From a bacterium SCSIO 12827 (lineage in GTDB: Bacteria > Pseudomonadota > Alphaproteobacteria > Rhodospirillales > Casp-alpha2): a stretch of DNA of 64,000 bases. The translations under genes were made by a program, and so were the position numbers. Shown here piece by piece: positions 1 through 64,000 of this stretch (positions within the stretch are counted from its first letter, which is position 1; each line of letters starts with the position of its first letter). The stretch lies in the NCBI GenBank assembly GCA_024397995.1, contig CP073746.1, forward strand, positions 2,787,501 through 2,851,500, written 5' to 3'. The notes under the pieces are model-generated. The model was not told the DNA's origin and ran no database searches. It saw nothing but the letters and a program-made list of their open reading frames with translations.

Positions 1-795
1 GACGCCGTCCAGCAGCAGGCCGACGAGGTCGTATCCGACGCCGTCGAGCAGGTCGGCGATCGCCGCCCGGTCCTCGGCGCTTTCATGGCCGCTTTCGAAC
101 ACGAGACGGGGTTTGCAGGTTTCCAACGTGCGCCGCGCCCCTTCCAACACCCGGCGCTCCGCCCCTTCGACGTCGATCTTGATCAGGCCGAGCCGGCCCA
201 GACCGCGTTCCGCCATGAAGTCGTCCAGGGTGATCGTCGGCACCGTAGCGCCGCCGCCCGACGCCAGGCCGGACAGGGCGCCGTCGCCGCCGGCCGCCAT
301 CGTCACGTTGAAGGGCGCCTCGCCGGTTACATCCGCCACGGCGGACCGCACGACCTCGACCGTCTCCCCGTGGCCGTTAAGACGGGCCGTCTTTTCAAGG
401 GCATCGGCCAGCACCGGCACCGGCTCGAAAGTGTAGACCCGCCCTCCCGTGCCGACGGCAGCCGCAAGCGGCGCCATCCATTCGCCCAAATTGCCGCCGA
501 TGTCGACCGCCACGTCGCCGGGCCGCACCACCAGCGCCACCACCGGGTCCGGCACGCCGCCGTCGATCACCAAACGCTGTCCCTGACGATCCAGGTCCGC
601 CGGGATGTAAAGCCACAGGCCGTCGGCGCCGTAGGGCACGTAACCGCCCCGCCAGTCCGCCGCCAGACGCCGTGTAAACCCGTCGCGCGGATCGCTCAGC
701 AAATGACGCAGGCGCAGGCGGCCCCGCCACTTGTCGCGGGTCACGCGGTAACGGCCGATTTCCTTGAACAGCTTACGCAACGTATCGAAGGCCAC
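1..795 (-). CDS. FkbM family SAM-dependent methyltransferase (3' end outside window)
   Basis: The gene runs off the left edge, so about 265 N-terminal residues are visible. The SAM-binding segment DVAVDIGGNLGEW lies near residues 94-106. The FkbM signature IKIDVEGAE lies near residues 205-213 and is followed by a segment ending RLVFESGHE. FkbM enzymes O-methylate sugars and other small molecules. Here the neighbours (fucosyltransferase, GDP-fucose synthesis) suggest modification of a surface glycan, which is inference. The start is taken as GTG at 795, the first plausible start after the end of the upstream gene at 816; it has no strong ribosome binding site, so the N-terminus is uncertain. 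It is probably co-transcribed with the upstream methyltransferase gene. Confidence 0.85.
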   Translation of the reverse strand, partial: MAFDTLRKLFKEIGRYRVTRDKWRGRLRLRHLLSDPRDGFTRRLAADWRGGYVPYGADGLWLYIPADLDRQGQRLVIDGGVPDPVVALVVRPGDVAVDIGGNLGEWMAPLAAAVGTGGRVYTFEPVPVLADALEKTARLNGHGETVEVVRSAVADVTGEAPFNVTMAAGGDGALSGLASGGGATVPTITLDDFMAERGLGRLGLIKIDVEGAERRVLEGARRTLETCKPRLVFESGHESAEDRAAIADLLDGVGYDLVGLLLDGV

Positions 796-815
796 CCCAA
801 TCCCCTTCCCGGCCG

Positions 816-1631
816 TCAGGCCGACCGTGCCTTGTCCCGGCCGAACCGTTTGTTGAAGCTGCGTTTCCAACGATAGAAATGCCGGAACCGGCGCTGATGG
901 GGCATGGCCTGCATGATTTCCCGCGCGCGGGCGTTGCCGTGGAAGGTGGCAAGCGTCCGCCGGACGGCGGGGTCGTCACCGAAATAAAGCGCGGCCATAC
1001 CGGAACAGGTGCCGTAAAGAAGTTCGGGCGCCGCACCGGCGATGCGGGCGATCTCGGCCATGCCCGCGTTCATGTTCCACATCACCACATCGTGGAACAA
1101 CACCAGGGCATCCTTGGCCAGGTAAGGCTGCACGGCCTTGAAGTCCTTCACCACCTGTTCGTTGGTGTGCAGGCCGTCGATGAAGCAGAACTCGATGGGG
1201 TCGTCGAACTGATCGGCCATGACGCCGGCGACACCGTCCGGCGAGACCGCCTGCACGGCGGTCAGGTTGAGACCTTCCTGACGGGCGAGCGTGTTGGTCA
1301 TCTCCAACCCGGTCAGGGAATTGGCGTCGAAACCGGCGTCGATGGCGACGATCCGCGCCGTCGGATTCAACAGGCCCACGGCAAGCGCACTCCAGCCGAA
1401 GGAATTGCCGATCAGGAAGCCGGTCTTGGGCCGCCAGCCGTCGAACAGACATTCCAGGAAGTAGACTTCCTTCATGGAAATGCCGAGGCCGTTGGTGAAG
1501 CTTTCCCCGTCCTTCAAAAGCCAGGTGAAGGGCGCTTCGATGCAGCCGTCCAGGTGGCTCGGGCTGAGGCCGGACGAGACCGAAAAGCCGAGACCCTCGT
1601 ACAGCTCATGGAGTTTGTTGATGATCGGCAT
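816..1631 (-). CDS. class I SAM-dependent methyltransferase (Methyltransf_24-like)
   Basis: A 271-residue protein. It has a Rossmann-type SAM site: GFLIGNSFGWSALAVG near residues 71-86, the acidic strand-2 end ARIVAIDAG near 92-100, and a later EFCFIDGLHTNEQV motif typical of class I methyltransferases found in glycan and cephalosporin-hydroxylase-like families. The substrate is unknown. The gene sits between a fucosyltransferase and an FkbM methyltransferase, so a role in decorating a surface polysaccharide is likely but inferred. The start at 1631 has GAGG six bases upstream. An in-frame ATG at 1706 with AAGGGA upstream would add 25 basic residues and is a real alternative. The gene is divergent from the glycosyltransferase at 1765. 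Confidence 0.8.
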   Translation of the reverse strand: MPIINKLHELYEGLGFSVSSGLSPSHLDGCIEAPFTWLLKDGESFTNGLGISMKEVYFLECLFDGWRPKTGFLIGNSFGWSALAVGLLNPTARIVAIDAGFDANSLTGLEMTNTLARQEGLNLTAVQAVSPDGVAGVMADQFDDPIEFCFIDGLHTNEQVVKDFKAVQPYLAKDALVLFHDVVMWNMNAGMAEIARIAGAAPELLYGTCSGMAALYFGDDPAVRRTLATFHGNARAREIMQAMPHQRRFRHFYRWKRSFNKRFGRDKARSA

Positions 1632-1764
1632 TCGGCCCCTCGTTTTATCGCCCGCCTGTTTATACGACCTATGCCGCAGGTTGCCCAGACGGCGGTTTTG
1701 ATCCATACGTGTCCCTTCGTCAAACAGTACGGGCGACGACGGAAAGACGAAGGAATTCGGCGGC

Positions 1765-2790
1765 GTGAGCGCTACGGAAACGGCCCCCCTGCAAATCCTG
1801 TTGCACAGCAAGTTCCTGGGCGACTGGATTCTGCGCCAAACACCTGATGGATCGGGCGTGTGGGGCAACTGCCAATTCATCGTCAACGGCCCGCCCGGCA
1901 ACTATGACCGCGTCTTCATCTACGACACCATGGCCGGGCCGGTTCAGGCCACCTGCCCGCCGGACGGCACCTTCATGCTGGTCGGTGAACCGCCGGAGTT
2001 GAAGGATTATCCCCTGCCCTTCCTGGCCCAGTTTGGCAACGTCGTATCCCCGGACACCAACACACCGCACCCGAATCTGATCGACAGCCAAACGGCGCAG
2101 CCCTGGCTGGCCGGCATCGGCCAATACGTTGACGCCCCCAACAAGGCGATCATGACGCTGGAGGATCACCGCGCGGCGCGGCCGGAAAAGACCGGTCTGA
2201 TTTCCGTGATCGCGTCGTTCCGCAACACGACCAACGGCCATCGTGCGCGCATCGCCCTGGTCGAGGCCCTGAAGAAAAAGTTCGGCGATCAGGTCGCCGT
2301 GATGGGCCGGGACGCCATCCCGTTCACGGAGAAATGGAGCGCCGTCGCCCCCTTCAAGTATCACGTCGCGCTGGAAAACAGCCGTTTCCCCAATTACTTC
2401 ACGGAAAAGCTGGCGGACGCGTACCTGGGCGACACCTTCCCCTTCTATTGGGGATGCCCCAATGCCGAGGATTATTTCAATCCCGAAGGCTTCCGCCGCA
2501 TCAACGTCTATGACCCTGAGAACACGGTCGAAACCATCGCCGCCGCGATCGACGAAGGGCTGTACGAAAAGACCCAGGCGATCCGCGACGCGGACCGCAG
2601 TCGCCTGATGGACGAACACAACATCTTCGCGCTTATGGCCCGGCTGGCCGAACGCCCAGTGAAGAATGCTCCGCAGGCCCTGACCTTGCAGCCGGAATCT
2701 GAATTCCGCGATTCCGAACTCCGCAAGCTGCGCAAGCGCCTGAAGCGCGCGGTACCGCGCAGCCTTCGGCCCAAACGATGGAAGGTCTAA
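1765..2790 (+). CDS. glycosyltransferase family 10 (fucosyltransferase-like)
   Basis: A 341-residue protein with the C-terminal signature of GT10 alpha-1,3/1,4-fucosyltransferases: VALENSRFPN (residues 201-210), YFTEKL (211-216) and PFYWGCPN (226-233). These residues bind the GDP-fucose donor in characterised members. A basic C-terminal tail (RKLRKRLKRAVPRSLRPKR) resembles the membrane-associating tails of bacterial GT10 enzymes. The donor is plausibly GDP-L-fucose, because gmd, fcl and manC lie immediately downstream on the opposite strand. The start is GTG with AAGGA about ten bases upstream. It converges with manC, with nine bases between the stops. The acceptor cannot be read from the sequence; lipopolysaccharide or a capsule is the likely target. 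Confidence 0.85.
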   Translation: MSATETAPLQILLHSKFLGDWILRQTPDGSGVWGNCQFIVNGPPGNYDRVFIYDTMAGPVQATCPPDGTFMLVGEPPELKDYPLPFLAQFGNVVSPDTNTPHPNLIDSQTAQPWLAGIGQYVDAPNKAIMTLEDHRAARPEKTGLISVIASFRNTTNGHRARIALVEALKKKFGDQVAVMGRDAIPFTEKWSAVAPFKYHVALENSRFPNYFTEKLADAYLGDTFPFYWGCPNAEDYFNPEGFRRINVYDPENTVETIAAAIDEGLYEKTQAIRDADRSRLMDEHNIFALMARLAERPVKNAPQALTLQPESEFRDSELRKLRKRLKRAVPRSLRPKRWKV

Positions 2791-2799
2791 CAGGCCTTC

Positions 2800-4233
2800 C
2801 TAGTCGCGCTTGTAATCGTCTTGCAGGCGCTCGATGTCGTCTTCTTCAAGATAATCGCCGACCTGCACCTCAATCAGATGCAGGGGACGGTCCGTACGGT
2901 TTTCCAGCCGATGGACGGCACCGGCATCGATATAGGTCGACTGGTCCCGCTGCAGGGTAAATTCGTCGTCTCCGTTGACGACCGTGGCCGTGCCTTCGAC
3001 CACCACCCAGTGTTCCGTGCGGTGCCTGTGGCGCTGCAGGGACAGACGCCCGCCCGGCTTGACCACCAGACGCTTGACCTTGAACCGCTCGCCGCGCTCG
3101 ATATCCGTGAAGGCACCCCAAGGGCGGTGGACCCGGGGATGAGATGTGATTTCGCCCCGCCCCTCGGCGGCCAGGCGTTCGACCAGGGCTTTGACCTCGG
3201 ACGCGCGGGCGCGGGGTGCGACGAACACGGCGTCGCCCGTGGCCACGACACATAGATCGCGCAGGCCGACCGCGGCGACCACGCCGCCGTCCTCATTGCG
3301 CAGATAACACCCCGCCACGTCCTCGGCGACGACGTCGCCGATCAGCGCGTTACCGGCTCCGTCCTTGTCCGCCAGATCCCAAAGCGCGTTCCACGCCCCC
3401 ACGTCGTTCCAGCGGAAATCGGCGGTCACCACGGCAGCGCTGTCGGTCTTTTCCATGACCGCGTAGTCGATGGAATCCGACGGGCTTTCCGCGAAGGCTG
3501 TGGCGTCCAGCCGGATGAAATCCAAGTCCGCGCCGCGCCCGGCGACTGCCTTGCGGCAGGCCGCCAGCATGGTCGGATTGAAGGCCTCCAGCTCGGCTAG
3601 GAACTGGCGCACGGGAAACACGAACATGCCGCTGTTCCAGGCGTATTCGCCGCTGTCGACATAACCCGCCGCCGTCGCGGCATCTGGTTTTTCGACGAAG
3701 CGATCGACACGGAAGCAGGCGCCACCTTTGCCCAAATCCCCACCCCGCTTGATGTAGCCGTATTCCGTTGACGGATGGTTCGGCTGCACGCCGAAGGTCA
3801 CCAGCATGCCATCCCGTGCCAATGCCTCTGCCTGATCGACGGCCTTCTGGAACGCTGTCCTGTCACCGATTACATGGTCCGACGGCAGCAGCAGCATCAC
3901 CCCATCCGGGTCGTCTTCGCCGATCAGCAGGGCCGCGACGGCCGCGGCCGGGGCCGTGTTGCGGCCCACGGGTTCCAGCACGATCCGCGCATCCGACAAG
4001 CCCTGGTCGCGCAGTTGTTCGGCAACGACGAAGCGGTGTTCGTCATTGGCGATCACAAGGACGGGGGCATAGCGCGCGCGGTCGGACACCCGGCCCGCCG
4101 TTTCCTGCAACAGGCTTTCCTCGCCCATAAGCGGCAGCAACTGTTTGGGATAGGATGCCCGGGACAGGGGCCATAGGCGCGAGCCCGACCCACCGGAAAG
4201 AATGACCGGATAGAGCCTGCCCGCCTCAGTCAT
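2800..4233 (-). CDS. manC: mannose-1-phosphate guanylyltransferase / mannose-6-phosphate isomerase
   Basis: A 477-residue bifunctional enzyme. The N-terminal nucleotidyltransferase domain starts with YPVILSGGSGSRLWPLSRASYPKQ-like sequence (GTP-binding loop) and includes LLPSDHVIGD and FVEKPD. The C-terminal cupin isomerase domain has RPWGAFTDIERGERFKVKR, then LQRHRHRTEHW (metal-binding histidines). Together these convert fructose-6-phosphate to mannose-6-phosphate and mannose-1-phosphate plus GTP to GDP-mannose. No phosphomannomutase is present in the window, so that step must be encoded elsewhere. The ATG at 4233 overlaps the end of fcl by eight bases, which indicates translational coupling in a gmd-fcl-manC operon. 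The length fits the AlgA/XanB/ManC family. Confidence 0.95.
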   Translation of the reverse strand: MTEAGRLYPVILSGGSGSRLWPLSRASYPKQLLPLMGEESLLQETAGRVSDRARYAPVLVIANDEHRFVVAEQLRDQGLSDARIVLEPVGRNTAPAAAVAALLIGEDDPDGVMLLLPSDHVIGDRTAFQKAVDQAEALARDGMLVTFGVQPNHPSTEYGYIKRGGDLGKGGACFRVDRFVEKPDAATAAGYVDSGEYAWNSGMFVFPVRQFLAELEAFNPTMLAACRKAVAGRGADLDFIRLDATAFAESPSDSIDYAVMEKTDSAAVVTADFRWNDVGAWNALWDLADKDGAGNALIGDVVAEDVAGCYLRNEDGGVVAAVGLRDLCVVATGDAVFVAPRARASEVKALVERLAAEGRGEITSHPRVHRPWGAFTDIERGERFKVKRLVVKPGGRLSLQRHRHRTEHWVVVEGTATVVNGDDEFTLQRDQSTYIDAGAVHRLENRTDRPLHLIEVQVGDYLEEDDIERLQDDYKRD

Positions 4234-5185
4234 GCTCCGCCCCCGCGACGTTCGCGGCATACCAAGCATAGGCATCCGCGAAACCGGCTTCGGGCGGCCG
4301 GACAGCGGACCAGCCCATGGCCACCAGGCGGGACGAGTCCATCAACTTGCGGGGCGTGCCGTCGGGCTTGGAGGCATCGAAATGGAAGCCGCCTTCGTAG
4401 CCGATGACGCGGGCAAGCAGATGGGCCAGGTCCTTGATCGAGATTTCCGTGCCACTGCCGACATTGACGTGGTCGGCACCGGAATAGCGTTGCATCAGGA
4501 ACACCAAGGCGTCGGCCAGGTCGTCGACATGCAGGAATTCGCGCAAGGGCGAACCCGTCCCCCAGATTTCGACGCTTTCCGCCCCCGTTACCTTGGCGCG
4601 GTGAATCTTGACCATCAGGGCCGCCGCGACATGGCTGGTCACCAGGTCGAAATTGTCGCCGGGACCGTACAGATTGGTCGGCATGGCGGAAATGAAATCA
4701 CAGCCGTGCTGTTCCCGGTAGGCCTGACACAGCTTGATCCCCGCGATCTTGGCGACGGCATACCATTGGTTTGTCGGCTCCAGCGGCCCGGTCAGAAGCG
4801 CATCCTCACGCATCGGCTGGTCGGCCAGCTTGGGATAGATGCAGCTGGAGCCCAGGAACATCAACTTTTTCACCCCTGCGCGGTATGCGCCATGGATGAT
4901 ATTCGCCTCGATCATCAGATTGTCGTAGATGAAGTCCGCGGCGTAGGTCGCGTTGGCGAGGATACCGCCGACCTTGGCCGCCGCCAGGAATACGGCATCG
5001 GGCCTGACCTCTTCCATCCAGGCTTCGACCTCGGCCTGACGGGTCAGGTCGGCGGTGGCGCGGCCGACCGTCACGACCTCACAATCTTCCGCCGCCAGCC
5101 GCCGGAGCAGGGCCGACCCGACCATGCCCCGGTGGCCCGCCACCCAGACACGCTTGCCGGACAGGCTGAACGGGGTGTCAGTCAC
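4226..5185 (-). CDS. fcl: GDP-L-fucose synthase
   Basis: A 319-residue short-chain dehydrogenase. The NADP-binding loop GHRGMVG is at residues 17-23. The catalytic set is Ser113/114 in LGSSCIYP and Tyr142-x3-Lys146 in WYAVAKIAG. It epimerises and reduces GDP-4-keto-6-deoxymannose to GDP-L-fucose. The start is GTG at 5185; it overlaps the last codons of gmd by eight bases, matching the coupling seen with manC. A longer in-frame reading upstream of 5185 lies inside gmd and is not credible. The length equals that of characterised Fcl/WcaG proteins. Confidence 0.95.
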
Positions 5186-6248
5186 CGCCGCCGGCCCGCA
5201 CCGCACCGGTCTCGGCGACCGCCGCCATGTCGGCCGCGACCATTTCCGTGACCAGGGTCTTGAACGGGGTCGTGTGCTTCCAACCGAGAACCTTTTCCGC
5301 CTTGGCCGGATCGCCGAGCAGCAGTTCGACCTCCGTCGGCCGGAAATAACGGGGGTCAATCTCGACCAGAACCCGGCCCGTGGCATCGTCGATGCCTTGT
5401 TCCTCAACGCCCTTGCCCTGCCAGCGGATGGCGACGCCCGTTTCGGCGAAGGCCAGTTCGACGAATTCGCGCACGCTGTGGGTCTCACCCGTAGCCAGGA
5501 CAAAATCATCCGGCGTCGCCTGCTGGACGATCCGCCACATGCCCTCGACATAATCGCGGGCGTGGCCCCAGTCACGTTTAGCGTCCAGGTTGCCAAGGAA
5601 CAGCTTGTCCTGAAACCCCTGAGCGATGGCGGCGACGGCGCGGGTGATCTTGCGGGTCACGAAGGTTTCCCCCCGGGTCGGGCCTTCGTGGTTGAACAGG
5701 ATGCCGTTGGAGGCGTGCAGGCCATAGGCCTCGCGGTAATTTCGGGTGATCCAATAGGCGTACAGCTTGGCCGCCGCATAGGGGCTGCGCGGCTCGAACG
5801 GGGTGTTTTCGTCCTGCGGCGCCGGGGCGTTTCCGAAAAGCTCCGAGGTCGAGGCCTGATAGAACCTGGCCGTTTTTTCCAGGCCCAGGATACGCATGGC
5901 CTCAAGCAGCCGCAGCGTGCCCAGCGCGTCGGAATTCGCCGTGTATTCCGGGGTTTCGAAGCTGACCTGGACATGGCTTTGCGCCGCCAGGTTATAGATT
6001 TCCGTGGGCTGTGTTTCCTGGACCAGGCGGATCAGGTTGGTGGCGTCCGTCATGTCACCGTAGTGCAGGTGGAAACGGACGTCCCGCTCGTGAGGATCCT
6101 GGTACAGATGGTCGACACGGTCGGTATTGAACGACGACGAGCGTCGTTTGACCCCGTGAACGGTGTATCCCTTGCCGAGCAGCAGTTCAGCCAGGAGGGC
6201 ACCGTCCTGGCCGGTCACGCCGGTAATCAGTGCAACTTTATCGGACAC
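5178..6248 (-). CDS. gmd: GDP-mannose 4,6-dehydratase
   Basis: A 356-residue extended SDR enzyme. The cofactor loop GVTGQDG is at residues 10-16, followed by the family-specific [15 protein letters not shown] stretch. The active site has Thr134 in QASTSELFG and Tyr157-x3-Lys161 in [12 protein letters not shown]. It converts GDP-mannose to GDP-4-keto-6-deoxymannose, the first step toward GDP-L-fucose (or GDP-rhamnose, but fcl follows here). The start is GTG at 6248 with GGAGG ten bases upstream; the upstream in-frame ATG at 6287 lies next to the promoter-like TATAAT and is less likely. It is the first gene of the gmd-fcl-manC operon. Confidence 0.95.
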
Positions 6249-6289
6249 GCGGCGGATTCCTCCCACTACCCCTTCAGAACACCGCACCG

Positions 6290-6295
6290 ATTATA
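6290..6295 (-). promoter_or_regulatory. candidate -10 element of the gmd-fcl-manC operon
   Basis: On the minus strand this reads TATAAT, 42 bases before the gmd start codon, in a 107-base gap after ppdK. No good -35 hexamer is visible at 17 bases, so an activator may be needed or the match may be chance. Confidence 0.35.
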
Positions 6296-6355
6296 CCCGC
6301 AGGACAGGCGGGTGGCGGCCCTAATTATCGGACCGCGCCGCCCGCGCGGCCGGCC

Positions 6356-9016
6356 TTACTTATCGGCAAGCGCCGCCTGGGCGGCGGCAAGGCGCGCGAT
6401 CGGCACCCGGTAGGGTGAGCACGACACGTAAGTCAGCCCGACCCGGTGACAGAAAGCGACGGAGGCCGGATCGCCGCCGTGCTCGCCACAGATGCCGAGC
6501 TTGATGTCCGGGCGGGTCTTGCGCCCGCGCTCCACACCGATCTGCACCAGTTCACCCACGCCTTCCTGGTCGATGGACACGAAGGGATCCTGTTCCAGAA
6601 CGCCCTGGCGCTGATAGATGTCGAGGAAGGTGCCCGCATCGTCGCGTGAAAAGCCGTAGGCGGTCTGCGTCAGATCGTTGGTCCCGAACGAGAAGAATTC
6701 CGCCTGTTCGGCGATCTGGTCGGCGATCAGGCAGGCGCGCGGCAACTCGATCATGGTGCCGACCATGTAGGGCAATTCGATCCCCTGTTCGGCCATGACT
6801 TCCTTGGCGATGCGGTCGATGATCGCCTTCTGCATCTCGAACTCCTTCTTGACGGAGACGAGGGGCACCATGACCTCGGGATAGGCCTTCTTGCCTTCCT
6901 TCATGATCTCGGCCTGGGCCTCGAAGATGGCGCGGGCCTGCATTTCGCAGATTTCCGGATAGGCGATGGCCAGGCGGCAGCCACGATGGCCCAGCATGGG
7001 GTTGCTTTCGTCCAGTTCCGCCCGGCGCACGCGAACGTCTTCCGTGGTCACGCCGGCGGCCTTGGCGACCTCGGCCATTTCCTCATCCGTGTGCGGCAGG
7101 AATTCGTTCAAGGGCGGATCCAGCAGGCGGATGGTGATCGGCAGGCCGTCCATGATGTGGAACAGCTCCAGGAAATCCTGACGCTGATGCGGTAACAGAT
7201 TGTCCAGCGCCTTGCGCCGCTCGGCCTCGTCACGGGCCAAAATCATCTGGCGCATGTGAACGATGCGGTGCGGGTCGAAGAACATGTGCTCCGTGCGCGA
7301 CAGGCCGATGCCCTCGGCGCCGAACTTCTTGGCGGTCAGCGCGTCCAGCGGCGTTTCCGCGTTGGCGCGCACGCCGATCACCTTGATCTCATCGACCCAG
7401 GCCATCAGTTCACCGAAATCGCCGGACACCTCGGGCTGGATCATGGCGACTTCGCCCAGCATGATTTCGCCGGTCGAGCCGTCCAAGGTGATGACGTCGC
7501 CTTCGTTCAGGGTCTGGCCGAGGGCGTGCAGGGTCTTCTTGCTGTAGTCGACGCGCAACTCACCCGCCCCGGACACGCAGGGGGTGCCCATGCCGCGGGC
7601 GACAACGGCGGCGTGGCTGGTCATGCCGCCGCGGGTCGTCAGGATGCCTTCGGAGACATGCATCCCGGTGATGTCCTCGGGCGAGGTTTCCGTGCGGCAC
7701 AGGATGACCTTCTCGCCCTTGTCGACCCAGGCTTCCGCGTCTTCGGCCGAGAACACGATGCGCCCCGTGGCCGCCCCCGGCGAGGCCGGCAGGCCGCGCC
7801 CGATGACGGTCTTTTCCGCCTTGGCGTCCAGAGTCGGGTGGAGAAGCTGATCCAGCTGCGCCGGGTCGATGCGCGCGACGGCCTCGTCCTTGGTGATCAG
7901 GCCTTCGGCCACCATGTCGACGGCGATCTTCAGCGCGGCCTTGGCCGTGCGCTTGCCGGAGCGGGTCTGCAGCATCCACAGCTTGCCCCGCTCGATGGTG
8001 AACTCCATGTCCTGCATGTCCTTGTAGTGGCGCTCCAGCTTGTCGCGCACGGCGACCAGCTCGCCGAACACGGGCGGCATGGCGGTTTCAAGGGACTGCA
8101 AATTGGATTCCTGCTGATCGCGTTCGAACTCGGTCAGCGGCTGCGGCGTACGGATGCCGGCAACCACGTCCTCGCCCTGAGCGTTGATCAGGAATTCACC
8201 GTAAAAATGATCGTCGCCCGTGGACGGGTTGCGCGTGAAGCACACACCGGTGGCGCAATCGTCGCCCATGTTGCCGAACACCATGGCCTGCACGTTGACG
8301 GCCGTGCCCCAGGCGGCGGGAATATCGTTAAGGCGCCGGTAGGTGATGGCGCGGGTGTTCATCCAGCTGCCGAACACGGCGCCGATGGCGCCCCACAATT
8401 GGGCCTGCGGGTCCTGGGGGGAGCCTTCGCCCCGTTCGTCCTGCACCAGCTTCTTGAAATCCTTGACCACGGCCTTCCAGTCGTCGCCGGTCAGCTCGGT
8501 GTCCAGGCTCTTGCCCAGGCGGTCCTTGTGCTCTTCCAGGACGTCTTCGAAATTGTGGTGTTCAACGCCCAGCACGACGTCAGAAAACATCTGGATGAAA
8601 CGCCGGTAGCTGTCATAGGCGAAGCGTGCGTCGCCGCTTTCTTTGGCCAGGGCCTCGACCGTCTGGTCGTTGAGGCCCAGGTTCAGGATGGTGTCCATCA
8701 TCCCCGGCATGGAAGCCCGGGCACCGGAGCGGACGGAAACCAGAAGCGGTTTGTCCGTGGAACCAAAGGTCCGGCCCAGGCCCTTTTCGACCTTGGCCAG
8801 GGCCGCCGCGACGGCATCCTTCAGGTCGCCGGGATAGGTCTTTTCATGATCGTAGTAATAGGTGCAGACCTCGGTCGTGATGGTGAACCCGGGAGGTACC
8901 GGCAGGCCCAGGCCCGCCATTTCGGCCAGGTTGGCACCCTTGCCGCCCAGAAGTTCCTTCATCCCCGCATCGCCGTCCGCGGTGCCGTTCCCGAAGTTGT
9001 AGACCCATTGTGTCAT
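6356..9016 (-). CDS. ppdK: pyruvate, phosphate dikinase
   Basis: An 886-residue enzyme that interconverts pyruvate, ATP and phosphate with PEP, AMP and pyrophosphate. It has the N-terminal ATP-grasp domain (GGKGANLAEMAGLGLPVPPGF at the start), the central swivelling phosphohistidine domain with TSHAAVVARGMGTP (catalytic His468), and the C-terminal PEP/pyruvate TIM barrel ending with FGTNDLTQTAYGFSRDD and GICGEHGGDP. The length is normal. It follows glyS by eight bases and is likely transcribed with glyQ-glyS, an arrangement common in alphaproteobacteria. Physiologically it may serve gluconeogenesis or pyrophosphate-linked glycolysis. Confidence 0.97.
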   Translation of the reverse strand: MTQWVYNFGNGTADGDAGMKELLGGKGANLAEMAGLGLPVPPGFTITTEVCTYYYDHEKTYPGDLKDAVAAALAKVEKGLGRTFGSTDKPLLVSVRSGARASMPGMMDTILNLGLNDQTVEALAKESGDARFAYDSYRRFIQMFSDVVLGVEHHNFEDVLEEHKDRLGKSLDTELTGDDWKAVVKDFKKLVQDERGEGSPQDPQAQLWGAIGAVFGSWMNTRAITYRRLNDIPAAWGTAVNVQAMVFGNMGDDCATGVCFTRNPSTGDDHFYGEFLINAQGEDVVAGIRTPQPLTEFERDQQESNLQSLETAMPPVFGELVAVRDKLERHYKDMQDMEFTIERGKLWMLQTRSGKRTAKAALKIAVDMVAEGLITKDEAVARIDPAQLDQLLHPTLDAKAEKTVIGRGLPASPGAATGRIVFSAEDAEAWVDKGEKVILCRTETSPEDITGMHVSEGILTTRGGMTSHAAVVARGMGTPCVSGAGELRVDYSKKTLHALGQTLNEGDVITLDGSTGEIMLGEVAMIQPEVSGDFGELMAWVDEIKVIGVRANAETPLDALTAKKFGAEGIGLSRTEHMFFDPHRIVHMRQMILARDEAERRKALDNLLPHQRQDFLELFHIMDGLPITIRLLDPPLNEFLPHTDEEMAEVAKAAGVTTEDVRVRRAELDESNPMLGHRGCRLAIAYPEICEMQARAIFEAQAEIMKEGKKAYPEVMVPLVSVKKEFEMQKAIIDRIAKEVMAEQGIELPYMVGTMIELPRACLIADQIAEQAEFFSFGTNDLTQTAYGFSRDDAGTFLDIYQRQGVLEQDPFVSIDQEGVGELVQIGVERGRKTRPDIKLGICGEHGGDPASVAFCHRVGLTYVSCSPYRVPIARLAAAQAALADK

Positions 9017-9023
9017 CGAATAC

Positions 9024-11075
9024 CTATCCTTCGATCTTGGAAAAGTCGGCGACGCCTTCCAGCGCCGTCCGGATCATGGAGAGCAGTTTCAAACGGTTCT
9101 CGCGAACCTTGGCGTCGTCCGTATTGACGGTGACCTTGTCGAAGAAGGCGTCGACGGGCGCGCGCAGACCGGCCAGCGCCGCCATGGCGCCGGTGAAGTC
9201 TTCGGCCGCGACCTTTTCCACGATCGCCGGGGACGCGTCTTCGAGCGCGCTGTAGAGCGCCCGTTCCGCGTCGTCCGTCAAAAGCGTGTCGTCGGGCTGC
9301 GCTGCGTAGGACGTTGCGTCCTTCTTTTCTTCGATCTTCAGGATGTTGGCCGCGCGCCGATAGGCGGTCAAAAGATTGCCGCCGTCGTCGCTGCCAAGGA
9401 AGTCGGCCAGCGCCTCAACCCGCGCCAGCAGACGCACCAGATCGTCTTCCCCGCCAAGCGCGAACACCGCATCGATATGGTCGTGCTTCACGCCCTGTTC
9501 GCGCAGATGAACCTTCAGGCGATCGGCGAAGAAGGTCAGCAGGTCCGGCCCGACTGCATCGCCCTTACCATAAAGGTCCCGGGACTGGACGAAGGCATCA
9601 AGCAACGGCAGCCGCAGCTTGTTTTCGATGATCAGGCGGATCACGCCCAGCGCCGCACGGCGCAAGGCGTAGGGATCTTTCGAGCCCGTCGGCTTTTCGT
9701 CGATGGTCCAGAAACCAACCAGGCTGTCGATCTTGTCGGCCAGCGCCACGCAAACGCTTTCCGGCTTCGACGGGCAGGCGTCGGAGGGTCCAAGCGGCGA
9801 ATAATGCTCGGCGATGGCGGCGGCCACGGCCTCGCTCTCACCGTCGTGGCGGGCGTAATAAGCGCCCATGACGCCCTGCAGGTCCGGGAATTCACCGACC
9901 ATCCCGGTCGACAAGTCCGCCTTGGCGAGGCGCGCGGCGGAGCGCACCTTGTCGCGGTCCGCCTTGGGCACATAGTCGCAGAGGGCTGCGGCCAGAGCCT
10001 GCATGCGGTCGACCTTTTCATCGAGCGTGCCCAGCTTGGCGTGGAACACCCGGTCCTTCAGCTGCGGCGCCTTGGACGCCAGGGTCGTCTTGCGATCCTG
10101 GTCCCAGAAGAACTTGGCATCGGCCAGGCGCGCGCGTAGGACGCGTTCGTTCCCGGCGATGACCTGACGGCCGCCGTCGGCGGTTTCCCGGTTGGCGACG
10201 AGCACGAACTTGGCCGCCAGATTGCCCTTGGCGTCTTCGGTCGCGAAATATTTCTGATGCTTGCGCATGGAGGTGATGAGAACCTCCGGCGGCACGTCCA
10301 TGAATTCGGCGTCGATTCCCCCCATCAGCACGACCGGCCATTCGACCAGCCCCGCGACCTCGTCCAACAAGGCCGGGTCGTCCTTCAGGGTCACGCCGGC
10401 GCCCTTGCACATTCTGGCGGCGTCGGCGGCGATGGTCTGCTTGCGGGTGTCCGGGTCGATCACGACCTTGGCCGCCTTCATCGCCTTTTCGTAGTCGGCG
10501 AAATCGGATACCGAAATACCGGCGGGCGCCATGAAGGCGTGTCCCCGGGTGGTGACCCCGGCCTGAATGCCGGCGAATTCCAATTCCAGGCCTTCCTGAT
10601 CGTAAACCGCAAGGATCGAATGCAGCGGGCGTACCCAGCGCGCCTTGCCCGTGCCCCAGCGCATGGACTTGGGCCAGGGCAGGGCCTGCAGGGCGGCCTG
10701 GATGATGTCCGGCAGGATCAGGCGTGTCTTGCCGCCCGCCTGTTCGACCTGGGCGAACAGAAAGGTGCCCTTTTCCGTTTCCCGTTCCGTGATCTTGGTG
10801 TCCTTGGGCAGGGATTTCATGAAGCCCTGCTTGGCCTGTTCCGGCGCGTCGGCGCGGGGGCCGCGGCGTTCCTCGGAAATGTCGGCCTGCTTGGCCGGCA
10901 GGCCGTGGACGACCAGGGTCAGGCGGCGCGGGGTAACGTAGGTCTGCGCATTGGTGTAGGACAGCCCCGCACCCTTCAGACCGTCGCCGACCAGGCGTTT
11001 CAGGTCATCGGCGGCCCGCGCCTGCATGCGGGCGGGGATTTCCTCGGACAGAAGTTCCAGAAGAAGCTCGGGCAT
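9024..11075 (-). CDS. glyS: glycine--tRNA ligase beta subunit
   Basis: A 683-residue beta chain of the bacterial alpha2-beta2 glycyl-tRNA synthetase. It begins with the family N-terminus [17 protein letters not shown] and carries RGHAF and YFATED segments typical of the tRNA-binding and HD-like domains; a C-terminal anticodon-binding (DALR-like) helical region is present. It charges tRNA-Gly in the cytoplasm together with GlyQ. The start ATG at 11075 overlaps the glyQ stop by one base (TGATG), so the two chains are translationally coupled and made in equal amounts. An in-frame GTG one codon earlier is less likely. Confidence 0.96.
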
Positions 11076-11977
11076 CACGCGACCTCAACCCCTTGGGATT
11101 TCATCCAGGCCTTGGCCGATCCCTTGGCCAGATCGCGCACGCGCAGGATGAAGGCCTGGCGTTCGGTGACGCTGATGACGCCCCGCGCATCCAGAAGGTT
11201 GAACAGATGCGACGCCTTCAGACAGTAGTCATAGGCAGGCAGCGCCAGGTCTTTGGACAGCAGGTGCGCGCATTCCTTTTCCGCGTCTTCGAAATGGCGG
11301 CGCAGCATGTCGGTCGAGGCATGTTCGAAGTTATGGGCGGAATATTCCCGTTCGGCCTGCAGGAACACGTCGCCGTAGGTCTTGCCGCCCTTGTCCTTAG
11401 GCTGGCCGTCCCAATCCAGGTCATAGACGTTTTCGACGCCCTGCACGTACATGGCCAAGCGTTCCAGCCCGTAGGTGATTTCTACCGGCACCGGATCGCA
11501 TTCATAGCCACCGACCTGTTGGAAATAGGTGAACTGCGTCACTTCCATGCCGTCACACCAGACTTCCCAGCCCAGGCCCCAGGCGCCCAGGGTCGGGCTT
11601 TCCCAGTCGTCCTCGACGAAACGGATGTCGTGGGTGTCCTTGTCGATGCCGATGGCATAGAGGCTTTCCAGATAGGTCTGCTGCACGTCCGCCGGGCTCG
11701 GTTTCATGAGCACCTGAAACTGGTAATAATGCTGCAGGCGGTTTGGATTCTCGCCGTAACGACCGTCGGTCGGGCGGCGCGACGGCTGCACATAGGCGCA
11801 TTTCCACACGTCAACCGGCTTGCCCAGCGAACGCAGGGTGGTCGCCGGGTGGAAGGTCCCGGCGCCCACTTCCATGTCATAGGGCTGCAGAATCACGCAG
11901 CCCTGGTCGGCCCAGAACTGCTGAAGCGTGAGGATGAGCGACTGAAAGCTCGGCTTGTCGCCGGAGGTATTCGCCAT
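11075..11977 (-). CDS. glyQ: glycine--tRNA ligase alpha subunit
   Basis: A 300-residue alpha chain carrying the class II catalytic core: [17 protein letters not shown] at the N-terminus, [18 protein letters not shown], and the motif 2 region [19 protein letters not shown]. It activates glycine and transfers it to tRNA-Gly. The family N-terminus fits ATG at 11977; an upstream ATG at 11992 would add only five residues. It is the first gene of glyQ-glyS-ppdK. Confidence 0.96.
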
Positions 11978-12081
11978 GGCGGCGGGTTCCAAAGGATTTG
12001 CGGTTAAGAAATCGCGTTATGTTGCGGTGCCAGAAAATAGGGGGCGGGGTCCGGACGGTCAAGGAAGGAACCGCACCTTCG

Positions 12082-12345
12082 TTACTCCGGATAGGGACAG
12101 TCGGTTTTACCGCAATGGCGCATGCCCTGAGCGGCGACGAACGCACCACAGGTCGTGCATTCAACCATGTCCTCGACCTCGGGCATCTTGGCCTTGGCGG
12201 GCCCGGATTCCTTCATCCGGCGGGCTTCCTGGCGGTCGAGCGTGCGTTTCTGGGCCTGCATGCGGCCCAGCCACTTGAACGCGTACCACACGGCGGCGAT
12301 GGCCAAGCCCGTGAACAACAGTTTTTGGATGGAAAATCCGAACAT
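12082..12345 (-). CDS. PP0621-like small membrane protein with C-terminal Cys motif
   Basis: An 87-residue protein. One hydrophobic segment near residues 7-24 (LLFTGLAIAAVWYAFKWL) is followed by a basic, charged linker and a C-terminal four-cysteine-like motif: MVECTTCGAFV, then HCGKTDCPYPE. This layout matches the uncharacterised PP0621 family, a membrane-anchored short zinc-ribbon-like protein; that assignment is by pattern only. Function unknown. It lies between sppA-like and glyQ genes on the same strand. The cysteine spacing suggests metal binding. Confidence 0.7.
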   Translation of the reverse strand: MFGFSIQKLLFTGLAIAAVWYAFKWLGRMQAQKRTLDRQEARRMKESGPAKAKMPEVEDMVECTTCGAFVAAQGMRHCGKTDCPYPE

Positions 12346-12407
12346 GGGGCCTTTTAGGGGTTGGGCGGCAGAGCGGTCAAGGAATCCCGTGGCTTGTTAT
12401 GGCCGGA

Positions 12408-13283
12408 TTATAGCCCGAAACGGTTCCAGATCAGGCGTTCCTCAATGGCAGCCACGGCCTGGCCCGCCCAATCGGGGCCGGCGGGGGCATCGGACAGAGC
12501 GCCGAACCGCAGGCGGCCGAAAAGTCCCCGCCGCTCACCGACCAGCCGCAGCTTCACCTTGTCGCCGTAGCGCGCGCGCATGACCGCCCGCAGATCACCA
12601 AGGCCGTCGATCAGGCCCAGCTCCATGGCCTTGGTCCCGGTCCAGAAGGCGCCGGAGAACAGGTCCTTTTCCGCACCCTTGAGGCGACCGCCCCGACGGG
12701 CACGCACCATGTCCTTGAAGGCTTCGTGAATGTCTCCCTGGATGTCCTTCAGGTGTTTCACCTCGGCCGGCTTTTCCGGCTGGAACGGGTCGAGCATGGC
12801 TTTCTTGTCGCCGGACGTGTGCAGGCGGCGTTCCACCCCCAGCTTTTCGATCAGGCCCTGCAGGCCGAATCCGCCCGACACCACACCGATGGAGCCGATG
12901 ATGGAGGACGCATCCGCATAGATTTCATCAGCGGCGCAGGCCAGCCAGTAGCCGCCCGACGCGGCGACGTCTTCGGCAAAGGCGATGACGGGGATCTGCT
13001 TTTCGTCGGCCAATTGCCGGATGCGGCCGGCGATCAGAGCCGATTGCACGGGCGAGCCGCCCGGTGAATTGACGGCCAGCGCCACGGCCTTGAGATTGCG
13101 CAGCTTGAACGCGCGCTGAAGAACGCCCGCTTGGCTGCCCAGGCTGAGCCCCCGGCGAAACCCGCCCATCGCCCCGATGACACCGGACAGCCGAACCACG
13201 GCCACCGTGGGCGGCGGATCAAGCAAGGCGCCGATGACGGGAAGTGCGCCGAGACCGCGGGATTCCGGCTGGGTGTCTGACAT
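12408..13283 (-). CDS. S49 family peptidase (SppA/SohB-like)
   Basis: A 291-residue single-domain member of the signal peptide peptidase A family. The nucleophile Ser109 sits in VAASGGYWLACAADEIYA and the general base is Lys160 (or 161) in TSGDKKAMLDPF. The oxyanion-type motif VNSPGGSP precedes them. S49 peptidases degrade residual signal peptides and misfolded membrane proteins. Unlike SppA, it has no clear N-terminal membrane segment. It starts three bases after the stop of a membrane coiled-coil protein gene, so the two are probably coupled and may act together. Confidence 0.88.
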   Translation of the reverse strand: MSDTQPESRGLGALPVIGALLDPPPTVAVVRLSGVIGAMGGFRRGLSLGSQAGVLQRAFKLRNLKAVALAVNSPGGSPVQSALIAGRIRQLADEKQIPVIAFAEDVAASGGYWLACAADEIYADASSIIGSIGVVSGGFGLQGLIEKLGVERRLHTSGDKKAMLDPFQPEKPAEVKHLKDIQGDIHEAFKDMVRARRGGRLKGAEKDLFSGAFWTGTKAMELGLIDGLGDLRAVMRARYGDKVKLRLVGERRGLFGRLRFGALSDAPAGPDWAGQAVAAIEERLIWNRFGL

Positions 13284-13286
13284 GCC

Positions 13287-13718
13287 TTATTGTGCGGCCT
13301 TGCGCCCCACGCTGTCCACCGCGAAGGCGGAGGACAGATCCGGTTCATCGAAATCGGCGGCCGACCGGTTCGACTTCGCCGCCATGGCCTGTTGCAGGGC
13401 CGACAGTTTGCGAAGCTTTTCATCAAGGATGTTGAGATCCGCGCGGACCTGCGACTTGAGCGCCGCCATTTCACCATCGACAAGATCGAACTTGGCATCG
13501 GACACACTGGCAACGTCGCGGGTGATCCACTTCTGGCGCTGGAGCATTTCTTTTTCGACGTGATCTTTCAGTCGATCCAGCTCGTAGGCCAAATCGTCCT
13601 TCATCTGAATTTTGATCTGATAGACGTTCTTGGCCAGGGTGCTGACGTAGAACAACACACCCAGAACGCCCAATGCGATGAATGCGCCAATAACGGCGAT
13701 AACCGCTGCGTTACCCAC
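13287..13718 (-). CDS. membrane-anchored coiled-coil protein, function unknown
   Basis: A 143-residue protein if started at GTG 13718. An N-terminal transmembrane segment (AVIAVIGAFIALGVLGVLFYV) is followed by a long charged helical region rich in heptad-like K/E/L patterns (residues about 30-115), then a short tail. I do not recognise the family. A longer frame reaches 13859, but its extra 47 residues look non-coding and lack a ribosome binding site; the chosen GTG has GGTGA five bases upstream. The gene is three bases from the S49 peptidase gene, which suggests it could be a membrane partner or scaffold for it. Confidence 0.6.
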   Translation of the reverse strand: MGNAAVIAVIGAFIALGVLGVLFYVSTLAKNVYQIKIQMKDDLAYELDRLKDHVEKEMLQRQKWITRDVASVSDAKFDLVDGEMAALKSQVRADLNILDEKLRKLSALQQAMAAKSNRSAADFDEPDLSSAFAVDSVGRKAAQ

Positions 13719-13869
13719 TATTTCACCGGCCCCCAAAGACCGTCCCTGAATTTTTGATATTTGGCGTCGTTTCGCGCCGTATATGATGTAAGCATTCTGT
13801 AAGGAATATCCCAGGTGGAGACCGGCCTGACAAGTGACGAGACGCACAGATTTGGCCACTTTCTCGACC

Positions 13870-14631
13870 TTAGGGGCGATTTATCGCGATATCCGCATAC
13901 CCCCGTAGGATTCGATCCACAGGGGCCGAAAAATCACCTCCCGGTTCATGCAAAACCAGGGGCGTTAGCCTGCGGCGATTGGCCGCCGCGTCCTTGATTC
14001 CCTGCGCGATCATTCGCCCCGGACGGCCTTCTCCCGGCTTGCCTTGAACCGGCTGCAGGGTGACCGCGCCGAGGGAGGCCGACATGAGATCCGCCAGTTC
14101 ATCCCCCCGTCCGCCATGATGGATGAAGGTGACCGTGCCGCCGCCCCGCACCAGCCGGGCGGCCGTCCGCACCCAATCGGCCAGTTCGGCCCGCCCCTCC
14201 ACCGTCGCCATTGCCTTCACCGGATCAGGCGAAGGGCGCGAGGTGCCGGCCTTTTGAAAGGGCGGATTGGCCATGACATGATCGAACGCCCCGGCCCCGA
14301 TGCCGCCCGGCGGGGTCAGCAGGTCCCCCGCCATGAATTGGACCGCATCCGCCATGCCGTTGGCCGTGACACTTTCGCGGGCCAAGGCGATCAGCGGTTC
14401 CTGAATATCCAGGCCGGTGACCGCCACCCCGGCCACGCGATGGGCCAGACACAACGCCGCCGCCCCGGCACCGCATCCCAAGTCCAGCACGCGGTCGCCG
14501 GGCCGGGCCGGAACGGCCGCCTGCATCAGGATCGGGTCGATGGCGGAACGGTAGCCACGCCGGGGCTGATAACAGACGACCCGGCCGTCCAACAGGCGGG
14601 TCTCCTCGGCGTCTATGGCGGCAAAAGTCAT
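13870..14631 (-). CDS. tRNA1(Val) (adenine37-N6)-methyltransferase-like protein
   Basis: A 253-residue class I methyltransferase. The N-terminus LLDGRVVCYQPRRGYRSAIDPILMQA matches the TrmN6/YfiC family. The SAM site VLDLGCGAGAAALCLA is near residues 45-60 and the N6-adenine catalytic motif NPPF is near residue 122. Such enzymes methylate adenine 37 of a tRNA, but the exact tRNA is not proven for alphaproteobacterial members. The start is ATG 14631; the frame extends four codons further. Eight bases separate it from the DUF2007 gene upstream, so the two are likely co-transcribed. Confidence 0.85.
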   Translation of the reverse strand: MTFAAIDAEETRLLDGRVVCYQPRRGYRSAIDPILMQAAVPARPGDRVLDLGCGAGAAALCLAHRVAGVAVTGLDIQEPLIALARESVTANGMADAVQFMAGDLLTPPGGIGAGAFDHVMANPPFQKAGTSRPSPDPVKAMATVEGRAELADWVRTAARLVRGGGTVTFIHHGGRGDELADLMSASLGAVTLQPVQGKPGEGRPGRMIAQGIKDAAANRRRLTPLVLHEPGGDFSAPVDRILRGYADIAINRP

Positions 14632-14639
14632 GGCGCGCC

Positions 14640-14873
14640 TCAATCCAGGGGGTCGCGTTCACCGCGGGCGATTTCCTCGGCCTCGACGATGACACGCTTG
14701 GCAAGGGCAAGGTCGTCCTCGTCCACCATGATACGGCGCTGGATGGCCAGGACGTTGCCGTCCATGAAACTGGCATGCATGTCGAACACCTGGGCCGGCA
14801 CGTCGAGCGCGGCCAGCCGCGCCTGCATCCAGGACAGCAGCACGGGATCGTTGGTGCGGAACAATTCGACCAT
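14640..14873 (-). CDS. DUF2007 domain protein
   Basis: A 77-residue protein: ELFRTNDPVLLSWMQARLAALDV, then a segment with FDMHASFMDG and RIMVDEDDLALAKRVI. This is the DUF2007 (putative signal-transducing, PII-like fold) pattern. Its function is unknown. ATG 14873 has a G-rich stretch just upstream; the longer frame to 15047 runs through the promoter region of the divergent prenyl synthase gene and is rejected. The gene is commonly found beside the polyprenyl synthase gene in related bacteria. Confidence 0.8.
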   Translation of the reverse strand: MVELFRTNDPVLLSWMQARLAALDVPAQVFDMHASFMDGNVLAIQRRIMVDEDDLALAKRVIVEAEEIARGERDPLD

Positions 14874-14991
14874 GGCGCCCCCCTTCCCCGCCCCGTCCGT
14901 CGCAGTTGACCATGGGGCCTGACGGTCCCTATGCTCACGGCTCCTGGAACAACCGTCAAGCGACGAACAATCGGATATAAGGGGAAGCGCC

Positions 14992-16008
14992 GTGGCCCTT
15001 GTGGTCGACCTTGAAGGCGAACGCCAAAAGAAACCCAACCTGGACAAGCTTCAGGCCCTGGTCGCCGACGACCTGAAGGCCGTGAACGAGGTCATCGTCC
15101 AGCGCATGGAAAGCTCGGTCGCCCTGATTCCGCAGCTTGCGGGGCATCTGGTCGCGTCCGGCGGCAAGCGTCTGCGTCCCATCCTGACTCTCGCCTCGGC
15201 CCGTATGTGCGGCTACCAAGGCAACCGCCACATCCCGCTGGCCGCCTGCGTCGAATTCATCCATACGGCGACCCTTCTGCACGACGACGTGGTCGATGAA
15301 AGCGAACTGCGCCGGGGCCAGGCATCAGCCAACGCGGTCTGGGGCAATCAGGCCAGCGTGCTGGTCGGCGATTTCCTGTTTTCCCGCGCGTTCCAGGTGA
15401 TGGTCGCCGACGGCGCGATCAAGGTGCTGAAAATTCTGTCCGATGCCTCGGCGGTGATCGCCGAGGGCGAGGTCATGCAACTGATGACCACCGGCGATAC
15501 GGCAACAGGCGAAGCCAACTATCTGGAAGTCATCACCGCCAAGACGGCGGAACTGTTCGCCGCCGCCTGCCGCATCGGCGCCGTGGTCGCCGAACGCCCC
15601 AAGGCGGAAGAAGACGCCCTGTTGTCCTACGGCACCAATCTGGGCATCGCGTTTCAGTTGATCGACGACGTGTTGGACTATTCCGCCAAGCAGGCCGAAC
15701 TGGGCAAGACCGTGGGCGACGATTTCCGCGAGGGTAAGATTTCGCTGCCGACGATCCTGGCGTTCAACCGAGGCAACGAGGCCGAACGCACGTTCTGGCG
15801 CCGCACGCTTGAGGACATGGACCAGACCGACGACGATCTGGCCCATGCCATCACCCTGATGACCAAGCATCATGCCCTGTCCGACACGGTCGACCGGGCG
15901 CGGCATTACGGCGCCGTGGCGCGTGATGCGCTCGGCATCTTCCCCGACAACGCGCAGAAACAGGCACTTCTGGAACTGGTCGATTTCTGTATTGAGCGGG
16001 CGTACTGA
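14992..16008 (+). CDS. ispB: polyprenyl diphosphate synthase (octaprenyl/decaprenyl type)
   Basis: A 338-residue all-trans polyprenyl synthase. The first aspartate-rich motif is in TATLLHDDVVDESELRRG and the second in FQLIDDVLDY. It extends farnesyl diphosphate with isopentenyl diphosphate to make the ubiquinone side chain. Chain length (C40 or C50) cannot be read with certainty; alphaproteobacteria usually make Q-10. The start is GTG at 14992. It is transcribed divergently from the DUF2007 gene. Confidence 0.93.
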   Translation: MALVVDLEGERQKKPNLDKLQALVADDLKAVNEVIVQRMESSVALIPQLAGHLVASGGKRLRPILTLASARMCGYQGNRHIPLAACVEFIHTATLLHDDVVDESELRRGQASANAVWGNQASVLVGDFLFSRAFQVMVADGAIKVLKILSDASAVIAEGEVMQLMTTGDTATGEANYLEVITAKTAELFAAACRIGAVVAERPKAEEDALLSYGTNLGIAFQLIDDVLDYSAKQAELGKTVGDDFREGKISLPTILAFNRGNEAERTFWRRTLEDMDQTDDDLAHAITLMTKHHALSDTVDRARHYGAVARDALGIFPDNAQKQALLELVDFCIERAY

Positions 16009-16050
16009 CCTAAATTCTGCGTCCGGCGCCGGCTGGCCGCGATCCCCGGT

Positions 16051-16323
16051 TCAGTCCTTGGACTTCTTGCCGCGCGGTTTCAACTTCGCGCTGTCCTTGC
16101 CGTCGAAATCGCCGACGCCGCTTTCGATGGCATAGCAGGCCAGCCGGACGGACAGCGGAATCTCCACCGTCTTTCCGTCGCGCTCACCCTTTTCATAGTA
16201 CTGGATGATGCGGGGCTTCAGGCCCAGCGCCTTTGCCGCGTCCTTCTGCGACAACTTGTGGCGCTTGCGCCAATGCCGGAATGCGTCGCCGTCCATGCTC
16301 ATGTTCTGTAACTCAAGTGTCAT
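16051..16323 (-). CDS. small XRE-type helix-turn-helix protein
   Basis: A 90-residue protein. The HTH lies at about residues 14-50 (FRHWRKRHKLSQKDAAKALGL, then RIIQYYEKGER), typical of Cro/CI-type DNA-binding domains. The C-terminus is lysine-rich (LKPRGKKSKD). No effector domain is visible. The gene starts six bases after the stop of a ParA-type ATPase gene, so both are probably translated from one message with the CYTH-CHAD gene upstream. It may be the operon's regulator or the DNA/cargo-binding partner of the ATPase; neither is proven. A start at Met10 (16296) is possible. Confidence 0.82.
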   Translation of the reverse strand: MTLELQNMSMDGDAFRHWRKRHKLSQKDAAKALGLKPRIIQYYEKGERDGKTVEIPLSVRLACYAIESGVGDFDGKDSAKLKPRGKKSKD

Positions 16324-16329
16324 GACAAT

Positions 16330-16956
16330 CTAGTTCGTCTCGACAAAGGTGATCAATGGGGACCAATCCGCCTGAGCATCCAGGGATCGCCGATCACCCT
16401 TGTCGAACACGCTGACGCCCGAATAGGCCCCATCCGTGTAAAGCGCCCGGTCGGCGATGATCGTCCCCACCGGATGTTCCAGGGTTGCGATGAACGTGTC
16501 CAATTCCTGGGCCGAACGCGTGCGCGCCCGCACCCGGTTACCGACCAGGATTACCGGCTTTTTATGGCTGCGGATCGGCTTCAGATCGTCGACTTTCTTC
16601 AGGAACCGCTGCGTCGCCGCCTGATCGAAAGCCGAGGGCAGGATCGGCAGGATGATGACCTCGGCCATCTTCAGCAGTTCGCGGAACCGCGCCAGGCCGA
16701 GCGCCGCCGGCGCATCGATGACCAGGCGCTGCACCTTCTTGGGCGGCGCCTTGAACGTCTTGGTCCAATCCAGCCCGGTGATGTCCGGAAGGTCCGCAGG
16801 GCGACGCTTGAGCCAGGACAGGCTGCTTTTCTGGCGGTCGACATCGGCCAGCGCCGTGTTCAGACCGCCCTGGGCGAAGGCCGCGGCCAGGTTCGTCGCG
16901 ATGGTTGTCTTGCCGCAACCGCCCTTGGAATTTGCGATCAGAATCGCGCGCGCCAT
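16330..16956 (-). CDS. orphan ParA/MinD-type ATPase
   Basis: A 208-residue ATPase with the deviant Walker A motif KGGCGKTT at residues 11-18, including the signature lysine of the ParA/MinD family. The Walker A' segment is DVDRQKSS (residues 38-45), closer to the orphan or MipZ-like ParA forms than to plasmid ParA, which has DPQG. The Walker B-like strand VQRLVIDAPAAL is near residue 80. No parB or parS is visible here. It is short, with no N-terminal DNA-binding extension. It lies between the CYTH-CHAD and XRE genes on the same strand (31 and 6 bases), which suggests a three-gene unit. Confidence 0.88.
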   Translation of the reverse strand: MARAILIANSKGGCGKTTIATNLAAAFAQGGLNTALADVDRQKSSLSWLKRRPADLPDITGLDWTKTFKAPPKKVQRLVIDAPAALGLARFRELLKMAEVIILPILPSAFDQAATQRFLKKVDDLKPIRSHKKPVILVGNRVRARTRSAQELDTFIATLEHPVGTIIADRALYTDGAYSGVSVFDKGDRRSLDAQADWSPLITFVETN

Positions 16957-16987
16957 ATCCGTCGTCCCTCTGCCAACTTGCCGGTGG

Positions 16988-18658
16988 CTATTTGCCCTTG
17001 CGCCAGAACGGCCGGGCGTTGGTGAACGTGTCCCAATCGGTCAGCAGGCGCGGTTCACTGTCGTAGAGCCCCCGCGCGTGCCAGCCCATGATGGCGGCCG
17101 AGGCCTTGTCGATCGCCGCTGCCTTGCCGCCCCGTCCGCCCGGATGGTCGGCCGCCAGATCGGCCAGCAAGGTTTCCGCCACGGCGACATCGTTGAGATG
17201 ACCGAAATCGTCCTGCAAGCGTTCCAGCGCGCGCAGATATTTCTTCTTGGCGGGCGAGTCATACAGCGCCTGCAGAAAATCCGTGTTGTAGCGCAGCTTC
17301 TTGAGCCGGATGCGCAACAGATGCCGCGCCGGCACATCCAGTTTCGCCAGGCCGTCGCCGGCGCGCAGCGCCTTCTTGTGCGCGCGGTTCAGGATCGAGG
17401 CTGCCCAATCCATGATCGGCTGGGCCAGCGGGTGATCCGGCGGACAGGGCTGCGGGGCCCAGCCCTGGGTTTCCGTGAAGGCCGACAGGCGCAGCACCAG
17501 CCCGGCATAGCGGGGCGACTTCAGGGCTTCGCGTACCAGGGCATAGGCGTCGAGCCGGCGATCTTCGGCGGCGGCGGCCAATTCGATCATGGCCGCCGGC
17601 TCGACCCCCGCCTTTTTCGGCGGGCCGAGAATTTCGGCGACGAACACGTCCCAATCGCGGGCCGGGCCGAACTGATCAGCAATCCATTTCAATTCCGCCT
17701 TCAACCAGTCCACCCGGGCCGGATCAAGCAGCTTGGAAAACACCGACAGCATGGAGCGCATGCGCCGGACGGCGACGCGGAACTGATGCACGCCTTCCGG
17801 ATCCGTGCCCTCGATGGCCGGCCCCTCGTTGGCCAACATGTGGCGGGTACCCGCGCGCAAAATCTCGGCGATGGCCGCGTTGACCGATTGATCGGGGCGC
17901 AGGATCGTGCGTCCGGCGCGCACGGGAACAACCTTGGGCGGCGTCAGCAGCCGGTAGCCGCGCGCCGCCTTGGTTTCCTGAATAATGGTCAGGCCCGCCG
18001 TCTGCTGTAGCTCCAGCGCCACCTCGAACAGGTCGCGGGGATCGCCCTGCAACAGTTCCAGTTCGCATTCCTGGATCTTCTCGCGCAGTTTGGCCCGGGC
18101 GCCCTTTACCGGGGTGCCCGCGGCGTTGCGATTGACGGCGACGACCTCGCCGTTGTCGATGGCGATTTCGATGCGGCTTTCCGGGCCCATGGCACCGCGG
18201 CGGGTGACCACCGCCCGCTCGCGGGTAAAGCGGGTGCGGAAAGTTTCCTGCAACTCGCCGGGCAGGACAAGTCCCATGACCTCGACCGCCGCCTCGGGCA
18301 ACAGGTCCAGACGCGGGGTCAGGCTGTCGACTTCCTGTTCCCATTCGCCGCGCGCGAACAGGGCGCCGGTGCCGTCGTTTTGCGATTTCACGTTCTGGAT
18401 GAACCGGCCCTTCTTGCGGCGCACGCGCAAGGTCGCCCCCCGCCGGCCAAGCCGCATGTCCGGGGTGTCGTAATAGACACTTTCCAGATCGTCGGTAACC
18501 CAGGTGAGGTTGTTGCTGGACAGGCCTTGGGCCACCTTCCGGACGGCGCGCAGTTGGGCAGCCGTGCCGCCCAGCTTGCATTCGTATTCCCGGTCGCCTG
18601 TTCCATCGGCCTGGGGTGCCGTTGACGTCAATGACACGCCTCCCCGACCACGCTGCAT
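16988..18658 (-). CDS. CYTH and CHAD domain protein
   Basis: A 556-residue protein from ATG 18658. The N-terminal CYTH (triphosphate tunnel) domain carries the ExExK signature EYECK at residues 24-28. The C-terminal half is a CHAD helical domain, recognisable by VHQFRVAVRRMRSMLSVF and RIRLKKLRYNTDFLQALY, both rich in conserved basic residues. CYTH enzymes hydrolyse inorganic triphosphate or similar; CHAD domains bind polyphosphate and are found on polyphosphate granules in some bacteria. Start is uncertain: a TTG at 18631 has an ideal GGAGG seven bases upstream and may be the true start. First gene of the probable CHAD-ParA-XRE operon. Confidence 0.9.
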   Translation of the reverse strand: MQRGRGGVSLTSTAPQADGTGDREYECKLGGTAAQLRAVRKVAQGLSSNNLTWVTDDLESVYYDTPDMRLGRRGATLRVRRKKGRFIQNVKSQNDGTGALFARGEWEQEVDSLTPRLDLLPEAAVEVMGLVLPGELQETFRTRFTRERAVVTRRGAMGPESRIEIAIDNGEVVAVNRNAAGTPVKGARAKLREKIQECELELLQGDPRDLFEVALELQQTAGLTIIQETKAARGYRLLTPPKVVPVRAGRTILRPDQSVNAAIAEILRAGTRHMLANEGPAIEGTDPEGVHQFRVAVRRMRSMLSVFSKLLDPARVDWLKAELKWIADQFGPARDWDVFVAEILGPPKKAGVEPAAMIELAAAAEDRRLDAYALVREALKSPRYAGLVLRLSAFTETQGWAPQPCPPDHPLAQPIMDWAASILNRAHKKALRAGDGLAKLDVPARHLLRIRLKKLRYNTDFLQALYDSPAKKKYLRALERLQDDFGHLNDVAVAETLLADLAADHPGGRGGKAAAIDKASAAIMGWHARGLYDSEPRLLTDWDTFTNARPFWRKGK

Positions 18659-18993
18659 ACTGTCCGTCAAAATGCCCCCCCGCCAGACCAACGAAGTCCC
18701 GCGTTTGATCCCTGTTTACGCGTCCGTGATTTGCCGCATATCGCACAAAACCGCACAAAGTGCGTATTTTCAGACTACATCCCGACCCCACCGCGATCAA
18801 TCAAGAAATTCACCCATGGCGGCAGCCCGCGCGCGCGGGTTTACGGCCCCGCCGGACGGCGGAAAAGCGGCGCGTGACGACGGTGCGTTCAGGCGCTTGC
18901 TCTGGCCCTCAAGCACCGCTATAACGGGCGCCCGTCGCGGCCCGGCAGCAAGGGACCTCAAGTTCCTTCCGGCTTTTTCCGCGGCGTCCATGC
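18659..18993. other. intergenic promoter region between CYTH-CHAD gene and tRNA-Pro
   Basis: About 335 bases without a credible gene. It holds the tRNA promoter on the plus strand, and toward the CYTH-CHAD side an inverted repeat CGCACAAAGTGCG (18752-18764) preceded by a direct copy CGCACAAAA (18742-18750), a possible operator for the minus-strand operon. Confidence 0.55.
18897..18925 (+). promoter_or_regulatory. promoter of tRNA-Pro(CGG)
   Basis: A -35 element TTGCTC (18897-18902) and a -10 element TATAAC (18920-18925) are separated by exactly 17 bases. Transcription would begin near 18932, giving a leader of about 60 bases before the tRNA. Confidence 0.6.
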
Positions 18994-19070
18994 CGGAGTG
19001 TAGCTCAGCCTGGTAGAGCACCGTCTTCGGGAGGCGGGGGTCGGAGGTTCGAATCCTCTCACTCCGACCA
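18994..19070 (+). tRNA. tRNA-Pro (anticodon CGG)
   Basis: A 77-base cloverleaf. Acceptor CGGAGTG pairs with CACTCCG. D arm GCTC/GAGC, anticodon arm CCGTC-TTCGGGA-GGCGG with anticodon CGG, variable loop GGGTC, T arm with TTCGAAT, discriminator A and an encoded CCA end. The C at position 1 and the overall pattern are those of proline tRNA. It reads CCG codons, frequent in this GC-rich genome. Confidence 0.95.
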
Positions 19071-19103
19071 TTCCGGGCGTAAGCCCGATATGTCGAAACG
19101 GAA

Positions 19104-19141
19104 ACGGCCCCTGGGGATTTTATCCCCCAGGGGCCGTTTTT
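19104..19141 (+). terminator. Rho-independent terminator after tRNA-Pro
   Basis: A perfect 13-bp stem, ACGGCCCCTGGGG (19104-19116) with CCCCAGGGGCCGT (19125-19137), an 8-base loop and a run of T. It lies 33 bases after the tRNA. Confidence 0.93.
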
Positions 19142-19236
19142 CCGTTCCGGGCGCCGGTCTCTCGCCAGCGGCCGGCGCTCTTTTCAGCGGCAGGTGCTAA
19201 CCCGCGCCAAGCGGAACGTGTCTGATCGGCTTGCCG

Positions 19237-19521
19237 CTATTCGGCGGCGACCAGGCTACGGGCCTGGTTCAGCGTGGTGGCGGCGTCGCGGAAGTTGCCG
19301 TCGGCACATTCCGTGCGGGCCCGCTCGACCAACTGGTTGAACATCAGTTCGGCCTGTTCACCGACGGCGGGGTTTTCGTCCTTCGACTTCAGCGTATCGG
19401 TGATGACCTGTTCACAAACCGGCAGGGTGGCGATTTCCTGCGCGGAGACGGCCGTGGCGAACGGCACAACAGAAAGGAATCCAAGCACAGCAACAGACTT
19501 TTTGGCGCTCGAAAGCGACAT
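19237..19521 (-). CDS. small exported protein of unknown function
   Basis: A 94-residue protein with a Sec signal peptide: basic KK near residue 7, hydrophobic core VAVLGFLSVVPFATAVS and a cleavage site after SAQ or VSA near residue 27. The mature part is about 67 residues, mostly helical and acidic, with two cysteines (LPVCEQ and RTECAD) that could form a disulfide. I do not recognise a family. It is a monocistronic gene divergent from a lipoprotein gene. Confidence 0.7.
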   Translation of the reverse strand: MSLSSAKKSVAVLGFLSVVPFATAVSAQEIATLPVCEQVITDTLKSKDENPAVGEQAELMFNQLVERARTECADGNFRDAATTLNQARSLVAAE

Positions 19522-19928
19522 GGAAGTACTCCATCAAAGGCGCTCCCCGGTTCCATCCAGGGGCGCTGAGAGTGACGCATTAAGGGCTGAACAAGCAGCA
19601 TGTGGTGCCTGACACCGCAACCCCATCCGGTTTCCCGGAGGGCCGCGCGAGCGGCGCGTCCAATTCCTTTGCAGGGACGCGCGCGACAGGTCTTCAATCC
19701 CAGAGTCCTCAACGACGGATAATACGCCTTTCCTGGGCCGGCCCCCAGGAAATCCGGGGCCCAAGTCCCCGCAAGAACATCATGACAGCAATCACTAAAA
19801 TGCATTTGACGGCCCGCCGGGCCGGGACCGGGCGCTTTCGCTTTCGCGTTTAATTGGCTAGGTTAGGCGGCCGAAGGGGAGGAGCACTGCTCCTTGCAAA
19901 TTCAAGAACCACACGCCGGGGCCGTGCC
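19522..19928. other. intergenic region between divergent small exported protein and lipoprotein genes
   Basis: About 400 bases. Reading frames here have no ribosome binding site or recognisable product. It presumably holds both promoters, but no convincing -35/-10 pair was identified. Confidence 0.45.
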
Positions 19929-20672
19929 ATGACTTCTTTGACCGAAACGCCGCACCGCACCACCAGGGCCCGCCGTTTCGCGGCCGCACCGGCGCTGGCC
20001 GCCCTATTACTGCTCGGCGGGTGTGAGACGGCCAACAATGCCCTCTCGACCGTTGCCGACAAATCCGCGGAATTATGGAACACCATGTCGTCGCCGTTTA
20101 ACCGCGGCGAGGATAAGGAATTCAGCCGTGATCCCACCCGCGAACGCCGCGCCGACGTGGAGAAATGGGAACGCATCCGCGGGTCCGATGATCCGACCGT
20201 GTTTCAGACCTTTATCGAGACCTACCCGGACAGCGCCCTGACCCATCTGGCGCGCCGTCGGCTGGCGACCCTGCAGCCGACCCAAGGCACGCATGTTCCC
20301 TCGACCTTTGCAACGGAACAGCCGCGGCCGCCTGCTGTTCGCCACGCTGCCGGGCAGATGCCGCCGCCCGCCCCGCCGGGCCAGTTCCCCGTACCCTGGG
20401 TTCTGGGCCGTTGGGCCATCGATTGTTCGCGCAAGGAAGGCGGCAACGGCGTCACCTATAACCAGGTCGACGCCGGCAAGGTCCGGGTCATCCGTGATGA
20501 CGGCAGCGCCGCCGTCTACACCGTGCGCCGCGAGGACGACATCCTGGTGCTGGAGGCCGACGGCCTGATCTATCAGGACAAGATCGTCAGTGCGACGGAG
20601 CTTCGGTCCTACGCCGTCAAGTACAACAACCAATGGCACGAGGTAGACCTTGTCTACCGCAAGTGCGACTGA
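19929..20672 (+). CDS. putative outer-membrane or periplasmic lipoprotein
   Basis: A 247-residue protein. The N-terminal signal has arginines (TTRARRF), a hydrophobic core and a lipobox LLGGC with the acylated Cys at residue 32. A region near residues 75-110 (DPTVFQTFIETYPDSALTHLARRRLATLQ) looks like a Sel1/TPR-type or YbgF-like helical hairpin. The C-terminal part (about 155-247) begins LGRWAIDCSRKEGGNGVTYNQ and ends VDLVYRKCD, a beta-rich domain with paired cysteines. I cannot name the family. ATG 19929 is preferred; the frame extends 25 residues further without a signal-like character. Confidence 0.72.
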   Translation: MTSLTETPHRTTRARRFAAAPALAALLLLGGCETANNALSTVADKSAELWNTMSSPFNRGEDKEFSRDPTRERRADVEKWERIRGSDDPTVFQTFIETYPDSALTHLARRRLATLQPTQGTHVPSTFATEQPRPPAVRHAAGQMPPPAPPGQFPVPWVLGRWAIDCSRKEGGNGVTYNQVDAGKVRVIRDDGSAAVYTVRREDDILVLEADGLIYQDKIVSATELRSYAVKYNNQWHEVDLVYRKCD

Positions 20673-20712
20673 CCGCCGCCTGCGTACACCCAATTCACCG
20701 CCCAACGCAAAA

Positions 20713-20740
20713 CCCCGGCCCGCGCGAACGCGGACCGGGG
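20713..20740. terminator. hairpin downstream of the lipoprotein gene
   Basis: CCCCGG-C-CCGCG, loop CGAA, CGCGG-A-CCGGGG: an 11-bp stem with one mismatch, 40 bases after the lipoprotein stop. It lacks a real T tract, so it may be a weak terminator or an RNA 3' end protector. Confidence 0.45.
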
Positions 20741-20802
20741 CCGTGGGTTTGCCAATCCTTGGGGTCGGATCGGGCATAATGCCCAAATGAATTCGAACCC
20801 GC

Positions 20803-20907
20803 CTAGCGGGGATTATTGGTGTGCTTAACGCCGTAGGCCGCCGCCGCCACGAATGCGAGAGCAGCGGCGATGCAAACACCAAGAAAAATCATGCTTCCTG
20901 TCGTCAT
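20803..20907 (-). CDS. 34-residue membrane microprotein
   Basis: A short frame from ATG 20907 to TAG 20803. After a short polar start (MTTGS) it has one hydrophobic helix, MIFLGVCIAAALAFVAAAAY, and a short hydrophilic tail GVKHTNNPR. The ribosome binding site is weak. What supports it as a gene is its promoter: a perfect FNR-type box centred about 42 bases before the predicted start of transcription. It is likely an oxygen-regulated inner-membrane microprotein. It does not match CydX or CcoQ by eye, and its function is unknown. Confidence 0.6.
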   Translation of the reverse strand: MTTGSMIFLGVCIAAALAFVAAAAYGVKHTNNPR

Positions 20908-20938
20908 CTTTCGAAATTCCCGTGGTTTCAATGACGCA

Positions 20939-20981
20939 ACTTTAGGGTGCCGGAACAGGCTTCGGCATTGATCTAGATCAA
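20939..20981 (-). promoter_or_regulatory. FNR/Anr-type box and class II promoter
   Basis: TTGATCTAGATCAA (20968-20981) is an exact FNR/FixK consensus palindrome (TTGAT-N4-ATCAA). On the minus strand a -10-like TAAAGT lies at 20944-20939, placing a start near 20932. The box centre is then about 42 bases upstream, the normal position for FNR-activated class II promoters. It faces the 34-aa gene; the plus-strand gene at 21136 is farther (155 bases) but cannot be excluded as a second target. Confidence 0.75.
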
Positions 20982-21135
20982 CAATCCGGGAGGGACGACA
21001 CGGAGCGTTCCCAACATATCCACAGATTGTGAATAACCCCGCGGCCTAAGGACTCCGAGCCCCGGATCACTTCAGGTACACTTGCGCGCCCGTTGAGGGC
21101 CGCCCAAGGGAGGGTGGAAGGGAAAGGTCATCATC

Positions 21136-22335
21136 ATGCGCAATGCCGTCATCGGCATCGTCGTGGGATTGGTTGTCGGCGTTGTCCTGGGGGTTTCCAT
21201 CATCGCCCCCCGCCTGAACGCATCGCTGCCCGAAACCGCCGCCCAGGCCGTGGCCGAGATCACCCCCGAGCCCGCTGCGCCGAAAGAACCCCCCCCAGCA
21301 TCGACCGCAGAGATATCTGCCCTGCCCGCCGCTGCGGAAAGCCTGCTGGCCCCCGCCATCACCCCCGACCCCATCGTGCGCTGGCGCATGGAAAGCGCCT
21401 TTGCCAGCGCCCTGCCGCAGTTGGGTGCCCAGGCCAAACGAATCGAAACGGAAATCTGGCGCGTGTCCGCCGGCGGGATGGAGATCGCTTTCAACGAACC
21501 GGGAACCCTGATTCAAGGCAAGGACATGGTCAGCGCGGTCAAGGACGGCACCGTCGACGCAGCCTTCGTCGCCCCCGAAAGCTGGCCGGCGACCACCCCC
21601 GCCTTGCAACTGTTCGGCGCCGTGCCGTTCGGCCCACGGGCCGAGGAATACCTGGCCTGGCTCTATTTCGGCGGCGGTGAAAAGCTGTTGAACGGCCTGG
21701 CAGAAGGACTGGGCGTGCGGATCGTGGTCTGCGGGCTGGTGTCGCCCGAAGGGGCCGGTTGGTACCGACGGCCATTGACCACGGTCGAAGACCTGAAAGG
21801 CCTGCGGGTGCGCATGACCGGTCTTGGCGCGCGCGTGATGAACCGCCTGGGTGCGAAGACTGTGGCCCTGAACGAAGGGGAAATCTTCCACGCCCTGGAA
21901 ACCGGGGCCATCGACGCCGCCGAATATTCCATGCCCGCCATCGACGTGCAGCTCGGCCTGCACCGCATGGCGCGGAATTACTATTTCCCCGGCTGGCATC
22001 AGCCGGCGACGCTGCTGGCGCTGGTCATCAACAACGACCGCTGGACCGACCTCAAACCGGTGCAGCGCTCACAACTGCGCGCCGTGTGCGGCGACAATGT
22101 GCGTCATGGCCTGGCCGAGGGCGAGGCCTCACAGTACCGGGCCCTTCTGAACCTGACCAAGGAAGGCGTGACCGTGCGCCGCTGGCCGCGGGAAATTCTC
22201 GGTAAACTGTCCAAGGCCTGGGACGAGGTCGCGCGCGACACGGCGAAGCAGGACAAGGATTTCGCCAAGGTGTGGAAATCGCTCGATCGGTTTCGCAAGG
22301 ATTACGCCGTCTGGCGTGACGCGGGCGGCAGATAA
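21136..22335 (+). CDS. membrane-anchored DctP-like TRAP solute-binding protein (orphan)
   Basis: A 399-residue protein. The first 30 residues form a hydrophobic segment (IGIVVGLVVGVVLGVSIIA) without a clear cleavage site, followed by a Pro/Ala/Glu-rich linker to about residue 80. The rest is a DctP-family (TRAP family 7-like) binding domain: VSAVKDGTVDAAFVAPESW, EDLKGLRVRMTGLGARVMNRLGA and GEIFHALETGAIDAAEYS. DctP proteins usually feed DctQ/DctM permeases, but none adjoins this gene. It may serve a distant permease or act as a tethered sensor. It converges with the DUF2336 gene. Confidence 0.85.
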   Translation: MRNAVIGIVVGLVVGVVLGVSIIAPRLNASLPETAAQAVAEITPEPAAPKEPPPASTAEISALPAAAESLLAPAITPDPIVRWRMESAFASALPQLGAQAKRIETEIWRVSAGGMEIAFNEPGTLIQGKDMVSAVKDGTVDAAFVAPESWPATTPALQLFGAVPFGPRAEEYLAWLYFGGGEKLLNGLAEGLGVRIVVCGLVSPEGAGWYRRPLTTVEDLKGLRVRMTGLGARVMNRLGAKTVALNEGEIFHALETGAIDAAEYSMPAIDVQLGLHRMARNYYFPGWHQPATLLALVINNDRWTDLKPVQRSQLRAVCGDNVRHGLAEGEASQYRALLNLTKEGVTVRRWPREILGKLSKAWDEVARDTAKQDKDFAKVWKSLDRFRKDYAVWRDAGGR

Positions 22336-22369
22336 GCTCCGCTCCGCTCATTCTTCCTGACCGGCTTGC

Positions 22370-23533
22370 TTACCGGCCCGCGCCGACCACGGCATCCGGC
22401 CCGTCATCCCCCAGCACATCGGCGGGCAATTCATCCATCTTGGTCAGCAGATATTCCAGGTCCGAGGACTCGAACTCGACGCCCAGATCGTCGTACTGGG
22501 TCATGATCCGCTCAATCATGCGCCGGGCATAACGTTCGCGGTCATTCTCGCCGCCGTCCATCTGCGTTTCCCGGCTGACATCCAGCGCCGCGCGCACGGC
22601 CATGAACTGGGCCGGCGGCAGCTTGGCCTTGTCGAACACCGCGCGCAGACCCAGAGGGCCGCGGTCGTGGATTAGGCGCCGCGCATTATCCAGCGTGACC
22701 CCTGCCCGTGTCGCCATCGCGCATTCGAAGAACGTGATGTCGCCCATGCAAAGTGCCCGCAAGGTGATCGACGGCGTCAGGCGGCCGTTGTCGTTTAACT
22801 GGCGGGCCAGGATCATCACGTCATCGACACTGGAATCGGAGGACAGGCTGATGGTTGCCCGTTCACGCGATTGCAGGATGATGTCCGTGGTCATCGCCGC
22901 CGGCAGTTCGTGGCGCTTGACCAACTCGTCACGCAGGTTTTCCGACACCAGGGTCACCAAGCGTTCGGCCACCGTCACCGGCAGAGAGGCCCGGTTGACC
23001 ATGGCTGACTGCACCCCGGCGCGGTCACCGAAATCGTCGACCACCTTCTGGAACGTGCTTTCGGAAATCGCCGCCCCCTCGTTGGCGACCAGACGGGTCA
23101 CCGCCGCCTCGTTGCCGGAATTGACCAGGGCATCGGACAGTGCCTCCGACACGGTGGCGCGCCCGGCGACGGCTTCCTGTTTGGCGGGGTCTTGCGACCC
23201 GATGATGGCGATCAGGTCGTCATCGTTGAGAACCTGGGAAAATTCAATCATCGGCAACGCCACCTGGTCGATGTCGTTGGCCAGTGCCACCGCCACGTCA
23301 TGCGGCACGTTGCCGTTCTGCTTCAGGTTTTCCGTCAATGCCTGACGTACGCGGACTTCCGCGTCCTTGACCATCAGGCGGAAAATTTCCTCGGCCAGCG
23401 CCCGTTCGGTGGGGCTCAGTTTGCCGGGATCGAAGGCCACGGCGACCTTGGCCGCAGTCGCCGCGCGGTTGTCCGGCGTGGGGTCGGACAAAAGCTTGGC
23501 GACATCCGCTTTGCTTAGATTATCTGCTGGCAT
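22370..23533 (-). CDS. DUF2336 domain protein
   Basis: A 387-residue, mostly helical protein. It contains HEAT-like repeats (for example KDAEVRVRQALTENLKQNG, GNEAAVTRLVANEGAAISE) followed by the DUF2336 region. DUF2336 proteins are plentiful in Rhodospirillales and have no assigned function. No signal or membrane segment is visible, so it should be cytoplasmic. Its presence supports the taxonomic guess. Divergent from the cytochrome c gene. Confidence 0.8.
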   Translation of the reverse strand: MPADNLSKADVAKLLSDPTPDNRAATAAKVAVAFDPGKLSPTERALAEEIFRLMVKDAEVRVRQALTENLKQNGNVPHDVAVALANDIDQVALPMIEFSQVLNDDDLIAIIGSQDPAKQEAVAGRATVSEALSDALVNSGNEAAVTRLVANEGAAISESTFQKVVDDFGDRAGVQSAMVNRASLPVTVAERLVTLVSENLRDELVKRHELPAAMTTDIILQSRERATISLSSDSSVDDVMILARQLNDNGRLTPSITLRALCMGDITFFECAMATRAGVTLDNARRLIHDRGPLGLRAVFDKAKLPPAQFMAVRAALDVSRETQMDGGENDRERYARRMIERIMTQYDDLGVEFESSDLEYLLTKMDELPADVLGDDGPDAVVGAGR

Positions 23534-23750
23534 GAGTCTGCAACGCTCCTTTCACAGTCCGGGGAATCCCCATGACTGCGCCCACGACTTCCATGATGCA
23601 CAGTATAATGCGGATCGGCGGGTGAATGAAATCATCTCCGCCGGCCAGGGTTGCCGATTGCGCATTCCCGGCGTGATGCAGATAATGCGAGCCCACCTGC
23701 AAGGGTGCGCCCATGATTACCAACCAAAACACGACGAAGGGTTTTGTCTC

Positions 23751-24167
23751 ATGAAACATGCTTCCTTGATGGCTGCCACAGTCGCCGGCTTCGCGGCCTC
23801 AATGATGGTCGCCGCGGCACCCGTTCAGGCCGACGCCGCCAAGGCGTTCAAGAAAAACCGCTGCGCCCAATGTCATACGGTGTCGGGCAAACACACCATC
23901 GGCCCGTCCCTCAATGACATCATCGGCCGCAAGGCCGGCACGGCCGAAGGCTTCAAGACGTCACGCTATTCCAGTTCCATGGTTGCCGCCGGTGAAAAGG
24001 GCCTGGTCTGGGACGCCAAGTCACTCGACGGCTATCTCGCCGACCCCAAGCAGTTCCTGCGGGACTACCTGAGCGACCCCAAGGCGTCGACCAAGATGGC
24101 CTATCCGGGCCTGAAGAAGGCAGACGAGCGCGCCCTGGTCATCGAATACCTGACCAACGCGAAGTGA
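23751..24167 (+). CDS. class I c-type cytochrome
   Basis: A 138-residue periplasmic protein. A Sec signal peptide (residues 1-27, ending PVQADA) precedes the haem site CAQCH (Cys38, Cys41, His42); the second axial ligand is Met116 in STKMAYPG. This is the layout of soluble cytochrome c2/c550-type electron carriers. The specific redox partners are unknown. The start at 23751 is set by the signal peptide; the much longer frame upstream is not coding. Confidence 0.92.
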   Translation: MKHASLMAATVAGFAASMMVAAAPVQADAAKAFKKNRCAQCHTVSGKHTIGPSLNDIIGRKAGTAEGFKTSRYSSSMVAAGEKGLVWDAKSLDGYLADPKQFLRDYLSDPKASTKMAYPGLKKADERALVIEYLTNAK

Positions 24168-24174
24168 CCGGATC

Positions 24175-24199
24175 GCCGCGGCCGCCCAGCGGCCGCGGC
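24175..24199. terminator. hairpin between convergent cytochrome c and TAXI genes
   Basis: GCCGCGGCCGC (24175-24185), loop CCA, GCGGCCGCGGC (24189-24199): a perfect 11-bp stem in the 36-base gap between two stop codons. No T tract, so termination may be Rho-assisted or the hairpin may protect both 3' ends. Confidence 0.6.
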
Positions 24200-24203
24200 G
24201 CCG

Positions 24204-25178
24204 TCACTTAATCAGTCCCGCTTCCCGGAAATAGCGCACCGCCCCCGCATGCAGGGGCGCGGTTAAGGAATCGCGCACCATTTCGTCTTTCCGCAGATTG
24301 GCGAGGGCCGGATGCATGTCGCGGAACGCGTCGAAGTTATCGAACACGGCCTTGACGATGGTGTAGACGATCTCGGGCTTGGTCTTGGTCGAACTGACCA
24401 GCGTTGCGCCGACACCGAATGTCTTTACGTCTTTCGGGTTGCCCCGATACATGCCACCTGGGATCACCGCCCAGCGATAGAAAGGGCTGGTCTTTACCAG
24501 CGCCTGGATGCCCGGGCCGTCGATCGGCACCAGCACCGCGGCGCAGGCGTTCGCCGTTTCGCGGGTCGCGGCGGATGGGTGGCCGACCAGCGCGAAGAAG
24601 GCATCAACCTTGTTGTCACACAGGGCCTCCCCCTGCTGATTGGCCTTGAATTCGGCCGCCAAGCCCAGATCGCGACGGGTCCAACCAAGCGCCTGTTCGA
24701 TCACCTGCCAGGTTGCCAGCGTCCCTGAACCGGGATTGCCGATGTTCATGCGCCGGCCCTTGACGTCGTTGATGTGCTTGATGCCCGAATCCGCCCGCGC
24801 CATAAGGGTCACCGGCTCAGCATGCAGCGAGAACACGGAGCGCAACTCGCTATAAGGGCCGCGTTTCTCGAACGCCCCTTCGCCGCGCAAAGCGCTGTAC
24901 TGGGTATCGGACTGGGCCAACCCCAGGTCCAGATCGCCGGAGCGGATCGCGTTGATGTTGAACACCGACCCAAAGGTCGATTCAGCCGAACAGCGCACGC
25001 CATGGTCCTTGCGCCCCTTGTTGACCAGCCGGCAAATGGCCCCGCCGGCGGGGAAATAGACCCCCGTAACCCCGCCCGTGCCGACCGAAATGAATTCGGC
25101 GGCCCGCGCTGCCCCCGGCCCCCCCGCCGTCCAGGCGATGGACAGCACCATGATCAAAGCACCCGGTCTAACCCACAT
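24204..25178 (-). CDS. TAXI family TRAP transporter solute-binding protein (copy 1)
   Basis: A 324-residue periplasmic receptor. The signal peptide is followed by FISVGTGGVTGVYFPAGGAICRLV, the hallmark of TAXI proteins. Other TAXI motifs are GDLDLGLAQSDTQY, MNIGNPGSG (ligand loop) and PGGMYRGNPKDVKTFGV. TAXI receptors bind small acids such as glutamate or glutarate-like compounds, but the ligand here cannot be read. ATG 25178 has AGGGAG seven bases upstream, preferred to the longer frame. It lies downstream of uspA in the same direction and may be expressed separately, since a 142-base gap precedes it. Confidence 0.9.
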   Translation of the reverse strand: MWVRPGALIMVLSIAWTAGGPGAARAAEFISVGTGGVTGVYFPAGGAICRLVNKGRKDHGVRCSAESTFGSVFNINAIRSGDLDLGLAQSDTQYSALRGEGAFEKRGPYSELRSVFSLHAEPVTLMARADSGIKHINDVKGRRMNIGNPGSGTLATWQVIEQALGWTRRDLGLAAEFKANQQGEALCDNKVDAFFALVGHPSAATRETANACAAVLVPIDGPGIQALVKTSPFYRWAVIPGGMYRGNPKDVKTFGVGATLVSSTKTKPEIVYTIVKAVFDNFDAFRDMHPALANLRKDEMVRDSLTAPLHAGAVRYFREAGLIK

Positions 25179-25320
25179 TCGTCTGCTCCCTGGTGGAGGC
25201 CTGCTGCCCATGTTCCGTGCGAAGAACACCATCGGCCCCACGCGCGCGGATGATAGCCGTTCCCATAGCGTTTGATGAGGCCTGATATATACGGAAATGC
25301 CTGGGGCCGAACGCCGCCGG

Positions 25321-25743
25321 TCAGTGGCGGACGATCAGGACCGATTGTTTGGCCTGATGGGCGACCTTATCCGCGTTATGGCCGAGCATGTCGGCGTCGG
25401 TGCGCCGGTCACAGAGGATGATCAGGTCGCAATCGGTTTCCTTCGCGCCGCGGAGGATTTCCTCATAGACACGGCCATGACCGACGATGTGCTGTTTCTT
25501 GATCCCGCTCGGGATGTTCGCCTTGGTCCAGGTATGCAGTCGGGCTGCCGCTTCTTCCATGGTTTTCTTTTCATAGCCTTTGGGAAAGAAATTGGCGACC
25601 AGGGAGGACCCGAAAGTCGGAATGACGACCATCACATGGAGCGTCGCCCCGAACTTTTCAGCAAGTTCGATGGCGATCGGCGCGGATGCCGTCCAGGACG
25701 CTTTGTCGTCAATGTCGATGGCAAGGAGGATGTCCTTATACAT
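25321..25743 (-). CDS. universal stress protein (UspA family)
   Basis: A 140-residue Usp protein: MYKDILLAIDIDDKASWTASAPIAIELA at the start, and a C-terminal segment ADMLGHNADKVAHQAKQSVLIVR. The glycine-rich ATP loop (G-x2-G-x9-G-S/T) is degraded, so it may not bind ATP. It starts 19 bases after the TRAP permease stop and is clearly in its operon. Usp proteins beside TRAP transporters are known (TeaD regulates TeaABC in Halomonas), so it probably modulates transport, which is inference. Confidence 0.9.
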   Translation of the reverse strand: MYKDILLAIDIDDKASWTASAPIAIELAEKFGATLHVMVVIPTFGSSLVANFFPKGYEKKTMEEAAARLHTWTKANIPSGIKKQHIVGHGRVYEEILRGAKETDCDLIILCDRRTDADMLGHNADKVAHQAKQSVLIVRH

Positions 25744-25761
25744 GTCTTACGGGCTCCTCGG

Positions 25762-28353
25762 TCAGGCCGCCTGGGCCGATGTTTTGCGGATACGTGCTTT
25801 CTGCGCCAGGACGACCAGACACAGAATCAGCAACGCGGGAAGATAGACCCAGTACTTGTTCAGCTGATCGGCCGGTTGCAGGACGTGGGTGATTTCCTGA
25901 TCCCAATCCAGGCCCGCTTTCTTAGCTTCGGAGCCGAAGGCGACGTCGTCGATCAGGATTTTACCATCCTCCTCGCGAACCGTGATGCCGGCGGCCTTGA
26001 TGCGCTCGTCCCCGCTTGCCGCAGGCCCCATGGGCAGCACGACCATCCATTCGCGGGGATTTCCAATGTCGTCCTTGCCGGAGATCATCAGACGGATTTT
26101 TTCACCCTCCGGCGTCTTTTCGAAGGCCGTCGCCATTTCCGCCGGCTTGTGGTCGATGTAGGGCGCCGAAACCATGTCCATCCAGAACCCGGGCCGGAAG
26201 AACGAGAACGCCAACAACAGCAGCAGCGCCGTCTCCCATATCTTGCTTTTGGTCAGGAAGTAGCCCTGGGTCGCCGCCGCGAACAATAACATCGCCAATG
26301 TCGCCGTGAGGAATATGAACACGCCGTGTAGGGCGTCCACGTCGATCAGCAGCAGATCCGTGTTGAAGATGAACAGGAACGGCAGCGCCGCCGTGCGCAG
26401 CGAATAGAAGAACGCGACGAAGCCGGTGCGGATCGGATCACCGCCGGATACGGCGGCGGCGGCAAAGGACGCCAACCCCACGGGCGGCGTCACGTCGGCC
26501 ATGATCCCGAAATAGAATACGAACAGATGCACCGCGATCAGCGGCACGATCAGGCCGTTCTGCTGCCCCAGGGTCACGATGACGGGGGCCAGCAGCGCCG
26601 ACACCACGATGTAGTTGGCCGTGGTCGGCAGGCCCATGCCCAGGATCAGCGACAGGAAAGCAGTCAGGAACAGGATCGCCATCAAGTTGCCACCGGACAG
26701 CACCTCGACCACATCGGCCAGGGCCGAGCCTACGCCGGTCTGGCTGACCACGCCGACGATGATCCCGGCGGTCGCCGTGGCGATGCCGATGCCGATCATG
26801 TTGCGGGCCCCGGTGACCAGGCCGTCGAGCAATTCGTACCAGCCGCGTTTGATCTGGGCGGTAAAATCCTTCTCTTTGCGGAAAAAGGCATAGATGGGAC
26901 GCTGGGTCAGCAGGATGAAGATCATCAGCACCGACCCCCAGAACGCCGACAGGCCGGGCGACAGCTGTTCGACCATCAGGCACCACACCAGGACGATGAC
27001 CGGCAGCAGGAAATGCAGGCCCGACTTGATGGTCGGCGCCGGTTCGGGAAGGCTGAGCACCGGCTGGTTCGGATCATCCATCTTGAGGTCCGGGTACTGG
27101 GCGGCAAAGCGCACCAACAGGACATAGACGACGGCAATACCAAAGGCGACGACAAGCGACGCATAGCCGCCCAGGATCGGCTTCATCCAGCCAAGCCCGT
27201 AATAGACCGCCAGCGACAAGCCGGACACCATGGCGATGCCGAAGGCCAGACCAACCAGGCGCTGCACCCAGGGTTTGGGCTCGACCGCGCGCGGCAGGCC
27301 TTCCATGCCCAGCTTCATAGCTTCCAGGTGTACGATGTAGACCAGGGCGATGTAGCTGATCAGGGCCGGAACGAAGGCGTGCTTGACCACGTCGAAATAG
27401 GGAATGCCCACGTATTCGACCATGAGGAATGCCGCAGCACCCATGACGGGCGGCATGATCTGACCGTTGACGGACGACGCGACCTCGACAGCCCCCGCCT
27501 TCTCGCTGGAAAACCCGACCCGCTTCATAAGCGGGATGGTGAAGGTACCGGTGGTCACCACGTTGGCGATGGAGGAGCCGGAAATCAGGCCCGTCATCGC
27601 CGATGCGACGACGGCGGCCTTGGCCGGACCGCCCTTCATATGGCCCATCAACGAGAACGCAACCTGAATGAAGTAGTTGCCCGCCCCGGCCTTGTCCAAC
27701 AACGCGCCGAACAGCACGAACAGGAACACGAAACTGGTGGAAACACCGAGCGCGATGCCGAACACGCCTTCGGTGGTGATCCAGTGGTGGTTGACCACTT
27801 CGGCCAGGGAATTGCCCTTATGGGCGATGATCCCGGGCATGTAGGGACCCAGGAAGGTATAGAGCAAGAATACGGAGGCAACGATGGCGAGTGCCGGGCC
27901 CAGCGCCCGGCGGGTCGCTTCGAGCAGAAGCAGCACCCCGATCACGGCGACCACGAAGTCCTGTTCGATCGGCGCGCCAACGCGGTCGGCGATGTCGCGG
28001 TAGAACACGAACAGATAGGACGCGCTGACGGCGCCGACAAAAGCGAAGACGATGTCCAAGATGGGAATGTAATTGCGGGGCGAACGGCTGAATGCCGGAT
28101 AGGCCAGGAATGCGAGGAAGATCGCGAAGGCCAGATGGATCGAGCGCGCCTCGGTATCGTTAAACACGCCGATGTGCAGCGCGAAGGGCAACGGTGACGC
28201 GAACCAAAGCTGGAACAAGGACCAAGCCAGGGCCGTGGAGAACAGGACCGCCGTCCAGACCTTGCCGGGTTGACGCCCACCGGTATCAGTCGATGCTACG
28301 AGGTCGGCCAACTCGTCGGCGCTGGCACCGGTTTCTTTGGTCTGTTCGCTCAT
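25762..28353 (-). CDS. TRAP transporter fused permease (DctQ-DctM, TAXI type)
   Basis: An 863-residue inner-membrane protein combining a short DctQ-like half with a 12-helix DctM half, as is typical of TAXI TRAP systems. Landmarks are SGSSIANVVTTGTFTIPLMKR and GQIMPPVMGAAAFLM in the first substrate-binding repeat and GMGLPTTANYIV in the second. A soluble segment near residues 730-830 (EKTPEGEKIRLMISGKDD) precedes a last C-terminal helix; this is longer than minimal family members. It is a sodium- or proton-coupled importer working with a TAXI receptor. The gene lies between a TAXI receptor gene and uspA. Confidence 0.95.
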   Translation of the reverse strand: MSEQTKETGASADELADLVASTDTGGRQPGKVWTAVLFSTALAWSLFQLWFASPLPFALHIGVFNDTEARSIHLAFAIFLAFLAYPAFSRSPRNYIPILDIVFAFVGAVSASYLFVFYRDIADRVGAPIEQDFVVAVIGVLLLLEATRRALGPALAIVASVFLLYTFLGPYMPGIIAHKGNSLAEVVNHHWITTEGVFGIALGVSTSFVFLFVLFGALLDKAGAGNYFIQVAFSLMGHMKGGPAKAAVVASAMTGLISGSSIANVVTTGTFTIPLMKRVGFSSEKAGAVEVASSVNGQIMPPVMGAAAFLMVEYVGIPYFDVVKHAFVPALISYIALVYIVHLEAMKLGMEGLPRAVEPKPWVQRLVGLAFGIAMVSGLSLAVYYGLGWMKPILGGYASLVVAFGIAVVYVLLVRFAAQYPDLKMDDPNQPVLSLPEPAPTIKSGLHFLLPVIVLVWCLMVEQLSPGLSAFWGSVLMIFILLTQRPIYAFFRKEKDFTAQIKRGWYELLDGLVTGARNMIGIGIATATAGIIVGVVSQTGVGSALADVVEVLSGGNLMAILFLTAFLSLILGMGLPTTANYIVVSALLAPVIVTLGQQNGLIVPLIAVHLFVFYFGIMADVTPPVGLASFAAAAVSGGDPIRTGFVAFFYSLRTAALPFLFIFNTDLLLIDVDALHGVFIFLTATLAMLLFAAATQGYFLTKSKIWETALLLLLAFSFFRPGFWMDMVSAPYIDHKPAEMATAFEKTPEGEKIRLMISGKDDIGNPREWMVVLPMGPAASGDERIKAAGITVREEDGKILIDDVAFGSEAKKAGLDWDQEITHVLQPADQLNKYWVYLPALLILCLVVLAQKARIRKTSAQAA

Positions 28354-28454
28354 TGTCGTCTCGCTTTTTTCTCAGGCCCCCAAAGGCATCACCGCGAAAG
28401 CGGTCGATGTGCCGTCCAATACCGGTCTCTCCCGTCCCGGCGATCGGCGGACGA

Positions 28455-28490
28455 AATGCATCCCCGCCGGTGCCCCGGCGGGGATGCATT
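28455..28490 (-). repeat. strong intercistronic hairpin between TAXI receptor and permease
   Basis: AATGCATCCCCGCCGG (28455-28470), loop TGCC, CCGGCGGGGATGCATT (28475-28490): a perfect 16-bp stem, six bases after the receptor stop. No T tract follows on the transcribed strand. It probably stabilises the receptor message or limits read-through into the permease gene. Confidence 0.8.
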
Positions 28491-28496
28491 CGCTGA

Positions 28497-29474
28497 TTAC
28501 TTCAACCAGCCTTTTTCCTTGTAGTACTTGGCCGCGCCGCTATGCAGCGGGGCCGAGTTGCCGGCGGCGATCATGTCCGTTTCCTTCAGATGTTCGAAGG
28601 CCGGGTGCAGCTTCTTGAAGCGCCCGAAGTTGTCGAACACGGCCTTGACGACCTGATAGACCACGTCGTCCGGCACCTTGGCCGAAGACACGAAGGTCGC
28701 CTTCACGCCGAAGGTCTTCACGTCGTCCGGGTTGCCCCGATACATGCCGCCCGGAACGGTGGCATGGGCGTAATAGGGATTGTCGGAAACCAGCTTGTCG
28801 ATGGCCGAGCCGACCACGGGGATCAGCAACGCATCGGTCGTCGTCGTTGCTTCCTGGATCGAGCCGTTCGGGTGACCCGCCGTGAACACGATGGCGTCGA
28901 CCTTGTTATCGCCAAGCGCCGCCGCCTGTTCCGAGGACTTCAGTTCGGACGCCAGAGAAAACGCGGACTCGTCCCAACCGAGAGCCTCGAGCACGACGCT
29001 CATGGTCGCGCGCTGGCCGGAACCGGGGTTGCCGACATTGACGCGCTTGCCCTTCAGGTCATCGAACTTGGTGGCGCCGGAATCCTTGCGGGCAACCACG
29101 GTGAACGGCTCGCCATGAACCGAGAATACCGATCGCAGGTCCTTGAAGGCACCGTCGTCCTTGAACTTCGAGGTGCCGTGATAGGCATGATACTGCCAAT
29201 CGGACTGGGCCACGCCCATATCCTGGTTGCCTGCCTTGATGGCATTGATGTTGGCGATGGAACCACCGGTCGACGGCGCCGTGCACTTGATGCCGTGCTT
29301 CGATGTGTTGCGATTGACCAGTTTGCAGATCGACTGACCAACGACGAAGTACACGCCGGTCTGCCCGCCGGTGCCGATGGTGATGAATTTCTCGTCTGCT
29401 GCCTGGGCACCACCGAAGGTCGCCGCCATCGCGGCGACGGCGACGGTCGCGGCCAAAGTTTTTCTCAGGAACAT
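28497..29474 (-). CDS. TAXI family TRAP transporter solute-binding protein (copy 2)
   Basis: A 325-residue periplasmic receptor, the direct partner of the fused permease downstream. The signal peptide FLRKTLAATVAVAAMAATF ends near GGAQA. TAXI motifs: ITIGTGGQTGVYFVVGQSICKLV, NQDMGVAQSDWQYHA, VNVGNPGSGQRA and PGGMYRGNPDDVKTFGV. It resembles copy 1 closely. The start is ATG 29474, which has AGGAGG seven bases upstream; the in-frame ATG at 29480 touches that sequence and is too close. It has a long upstream region with a GntR-like operator. Confidence 0.93.
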   Translation of the reverse strand: MFLRKTLAATVAVAAMAATFGGAQAADEKFITIGTGGQTGVYFVVGQSICKLVNRNTSKHGIKCTAPSTGGSIANINAIKAGNQDMGVAQSDWQYHAYHGTSKFKDDGAFKDLRSVFSVHGEPFTVVARKDSGATKFDDLKGKRVNVGNPGSGQRATMSVVLEALGWDESAFSLASELKSSEQAAALGDNKVDAIVFTAGHPNGSIQEATTTTDALLIPVVGSAIDKLVSDNPYYAHATVPGGMYRGNPDDVKTFGVKATFVSSAKVPDDVVYQVVKAVFDNFGRFKKLHPAFEHLKETDMIAAGNSAPLHSGAAKYYKEKGWLK

Positions 29475-29954
29475 TTCCATTCCTCCTTGGATTTTATCGG
29501 GTTGGGTAATGAATGAACGCCGAGACGCGGCATTAACCACGCCGTTCGGCTTGGGGAGTCCCAGGATCCGCATTCACCCCAAAACAGGGCTGATGCGAAT
29601 GTCCGGGTGATCCGCCGGGAGCAAGCCCGGCGTATCGGCGCGCAAGAACCTGGGGCCGCAGCCCCCGAAGCTGTCCCGCGGGACCGAATTTCGCTGAGTG
29701 AATAAATAGATTTCCGCCGCGCCGAGCCAGCGAACGGCTTGGTATACCAAGGAATAGGGCCGACTGCCGACACCGGTGCACAAACTTTCACCGTTGGCGT
29801 CTTATTCAGACTGCCCCCTGAAAATGCCATGTGATTCCCTGATCCATGTCGTTGCCGCGAAGTGTAACACATCGCCGGGAAAGGCCAACGGCGAAGATTA
29901 ACCTTGTCTCATGCTGTGCGGAGTTGTTCGGGAGAAAAACGAAAACACGTAACC
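29475..29954. other. intergenic regulatory region upstream of the TAXI-permease-usp genes
   Basis: A 480-base gap with no credible gene on either strand. It contains a GntR-type palindrome (29738-29751), a second palindrome GTCCCGCGGGAC (29673-29684) and the AGGAGG site of the next gene. It probably houses the promoter for copy 2 and the permease. Confidence 0.55.
29738..29751. promoter_or_regulatory. GntR-family-like operator palindrome
   Basis: CTTGGTATACCAAG is a perfect 14-bp palindrome matching the TTGGTATACCAA sites of ExuR/UxuR and related GntR (FCD) regulators. It lies about 265 bases upstream of the TAXI receptor start. No gntR gene is present in the window. Confidence 0.5.
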
Positions 29955-30959
29955 TCAGGGCAAACGTCCGACCTCCCGCAAATACTGCGCCGCCCCCGGA
30001 TGGTGGGGCGCGGTGCTGCCCTTGCGGGCCATTTCCAAGGGGTACAGCCGGTAGAATGCCGGATGTTTCGACGTGATGAAATGCAGGTTCTCGAACACCG
30101 CCTTGGTCACCTGATAAGCCGTCGCGGCATCCAGTTGCGCCCCGGCCATGACCGTCGCAACAAGGCCGACCGTCGGCACGTCCGCCGTCAGGCCGCTATA
30201 GGCTTCCTTTGGGATCAGCGCGCGCACGTAATAGGGGTTGGATGAAATCAGCCGGTCCGCGGCGGCGCCCGATACGGGGATGAATCCGATACCGCAAAGC
30301 TTGATCAGCTTGCTCAAGATGCCGTTGGGGTGCCCAGCAAGAAAGGCCGTAAGGTCGACCTTACGTCCGCAGATTGCGTTGTATTGCTCCGTCGCATTGA
30401 GGGTCGCGACCAGCGGGAAACTGTTGAGCGGCAGGCCCATGGCATCGAACAAAAGCCGCATTGTCGCGTTTGTGCCGGACGTCGCCTTGCCGATATTGAT
30501 CCGCTTGCCTGCGATATCGCTCAGCCCACTGATCCCACTGTCCTTCCTGACCATGACGGCCAGTGATTCCGGATGGGCTGAAAACAGGCTGTAGATTCCC
30601 TTGACCGCACCGATGTTGGCGAAGGTGCCTGTTCCCTTGGCCGCATGGTATTGGACATCCGACTGGACGATGCCCAGATCGTATGTGCCCTTCTTGATGC
30701 CGATGATGTTGTCGATGGAGCCTTTGCTTGTCACGGCCTCGCATCGCGTGCCGCGCATTTCCCGCCGCACGACATCGCAAATCGCCTTGCCGAGCTGGAT
30801 ATAGATGCCGCCATTGCTGCCGGTGCCGATGGTCAGGGATTTCGCCTGGGCCGGGAAGACAAGTATCGCCCCTAAGAGCAGACCAACCCCTGCCATGAAC
30901 ATGATTATAGTCGGCGGCCCCCTGAACCGGTGTCCGCTCAGACCATCTTGCTCGATCAT
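29955..30959 (-). CDS. TAXI family TRAP transporter solute-binding protein (copy 3, divergent)
   Basis: A 334-residue receptor. An N-terminal hydrophobic segment (MFMAGVGLLLGAILVFP) ending near AQA precedes SLTIGTGSNGGIYIQLGKAIC. It keeps the fold motifs GTYDLGIVQSDVQYHAA and KRINIG but has KATSGTNAT where copies 1 and 2 have NPGSG, and YVRALIPKEAYSG in place of the PGGMYRGN motif. The ligand pocket may therefore differ. It follows the aminotransferase gene by 44 bases and is likely in its operon. The start at 30959 could also be Met20 (30902). Confidence 0.88.
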   Translation of the reverse strand: MIEQDGLSGHRFRGPPTIIMFMAGVGLLLGAILVFPAQAKSLTIGTGSNGGIYIQLGKAICDVVRREMRGTRCEAVTSKGSIDNIIGIKKGTYDLGIVQSDVQYHAAKGTGTFANIGAVKGIYSLFSAHPESLAVMVRKDSGISGLSDIAGKRINIGKATSGTNATMRLLFDAMGLPLNSFPLVATLNATEQYNAICGRKVDLTAFLAGHPNGILSKLIKLCGIGFIPVSGAAADRLISSNPYYVRALIPKEAYSGLTADVPTVGLVATVMAGAQLDAATAYQVTKAVFENLHFITSKHPAFYRLYPLEMARKGSTAPHHPGAAQYLREVGRLP

Positions 30960-31003
30960 GTTTCAGGTGCCCCTTCTTTTTATTTATCCGGTCTCCCCCC
31001 GGA

Positions 31004-32341
31004 TCACGTGATCCCCGCCTCCTTCAATGTTGCGTCGATCGCATCGCCCAACAACTGGACCAGATCCCCGACCTGGGCTTCATCGATGATGAAGGGCGGG
31101 GCCAGCAGGATATGATCACCACGAACGCCGTCCGCCGTGCCGCCGGCGGGATAGCAGATCAGCCCGCGCTGGAACGCCGCCTTCTTCACCCGGGCATGGA
31201 TTTTCAGGGTCGGGTCGAAGGTTTCCTTGGTCGTCCGGTCGGCGACCAGTTCGATCCCCTGGAACAATCCGCGCCCCCGGATGTCGCCGACATGGGGGTG
31301 GTTGCCCAGGCGATCATGCAGCCGGTCGACCAGGATCGCCCCCATGCGCCGCACATTGTTCAGCAAGCCCGCGTCCCGCACCTTGCGCTGTACCGCGAGC
31401 GCCGCCGCACAGGCCATGGGATGGCCCATATAGGTATGGCCATGCTGAAAGGCGCCCGAGCCTTCCTTGAAGGCGCGGTAGACCGCACCGGATACCAGGG
31501 TCGCGCCGATCGGCTGATAGCCGGCCCCCAGGCCCTTGGCGATGCAGATGATGTCCGGCGCCACGCCATCCTGTTCGCAAGCGAACAGAGTGCCCGTGCG
31601 ACCCATGCCGCACATCACCTCATCCAAAATCATCAACACGCCGTACTTGTCGCAGATTTCCCGGATGCGCTTGAAATATCCCGGCACGGGGGCGAGCACG
31701 CCCGCCGTCGCCCCGCCCACGGTCTCGGCGATAAAGGCGGCCACGTTGCGCGGCCCCAGACGCAGGATTTCGGCTTCCAGCTCGTCGGCGGTACGCAGGC
31801 CGTATTCTTCTTCGCTCTCGCCGTCACGCATGTCGCGATAGGGGTAGCAGGCTGCGATGTGGGACGCCGGCATCAGCATCTCTTTATAGGGCTCGCGCCG
31901 CCACAGGTTGCCGCCGACGGAAAGGGCCCCCAGGGTATTGCCGTGATAGCTCTGCCGCCGGGCGATGAATTTCGTGCGCTCGGGCTGTCCCGTTTCCAAG
32001 AAATACTGGCGCGCCATCTTGAGCGCCGCCTCCACCGCTTCCGACCCACCGGACAGGAAATAGACCATCGAAATGCCGTCCGGCGCCGCGCCGACCAGAA
32101 ATTCGGCCAGCTCTTCGGCCGGTTGCGTGGTAAAGAAGCCCGTATGGGCGAAGGCCACCTTGTCGACCTGATCCTTGATCGCCTGGATGACGTCCGCGTC
32201 GCTATGGCCCAGGCAGGACACGGCGGCCCCGCCGGACGCGTCCAGATAACGCTTGCCGGTGTCGTCGATCAGGTAGATGCCGTCGCCTTTCACGGCGACG
32301 GGCATGTCGGATTTAAGGTCGCGATAGAAGACGTTGGTCAT
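31004..32341 (-). CDS. class III pyridoxal-phosphate aminotransferase
   Basis: A 445-residue omega-amino-acid-type aminotransferase. Motifs: FLSGGSEAVEAALKMARQY, YHGNTLGALSVGG, the PLP aspartate in LMILDEVMCGMGRTG and the Schiff-base lysine in ICIAKGLGAGYQPIGA. Substrate is unknown: members act on beta-alanine, GABA, taurine, diamines or similar amines with pyruvate or 2-oxoglutarate. Close linkage to TAXI receptors suggests the transported compound could be its substrate or product, which is inference. The start ATG 32341 lacks a clear ribosome binding site; upstream frame residues look non-coding. It is divergent from apt. Confidence 0.9.
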   Translation of the reverse strand: MTNVFYRDLKSDMPVAVKGDGIYLIDDTGKRYLDASGGAAVSCLGHSDADVIQAIKDQVDKVAFAHTGFFTTQPAEELAEFLVGAAPDGISMVYFLSGGSEAVEAALKMARQYFLETGQPERTKFIARRQSYHGNTLGALSVGGNLWRREPYKEMLMPASHIAACYPYRDMRDGESEEEYGLRTADELEAEILRLGPRNVAAFIAETVGGATAGVLAPVPGYFKRIREICDKYGVLMILDEVMCGMGRTGTLFACEQDGVAPDIICIAKGLGAGYQPIGATLVSGAVYRAFKEGSGAFQHGHTYMGHPMACAAALAVQRKVRDAGLLNNVRRMGAILVDRLHDRLGNHPHVGDIRGRGLFQGIELVADRTTKETFDPTLKIHARVKKAAFQRGLICYPAGGTADGVRGDHILLAPPFIIDEAQVGDLVQLLGDAIDATLKEAGIT

Positions 32342-32454
32342 CAGGCAATCCAATCCGTAACCCACCCGACCATAGGACGCGATTGCATGGTCGCGCGTCA
32401 ATCCAATAGGATGCGCCGAACATTCACACAGATAGATTTTTCCCAGAGGGGCAT

Positions 32455-32971
32455 ATGGACCTGAAAGACCACATCCGGGGGATTCCCGATTTTCCCATTC
32501 CCGGCATTTTGTTTTATGACATTTCAACCCTGCTGCGGCACCCCGACGCTTGGCAGGTGGCCCTGGGCCGCCTCGCCAAGATTGTCTCCGGGTTTCGGCC
32601 GGACCTTCTCGTCGGCATCGAATCGCGCGGCTTCCTGACGGCGGCCCCCTTGGCCTCCCGGCTGGGCTGCGGCTTCATCATGGTGCGCAAGAAGGGCAAA
32701 TTGCCCGGCGAAACCATCGCCCATGAATATTCTTTGGAATACGGCACCGACACCCTCGAAATCCAGAAGGACGCCATCGAACCGGGCCAGCGCGTGGTGG
32801 TCATGGACGACCTGCTGGCGACCGGAGGCACCATGGCCGCGTCGATTGACCTGCTGCGGGGTGCCGGGGCCGAGGTCGTGGGCGCCCACCTGCCTGATCG
32901 AACTGACCTTCCTGAAGGGCCGCGACAAGCTGGACGTACCGTTCAGCGCGCTGATGGCCTACGACGACTGA
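32455..32971 (+). pseudogene. apt: adenine phosphoribosyltransferase with apparent +1 frameshift
   Basis: The first 143 or so residues are a normal Apt: [20 protein letters not shown], the PRPP-binding loop [17 protein letters not shown], and RKKGKLPG. At the CCC run 32885-32887 the frame breaks: the remaining normal C-terminus ([26 protein letters not shown]) continues in the +1 frame to a stop at 32971. Removing one C restores a full-length, about 171-residue enzyme. In the unshifted frame the reading continues to 33015 as unrelated sequence, overlapping the next gene. It may be a sequencing error in a homopolymer or a genuine mutation. Apt salvages adenine to AMP with PRPP. Confidence 0.85.
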
Positions 32972-32990
32972 CCCGTCGGCAGGCGACCCG

Positions 32991-33449
32991 ATGGACATCC
33001 GCGAGGACGACCTGACGGGCGACGCGGTGCGCGGCGTGATCCGCGCGCACCTCGACCAGATGGTCAGCCAGACGCCGGCCGGAAGCGTTTATGCCCTCGA
33101 CCTCAGCGGCCTGACCGCACCCGATGTCACGTTCTGGTCCATATGGGACGGCGCGGAAATCATCGGCTGCGGAGCGCTCAAGGAAATCGACCCCCGCCAC
33201 GGTGAGATCAAATCCATGCATACCCTGGCGCGGTTCCGGGGCAAGGGATACGGCCGCGCCATGCTGACCCACATCCTGGCCGAGGCGCGGCGTCGGGGAT
33301 ATCGGCGGCTTAGCCTGGAAACGGGCGGCACGGGCCCGTTCGCCGCCGCGCAGGCGCTCTACCGCAATGCCGGATTCACGGACACGGGCCCCTTCGGCGG
33401 GTACACCTTCGATCCCCACAGCGTTTACCTGACCCTGGAACTCAATTAG
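32991..33449 (+). CDS. GNAT family N-acetyltransferase
   Basis: A 152-residue GNAT protein. The acetyl-CoA loop is [12 protein letters not shown] (R-x2-G-x-G/A type), with [13 protein letters not shown] in the C-terminal strand. The substrate is unknown. It starts 19 bases after the end of the intact apt frame and is likely co-transcribed with apt. It converges with mutY, overlapping its 3' end by four bases. Confidence 0.88.
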
Positions 33450-34501
33450 CCGAGCACGGCCTTCGCCACCTTCTTCATAAGGGTCGGCAGGGCATGATCG
33501 CCGAAATCGCGGGGATGAACCCAGGTGCCCTCGGCGTCATCGCCGCCGGCTGTGGTCCCGCAAACCACCGCAAGACGCAGATGGAAATGGGTGAAGGTAT
33601 GACGGACCTCCCCGGCCCCTTCCCAGGATGCCGCCGCAAGCGGGGCATGGCCCGCCGCCTCGTCCTTATCCCAGGGATCATCCCGCCAATCCGTCGAGGG
33701 CACTTCCATCATGCCGCCCAGAAGTCCCCGCTCCGCCCGCCGACGCAGCAGCACCCGGCCCTTCGCGTCCTGGATCCAGAACACGACACCGTGGCGCGTC
33801 GGCATAGCCTTTTTCGGCGCGCGGGCGGGCAGATCCGCTGCAACGCCCGCGGCGCGCGCGGCGCATGGGTCATGCCAAGGGCAGAGATCGCATTTCGGTG
33901 TCCGCGGCGTACAGACCATGGCCCCCAGATCCATCATCGCCTGGGCGAAATCGCCGGGCCGCCGGCTGGGCGTCAGGTCTCGTGCGGCCGCCTGGATCGC
34001 CGTTTTCCCGCCGGGCAGTGGCTCGGTGATGCAGCGCAGACGCGCCGTGACCCGTTCGATGTTACCGTCCACCGGCGACGCCGGCACGTCGAAGGCGATC
34101 GCCGCGATGGCGGCCGCCGTATAAGGGCCGATGCCGGGCAGGGACAAAAGCCCTGCTTCCGTATCGGGAAACCGGCCGCCGTGATCTCCGGCGACGGCCT
34201 GCGCGCATTTGTGCAAGTTGCGCGCACGGGCGTAATATCCCAGCCCCTGCCAAGTGTGCAGGACATCGTCCAATTCGGCCGCCGCCAAGTCTTCCACCCG
34301 GGGCCAGCGCGCCACAAAGTCGTCAAAATAGCTTTTTACGGTCGCCACTGTGGTCTGCTGCAACATGATCTCGGACAGCCAGACGTGGTAAGGGTCCGCC
34401 CGCCGGCCCGCGGGTGCCCGCCACGGTAATACCCGCCGGTGGCGGTCATACCAGCCCAGCAACGCCCCGGTCAGGGCATCATTGGCGGACGAAAGGCTCA
34501 T
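33446..34501 (-). CDS. mutY: A/G-specific adenine DNA glycosylase
   Basis: A 351-residue enzyme that removes adenine mispaired with 8-oxoguanine. The N-terminal catalytic domain has LSEIMLQQTTVATVKSYF (catalytic Glu), the helix-hairpin-helix LLSLPGIGPYTAAAIAAIAF, the catalytic Asp in VDGNIERV, and the 4Fe-4S cluster motif C-x6-C-x2-C-x5-C (CTPRTPKCDLCPWHDPC). A NUDIX-like C-terminal domain (about 225-351) recognises 8-oxoG. Full length for the family. Divergent from the DUF721 gene, as in many alphaproteobacteria. Confidence 0.96.
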   Translation of the reverse strand: MSLSSANDALTGALLGWYDRHRRVLPWRAPAGRRADPYHVWLSEIMLQQTTVATVKSYFDDFVARWPRVEDLAAAELDDVLHTWQGLGYYARARNLHKCAQAVAGDHGGRFPDTEAGLLSLPGIGPYTAAAIAAIAFDVPASPVDGNIERVTARLRCITEPLPGGKTAIQAAARDLTPSRRPGDFAQAMMDLGAMVCTPRTPKCDLCPWHDPCAARAAGVAADLPARAPKKAMPTRHGVVFWIQDAKGRVLLRRRAERGLLGGMMEVPSTDWRDDPWDKDEAAGHAPLAAASWEGAGEVRHTFTHFHLRLAVVCGTTAGGDDAEGTWVHPRDFGDHALPTLMKKVAKAVLG

Positions 34502-34655
34502 GACAGGCTCCCGGTTCCGGCAATATCCGTGTTATCCCCCGGCTTCCACCGGCAGGCCCTTGCCGGGCCCAGGGTCGGCACTCTTAAATGCATCCCCCGT
34601 TAATGCCACGCCGCCGGGACGCGGAAAAGGGCGGCGACGGCCCGAAAGGAACACC

Positions 34656-35174
34656 ATGGCCCAGGACGACGAAGCGACCAAGCCGCCCCGCCGCCGCAAA
34701 GGCGGGGTCCGCGCCGTCGGTCAGGCACTGAGCAAGGTGACCGCCGCCGCCTATGGCAAGCGCGGCTTCGCCCAGGGAGACATCCTGCGCCATTGGCCGG
34801 AAATCGCCGGTGAACTCCTGGCCCGCCATACCCTGCCCGACCGCATCATCTTTCCCCGCGGACAGCGCACGGGCGGACTTTTGCACCTGCAGGCCGGCAA
34901 TTCCGCCGTGGCGACCGAGGTCCAGCATCTGGAACCCCTGATCGTGGAAAAAGTGAACACCTATTTCGGCTATGGCGCCGTCAGGGGCATCCACATTTTC
35001 CAGCGCCCCTTGCCGCCGCGCGAGGACACCACCCCGACCCCGCCCCGAACGCTGAGCCCAGCCGAACGGGCGGCCCTGGAACGCGACCTGAAGGCCGTGA
35101 CAGACCCGGACCTGCGCCGCGCCCTCGAAGGACTGGGACAGGCCGTCCGGCGGCGGCGCGGGGACGGTGGATAA
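34656..35174 (+). CDS. DUF721 (DciA-like) protein
   Basis: A 172-residue protein with the DUF721 core: GDILRHWPEIAGELLARHTLPDRIIFP, then LHLQAGNSAVATEVQHLEPLIVEKVNTYFGYGAVRGI. DciA, the characterised DUF721 protein, loads the replicative helicase DnaB. Whether this copy does so is inferred from the domain. A basic N-terminus (PPRRRKGG) and Pro-rich C-terminal tail flank the core. ATG 34656 has AAAGGA seven bases upstream; the longer frame to 34482 overlaps mutY's start and is rejected. Conserved position between mutY and dsbA. Confidence 0.85.
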   Translation: MAQDDEATKPPRRRKGGVRAVGQALSKVTAAAYGKRGFAQGDILRHWPEIAGELLARHTLPDRIIFPRGQRTGGLLHLQAGNSAVATEVQHLEPLIVEKVNTYFGYGAVRGIHIFQRPLPPREDTTPTPPRTLSPAERAALERDLKAVTDPDLRRALEGLGQAVRRRRGDGG

Positions 35175-35212
35175 ATTGCGGATCGGCGGCCCATATCAAC
35201 GATTTAGCAAAA

Positions 35213-35240
35213 GGAGTCGACTCCGTCTCGGAGCCGATTC
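35213..35240. promoter_or_regulatory. cluster of three GANTC (CcrM) sites upstream of dsbA
   Basis: GGAGTCGACTCC (35213-35224) contains GAGTC and GACTC back to back, and GATTC follows at 35236-35240, just before the dsbA start region. GANTC is the CcrM methylation site of alphaproteobacteria, and clusters near promoters can mark GcrA/CcrM control. Confidence 0.45.
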
Positions 35241-35276
35241 TATAGTCATCAACATCTTGTGTATCAGGAGGTTAAT

Positions 35277-35894
35277 TTGCTGCGATTAGCACAAGGTCTT
35301 GCGCTCGCAATGACACTGATTTTGGCCCTTTCCGGTCCCTTCGCGGGCCCGGCACAGGCGCAGAGCGCTCAGGACATGTTGGCGGAAAAGGTGCTCGGCA
35401 AGGCCGACGCGCCGGTGACGATGATCGAGTATGCCTCGCTGAGCTGCCCCCATTGCCGCGAATTTCATGAAAAGACCCTGCCCGCGATGAAGGAAAAGTA
35501 CATCGACACGGGCAAGGTGAAGCTGATCTTCCGCGACTTCCCCTTGGGCCAGCGCGCCCTGGCGGCGCATATGGTCGCCAGCTGCGCCGGCCCCGTGCGC
35601 TATTTCGCCATGATCAGCATCCTGTTCCGCGATCAGGCGATCTGGGCACAGGCACCGGATGGCCTTGCCGCCATCCAGACCACGGCCAAGAAAGGCGGCA
35701 TGTCGCCGGCCCAGGTCGATTCCTGCCTGCGCAACGAAGACCTTTTACAAGGCATTCAGAAGACCGCCGAAGCGGGCAACAAGGAGCACGGCGTCGATTC
35801 CACGCCGTTCTTCATCGTCGCTGGGGAAAAGGTTTCGGGCGCACAGGACTTCAAGGTGTTCGAGGAAATCATCGAACGCGCCCTGAAAAAATAA
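35277..35894 (+). CDS. DsbA family thioredoxin-fold protein
   Basis: A 205-residue exported oxidoreductase. A Sec signal peptide (LRLAQGLALAMTLILALSG... to about residue 29, ending AQAQ) is followed by VTMIEYASLSCPHCREF, with the active site Cys57-Pro-His-Cys60, the DsbA-type CPHC. The cis-proline loop is VDSTPFFIV near residue 177. It likely forms disulfides in periplasmic proteins. The start is TTG 35277, five bases after a perfect AGGAGG; the in-frame GTG at 35259 precedes that site and is rejected. It lies 51 bases upstream of smc. Confidence 0.92.
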   Translation: MLRLAQGLALAMTLILALSGPFAGPAQAQSAQDMLAEKVLGKADAPVTMIEYASLSCPHCREFHEKTLPAMKEKYIDTGKVKLIFRDFPLGQRALAAHMVASCAGPVRYFAMISILFRDQAIWAQAPDGLAAIQTTAKKGGMSPAQVDSCLRNEDLLQGIQKTAEAGNKEHGVDSTPFFIVAGEKVSGAQDFKVFEEIIERALKK

Positions 35895-35945
35895 ATGACG
35901 CAGAAATAATCGGCGCAAACAGGCAACCAGGATCGGCGAGGCGAC

Positions 35946-38900
35946 TTGCTTAATTTCAAGAAAATCCGCGTTCTGGGGTTCAAATCCTTCGTTGACCCCA
36001 CGGAGTTGTTCATCGAACCGGGCCTGACGGGCGTGGTCGGTCCGAACGGCTGCGGCAAGTCGAACGTGGTCGAATCCTTGAAATGGGTGATGGGTGAAAC
36101 CTCGGCCAAGCAGATGCGCGGCACGGAGATGGAAGACGTCATCTTCTCCGGAACGCAAGACCGGCCGTCGCGCAACATCGCCGAGGTGACGCTGACCCTC
36201 GACAATACCGAACGCAAGGCCCCGGCCCAGTTCAACGATGCGGACGAATTGGAAGTCACCCGCCGCATCGAACGCGAAAAGGGATCGAACTACCGCATCA
36301 ACGGCAAGGAAGTCCGCGCCCGCGACGTGCAACTGCTGTTCGCCGATCAGGCCACGGGCGCGCGCTCGACCGCCCTGGTCAGCCAAGGGCGCATCGGCAC
36401 CGTGATCAACGCCAAGCCGGCGCAGCGTCGCCTTCTACTGGAAGAAGCCGCCGGCATCACCGGTCTGCATTCCCGCCGCCACGAGGCGGAACTGCGCCTC
36501 AAAGGCGCCGAAGCCAACATGGAGCGTCTGGACGACATCCTGGTCACCCTCGACGCCCAGATGAACAACCTGAAGAAACAGGCCCGCCAGGCGACCCGAT
36601 ACCGCAATCTGTCGGACCATATCCGCAAGGCCGAGGCGACCCTATTCCATATCCTGTGGTCCAACGCGGAAACCGCCCGCGACACGGCCCGCGCGCAGTT
36701 GAAGGAAGCCGAACACGCGGTCACCGAGTTGACCCAGCGCGCCGCCCAGGCAACCACTCGCCAAGCCCAGGCCGCCGAGGGTCTGCCCGAACTGCGCCAG
36801 GGCGAGGCCCAGGTGGCGGCGGAACTGCAGCGCCTGACCCTGGCCCGCGAAGGCCTGGACGAAGAAGAAGCCCGCATCACCCAGACCATGGCCGAAACCC
36901 GGGGCCGTCTGGAACAGACCGCCCGCGACCGTGAGCGAGAACAGGGCCTGATGACCGACGCCGCCGAGGCCATCCAGCGTCTGGCCGCCGAAAAGCAGGA
37001 CATCGAGACCGCCCAGACGCAGGAAGCCGACGACCTGACGGCCGCCGCCGAGGCCCGCGCCGCCGCCGACGTCGCCGTCGCCGAAATGGACCGCGAGGTC
37101 GACCGCGACACCAACGATCTAGCCGCCGCCGAAGCCCGCCGCAATGCCCTGAATCAACGCCTGGCCGAACTGGAAAACCGCCTGAACCGGCTGGCCCAGC
37201 GCGCCGCCGACGCCGAGGCACAGAAAGCCGAACTGGAATCCCGGTCCGCCGACCTGGTCGATCTGGCCCAGGCAGATGCCACCGTCGAAACCACGCGCAC
37301 CGCCGCCGACACCGCCCGCGAGACCCTGACCGCAACGGAAGCCGCCCGCACCGAAGCCGATCAGGCGTCGGAACAGGCAGCCCAGGCCGCGCGGGAAAAA
37401 GCGAACGAACAGACCGCCCTGGAAACCGAAATCCGCACCCTGGAGCGCGTCCTCGCCGCCGGGCCGGAAACGGACCTGCCGCCGATGCTCGACCAGATCA
37501 GCGTCGACAAGGGGTTCGAGGATGCGCTGGGCGCCGCCCTGGGCGAAGACCTCTCGGCCCCGGCCATGGGCGACGACGATGGCGCCGTCATCGGTTGGCG
37601 CGCCTTGGGCCCCATGGCGACGGCCCCGGCCCTGCCCGCCGGCGCACGCGCCCTGTCGGAGGTCGTGAAAGCCCCCGCCGCCCTCGACCGCCGCCTGTCG
37701 CAGATCGGTATCGTCGAGGATGCCGCCGAAGGCACCCGCCTGCAGGCCGGCCTGGCCCCCGGCCAACGCCTGGTCAGCCGCGCCGGCGGCCTGTGGCGCT
37801 GGGACGGCTTCCGCGTCGCCGAAGGGGCGGAAACCGCCGCCGCCCAACGCTTGGCCCAGCGCAACCGCCTGAACGAGGTCGCGGCCCAGGCTGAGGCCGC
37901 GCGCGAAACCCTGGACGCCCTGCGGGCCACCGCCGAGGCCGCCAAGGCCAAGGCCGAGGCCCTGCGCACCCAGGAACGCGACGCCCGCCAAGCGCTGAAC
38001 GAGGCCGACCGCGCCTTCAACGCCGCCCGCGACCGCCTGGCCGAGGTCAAGGACCGTGCCGCCGCCGTACAGAATAAGCTGGCCGCCCTGGCCGAAACCC
38101 AGGCGTCCATCGCCGCCGATCAGGAAGAATCCGGAGCCCAGAAGGCGGCGCTTGAAACCGAACGCAGCGAACTGCCGGACCTGGAGGCCGCGCGCACGGC
38201 CCTGGCCGACAAGCGCACTGCCCTGGCCGAGAAGCGCACCCACCAGATGGAATGCCGGTCGCGCCACGACCAGCTGTTCCAGGCGTCGGAAGCCCGCAAA
38301 CAACGCTTGCTCGCCGTCGCCTCCGAATCTCAGATGTGGGTGACCCGCCGGTCGCGGTCGGAAAGCCAGCTCGGCGAACTGGCGGAACGCGCCACCGCCC
38401 TGCAAGCGGACCTGGACGCCCTGCAGCAGAAACCGGCCGAGATCGCGGCCAAGCGCGACGAGCTGTTGACCGCCATTCAGGGGGCCGAGGCGCGCCGCAA
38501 CACCGCCGCCGACCATCTGGCCCAGGCGGAAGCCGCCCTGGCCGAAGCCGACCGCGACATGCGCCAGGCCGAACACGACCTGTCCTTCGCCCGCGAAACC
38601 CGGGTCCGTGCCGAGGGTGCTGTGGAGCAGGCCGAACAGGGCTGCCGCGGCCTGATCGAGCGCATCAACGACCGCCTGCACGTCACCCCGGACAAGCTGG
38701 CCGAACTGGCGGAAGTGGAAGACGGCAAGGATCTGCCCGAATTGGAGAACGCGGAAAGCCGGGTCGACCGCCTGCTGCGTGAACGCGACACCATGGGCCC
38801 GGTCAACCTGCGTGCCGAACAGGAAATGACCGAGTTGTCGGAACAGATCACCGGCCTGGAAACGGAAAAGACCGACCTTCTTGCCGCCATCGACAAGCTA

Positions 38901-39419
38901 CGCCAGGGCATCAACGAGCTGAACCGCGAGGGCCGGGCCCGCCTGCTGGCCTCGTTCGAAGAGGTCAACGGCCATTTCCAGGTTCTGTTCCAACGCCTGT
39001 TCGGCGGCGGCAAGGCCCATCTGGAACTGGTGGAATCGGACGATCCGCTCCAAGCCGGCCTGGAAATCTTCGCCAGCCCGCCGGGCAAGCGCCTGCAGGT
39101 ATTATCGCTGTTGTCGGGCGGCGAACAGGCGCTGACGGCCCTGGCCCTGCTGTTCGGGGTGTTTCAGACCAACCCGGCGCCGATTTGCGTGCTCGACGAA
39201 GTGGACGCGCCGCTTGATGACGCCAATGTCGACCGATTCTGCTCCATGCTCGACGAAATGGCGGCCACGGGGCAGACCCGCTTCATCGTCATCACCCACC
39301 ACCGCATGACCATGGCCCGCATGCACCGCCTGTTCGGTGTGACCATGCAGGAACGTGGCGTGTCGCAGCTTGTCTCCGTCGACCTGCAACAGGCCGAAAG
39401 CTTCCGCGAGAGCGCGTGA
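35946..39419 (+). CDS. smc: chromosome segregation protein SMC
   Basis: A 1157-residue SMC ATPase. The N-terminal head has Walker A GPNGCGKSNVVE near residue 32. Two long coiled coils flank a hinge region near residues 510-660 (EKGFEDALGAALGEDL). The C-terminal head has the signature LLSGGEQALTALALLF and Walker B PICVLDEVDAPLDDAN. It compacts and separates sister chromosomes with ScpA/ScpB, whose genes are not in the window. The start is TTG (LLNFKKIRVLGFKSF). Slightly shorter than the roughly 1190 residues of Bacillus SMC, but normal for alphaproteobacteria. Confidence 0.97.
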   Translation: MLNFKKIRVLGFKSFVDPTELFIEPGLTGVVGPNGCGKSNVVESLKWVMGETSAKQMRGTEMEDVIFSGTQDRPSRNIAEVTLTLDNTERKAPAQFNDADELEVTRRIEREKGSNYRINGKEVRARDVQLLFADQATGARSTALVSQGRIGTVINAKPAQRRLLLEEAAGITGLHSRRHEAELRLKGAEANMERLDDILVTLDAQMNNLKKQARQATRYRNLSDHIRKAEATLFHILWSNAETARDTARAQLKEAEHAVTELTQRAAQATTRQAQAAEGLPELRQGEAQVAAELQRLTLAREGLDEEEARITQTMAETRGRLEQTARDREREQGLMTDAAEAIQRLAAEKQDIETAQTQEADDLTAAAEARAAADVAVAEMDREVDRDTNDLAAAEARRNALNQRLAELENRLNRLAQRAADAEAQKAELESRSADLVDLAQADATVETTRTAADTARETLTATEAARTEADQASEQAAQAAREKANEQTALETEIRTLERVLAAGPETDLPPMLDQISVDKGFEDALGAALGEDLSAPAMGDDDGAVIGWRALGPMATAPALPAGARALSEVVKAPAALDRRLSQIGIVEDAAEGTRLQAGLAPGQRLVSRAGGLWRWDGFRVAEGAETAAAQRLAQRNRLNEVAAQAEAARETLDALRATAEAAKAKAEALRTQERDARQALNEADRAFNAARDRLAEVKDRAAAVQNKLAALAETQASIAADQEESGAQKAALETERSELPDLEAARTALADKRTALAEKRTHQMECRSRHDQLFQASEARKQRLLAVASESQMWVTRRSRSESQLGELAERATALQADLDALQQKPAEIAAKRDELLTAIQGAEARRNTAADHLAQAEAALAEADRDMRQAEHDLSFARETRVRAEGAVEQAEQGCRGLIERINDRLHVTPDKLAELAEVEDGKDLPELENAESRVDRLLRERDTMGPVNLRAEQEMTELSEQITGLETEKTDLLAAIDKLRQGINELNREGRARLLASFEEVNGHFQVLFQRLFGGGKAHLELVESDDPLQAGLEIFASPPGKRLQVLSLLSGGEQALTALALLFGVFQTNPAPICVLDEVDAPLDDANVDRFCSMLDEMAATGQTRFIVITHHRMTMARMHRLFGVTMQERGVSQLVSVDLQQAESFRESA

Positions 39420-39487
39420 CAACCGCCCCCCCCGGGTGCTATTGTTCCCGCCTGATATCTAAACCCCTTCATGCCTAGGTATTTTAC

Positions 39488-39844
39488 ATGACCGACGAAC
39501 GGCCCCATTCGGACCTGGACGGCCTGCAAAAGCGCATCGACGGCGCCCTGGACAAGGGCGGGTTTTCGCAAGCGCAGAAAAATCGCGACAAGGAGCCGCC
39601 AAATAGCGCTCTTAGCCTTGCATTTCGTGTCGGCATTGAGTTAGTTTCCGCCGTCGCCGTTGGGCTGGGTATCGGTTGGCTGCTTGATAAGTGGCTCGAT
39701 ACCAAGCCCTGGCTCATGTTGGTGTTCATAATCCTAGGGGGATGCGCCGGCATTCTGAACGTCTATCGGATGGCCCGTGGCTACGGTTACGCCGCGGGGT
39801 ATCAACAGGATGAAAATCCGACCGACGATGCAGATCGCCGATAA
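39488..39844 (+). CDS. atpI: F0F1 ATP synthase assembly protein AtpI
   Basis: A 118-residue protein with two transmembrane segments (LVSAVAVGLGIGWLLDKWL and PWLMLVFIILGGCAGILNVYR) and a charged cytoplasmic N-terminus. AtpI-like proteins help assemble the c-ring. First gene of the F0 operon atpI-atpB-atpE-atpF'-atpF. Confidence 0.92.
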   Translation: MTDERPHSDLDGLQKRIDGALDKGGFSQAQKNRDKEPPNSALSLAFRVGIELVSAVAVGLGIGWLLDKWLDTKPWLMLVFIILGGCAGILNVYRMARGYGYAAGYQQDENPTDDADRR

Positions 39845-39890
39845 AAACGCACCCGCATAAACGCGCTATAGACAGACGGGAAACCGAGCC

Positions 39891-40622
39891 TTGGCCGATA
39901 AGCACAGCCCGCTCGCTCAGTTCGAGATCAAAACACTTGTGCCGCTAGATTTCGGCGGCATTGACGCATCCTTTACCAACTCGGCACTTATGATGGTGGC
40001 GACGGTGGTCGTGGTCAGCGCCTTCCTGATCCTGGGCATGCGCCGCAACGCCCTGGTTCCCGGGCGCTGGCAGTCGATTGCGGAACTCTCCTACGTGTTC
40101 ATCGCCAATCTGGTGAAGGACACGGTCGGATCCGAGGGCCGCAACTACTTCCCCTTCATCTTCACGGTGTTCATGTTCGTGCTGTTCGGCAATCTGCTGG
40201 GCATGGTCCCCTACAGCTTCACCTTCACGTCGCACATCGTGGTGACCTTCACCATGGCGGCGGTGATCTTCGTCGGCGTGACGCTGATTGCGCTGGCCAA
40301 GCACAAGATGCACTTCTTCTCGTTCTTCATGCCGCCGGGCGTGCCGATTCTCATGGCGCCGCTGCTGATCCCGATCGAGATCATTTCCTATCTGTCGCGC
40401 CCCATCTCCCTCAGCGTCCGTCTGTTTGCCAACATGCTGGCCGGACACACGCTGCTGAAGGTGTTCGCCGGGTTCATCATTTCGCTTGGTGTGTTCGGCG
40501 TGGCGCCCTGGCTGTTCGTGGTCGCGTTGACGGGCCTGGAAATCGTCATCGCCTTCCTGCAGGCCTTCGTGTTCACCATTCTGACCTGCCTGTACCTGAA
40601 CGACGCCCTGCACCTTCACTAG
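39891..40622 (+). CDS. atpB: F0 ATP synthase subunit a
   Basis: A 243-residue membrane subunit forming the proton half-channels. The conserved arginine is in LSRPISLSVRLFANMLAGHTLLKVF, and the C-terminal helix IAFLQAFVFTILTCLYLNDALHLH is characteristic. Start is TTG at 39891. Confidence 0.97.
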   Translation: MADKHSPLAQFEIKTLVPLDFGGIDASFTNSALMMVATVVVVSAFLILGMRRNALVPGRWQSIAELSYVFIANLVKDTVGSEGRNYFPFIFTVFMFVLFGNLLGMVPYSFTFTSHIVVTFTMAAVIFVGVTLIALAKHKMHFFSFFMPPGVPILMAPLLIPIEIISYLSRPISLSVRLFANMLAGHTLLKVFAGFIISLGVFGVAPWLFVVALTGLEIVIAFLQAFVFTILTCLYLNDALHLH

Positions 40623-40713
40623 GGCATCGCAGATCAGCCACGGGCAACGAAACAACCCCATTCACCAGTCAACTCACACACTCAAGATTTAGCATCAAGA
40701 AAGGATCAACCCC

Positions 40714-40938
40714 ATGGAAGTTCAAGCTGCGAAGCTGCTCGGTGCCGGCCTGGCCGTTATCGGCGTGATTGGTTCCGGTATCGGCATCGGTACCATCTTT
40801 GCCTCGTTCATTCAGGCTGTGGGCCGCAACCCCTCCGCTCAGGGCGCCGTGTTCCCCATGACCATGCTGGGCTTCGCCCTCGTGGAAGCCATCGCGCTGT
40901 TCGCGCTGGTTATCGCCCTGGTCATTCTGTTCGGCTGA
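40714..40938 (+). CDS. atpE: F0 ATP synthase subunit c
   Basis: A 74-residue hairpin of two helices joined by the polar loop QAVGRNPSAQG. The carboxylate ion-binding residue is the Glu in ALVEAIALFALV (about residue 58), without the extra Gln/Ser of sodium-binding forms, so a proton type is likely. Confidence 0.97.
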   Translation: MEVQAAKLLGAGLAVIGVIGSGIGIGTIFASFIQAVGRNPSAQGAVFPMTMLGFALVEAIALFALVIALVILFG

Positions 40939-41045
40939 TCTTTCGGTCTTGCGCGGGCCCGGGGCGGATTCCGTCCCGGTCACGGCATTCCGTCTTCGGA
41001 CGGCTGACCCAAGGATCAACGGCTTTCGGATAAAGAGGTCTTTCC

Positions 41046-41540
41046 ATGCCTCAATTGGACTTCACAACCTACGTGCCCCAGATCATCTGGCTGGTGATTT
41101 CCTTCACCGCCATGTTCTTGGTCATGTGGAAGGTCTGCGTGCCCCGGATCGGCGGCGCCCTTGAGGCGCGGCAGAAGAAGATCGAGCAGAACCTGGAGCG
41201 CGCGGCGGAACTGAAGGCCGAGGCCGAAGCCGCCATCGAGGCCTATGAAAAGGCCTTGGCCGACGCCCGTGCCACGGCGCACGAGGAAATCGTTAAGGTG
41301 CAGGCCGACCTGAAGGCCAAGCAGGATGCTGAGGAAAGCAAGCTTTCCCAGACCCTGCAGGCCCGCATCAAGGAAGGCGAGGCAACCATCGACAAGGCGC
41401 TTCAGGGCGCCCTGGCGAGCCTTGACGCCATGGCGTCCGACGTCGCGGCCGCCGCTTGTGAGCGGCTGACCGGCGAAGCACCGGATGCCAAGGCCCTTGA
41501 AAAGGCCGTGGCCGGCGCCGCCAAAGCGCGTCAAGCCTAG
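41046..41540 (+). CDS. atpF2: F0 ATP synthase subunit b'
   Basis: A 164-residue b-type stalk subunit: one N-terminal membrane helix (PQIIWLVISFTAMFLVMWKV) then a long charged coiled coil. It is the first of two unequal b subunits, the b/b' arrangement typical of alphaproteobacteria and photosynthetic bacteria. It lies just before atpF. Confidence 0.93.
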   Translation: MPQLDFTTYVPQIIWLVISFTAMFLVMWKVCVPRIGGALEARQKKIEQNLERAAELKAEAEAAIEAYEKALADARATAHEEIVKVQADLKAKQDAEESKLSQTLQARIKEGEATIDKALQGALASLDAMASDVAAAACERLTGEAPDAKALEKAVAGAAKARQA

Positions 41541-41554
41541 GAAGGAAGCGGATC

Positions 41555-42049
41555 ATGGACCATATGCTGCAAGATCCCACATTCTGGGTCGCCACTGCCT
41601 TCGCCGCCTTCATCGGCGTGCTGGTCTACCTCAAGGTGCCGGGCCTGATCGCCGGTGCCCTCGATGAGCGGGCCGACAAGATCAAGGCCGACATCGAAGA
41701 GGCGGAAAAGCTTCGCGAGGAAGCGCAGAAGCTGCTGGCTGACTACCAGAAGAAACAGCGCGACGCCCAGAAGGAAGCGGACAAGATCGTGACCGCCGCC
41801 AAGGAAGAAGCCGAGCGCATGGCCAAGCAAGGCGAACAGCGCTTGAAAGATTCCCTGGCACGCCGCGAAAAGCAGGCCACGGACCGTCTGGCCCAGGCCG
41901 AAGCCGCCGCTCTCGATCACCTCAAGGCCCATACGGTCGAGGTCGCCATGGCCGCCACGCGCCAGGTTCTGGCCGACAGCATCAAGGGCAAGAAGGCCGA
42001 TCAGTTGATCGACGACGCCATCGGCGCCCTGCCCGGCAAGCTGCACTAA
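41555..42049 (+). CDS. atpF: F0 ATP synthase subunit b
   Basis: A 164-residue b subunit: a short membrane segment (TFWVATAFAAFIGVLVYL), then a long dimeric coiled coil of alternating charged residues (EEAEKLREEAQKLLADYQKK). It forms the peripheral stalk with b'. Last gene before a terminator; the F1 genes are elsewhere. Confidence 0.95.
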   Translation: MDHMLQDPTFWVATAFAAFIGVLVYLKVPGLIAGALDERADKIKADIEEAEKLREEAQKLLADYQKKQRDAQKEADKIVTAAKEEAERMAKQGEQRLKDSLARREKQATDRLAQAEAAALDHLKAHTVEVAMAATRQVLADSIKGKKADQLIDDAIGALPGKLH

Positions 42050-42076
42050 GCTTTCGGGGAAACACCAAGAACAACG

Positions 42077-42108
42077 AAAGGGGCTCCTCCGGAGCCCCTT
42101 TTATTTTG
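42077..42108 (+). terminator. Rho-independent terminator after the F0 operon
   Basis: AAGGGGCTCC, loop TCC, GGAGCCCCTT: a 10-bp stem (42078-42087 with 42091-42100) followed by TTATTTTG. The A run on the other side may also terminate the opposing speB operon. Confidence 0.9.
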
Positions 42109-42135
42109 TCCGCACGCAAGCGCGATGACGCCGTG

Positions 42136-43044
42136 TCAGGCTGCCTTGGACAGCCCGTCCGTGAATCGATAGGCGAGGATCTTGTAAGCCAGCTTGGCGG
42201 CCAGGAAGTTGCACGAATGCAGGCCTTCGATAGGGGCCAGTTCGTTGATGTCCGCCCCCACGACCTTTCCCGCGACCTTGTTGGCCGCCCGGATGATGCG
42301 CACGGCGTCATCCCAGAACACGCCGCCTGGTTCCGGCGTGCCCGTGGCCTGCATCAGGCTGGAATCGAAGCCGTCGAGATCGAAGGTGATGTAGACCGTC
42401 TTTCCGGCAAGGTGGGAGACGATCCGGTCCACGTCCCAGTCCCGCCGATCCTTGCCCCAGTAGATGTGGATGCGGTCCCGGTTGGCGTCGAGGAACGGGA
42501 TTTCCCCGGACGAGATGTTGCGGATGCCGACCGAAACGATCGACAGGCCGGGATGATCCAGGCAGCGGCGCATGGCGGCGGCGTGGGAAAAATGCTCCCC
42601 CTCATAGCCGTCGCGCAGGTCCGCATGGGCGTCGAACTGCAGCAGGCACAGGTCCGGATAGCGTTCGACAAAGGGGCGAATCGCCCCCGGCGTGATCGAA
42701 TGCTCCCCGCCGAAGGTCAGCGGAAAGCGCCCCTCGTCGAGAATCCCGCCGACGACCCCCGCCAACTGGTCGAGGGCGGCCGGAATATCCGTGGGGATAT
42801 CGAACGGGGCCAGGGTGTTCAGATGGAAATCTCGGCACGGCTCCCGCCATAGCTCTTCGTCGAACAGTTCGACCTGATGGGAGGCGTCGATCATCGCCTG
42901 CGGCCCAGCCGCCGTGCCGCCGCCGTAGCTGACGGAGGCTTCCAGGCCATAGGGGACGATCGTCACGCCGGGCTTCTCAGCCGCGTCGGCAACGTCGTCC
43001 CCGCTCAGGCCGAGGAAGCCCTCTTCAGGAGGCAGAATTTTCAC
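42136..43044 (-). CDS. speB: agmatinase / arginase-family ureohydrolase
   Basis: A 302-residue ureohydrolase. Metal ligands: His in FGGEHSITPG, the FDAHADLRD motif, and FDLDGFDSS near residue 230 (normally D-x-D-x-x-D-P; the P is replaced by Ser). Agmatinase would hydrolyse agmatine to putrescine and urea, but other guanidino substrates (arginine, guanidinobutyrate) are possible. GTG 43044 has TAAGGA seven bases upstream. It is the third gene of a polyamine operon, 16 bases after the deoxyhypusine-synthase-like gene. Confidence 0.88.
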   Translation of the reverse strand: MKILPPEEGFLGLSGDDVADAAEKPGVTIVPYGLEASVSYGGGTAAGPQAMIDASHQVELFDEELWREPCRDFHLNTLAPFDIPTDIPAALDQLAGVVGGILDEGRFPLTFGGEHSITPGAIRPFVERYPDLCLLQFDAHADLRDGYEGEHFSHAAAMRRCLDHPGLSIVSVGIRNISSGEIPFLDANRDRIHIYWGKDRRDWDVDRIVSHLAGKTVYITFDLDGFDSSLMQATGTPEPGGVFWDDAVRIIRAANKVAGKVVGADINELAPIEGLHSCNFLAAKLAYKILAYRFTDGLSKAA

Positions 43045-43060
43045 TGTGACGTCCTTAAGT

Positions 43061-44107
43061 TCAGTCGAACAGCTTGGCGTGGCGGCGCTTCGGCCGGTCT
43101 TTCCAATGGCCGCGGTGATAGGCGTCGCTGCACAGCAGCGGGATGACGCTGCCGGCTTCGGCATAGACCATCTGTTCCAGCGCCGTGTCGACCTTGCCCC
43201 AGGAGGACGCCTCCTTGAGGGTCGAGCTGGAACAGGCCCCGTCACGCACGTCGGCGACCGTGATCTGCACGGCGTATTTGTGCATGTCGACCTCGTGGCC
43301 GAGGATTTCCGCGCAGACCACCGTGTCCTGCACGAAGTTCTTGGGCACGCCGCCGCCGACCATCAGCAGACCCGAGGTCCCGGATTTGATCTTGATGTCC
43401 GTCAGTTCACGGAAATCAGCAATCGAATCAATGGTCATGTGGTTGTTCGGATTGCGCACCTGATGCAGGACCAGGCCGAACCCGGCGCTGGAATCCGTGA
43501 ACGCCGGACAGAACACGGGCACATCGTGCTCGTAAGCCAGCTGAACCAGGGAATCCTTCTTCCGCGCCTTGCCTTCGGACAGGTAGCGGCCCATTTCGCG
43601 GATGAATTCCCGCGACGAATAGGCACGCGGTTCCAGCCCATCGGCGATTTCGCCGATGGCATGGTCACAGGCCTGCAGTTCTTCTTCGTCGATGTAGGTA
43701 TCGTAGATGCGGTCGATGTACTGCGAACGCAGATAGTTGTCATCGATGTCCGGCGAGCCCTGATAGTGGCGGAAGCCGAGCGCTTCGAAGAAGTCCATGT
43801 CGACGATGCTGGCCCCGGTCGAGACGATGGCATCGACCATGTTGTAGCGGATCAGGTCGGCATAGACCTTCATGCAGCCGCCGGCCGAGGTCGAGCCCGC
43901 CAGCGTCAGGAAGATCGTGCAGTCCTTGTCGGCCAGCATGTCGTTGTAGATGCCGGTCGCCCGCGCCAGATCGCGCGAGGTGAACGACATCTTCGACATG
44001 CTGTCGATAATCGGCCGGGCGTCGATCTTGGTGATGTCGACGTGTTCGACGGTCTTGCTCAGCAGGGCCGCTTTTTCGTCGGCCATCTTCTGTTCCGAGG
44101 TTTTCAT
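43061..44107 (-). CDS. deoxyhypusine synthase-like protein
   Basis: A 348-residue member of the deoxyhypusine synthase family. The NAD-binding loop GSTSAGG is at 71-77, and the active-site lysine is kept: Lys305 in SSWGKVDTA (the SWGK motif of eukaryotic and archaeal enzymes). Bacteria lack eIF5A, so the protein cannot make deoxyhypusine on it. Characterised bacterial relatives transfer the aminobutyl group of spermidine or putrescine to amines, making homospermidine or related polyamines. That is the likely role here, given the ornithine decarboxylase gene (overlapping by ATGA) and agmatinase-like gene on either side. Substrate is inferred. Confidence 0.88.
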   Translation of the reverse strand: MKTSEQKMADEKAALLSKTVEHVDITKIDARPIIDSMSKMSFTSRDLARATGIYNDMLADKDCTIFLTLAGSTSAGGCMKVYADLIRYNMVDAIVSTGASIVDMDFFEALGFRHYQGSPDIDDNYLRSQYIDRIYDTYIDEEELQACDHAIGEIADGLEPRAYSSREFIREMGRYLSEGKARKKDSLVQLAYEHDVPVFCPAFTDSSAGFGLVLHQVRNPNNHMTIDSIADFRELTDIKIKSGTSGLLMVGGGVPKNFVQDTVVCAEILGHEVDMHKYAVQITVADVRDGACSSSTLKEASSWGKVDTALEQMVYAEAGSVIPLLCSDAYHRGHWKDRPKRRHAKLFD

Positions 44108-45324
44108 TTCATCTGCTCCAGCAGCACGGCCGAGCCGGGAAGACCGGTGGTCGTGTCATTTTGCGCGGCGATACGGTCGCCATAGGCCGTCAACATGGGT
44201 TCATCCTGGACCGCGACGGTTTCATCGGAATGAAAGCCGTTGAATTTGGTCCGCATGGCGCAGCCGTAGGCGCCGGTCTGGCCGATTTCGATATAGTCGC
44301 CTTCCCGCATGTCGGCGGGCAGATAGAACGGCCCCTTCATGTGGTCCAGGCTGTCGCAGGTCGGGCCGTAGAAAGCATAACCGATCAGCGGCTTCTGGAA
44401 CCGGCCTTCGGTACGGATCGGGCGCACCGGGTAGATGAAGTTCAACGACCCGGCGTCAAACAGGCTGCCGTAGGTGCCGTCGTTGATATACAGGTTATCG
44501 CCCCGGCGCATTTCGACGCGGACCAGGGTGGACCCGCCTTCGGCAACCAGCGCGCGGCCGGGTTCGGCCCAGATTTCGCAAGATTCCGAAATCGGCAGCT
44601 TGTCGACGGCGGCCGTGATTTCATGCATGTAATCGGTCAGCGGCGGCGGCGTCATGTAGGGATAGACCGACGGAAAACCGCCCCCGACATCGACGATGTC
44701 GAGGATGATCCCGGACTTCAGGATCAGATCACGAACCATGTGCAACGCCGTGCCCCAGGCCGACGGCTGCATGCATTGCGAGCCGACGTGGAAGGCGACG
44801 CCCAGGCGGCTGGCGACCTGACGGGCCGCGATCAGCAGATCGGGAGCCGCATCGGGCTGCACGCCGTACTTGGACGACAGTTCCAGTTCCGAATGGTGGT
44901 TGGGAACGGCCAGGCGAACGAGAAGGCTGAGGTCCTGGGCATGGCCCGTCGCCTCGACGATCTTCTTCAACTCCTCCTCGGAATCGAGCACGAAGTGACG
45001 CACCCTGAATTCCTCGTAGGCGCGGCGGATCACGTCCCGGTTCTTCACCGGGTTCATGAAGGCCATTCTGGCGTCGGGGTATCGCCCGGCGATCAGCTCG
45101 ATCTCCGCCAACGAGGCGACATCGAAATTCCGGACCCCAGCGTCATAGACTTCGTCCAGGACTTCCGGCCTGGGGTTGGTCTTGACGGCGTAGAGAATCT
45201 CGCCAGGGAACTCGTTAAGGAAAAAGTGAACCGCGCGTCGGACCGCATGCGGCCGGAGACACGTTACCGGATTGATAGGCGCTAACGAACGAGCCAGCGC
45301 ACGTGCAGAGGGGAACTTTTCCAT
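44104..45324 (-). CDS. ornithine/lysine-type decarboxylase (PLP, fold III)
   Basis: A 407-residue member of the alanine-racemase-fold decarboxylases. The PLP lysine is Lys48 in EILYAVKTNP. The phosphate-binding glycines are in VDVGGGFPS, AEPGRALVAEGG is the next block, and the active-site Cys is in YGPTCDSLD near residue 330. It decarboxylates ornithine to putrescine (lysine to cadaverine in some members). ATG 45324 fits family N-termini; a GTG at 45366 and a TTG at 45342 are alternatives. First gene of ODC / DHS-like / agmatinase-like, with a long leader upstream. Confidence 0.92.
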   Translation of the reverse strand: MEKFPSARALARSLAPINPVTCLRPHAVRRAVHFFLNEFPGEILYAVKTNPRPEVLDEVYDAGVRNFDVASLAEIELIAGRYPDARMAFMNPVKNRDVIRRAYEEFRVRHFVLDSEEELKKIVEATGHAQDLSLLVRLAVPNHHSELELSSKYGVQPDAAPDLLIAARQVASRLGVAFHVGSQCMQPSAWGTALHMVRDLILKSGIILDIVDVGGGFPSVYPYMTPPPLTDYMHEITAAVDKLPISESCEIWAEPGRALVAEGGSTLVRVEMRRGDNLYINDGTYGSLFDAGSLNFIYPVRPIRTEGRFQKPLIGYAFYGPTCDSLDHMKGPFYLPADMREGDYIEIGQTGAYGCAMRTKFNGFHSDETVAVQDEPMLTAYGDRIAAQNDTTTGLPGSAVLLEQMK

Positions 45325-45712
45325 CGCATGGGAAACTCCCAAAACAGCCTCACCAATCGGCCTCACGGGGAGCCCGAACCCGGCGATTTAAAGTCGAACG
45401 ACCCCGCTGTAAAGAACTAATTCTCAAAACGGATCACATCTTTTTGCATTGCACCGATGCGCGGACCACCCGCAGCACCCCCCTCAACGAACCCGCTGTT
45501 TCGGACCCCGGGTAATAAATTGAACCAAAACAATATTATCCGGATTTTTCAGGCTGCTTTTCGGGCCGTTCCGCGCGCGCGCCAGGCGCACTTTTTGCAC
45601 CTTTGTCCGGGGCAAAAAATTTTTATGACAGAGCCCGTTTAAGGGGCTTGGGACGTTAGTCCGCACCTCTTGCGTGGTCCCCGAACAGCGCCGCTGATAG
45701 ACTCGGGGCGCC
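45325..45712 (-). other. long leader/promoter region upstream of the ornithine decarboxylase gene
   Basis: A 388-base divergent region. It is notably less GC-rich than the surroundings and contains a 10-residue open frame (ATG 45449 to TAG 45417, MQKDVIRFEN) on the decarboxylase strand. In alphaproteobacteria ODC genes often carry structured RNA leaders (the speF element); whether this is one cannot be judged without a covariance model. Confidence 0.4.
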
Positions 45713-49985
<4,273 letters not shown>

Positions 49986-49992
49986 GGGCCGG

Positions 49993-50814
49993 TTACCAGA
50001 ACTTCAGACGGTCGTACCAGGCCTTCTCTTCCGCCGCCTGGGGCCGGACCTGCTCACCCGTGAGCATTTCATAGGAATCCATGTACCACTCACTGCCCGG
50101 GAAGTTATGGCCCAGAACCGAAGCGGTCTTGCGCGCTTCGTCCTTGAGGCCGAGGGCAAGATAGGCCTCGGTCAAACGATGCAGGGCCTCGGGCACATGG
50201 GTCGTCGTCTGATACTTGTCGACGACGGCGCGGAAGCGGTTGATGGCGGCCAGATACTGATGCTGGTTGTGATAGTAGCGCCCGATCTCCATCTCCTTGC
50301 CGGCCAGATGGTCATAGGTCAGTTCCATCTTGAACTTGGCGTCGCGGGCGAACTTCGAATCGGGAAAGCGGGTGACGACTTCCTTCAGGCTTTGCAGCGC
50401 CAGGGTCGTCATCTGCTGATCACGGGTGACGTCGGAGATTTGTTCGTAATAAGCCAGCCCCTTCAGATAGTAGGCATAGCCCACATCCTCATGGGTCGGG
50501 TGCAGTTGAATGAAACGGTCGAGTGCGGCGATGGCTTCCTGATAGTTGTTCGACTTGTAATAGCCGTAAGCCGCCATGATCTGCGCCTTGGTGGCCCAGA
50601 CCGAATAAGGGTGTTGGCGCTCGACCTCTTCGAAGGTCAGCGCCGCATCGGCGAACTTGCGGCTGCCCATCAGGTCGACGCCGCGGTTGTACAACTCGTC
50701 CACGGGCTTTTCCACGTAGGCGGGCTTGTCATCCTCGAAGATCGAGCAGGCGGAAACCGCCAGCGACACCGCCAGGACGGGAATGAGGATTCTAATCCGG
50801 TCGGATATGCGCAT
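49993..50814 (-). CDS. bamD: outer membrane protein assembly factor BamD
   Basis: A 273-residue lipoprotein of the BAM complex. The signal has a lipobox ending at Cys23 (AVSACS). TPR repeats follow, including YNRGVDLMGSRKFADAALTFEEVERQHPYS and VTRFPDSKFARDAKFKMEL. It supports outer-membrane protein insertion with BamA. A ten-residue upstream extension (50844) is rejected. First gene of bamD-recN-ligA. Confidence 0.94.
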   Translation of the reverse strand: MRISDRIRILIPVLAVSLAVSACSIFEDDKPAYVEKPVDELYNRGVDLMGSRKFADAALTFEEVERQHPYSVWATKAQIMAAYGYYKSNNYQEAIAALDRFIQLHPTHEDVGYAYYLKGLAYYEQISDVTRDQQMTTLALQSLKEVVTRFPDSKFARDAKFKMELTYDHLAGKEMEIGRYYHNQHQYLAAINRFRAVVDKYQTTTHVPEALHRLTEAYLALGLKDEARKTASVLGHNFPGSEWYMDSYEMLTGEQVRPQAAEEKAWYDRLKFW

Positions 50815-50996
50815 CGGCGGCTGATCTGCTGTGTCAGGTCTCAAGGTCGGACGGCCCTATCCAGTCGGAGCAGGGCGTGCCGGGAGCGGCGAATATATCA
50901 CGCGGGGAAACCAATTGAAAAAGGCCAATATCCCCTTTTCCACGGGATTTGGCCCGGTTTCGCGGGATTGCAAGGCAGGGACAGGAGAAAATGAAA

Positions 50997-51016
50997 GCGG
51001 CGCCCCAAGGCGCCGC
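50997..51016 (-). terminator. terminator after lpxC
   Basis: A perfect GC-rich stem GCGGCGCC/GGCGCCGC with a four-base loop, followed on the minus strand by TTTCATTTTC. It lies 25 bases beyond the lpxC stop and separates it from bamD. Confidence 0.75.
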
Positions 51017-51041
51017 CGCAATCCGCATTATTTCCGCCCCG

Positions 51042-52031
51042 TTAGACGACGGCGGCTTCCGCCTTGATGCCGCCGTCCATGGCGGTCTTCGATTCGTCAC
51101 CGCGCAGAACGTCGTAGCACCAGGCGTCCGGATCGGCGAACAGCTTGTGCAGCAGCGCGTTGTTGATGGCATGGCCTGCCCGTTCAGCCCGGTAGGCGCC
51201 GATGATCTGGCCGCCGGCCAGATACAGGTCGCCGACCGCGTCCAAGGCCTTATGGCGCACGAACTCGTCGTCATGGCGCAGACCACCGTCATTCAGAATC
51301 TTGTCGCCGTCAATCACGATGGCGTTGTCGAGAGAACCGCCACGGGCCAGACCGGCCTTCTGCATGGCTTCGACCTCGTGCATGAAGCCGAAGGTCCGCG
51401 CATTGGCCAGTTCCTTGCAAAACGCGCCATTGACGACACCAAGCCGCAGATGCTGGCGGCGGATGGCCTGGCTTTTGAATTCAATCTCGAAATCGACCGA
51501 GAACACCGGCGACGGGGTCAGTTCGGCGCGGCCGTGGTCGGTTTCCACGGAAACCGGCTTGAGAACGCGGATCACGCGGCGGTCGGCGTCAAGCGCCACC
51601 ACACCGGCGGCGCGGATGATATCGACGAAATGTTGGGAACTGCCGTCCATGACGGGCACTTCCGGGCCGTCCAGTTCGATCCGCACGTTGTCGATGCCGC
51701 AGCCGGCCAGGGCCGCCATCAGGTGTTCGACCGTCCCCACGGAAACACCCTGGTCGTTGGACAGGGCCGAACACATGCGGGTGTCGGAAACACAGTCCCA
51801 GCGCGCGGCGATTGAGCCGTTTTCGGACATGTCGGTGCGGTGGAAATGAATGCCGTGATCGGCGGGGGCAGGATGCAGGGTCAGGGTCACCGGCGCGCCG
51901 GAATGCAGACCGATCCCGGTCAGGGACACCGCTTCCTTCAAGGTCCGTTGGCGAACGGCTTCCTTGATCGCAACTGTCTTAGGCGTTGCTTTGGTCTGCA
52001 GGTCTTTCTGGCCGACGGTGATCAAACCCAT
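51042..52031 (-). CDS. lpxC: UDP-3-O-acyl-N-acetylglucosamine deacetylase
   Basis: A 329-residue zinc enzyme, the committed step of lipid A synthesis. It has SLTGIGLHSGAPVTLTLHPA at the N-terminus, the zinc histidine in VEHLMAALAGCGIDN and the DEFVRHKALDAVGDLYLAG block (second zinc His and catalytic residues). A 35-residue N-terminal extension (QKDLQTKATPKTVAIKEAVRQ) precedes the core. It is separated from ftsZ by a terminator-like hairpin. Confidence 0.96.
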   Translation of the reverse strand: MGLITVGQKDLQTKATPKTVAIKEAVRQRTLKEAVSLTGIGLHSGAPVTLTLHPAPADHGIHFHRTDMSENGSIAARWDCVSDTRMCSALSNDQGVSVGTVEHLMAALAGCGIDNVRIELDGPEVPVMDGSSQHFVDIIRAAGVVALDADRRVIRVLKPVSVETDHGRAELTPSPVFSVDFEIEFKSQAIRRQHLRLGVVNGAFCKELANARTFGFMHEVEAMQKAGLARGGSLDNAIVIDGDKILNDGGLRHDDEFVRHKALDAVGDLYLAGGQIIGAYRAERAGHAINNALLHKLFADPDAWCYDVLRGDESKTAMDGGIKAEAAVV

Positions 52032-52165
52032 AAGGTTCCCTGTTTCTTTCTTTTTTTCGAGACTGTTGCCCGGAACGTCCGGCGCAGGCCCCCAAAGTCG
52101 TAATTTTCAACCGCATCCCCGATCGTGCGATTCTCGCTTCGACACGGTGCGGCAGAATTGAAGAA

Positions 52166-52198
52166 ATCCCAGGCTCTTGAATAAACAGAACCTGGGAT
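52166..52198 (-). terminator. hairpin between ftsZ and lpxC
   Basis: On the minus strand ATCCCAGGTTCT pairs with AGAGCCTGGGAT (12 bp, one G-U) around a nine-base loop, followed by TTTCTTC. It lies about 50 bases after the ftsZ stop: a probable terminator or attenuator. Confidence 0.65.
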
Positions 52199-52248
52199 CC
52201 CCTCAAATCACTAATTGTTTCCGAATGTTACGGTGTTCCACCGTCCCT

Positions 52249-54069
52249 TCAGTTGGCCTGACGGCGGAGGAAGGCCGGGATGTCCAAAAGGTCATCTTCC
52301 GTTTCCGCCGAGGGCAGCCGATCAGCCGGATCAACCCCGCCCAAGGGCGCCTTGACAGGGGCGGCCTGGACCGGGGCCGCTTGCACTGGGGCCGGCGCCT
52401 GAACGGGTGACGGGGCCGGGTTTTCCGCCATTTGCGGTGTTGCCGTACGCGACCGGATCAGGGCGTCGATGGTGCCCCGCTCGGATGTCGCGGCCGGTTG
52501 TGCCGCCGGGGCCGGTTCGGAAACAACGGTTTCCTCGGGTTTTTTGGCCCGTCCGGTGCCCGTGACCCGCTCGAACAGCGACAGACCGCCGCCTTCCTTC
52601 TTGGGCCGGCGAAGCAACCCGCCCATCCTGGAGGTATCGTCATCAGCATTGGAGCCGTTGACCATGGCCGCCACTTCGAAGGGATCGGAACCGCTCGCCG
52701 GGCCGTCCATGGCATCGTCGTCTTCAACCTCGACGGCGCGCTGCGGAATGAAGGATTCCACGTTGCCCACCCCCGGCATGGCCGCCGGAACCCGGGGCTG
52801 CACTTCCGCCGGGGCCGCTTCGGCGGCTTCCGGCGCGCTGTCCAGGACCGCGATGGGGTCGGCATCGTCCTCGGCAACCACATCCATGGCCTCGGAATCG
52901 AGCGAATCGGCAGCCGATTCGGCGACGTCGTCGGTGATTTCCGGCGCCGGCTCGGGGGCCGGAACGGGCTCGTCCCGCATGGTGACGATCGACGGCGCGG
53001 CGGCCTTCGGCTCTTCTTCCGGCCGAGGCACGCGGACCGGCGCGATGCGCTGGGCCTGGTTCAGGATATGCAGGTGCGACGGCTGTTCACCTTCGGCGGC
53101 TTCCAGACCGGTGGCCACGACGGACACCCGCATGCTGCCTTCCATGGACTGATCGAAAGCGGAGCCGATGATGATATAGGCGTCCTCGTCAACTTCGGCA
53201 CGGACCCGGTTGGCGGCTTCATCGACCTCGAACAGCGTGATGTCCTCGCCGCCCGTGATGTTGATCAGCACACCGCGCGCGCCCCGCATGGAGGCGTCGT
53301 CCAGAAGCGGGTTGGAAATAGCCGCTTCCGCCGCGTCGAGCGCCCGGCGTTCGCCGGCGGCCTCGCCCGTGCCCATCATGGCCCGGCCCATGCCCTGCAT
53401 GACGGACTCTACGTCGGCGAAATCCAGGTTGATGAGACCCGGCATCACCATCAGGTCGGTGATCGAGCGCACGCCCGAATACAGCACGTCGTCCGCCATC
53501 TTGAAGGCGTCGGCGAAGGTCGTCTTCTCGTTGGCGACGCGGAACAGGTTCTGGTTGGGGATGATGATCAGGGTATCGACATAACCCGCCAGTTCATCCA
53601 GGCCCTGTTCGGCCAGGCGCATGCGGTGGCTGCCTTCGAACTGGAAAGGCTTGGTCACCACGCCGACCGTCAGAATGCCGTGCTCGCGCGCGGCCTTGGC
53701 GATCACCGGCGCCGCCCCGGTGCCGGTCCCACCACCCATGCCGGCGGCGATGAACACCATGTTGGACTGATGCAGTTCGTCGAGAATTTCGCTGATCGAT
53801 TCCTCGGCGGCGGCCTTGCCGACTTCGGGCTTGGAGCCCGCGCCTAAGCCCTTGGTCACGCCCGTACCCAGCTGGATACGGCGATCAGCTTTGGAGCCCT
53901 TGATGGCCTGGGCGTCCGTGTTGGCGACAATGAAGTCGCAACCTTCGAGATTGGCCGCGATCATGTTGTTGATGGCGTTGCCACCGGCCCCGCCGACACC
54001 GATCACGCTGATCCGAGGTTTCAATTCGGGCGCGTCGTGATCTTCCGGTACTGTAATTTTAATGGTCAT
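52249..54069 (-). CDS. ftsZ: cell division protein FtsZ (long C-terminal linker)
   Basis: A 606-residue tubulin homologue. The GTP-binding signature GGGTGTG is at residues 112-118 and the catalytic T7 loop is near residue 215 (NLDFADV). The conserved globular part ends near residue 330. A disordered Ala/Pro/Glu-rich linker of roughly 250 residues follows, with repeats such as [16 protein letters not shown], and ends in the short C-terminal tail ([14 protein letters not shown]) that binds FtsA. Long linkers are usual in alphaproteobacteria; this one is on the long side. ATG 54069 is the family start. Confidence 0.97.
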
Positions 54070-54176
54070 TTCTCTGCCTCCGATGATTACTTGCCGCCTG
54101 AATAAATGCAACTACGACCGGACCCGCCGTGGATACATTCAGGGGATTGGTTGAAAACATGTTGTTCATTGCTCAT

Positions 54177-55457
54177 TCAGAAATTCTCCCGCAGCCATTG
54201 GCCGAACCGCCCGAAGGCACCACTGCGTTCCTTGATCGGCTGAAAATCGCCCCCAGCCACTTCCAAGGGGTTTTCCACGGCATAGCGGATCAACCCGACC
54301 GAGGTTGCGAACCCCGGCCCCGAAACCGCTTCCGATAGCCCCTCGACCCCGCGCGGCCGGGCCAGGCGAACCTGACGGCCGAGCACGTCTCCGGCGAGTT
54401 CCGCCAATCCGGACAGCTGGCTCGCCCCACCGGTCAGCACCACGCGCTGGCCGATGGCCTTGTCGAACCCGCTGGCCGCCAGACGGTCGCGCACCAGTTC
54501 CATGATTTCCTCGGCCCGTGGCCGGACAATGCCGACCAGAACCGATCGCGGCACTTGTGTCTGAGCCGCTTCCTTGTCTTCGCCGATCAACGGCACGGTG
54601 ATCATTTCCGCGTCGTCGGACGGCGACGGAATGACGCAGCCGAACAGCGTCTTCATGCGCTCGGCGCTTTCCAGGGGCGTCGACAGGCCGCGCGCGATGT
54701 CGTTGGTCATATGCCCGCCGCCCAGGGGGATGACGTCCGTATGAACCAGTTCGCCGTCGCAGAAGATGGCCAGCGACGTGACACCACCGCCGATGTCGAT
54801 ACAGGTGGTGCCGAGTTGCCGTTCGTCATCAACAAGGCACGCCAGGGCGGAGGCGAAGGACGTCGCCACCATGGCCTCGATCTCCAACTGGCAGCGGTCG
54901 ATCACCGTGCGCAGGTTCTTGACCGGGCCCCGTTGCGCCGTCACCAGATGCACATTGGCGCCCAGGCGCGAGCCATACATGCCGCGCGGGTCCCGCACAC
55001 CGCGATTATCGTCAACCGAATAACCGACGGGGATGGAATGGATCAACTCCCGGTCGGCCGGAGTGCCGGCGGTCACCTGTTCCGCCGTCAGCACGCGGTA
55101 CAGGTCCGCCTCCTCGATCTCACGACCACCGATCTCCGCCTCATGGGCGACCAGCTTCGACTTGGGCTTGCCGCAGGACAGGTTGACGAAGACCTTGTGG
55201 ATGTTCTCGCCGACCATGGACTCGGCAACCTCGACCGTGGCCCGGATGGTCGCCTCGGCGGCGTCCAGGTCGATCACGCTGCCCGATTTCAGGCCGTGGG
55301 ATTTCTGATGGCCGATGCCGACGACCCGCGCCGTCACCTGGTTGCTCGACACACCCGTGGTCAGGCGCGCGATCACACAGGAAACCTTGGATGAACCCAG
55401 GTCCAAGGCGGCGATCAGTCCGCTGCGCGGTTTTGCATTTCCCAATGGTTTGTTCAT
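54177..55457 (-). CDS. ftsA: cell division protein FtsA
   Basis: A 426-residue actin-like protein tethering FtsZ to the membrane. Actin-fold motifs: GLIAALDLGSSKVSCVIA near the N-terminus, CIDIGGGVTSLAIF, and VVLTGGASQLSGL. The C-terminus GQWLRENF is the amphipathic membrane helix. Directly upstream of ftsZ. Confidence 0.96.
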   Translation of the reverse strand: MNKPLGNAKPRSGLIAALDLGSSKVSCVIARLTTGVSSNQVTARVVGIGHQKSHGLKSGSVIDLDAAEATIRATVEVAESMVGENIHKVFVNLSCGKPKSKLVAHEAEIGGREIEEADLYRVLTAEQVTAGTPADRELIHSIPVGYSVDDNRGVRDPRGMYGSRLGANVHLVTAQRGPVKNLRTVIDRCQLEIEAMVATSFASALACLVDDERQLGTTCIDIGGGVTSLAIFCDGELVHTDVIPLGGGHMTNDIARGLSTPLESAERMKTLFGCVIPSPSDDAEMITVPLIGEDKEAAQTQVPRSVLVGIVRPRAEEIMELVRDRLAASGFDKAIGQRVVLTGGASQLSGLAELAGDVLGRQVRLARPRGVEGLSEAVSGPGFATSVGLIRYAVENPLEVAGGDFQPIKERSGAFGRFGQWLRENF

Positions 55458-55488
55458 GGCCGTCGTCTCATATGGTCCTTGGTTATTC

Positions 55489-56367
55489 TCACGTTTCCTG
55501 GCCTTTAGGCTTTCGGGGCGGGCGCGGTTTGGCGGCCTTGCGCACGATCAGGCGGTCCGGCAGGCGCAGATCGAGAACCTCCACATCGCGGTCCAAGACC
55601 TTGTGCTGGCGCTCGTACTCCGCCAGCCGCAGCCAGGCGCCGCCGGGATCATCCTCGGGCAGTTGCACGTCGATGCCGTTGTCCAGGGTCAGGGTCCAGC
55701 GCCGCCCGGACACCCACACGGCCGCCCGCACCTGGTTCATCAAATCCGGTTCGGCCTGGAGCGTTTCCAGAAGCGCCTTGGCGTGCTGGGGCGCTTCGGG
55801 GCCGACCACGATGGGCAGGTCGGAAAATCTCTCCAGCCCCTTGTTGAGGATCACCACGCCTTCATCGTCGATCAGATGAAACACGCCCTTGTTTTGCCAA
55901 AGGGCAAGCGGCGAACGTTCCTCGATATGCAGCATCACCGTGCCCGGCAGCATGCGTTCGACCACCGCACGCTTGACCCAGGACAATTTCTCGACCCGTT
56001 CGCGGGCTTCGTCCGGGTCGAAACCGAAGATCGGCGCCCCCCGGGTCAGCTTGAGCGCGGCCAGCAGGTCGTCGCGCGTGGTCTGCGAACGCCCGGTCAC
56101 GAAGATGTCGTCGATGCGCAGACCGACTTCGGCCGTCTGATCGACCGTCCAAGTCTGAGCCTTGGCGTACAACTGCGGCACGATATCGTTGGACCACACC
56201 CACCATCCGCCGCCACCCGCACCGGCCAGCACGGCAACCAGAGCACCCATGCCGACGGCACGGCTCACCTGCCCGCGCAGAACGCGCTTTCTGGGCGCTC
56301 CTGACTTGCGGGCGCGGCGGGTACCCGCCGTCTGGGTATCGTTCGCTTCGGTCTTCTTGTCGGCCAT
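55489..56367 (-). CDS. ftsQ: cell division protein FtsQ
   Basis: A 292-residue bitopic protein. A basic cytoplasmic tail, one transmembrane helix (MGALVAVLAGAGGGGWWVW), then the POTRA domain (VGLRIDDIFVTGRSQTTRDDLLAAL) and the FtsQ beta domain. ATG 56367 has GGAG eight bases upstream and overlaps the ddl stop by three bases, so coupling is likely. Confidence 0.94.
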   Translation of the reverse strand: MADKKTEANDTQTAGTRRARKSGAPRKRVLRGQVSRAVGMGALVAVLAGAGGGGWWVWSNDIVPQLYAKAQTWTVDQTAEVGLRIDDIFVTGRSQTTRDDLLAALKLTRGAPIFGFDPDEARERVEKLSWVKRAVVERMLPGTVMLHIEERSPLALWQNKGVFHLIDDEGVVILNKGLERFSDLPIVVGPEAPQHAKALLETLQAEPDLMNQVRAAVWVSGRRWTLTLDNGIDVQLPEDDPGGAWLRLAEYERQHKVLDRDVEVLDLRLPDRLIVRKAAKPRPPRKPKGQET

Positions 56368-57269
56368 CAATCGCACTCCGCCTGTTCAACCATCCAGACG
56401 ACCAGATCCTGGAAGGACAGGCCCGCATGGGCGGCCTGTTCCGGCACCAGGGATGTGGGCGTCATGCCCGGTTGGGTATTGATTTCCAGCATGTAGAGGG
56501 TGTCGCCGTCGTAGCGGAAATCGGTCCGCGCCACGCCGCGGCAGCCGATCGCCTTGAACGCGCGTTCGGACAGGTCCATTGCCTGGTCGTAGACGCTCTT
56601 GTCGACCTCGGCCGGGATTACATGGATCGACCCGCCGTTCACGTATTTGGCGTCGTAATCGTAGAACCCTCGCCCGGTGGTGATTTCCGTGACCGCCAAG
56701 GCCTTGCCGCCCATGACTGAGACGGTCAGCTCGCGGCCCGGGATATAGCGTTCGATCATCACCAACTCGCCATAGCTCCAACCCGAACCTTCGAACGGCG
56801 GCTCGTTGTCGCCTTCACGGACGATATGCACGCCGACACTGGACCCTTCGTTCATAGGCTTGGCGACATAGGGCCGGGCCATGGGTTCCTTGGCGCGGGC
56901 GGCCTCGATGGTGGTGACGACGTGATCAGCGACGGGAATGCCTTCGGCCTCGAACAGGCGCTTGGCCATGGGCTTGTCCATGGCGACGGCGGAGGCCAGC
57001 ACGCCCGAATGGGTGTAGGGAATGCCCAGGATGTCGAGCAGACCCTGGATGCAGCCGTCCTCACCAAAGCGGCCATGCAGCGCGTTGAACACGGCGTCCG
57101 GACGCGGATAAAGACGCGTGATCAGCGCACCCACGTCGCGCTGCACGTCAATGGTCGTGACCTGATACCCGGCATCCTGCAGGGCCTTGGCGCAAGCAGC
57201 ACCCGATACCAAGGAAACTTCGCGTTCGGCGGACCAGCCGCCCATCAGCACGGCAACATGACCGGTCAT
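56367..57269 (-). CDS. ddl: D-alanine--D-alanine ligase
   Basis: A 300-residue ATP-grasp ligase: [20 protein letters not shown] at the start, the peptide-binding [35 protein letters not shown] (ATP grasp) and [19 protein letters not shown] at the C-terminus. It makes D-Ala-D-Ala for the peptidoglycan stem. ATG 57269 overlaps the murB stop by four bases; the longer frame is rejected. Confidence 0.95.
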
Positions 57270-58207
57270 GGCGTGACCTCCCGCGCCTTGGGCAGGGACG
57301 GCACGCCGATGCGGCGGATTTCCCAATGCAGTTCAACCCCGGTCTCCTCAAGCACCCGACGCCGAACTTCCTCGCCCAGGCCTTCCAGGTCCGCCGCCGT
57401 GGCATTGCCCGTGTTGATCAAGAAGTTGCAATGCTGGGGCGATACCTGGGCCCCGCCCCGCGTCAGACCACGGCAACCGGCTTCGTCGATCAGCGCCCAG
57501 GCCTTGTGGCCATCCGGATTGGCGAAGGTCGATCCGCCCGTGCGCGATTTCACGGGCTGGGTTTCGCCCCGCGCCTTCTGGATGTCGGCCATGCGCCCTG
57601 AAATGGCATCGACGTCGTCGGGCGTGCCCCGGAACGCCGCCCGGGTAAAGATCACGTCGTCCGGCTGGCCGCAGTGGCGGTAGGTAAAGGCCATGTCGGC
57701 CGGGGAGAGGGCCGCAACCTCTCCCCTGCCGGTCACTGCCCATGCGGCCGCGAAAATATCGGAAACTTCGGCGCCGTAAGCCCCGGCGTTCATGCGCAAG
57801 CCACCGCCCACCGTGCCCGGAATACCGATCAGGAATTCAAGACCCGCAAGACCCGCGTCGCGGGCGGCGCGGGAAACATTGACGTCCATGGCCCCGGCCC
57901 CGGCAGTAACCACGTCGCCGTCGACGGAAATTTCCGCGAAAGCCTTGCCCAGACGAATCACCACCCCGCCGACACCGCCGTCGCGGACCAGAAGGTTTGA
58001 CGCCACGCCGATCACCGTGACCGGCACGTCGACGGGCAGGTTCGCCATGAACACCGCAAGGTCGTCCGCGTCCGCCGGCTCGAACAGCACCTCGGCCGGG
58101 CCGCCGACGCGGAACCAGGAAAAACCCGCCAGGGCAGCATTCGCCGTCAGCCGGCCGCGCACGGGTGCAAGCCGGTCGAGCAGCGTCGTATCGTAGCGGA
58201 CCGCCAT
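57266..58207 (-). CDS. murB: UDP-N-acetylenolpyruvoylglucosamine reductase
   Basis: A 313-residue FAD enzyme: [40 protein letters not shown] and [23 protein letters not shown] (FAD and substrate binding), with the C-terminal Glu in the [17 protein letters not shown]-like block. It reduces UDP-GlcNAc-enolpyruvate to UDP-MurNAc. The start overlaps the murC stop. Confidence 0.95.
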
Positions 58208-59667
58208 CATGCGCTGACCTCCCCGCCTTTACCGTTGCCGCCGGGAATTTCACGCAGCCCGCCGCCCAGTTCCTGCAACTGTTCCGGCAGGGCGTTGGCC
58301 CATTGGGTAATCGTGCCCGCGCCCAGGCAAACGACGAAGTCGCCGCTTTTGGCGAGGTCGAGCGTGATACGGGCCAGATCCTCGGGGGCCTCCAGGGCGA
58401 CCACCTTGCGGTGACCATGGACCTTCAACCCCTCGATCAGAGAGTCCCGGTCGATGCCATCGATCGGTGTTTCGCCCGCTGCATAAACGGGGGCGACCAC
58501 CACGGCGTCGGCGTCGTTGAAGCAGGTGCAGAAATCCTCGAACAAATCGCGCAGGCGGGTGTAGCGATGCGGCTGCACCACGGCGATGACCTGGCCGTTG
58601 GTGGCGTCGCGGGCCGCGGCCAGGACGGCGGAAATCTCCACCGGATGGTGGCCGTAATCGTCGATCACGGTGATCCCGCCGACGGTGCCCGTGCGGGTGA
58701 ACCGCCGCTTGACCCCGCCGAACTTGGCCAATGCCCGCGCCACGTCGGCGTCGGACAGCATCATTTCATTGGCGATGGCGATGGCCGCCAGGGCGTTCTG
58801 CACGTTGTGCTGACCGTACATGGGCAGGTGCAGGTCCGCGATCTCGCGGGTCTCACCGGTCTTGCGGTCCCGGATCACGGCGTCGAAGGCGATGCCGTCC
58901 AAGCCCGGCGTCATATTGACGGCGCGCACGTCGGCCTGGGGGCTGAAACCATAGGTCACGACACGGCGGTCGGACACCCGGGGAATCAGATTCTGGACTT
59001 CGGCATGGTCGATGCACAGGACCGCGAAACCGTAGAAGGGAATGTTCTCGACGAACTGCACGAAGGCGCGCTTCAAGGTGTCGAAGTCGCCGTAATGCTC
59101 CATATGTTCCGGATCGATGTTGGTGACCACGGCGATGGTCGACGGCAGCTTCAGGAAGGTACCGTCGCTTTCATCGGCTTCGGCCACCAGCCAGTCGCCG
59201 GTGCCCAGGCGCGCGTTGGTGCCGTAGGCATTGATAATGCCGCCGTTGATGACCGTGGGGTCGAGCCCGGCACCATCCAGCACGGCGGACACCAGGGAAG
59301 TCGTTGTGGTCTTGCCATGGGTGCCGCCCACCGCAATCGACCATTTCAGGCGCATCAACTCACCCAGCATTTCGGCCCGGCGAACGACCGGGATCAGGTT
59401 CTGGCGCGCAGCCACGACCTCCGGATTGTCGGGCTTCACGGCCGAGGACACGACGACGACCTGGGCCGATCCCAAGTTGGCGGCGTCATGGCCGACACGG
59501 ACGTCGATGCCCATATCGCGCAGGCGCTTCACATTGGCGCTGTCGACGATGTCCGATCCCTGGACCGAATACCCCAGCGAATGCAGCACCTCCGCGATGC
59601 CGCTCATGCCGATGCCGCCGATACCGACGAAGTGCAGCAGACCGATGTCGAGGGGAAGCGCTCTCAT
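58207..59667 (-). CDS. murC: UDP-N-acetylmuramate--L-alanine ligase
   Basis: A 486-residue Mur ligase: [23 protein letters not shown] (UDP-binding), the ATP loop [13 protein letters not shown], and [13 protein letters not shown] in the C-terminal domain. It adds L-Ala to UDP-MurNAc. ATG 59667 is the family start; it overlaps the murG stop by four bases. Confidence 0.96.
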
Positions 59668-60803
59668 GCTGCCCGCCTCCCTTCGCCGGAATGTCCGTTG
59701 GGCATCATGTCCGTCACCATGTCGGCCAGGGCATGGGCCGCATCGGGCCGCCCGATACGCCGCGACGCGCGGGCTGCATGGACCAGATGGCGCGGGCTTT
59801 CGAACAGACTGGTCAGCCGACCGGCCAGACGTTCGGCGGTGAACACATCCTCGGCCATCAGCCAGCCGGCCCCGGCCTCGTCCACGGCCTGGGCATTGGC
59901 GAACTGGTGGTTGTCGATGGCATGGGGATAGGGCACCAGGATCGCCGGGCGGCCGATGGCCGTCATCTCGGCGACGGTGGAGGCCCCGGCCCGCGCGATC
60001 AGCAAATGCGCCGCCGCAAGGCGACGGGGAACATCGTCGAAGAAGCTGTTCAAGTCGGCTTTGATCCCGGCCTGGGCATAGACGGCGCCGACACGTTCCA
60101 GATCCTCGGCCCGGCATTGCTGAGTTACGTTCAAGCGTTTCTTCAGGGCATCAGGCAACGACGCCAGCGCCGCCGGCACCACGTCGGACAGCACCCGCGC
60201 CCCTTGCGAGCCGCCGGTGACCAGCAGGTTGAGCGGCCCGCGATCGGTGATCTCGTCATAGGCCGTATCCCGCGCCGCCAGCACGGTGGGGCGCACGGGC
60301 ATGCCGGTCAGGTGGATCTTCGATTTGGCCGCCTCCGGCACCATCTGCGTGCCGTCGATGGAGGTTGCGATGCGCCGGACCCGCGTCGCCAGCAGGCGGT
60401 TGGCGCGGCCCAGCACCGCGTTCTGTTCGTGGATCGCCGTGGCCAGCCCGGCCCAAGTCGCCGCCATCATGGTCGGCACCGAGGCATAGCCACCAAAGCC
60501 GATGACCGCATCGGGCTTCAGTTTCGCCAGAAGCTTGCGGGCCTGCAGCATCCCGAGCCCCAGTTCAAACACGCTTTCCAACCGCGCCGTGAAGCGCTTG
60601 CCGGCGATGCCGCCGGCGCGAATGTGATGGGTTTCCAGGTCGGCCAGGGCGCCGCCGAAACCACCGCCCCGGCGGTCGGTGATCAGCGCCAGGCGGTAGC
60701 CCCGCGCGTTCAGTTCAGCCGCCAGGGCTTCCGCCGGGAACACATGCCCGCCGGTGCCGCCGGCGGCGAGAACGGCCAAATGTCCGGTCATTTTATCCGT
60801 CAT
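59664..60803 (-). CDS. murG: UDP-GlcNAc transferase MurG (lipid II synthase)
   Basis: A 379-residue GT28 enzyme: [19 protein letters not shown] at the N-terminus, [16 protein letters not shown] and the donor-binding [30 protein letters not shown]. It converts lipid I to lipid II at the inner membrane. ATG 60803 has a G-rich ribosome site and overlaps the ftsW stop (ATGA); ATG 60791 is an alternative. Confidence 0.96.
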
Positions 60804-61924
60804 CGCGCCCCCCCTTCACCCGGGCGCAGGCGGGTCAGCGCCAGCATCATGCCGAAGCCCAGCGCGATAGCCACTGTGGAAGACCCCCCGTAGGACACGA
60901 ACGGCAGGGTCATGCCCTTGGGCGGGATCAAATGCAGGGTCGACGCCAGATTGATCATGGCCTGGACCGCGAACTGGACCAGCAGACCGGCCGAGGCCAG
61001 CAGCACGAACAGGTTGTCGTCCTTGTAGGCACGCGACAAACCACGGATCACCACGAAGGCGAACAGGCCGACGATGGCGACACAGACCAGCATGCCGAAT
61101 TCCTCGCCGGCGACGGCGAAGATGAAATCCGTATGGGCGTCGGGCAGCACTTCCTTGACCCGGCCTTCGCCCGGGCCGCGCCCGGTCAGGCCGCCGTTGT
61201 GGAAAGCGTCGAGCGAACGCATGACCTGATAGCCTTCGCCCGCCGAGGGATCGAAGAAACGATCGACCCGCGCGCGCACGTGGCCAAAGGTGAAGTAGGC
61301 GCCGACGCTGGCCATCAGGAAGGCCAGACCGATGCCCATGACCATGACGATGGGCAGTCCCGCCAGGAAGAACTGCACGGCCCAGACGGCGGCGACCACC
61401 ATGGTCATGCCCACGTCCGGTTGCATCAACAATAAGGCCGCGACCATCAGGAACAGGCCCGTGGCAACCAGATTTCCGGGGTATCCTTCCTGCAGCCGGG
61501 CCTGGGCGAAGAACCAAGCCGCAGTCACGGCAAGGGCCGGCTTGACGAATTCCGACGGTTGCAAGGACATCGCGCCGAAGCTGAGCCAGCGCGTCGCCCC
61601 CTTGATTTCCGGCCCCACGGCCAGCACCGCCACCATCAGCATCATGGACCCGGCCAGCACGGCCATGGCAAGACGCCGCACGCCCTTGGGCGACAGCAGC
61701 GACGTGCAAACAACGACGAACAGGCCGATCCCCAGGTACAGCACCTGACGGCTTGCGAAATAGTAGGTATCGAGCCCCAGGCGCAATGCCACCGGCGGTG
61801 AAGCCGCGAGGGCCAGCACCGCGCCGGTCATGGCCAGCACAGCGACGGCGGCAAGGTTCCAACGGTCGACCGTCCACCACCAGCGGGCCAGGATCGAATT
61901 GTCGGTGCGGGCAAGGGTGCTCAT
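60800..61924 (-). CDS. ftsW: SEDS peptidoglycan polymerase FtsW
   Basis: A 374-residue polytopic membrane protein. About ten helices; SEDS motifs LQPSEFVKPALAV and GRGPGEGRVKEVLPDAHTDFIFAVAGEE, and PFVSYGGSSTVA near the C-terminus. It polymerises septal glycan with FtsI. It starts directly after the murD stop. Confidence 0.95.
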   Translation of the reverse strand: MSTLARTDNSILARWWWTVDRWNLAAVAVLAMTGAVLALAASPPVALRLGLDTYYFASRQVLYLGIGLFVVVCTSLLSPKGVRRLAMAVLAGSMMLMVAVLAVGPEIKGATRWLSFGAMSLQPSEFVKPALAVTAAWFFAQARLQEGYPGNLVATGLFLMVAALLLMQPDVGMTMVVAAVWAVQFFLAGLPIVMVMGIGLAFLMASVGAYFTFGHVRARVDRFFDPSAGEGYQVMRSLDAFHNGGLTGRGPGEGRVKEVLPDAHTDFIFAVAGEEFGMLVCVAIVGLFAFVVIRGLSRAYKDDNLFVLLASAGLLVQFAVQAMINLASTLHLIPPKGMTLPFVSYGGSSTVAIALGFGMMLALTRLRPGEGGAR

Positions 61925-63364
61925 CTAGACAGCCTCCCCCGCGATGTCGGCCCTGAATGCATCGGGCGCTTCGGTCGGGTCAAGATGCTTGCCGGGCAAC
62001 GCCTCGACCGCATCCTTGAAGGCATCGCCCCGGTCCTCGAAGCTGGCGAACTGGTCGAACGACGCGCAAGCCGGCGACAGCAGGACCACGGGTTTCTCCG
62101 CCTTGTCTTTTTTGGCCTGGGCAAAAGCCTGATCGACCGCCTTTTTGACCTCGCCGGAAATGGTGAAGGGCACCTTACCGTCCAGCGTCTGACCGAAGCC
62201 CAGCGCCGCCTCGCCGACCAGATAGGCGTGTTTGAGGCGCGGGAAATACTCGGCAAGCCCCGTGATGCCGCCTTCCTTGGGGCGGCCGCCGGCGATCCAA
62301 TAGATCGTGTCGTAGCAGACCAGCGCCTTGGCGGCGGCGGCGGCATTGGTCGCCTTGGAATCGTTGATGAAAGCAACGCCGTCAACGACCTCGACCGGTT
62401 CCTGGCGGTGGACCAGACCGGGGAAGCTTTGCAGGCAGGCCATGATGACCCGGCCTTCGACCCCGGCACGCCGGCAGGCGGCATAGGCCGCCGCCGCGTT
62501 CTGCCAATTGTGCGGCCCCTGCAGGGCGGGAATGTCCTTGAGGTCCGTGACCGGCACTTCCTGGCCGTCCATGTCGTCGACCAGAATGCCGTTGACCACG
62601 TAGACGCCGCCATGGATCCGCCGTTCGCCCGAGATCGGCACCACGACCTGCTCGCCCGCGTCGGCCAGGTCTTCGTAGATCGCTTCGCAGTATTTATCGT
62701 CGACGCCGATGATCGCCGACTTGGGTTCGGTCTGGCGGTGGAATATCTGGCGCTTGGCCGCGACGTAGCCGTCCATGTCGCCGTGCCGGTCCAGATGGTC
62801 GGGGCTGATGTTCAGCAGCACCGCGATGTCCCAGGTGATGGAGACCGTCAAGTCGAGCTGATAGGACGACATCTCGAGAATGTAGGTGTCTCCCTCGCCC
62901 AGCGACTCAAGCGACAGGGCGGGCGGGCCGAGATTGCCACCGATGTCCGCTTCGCGCCCGGACAATTGCATGATGTGGCCGACCAGCGACGTGGTGGTCG
63001 ATTTGCCGTTGGTCCCGGTGATGCCGATGTAAGCCGCGTCGCGCTGAGCGCGGGCCAGAAGTTCGATATCGCTGACGACCTCGCAACCGGCGGCCTTGGC
63101 CAAATTCACCACCGGATGCGGTTCGGGATAGTGGAACGGAATGCCGGGGCTGAGCACCAGGGTCGTCACCTCCTGCCAGTTGCAGGTGTAGAGATCGACC
63201 AGGGGGATATCCATCTCGCGGGCGCGTTGGCGGCTGTCTTCGTTGTCGTCCCAGGCCCAAACCTCGGCATCACTGTCGATCAGCGCTTTGCAGGTCGCCA
63301 GACCCGAACGGCCGAGGCCGAGGACCGCGACCGGCATTTTGTAGAAATAGAAGACGTCGATCAT
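61925..63364 (-). CDS. murD: UDP-N-acetylmuramoyl-L-alanine--D-glutamate ligase
   Basis: A 479-residue Mur ligase: VLGLGRSGLATCKALI, the ATP loop ITGTNGKSTTTSLVGHIM and HRQEPVEVVDGVAFINDSKATNAAAA. It adds D-Glu to UDP-MurNAc-L-Ala. Somewhat longer than E. coli MurD (438 residues), as in other alphaproteobacteria. It lies seven bases after mraY. Confidence 0.95.
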   Translation of the reverse strand: MIDVFYFYKMPVAVLGLGRSGLATCKALIDSDAEVWAWDDNEDSRQRAREMDIPLVDLYTCNWQEVTTLVLSPGIPFHYPEPHPVVNLAKAAGCEVVSDIELLARAQRDAAYIGITGTNGKSTTTSLVGHIMQLSGREADIGGNLGPPALSLESLGEGDTYILEMSSYQLDLTVSITWDIAVLLNISPDHLDRHGDMDGYVAAKRQIFHRQTEPKSAIIGVDDKYCEAIYEDLADAGEQVVVPISGERRIHGGVYVVNGILVDDMDGQEVPVTDLKDIPALQGPHNWQNAAAAYAACRRAGVEGRVIMACLQSFPGLVHRQEPVEVVDGVAFINDSKATNAAAAAKALVCYDTIYWIAGGRPKEGGITGLAEYFPRLKHAYLVGEAALGFGQTLDGKVPFTISGEVKKAVDQAFAQAKKDKAEKPVVLLSPACASFDQFASFEDRGDAFKDAVEALPGKHLDPTEAPDAFRADIAGEAV

Positions 63365-63371
63365 CGCCCCC

Positions 63372-64000
63372 TCACCGCAGCTTCAGAGTGGCGAGGCCCG
63401 CGAGGGCCAGGATGGTCGCGATAATCCAGAAGCGGATGACGATGGTGGCCTCGGCCCATCCCTTCTGTTCGAAATGATGGTGCAGGGGCGCCATGCGGAA
63501 CACACGGCGGCCGGTCAGCTTGAACGAAATCACCTGCACGATGACGGACACGGTCTCCAGCACGAACAGGCCGCCGACGATGGCCAGCACCAGTTCGTGT
63601 TTGGTGATGACGGCGACGGCGCCGAGGGCCCCCCCCAACGCCAAGGATCCCGTATCGCCCATGAAGACCTTGGCCGGCGGCGCGTTGTACCAAAGGAAGC
63701 CAAGCGCCGCCCCCACCAGCGAGCCCATGAACACGGCCAGTTCGCCGGACCCGGGTACATAGTGGAGTTGCAGATAGTTGGCGAACACGGTGTTGCCGAC
63801 CAGATAGGCGATCAGCGCGAACACCCCGGCGGCGATCATCACCGGCACGATGGCAAGCCCGTCCAAGCCGTCGGTCAGGTTCACGGAATTGCTGGAGCCG
63901 ACCATGACGAAACAAGCGAACACGATGAACATCCAGCCCAGATCGACCAACACGTTCTTGAAGAACGGCAGGGCCAGGGTGGTCGCCAGGGGATCCGGCA
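63372..64000 (-). CDS. mraY: phospho-N-acetylmuramoyl-pentapeptide transferase (5' end outside window)
   Basis: About 209 C-terminal residues are visible; the gene runs off the right edge. The family block [15 protein letters not shown], the [14 protein letters not shown] magnesium site and the H-rich loop [15 protein letters not shown] are present, separated by transmembrane helices. It makes lipid I on undecaprenyl phosphate. Confidence 0.95.

Follow-up and report, generated by a model that had tools for sequence, protein, structure and literature searches.

A putative class-wide family of single-helix microproteins behind a conserved FNR/FixK-type promoter in Alphaproteobacteria

Oxygen-control regulons are read off annotated genes, and frames of only a few dozen codons are often omitted from annotation. 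The 64,000-nt stretch of DNA that we analyzed (the window; contig CP073746.1 of the alphaproteobacterium SCSIO 12827, positions 2,787,501 to 2,851,500) raises the question of whether an exact FNR/FixK box within it controls a gene of 34 codons and, if so, what the product does. An earlier note on this DNA had described the box, a -10-like TAAAGT that places the box near -42, and a 34-codon frame beginning approximately 25 bases past the predicted start and encoding a single hydrophobic helix; it had also suggested that the product is induced by oxygen limitation and is possibly an accessory of a terminal oxidase or another membrane complex. Our comparison across genomes supported the class II FNR promoter and the conserved one-helix microprotein, and it spoke against an obligate terminal-oxidase accessory.

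The box, the hexamer, and the frame are all present as described (Table 1). The box was the sole match in the window to TTGATNNNNATCAA with one mismatch tolerated, for which 0.98 matches are expected by chance, and the 14-mer TTGATCTAGATCAA is single-copy in the 3.93-Mb genome. Counted from the -10-like hexamer, transcription is predicted to start near 20932, approximately 25 nt 5' of the ATG at 20907 on the minus strand, which is located 60 nt past the box. The frame translates as MTTGSMIFLGVCIAAALAFVAAAAYGVKHTNNPR and ends in TAG at 20805-20803. An alternative reading of 42 codons opens at TTG 20931; however, the genus genomes align from the ATG.

Table 1. Positions of the features of the microprotein locus in the window
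Feature	Position	Strand	Basis
FNR/FixK box TTGATCTAGATCAA	20968..20981	palindrome	exact; box upstream of frame in 8/8 genus genomes; 11/14 columns invariant
-10-like hexamer TAAAGT	20939..20944	minus	sequence; 23 nt past box
34-codon gene, putative single-helix membrane microprotein (stop TAG included)	20803..20907	minus	genus conservation, purifying selection, class-wide profile matches
Genus-specific 3' element GGGC-N5-GCCC-GATCC-RACCCCAA-GGATTGGC	20751..20784	minus	30/33 columns invariant, 8/8 genus genomes
GC-rich hairpin then TTTT, probable terminator of microprotein transcript	20709..20742	minus	pairing kept in genus

Alignment within the genus showed a frame of 34 codons in all eight genomes, each with a box upstream, and 58-67 nt between the end of the box and the ATG. 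The numbers of invariant columns at the first, second, and third codon positions were 19, 24, and 5 of 34, respectively. The pooled pN/pS of 0.29, calculated for seven of the eight sequences (G007, whose protein is identical to that of G002, was left out), indicates purifying selection, and pairwise dN/dS values were 0.10-0.46 wherever dS was finite. The spacer between the box and the ATG was only 51% identical, showing that the frame does not lie in a generally conserved stretch. We consider it nearly certain that an FNR/FixK-controlled, translated microprotein exists. The opposite reading, in which the frame is chance sequence in a non-coding spacer and the box acts solely on the divergent gene at 21136, draws on the location of the box in a divergent intergenic region and on a divergent gene of 397-442 aa (TRAP-type by eye) at all seven other genus loci. 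It is hardly credible, however, given a frame that is kept in every genus genome with a codon-position bias, and given that the box-frame spacing persists in lineages with different flanking genes, which argues against transcription running only toward 21136.

The host genome appears to use the FNR/FixK operator, since it contains 24 sites of the form TTGAYNNNNRTCAA compared with 5 for a reversed-pattern control. It also yielded 11 Crp-type HTH matches, 10 of which were over the cut-off, and one of the Crp-type proteins (L193) carries the motif C-x2-C-x7-C near its N-terminus, in keeping with the presence of an FNR-type regulator; a cysteine cluster is described for the oxygen-sensing FnrN proteins (PMC4999443). 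Other boxes in the genome adjoin ccoN and NirK-like, cytochrome c peroxidase-like, and Crp/FNR genes, all named by eye from their first residues. The boxes at L180, L181, L184, L185, and L191 precede thiolase-, cytochrome c peroxidase-, NirK-, bc1 Rieske-, and hemerythrin-like genes, names that, bc1 Rieske excepted, were likewise assigned by eye.

A profile built from the genus sequences and one distant match recovered more short, full-length frames among 317 genomes of the order, and the iterated profile reached the class Alphaproteobacteria (385 genomes), in which 31 genomes, including that of the window, carry strong members (E <= 1.1e-5). Members are 29-67 residues long, with the exception of one that reads on to 116 (G327), and follow the pattern M-x-x-G-E-x-x-[YF]-L-x2-V-I-x-A-F-x2-F-x3-L-A-[WYF], with a basic tail in most. 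Among 54 aligned members, Y/F8 was conserved in 53, L9 in 49, F19 in 50, W/Y/F25 in 47, and E5 in 31. A scan of named genomes detected seven family loci, including L089 in Denitrobaculum tricleocarpae. Because short hydrophobic frames make low-information profiles, the distant members may include unrelated helices.

In the order-level search, full-length short frames were taken, and partial or long loci (L038, L049, L051, and L053-L056), which had no box upstream, were dropped. The alignment A6 comprised 21 of 28 loci; five of the seven omitted (L061, L062, L071, L073, L075, L082, and L084) were box-less, and four genomes of omitted loci (G327, G393, G660, and G414) re-entered through the class profile search and are counted among the 59 loci discussed below. 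The class profile matched 45 genomes up to E 0.006, of which 38 were fetched; the remainder were the window's own genome (G000), three whose genus was already represented (G539, G458, and G639), and three with long open frames (G379, G378, and G401). G071 was left uncounted owing to a stop inside its frame; this relative (L031) belongs to family f2, and the box is absent from the three f2 members read. In a sample of 299 genomes of the phylum, the five weak matches outside the class that were read (L206, L211, L215, L219, and L222) were long frames or partial, and all were box-less; three tblastn queries against plasmids gave no match up to E 1. From the same 299-genome search, 11 loci within the class were read, eight with a box (seven of eight in family f199, plus G926) and three without (G772, G776, and G891). 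One f199 genome (G872) carries three paralogues (L233, L234, and L235), each with its own box. The members in family f60 (L134, L146, and L147) are longer, at 61-62 residues, and include the basic stretch ERRKL; each is located 3' of a gene of 669-672 residues, which for L134 encodes an FMN oxidoreductase.

We scanned the region 5' of the ATG at 59 loci outside the window's genome by one fixed box rule. An FNR/FixK box was found within 160 nt of the ATG in 50 of the 59 loci, and the box started 67-81 nt 5' of the ATG in 44 of them, this zone having been chosen after the data were seen. Excluding the seven other genus genomes left 43 of 52 loci with a box within 160 nt and 37 with a box in the zone, and the box rule matched 52 times in the 530,471 bases that make up the rest of these loci, a background of 0.0157 boxes for a 160-nt stretch and 0.0015 for a 15-nt zone. 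At the 13 loci whose upstream regions were read only after the profile had been fixed, 11 boxes were within 160 nt and eight were in the zone. Three loci with E values of 0.04-0.25 (G302, G188, and G308) were retained partly for their box and therefore cannot be counted as independent among the 50; no box was present within 160 nt at nine of the 59 loci (G626, G440, G393, G556, G660, G455, G070, G037, and G065). Since the profile sees the protein alone, this conservation of the box also supports the family. When the 50 loci were aligned on their boxes, A was present in 66% at position +37 from the box start and T in 74% at +41, while T reached only 24% at +36. We interpret +37 and +41 as positions 2 and 6 of a putative -10 hexamer at +36 to +41, which would center the box at -41.5, as in class II promoters; the hexamer in the window is one base further from its box than in this set. 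G occupied +15 in 82% of the aligned loci, extending the box as in the operator consensus TTGANCNNGATCAANG published for the FnrN/FixK regulons of Alphaproteobacteria (PMC4999443, PMC4263372, PMC4634722). The check proposed in the earlier note, conservation of box and frame together, thus came out in its favor in 8/8 genus genomes and in most relatives across the class, and from these alignments a class-wide family of one-helix microproteins behind the same promoter layout looks real.

Our predictions for the window microprotein give a single hydrophobic helix of membrane length: the best 19-residue hydropathy is 2.58, and a single-sequence structure model forms one helix from residue 4 to 31 (mean pLDDT 83.6). 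In the 54 members, the C-terminal parts contain 99 K/R and 44 D/E, whereas the first seven residues contain 2 K/R and 53 D/E. The hydropathy, the predicted helix, and this charge bias suggest that the microprotein is a single-pass helix with its N-terminus outside and its C-terminus inside. Conservation was periodic in columns 5-25 (moment at 100 degrees, p 0.021), weak evidence that fits the packing of one helical face on a partner.

Could this partner be a terminal oxidase? An obligate small subunit resembling CcoM, CcoQ, or CydX would share the size, the one helix, and the FNR/FixK-type control, and ccoN (TIGR00780) was indeed commoner in the strong members (19 of 31) than in the other class genomes (148 of 354; Fisher p 0.039). 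The family also gave weak matches to Pfam FixQ (PF05545; one of 37 members, E 0.028) and to the NCBIfam 'cytochrome oxidase small assembly protein' (one of 37, E 0.19), and at one locus (L159 in G038) a 311-residue cytochrome c gene that also matches the cbb3 subunit III family PF13442 (E 4e-7) is located 133 nt 3' of the microprotein on the same strand. However, ccoN is absent from 12 of the 31 strong members. A search of 80 genomes for cydA showed no enrichment: 19 of 31 strong members had a match (three of them partial), as did 14 of 20 genomes lacking a strong member (one partial), and the other 12 strong members had none. Eight of the 12 strong members without ccoN also have no cydA: G393, G649, G345, G527, G627, and G441, which are 95-100% complete, and G626 and G327, at 86% and 77%, respectively. 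Together with a CcoM chain that the family profiles did not match and the lack of a cco or cyd operon among 20 neighbours scanned at 16 loci, these absences make an obligate cbb3 or bd subunit unlikely, and this part of the earlier suggestion was not borne out.

The neighbourhood pointed to no single candidate partner either. Neighbouring genes vary between lineages, so the microprotein gene is apparently free-standing. A Pfam scan assigned unrelated functions to the 20 neighbours (two had no family), including SDR, HAD hydrolase, hexapeptide transferase, peroxiredoxin, CoA-transferase, rhodanese, HSP20, cytochrome c, and Crp/FNR proteins, and the neighbour clusters common to at least four genomes mostly represented one lineage or large common superfamilies. 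In genus g201 (L128 and L139), an HSP20 gene is located 3' of the microprotein on the same strand, with gaps of 113 and 174 nt, and in G600 (L149) the gene for a 250-residue Crp/FNR-type regulator is located 116 nt 5' of the microprotein on the same strand. The bc1 Rieske protein was found in all 31 strong members; only members were searched, and this result therefore singles out no bc1 partner. A degenerate FNR-type box precedes the Rieske gene of the window's genome.

Between the microprotein stop and the hairpin, the genus genomes share the 3' element, whose C-rich loop reads RACCCCAA. Its pairwise identity, with gaps counted as differences, was 0.957; the hairpin region reached 0.802, the frame 0.746, and the sequence beyond the hairpin 0.32. 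Each of the eight genus genomes has one exact copy, located behind the frame, and a search of 34 genomes with up to two mismatches found extra matches only in G004 and G020 (one each), in coding-looking frames. Rfam returned nothing up to E 1. In the putative terminator, 13 pairs are unbroken in all eight genomes, two of them with changes on both sides, and a T-rich run follows in all eight, although a simple terminator scan did not flag the hairpin. This pattern raises the possibility that the element is a regulator derived from the 3' UTR, although a role in RNA stability or in termination would be a simpler explanation. A dual-function transcript in this genus, the 3' part of which would base-pair as a regulator through the C-rich loop, would account for an element that is better conserved than the frame and occurs in one exact copy per genome, and a hairpin exposing that loop is compatible with all eight sequences. 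We nonetheless regard it as rather unlikely: the exact motif is absent behind all 52 other family loci, the pairs of the element never vary and covariation therefore gives its fold no support, the full transcript shows a merely moderate folding advantage over shuffled sequences (z -1.99), and selection on the frame acts at the level of the protein.

The explanation that we favor, with about even confidence, is that the microprotein is a low-oxygen accessory or modulator helix on a widely shared inner-membrane complex. Falling oxygen would lead the FNR-type regulator of the genome to bind the box at about -42 and to turn on a short, probably monocistronic mRNA that would begin near 20932 and end near 20709. 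The product would insert as one helix, with its acidic N-terminus outside and its basic C-terminus inside, and its conserved face (E5, Y/F8, L9, F19, and W/Y/F25) would pack on a complex that is not obligately a cbb3 or bd oxidase. Alternatively, the product could act as a stress peptide, reducing membrane energisation or growth at low oxygen, for which TisB is a precedent. The small size, the hydrophobicity, and the separate regulated promoter would all suit such a peptide. Yet the class-wide retention of particular residues, such as Y/F8, L9, and F19, suits a specific partner better, and this alternative appears quite unlikely, even with metabolic silencing reported for the small membrane protein YohP (PMC12719787). 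A further reading, which we consider very doubtful, makes the microprotein a class-wide, as yet unnamed low-oxygen subunit of a complex universal in Alphaproteobacteria, for instance cytochrome bc1, and gives its mRNA in this genus a second role as a 3' regulatory RNA. The conserved residues of the family provide a short list that can be tested in any laboratory strain carrying a member.

Searches of Pfam and NCBIfam with 37 members gave best E values of 0.006 and 0.003, respectively, from one or two members each and to unrelated families. The profiles A4, A6, and A8, searched against PDB up to E 10, matched one transporter chain and nothing else, with the CcoM chain (5djq_N) within the set searched. 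The literature that we searched, mostly without subscription papers, does not describe the family. Small single-helix proteins of low-oxygen respiration are a known kind; for this family, none of the libraries searched gave a convincing match. CydX and AppX of the bd oxidases are about 30-40 residues long with one helix, a size and build that the microprotein shares; unlike them, it has no such match in Pfam or NCBIfam, no cyd gene among its 20 scanned neighbours, and strong members in genomes without cydA. CcoM of the Pseudomonas stutzeri cbb3 oxidase (5djq chain N, 36 residues) is of the same size and a single helix, and it has been tied to low-oxygen respiration (PMC10433244, PMC8267372); unlike CcoM, the microprotein also occurs without ccoN, and its profiles do not match this chain. 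CcoQ/FixQ is likewise a small membrane protein of low-oxygen respiration, to which one member shows the weak match described above, but CcoQ is commonly encoded inside the cco operon (PMC8267372), whereas the microprotein gene stands alone and is also found in genomes without ccoN.

The closest likeness in control is to the FnrN/FixK regulons, which have the same operator and regulators as the microprotein promoter (PMC4999443, PMC4263372, PMC4634722), although the accessible portions of these papers name no such microprotein family. The same sources report that 13 FnrL sites in R. sphaeroides have no annotated gene downstream, two of them preceding proposed sRNAs, and that several FnrL targets in R. 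capsulatus are 'hypothetical proteins'. If our reading is correct, the microprotein would be a hidden but common member of the FNR/FixK regulon across many alphaproteobacterial families, and it could explain some binding sites that seemingly have no gene.
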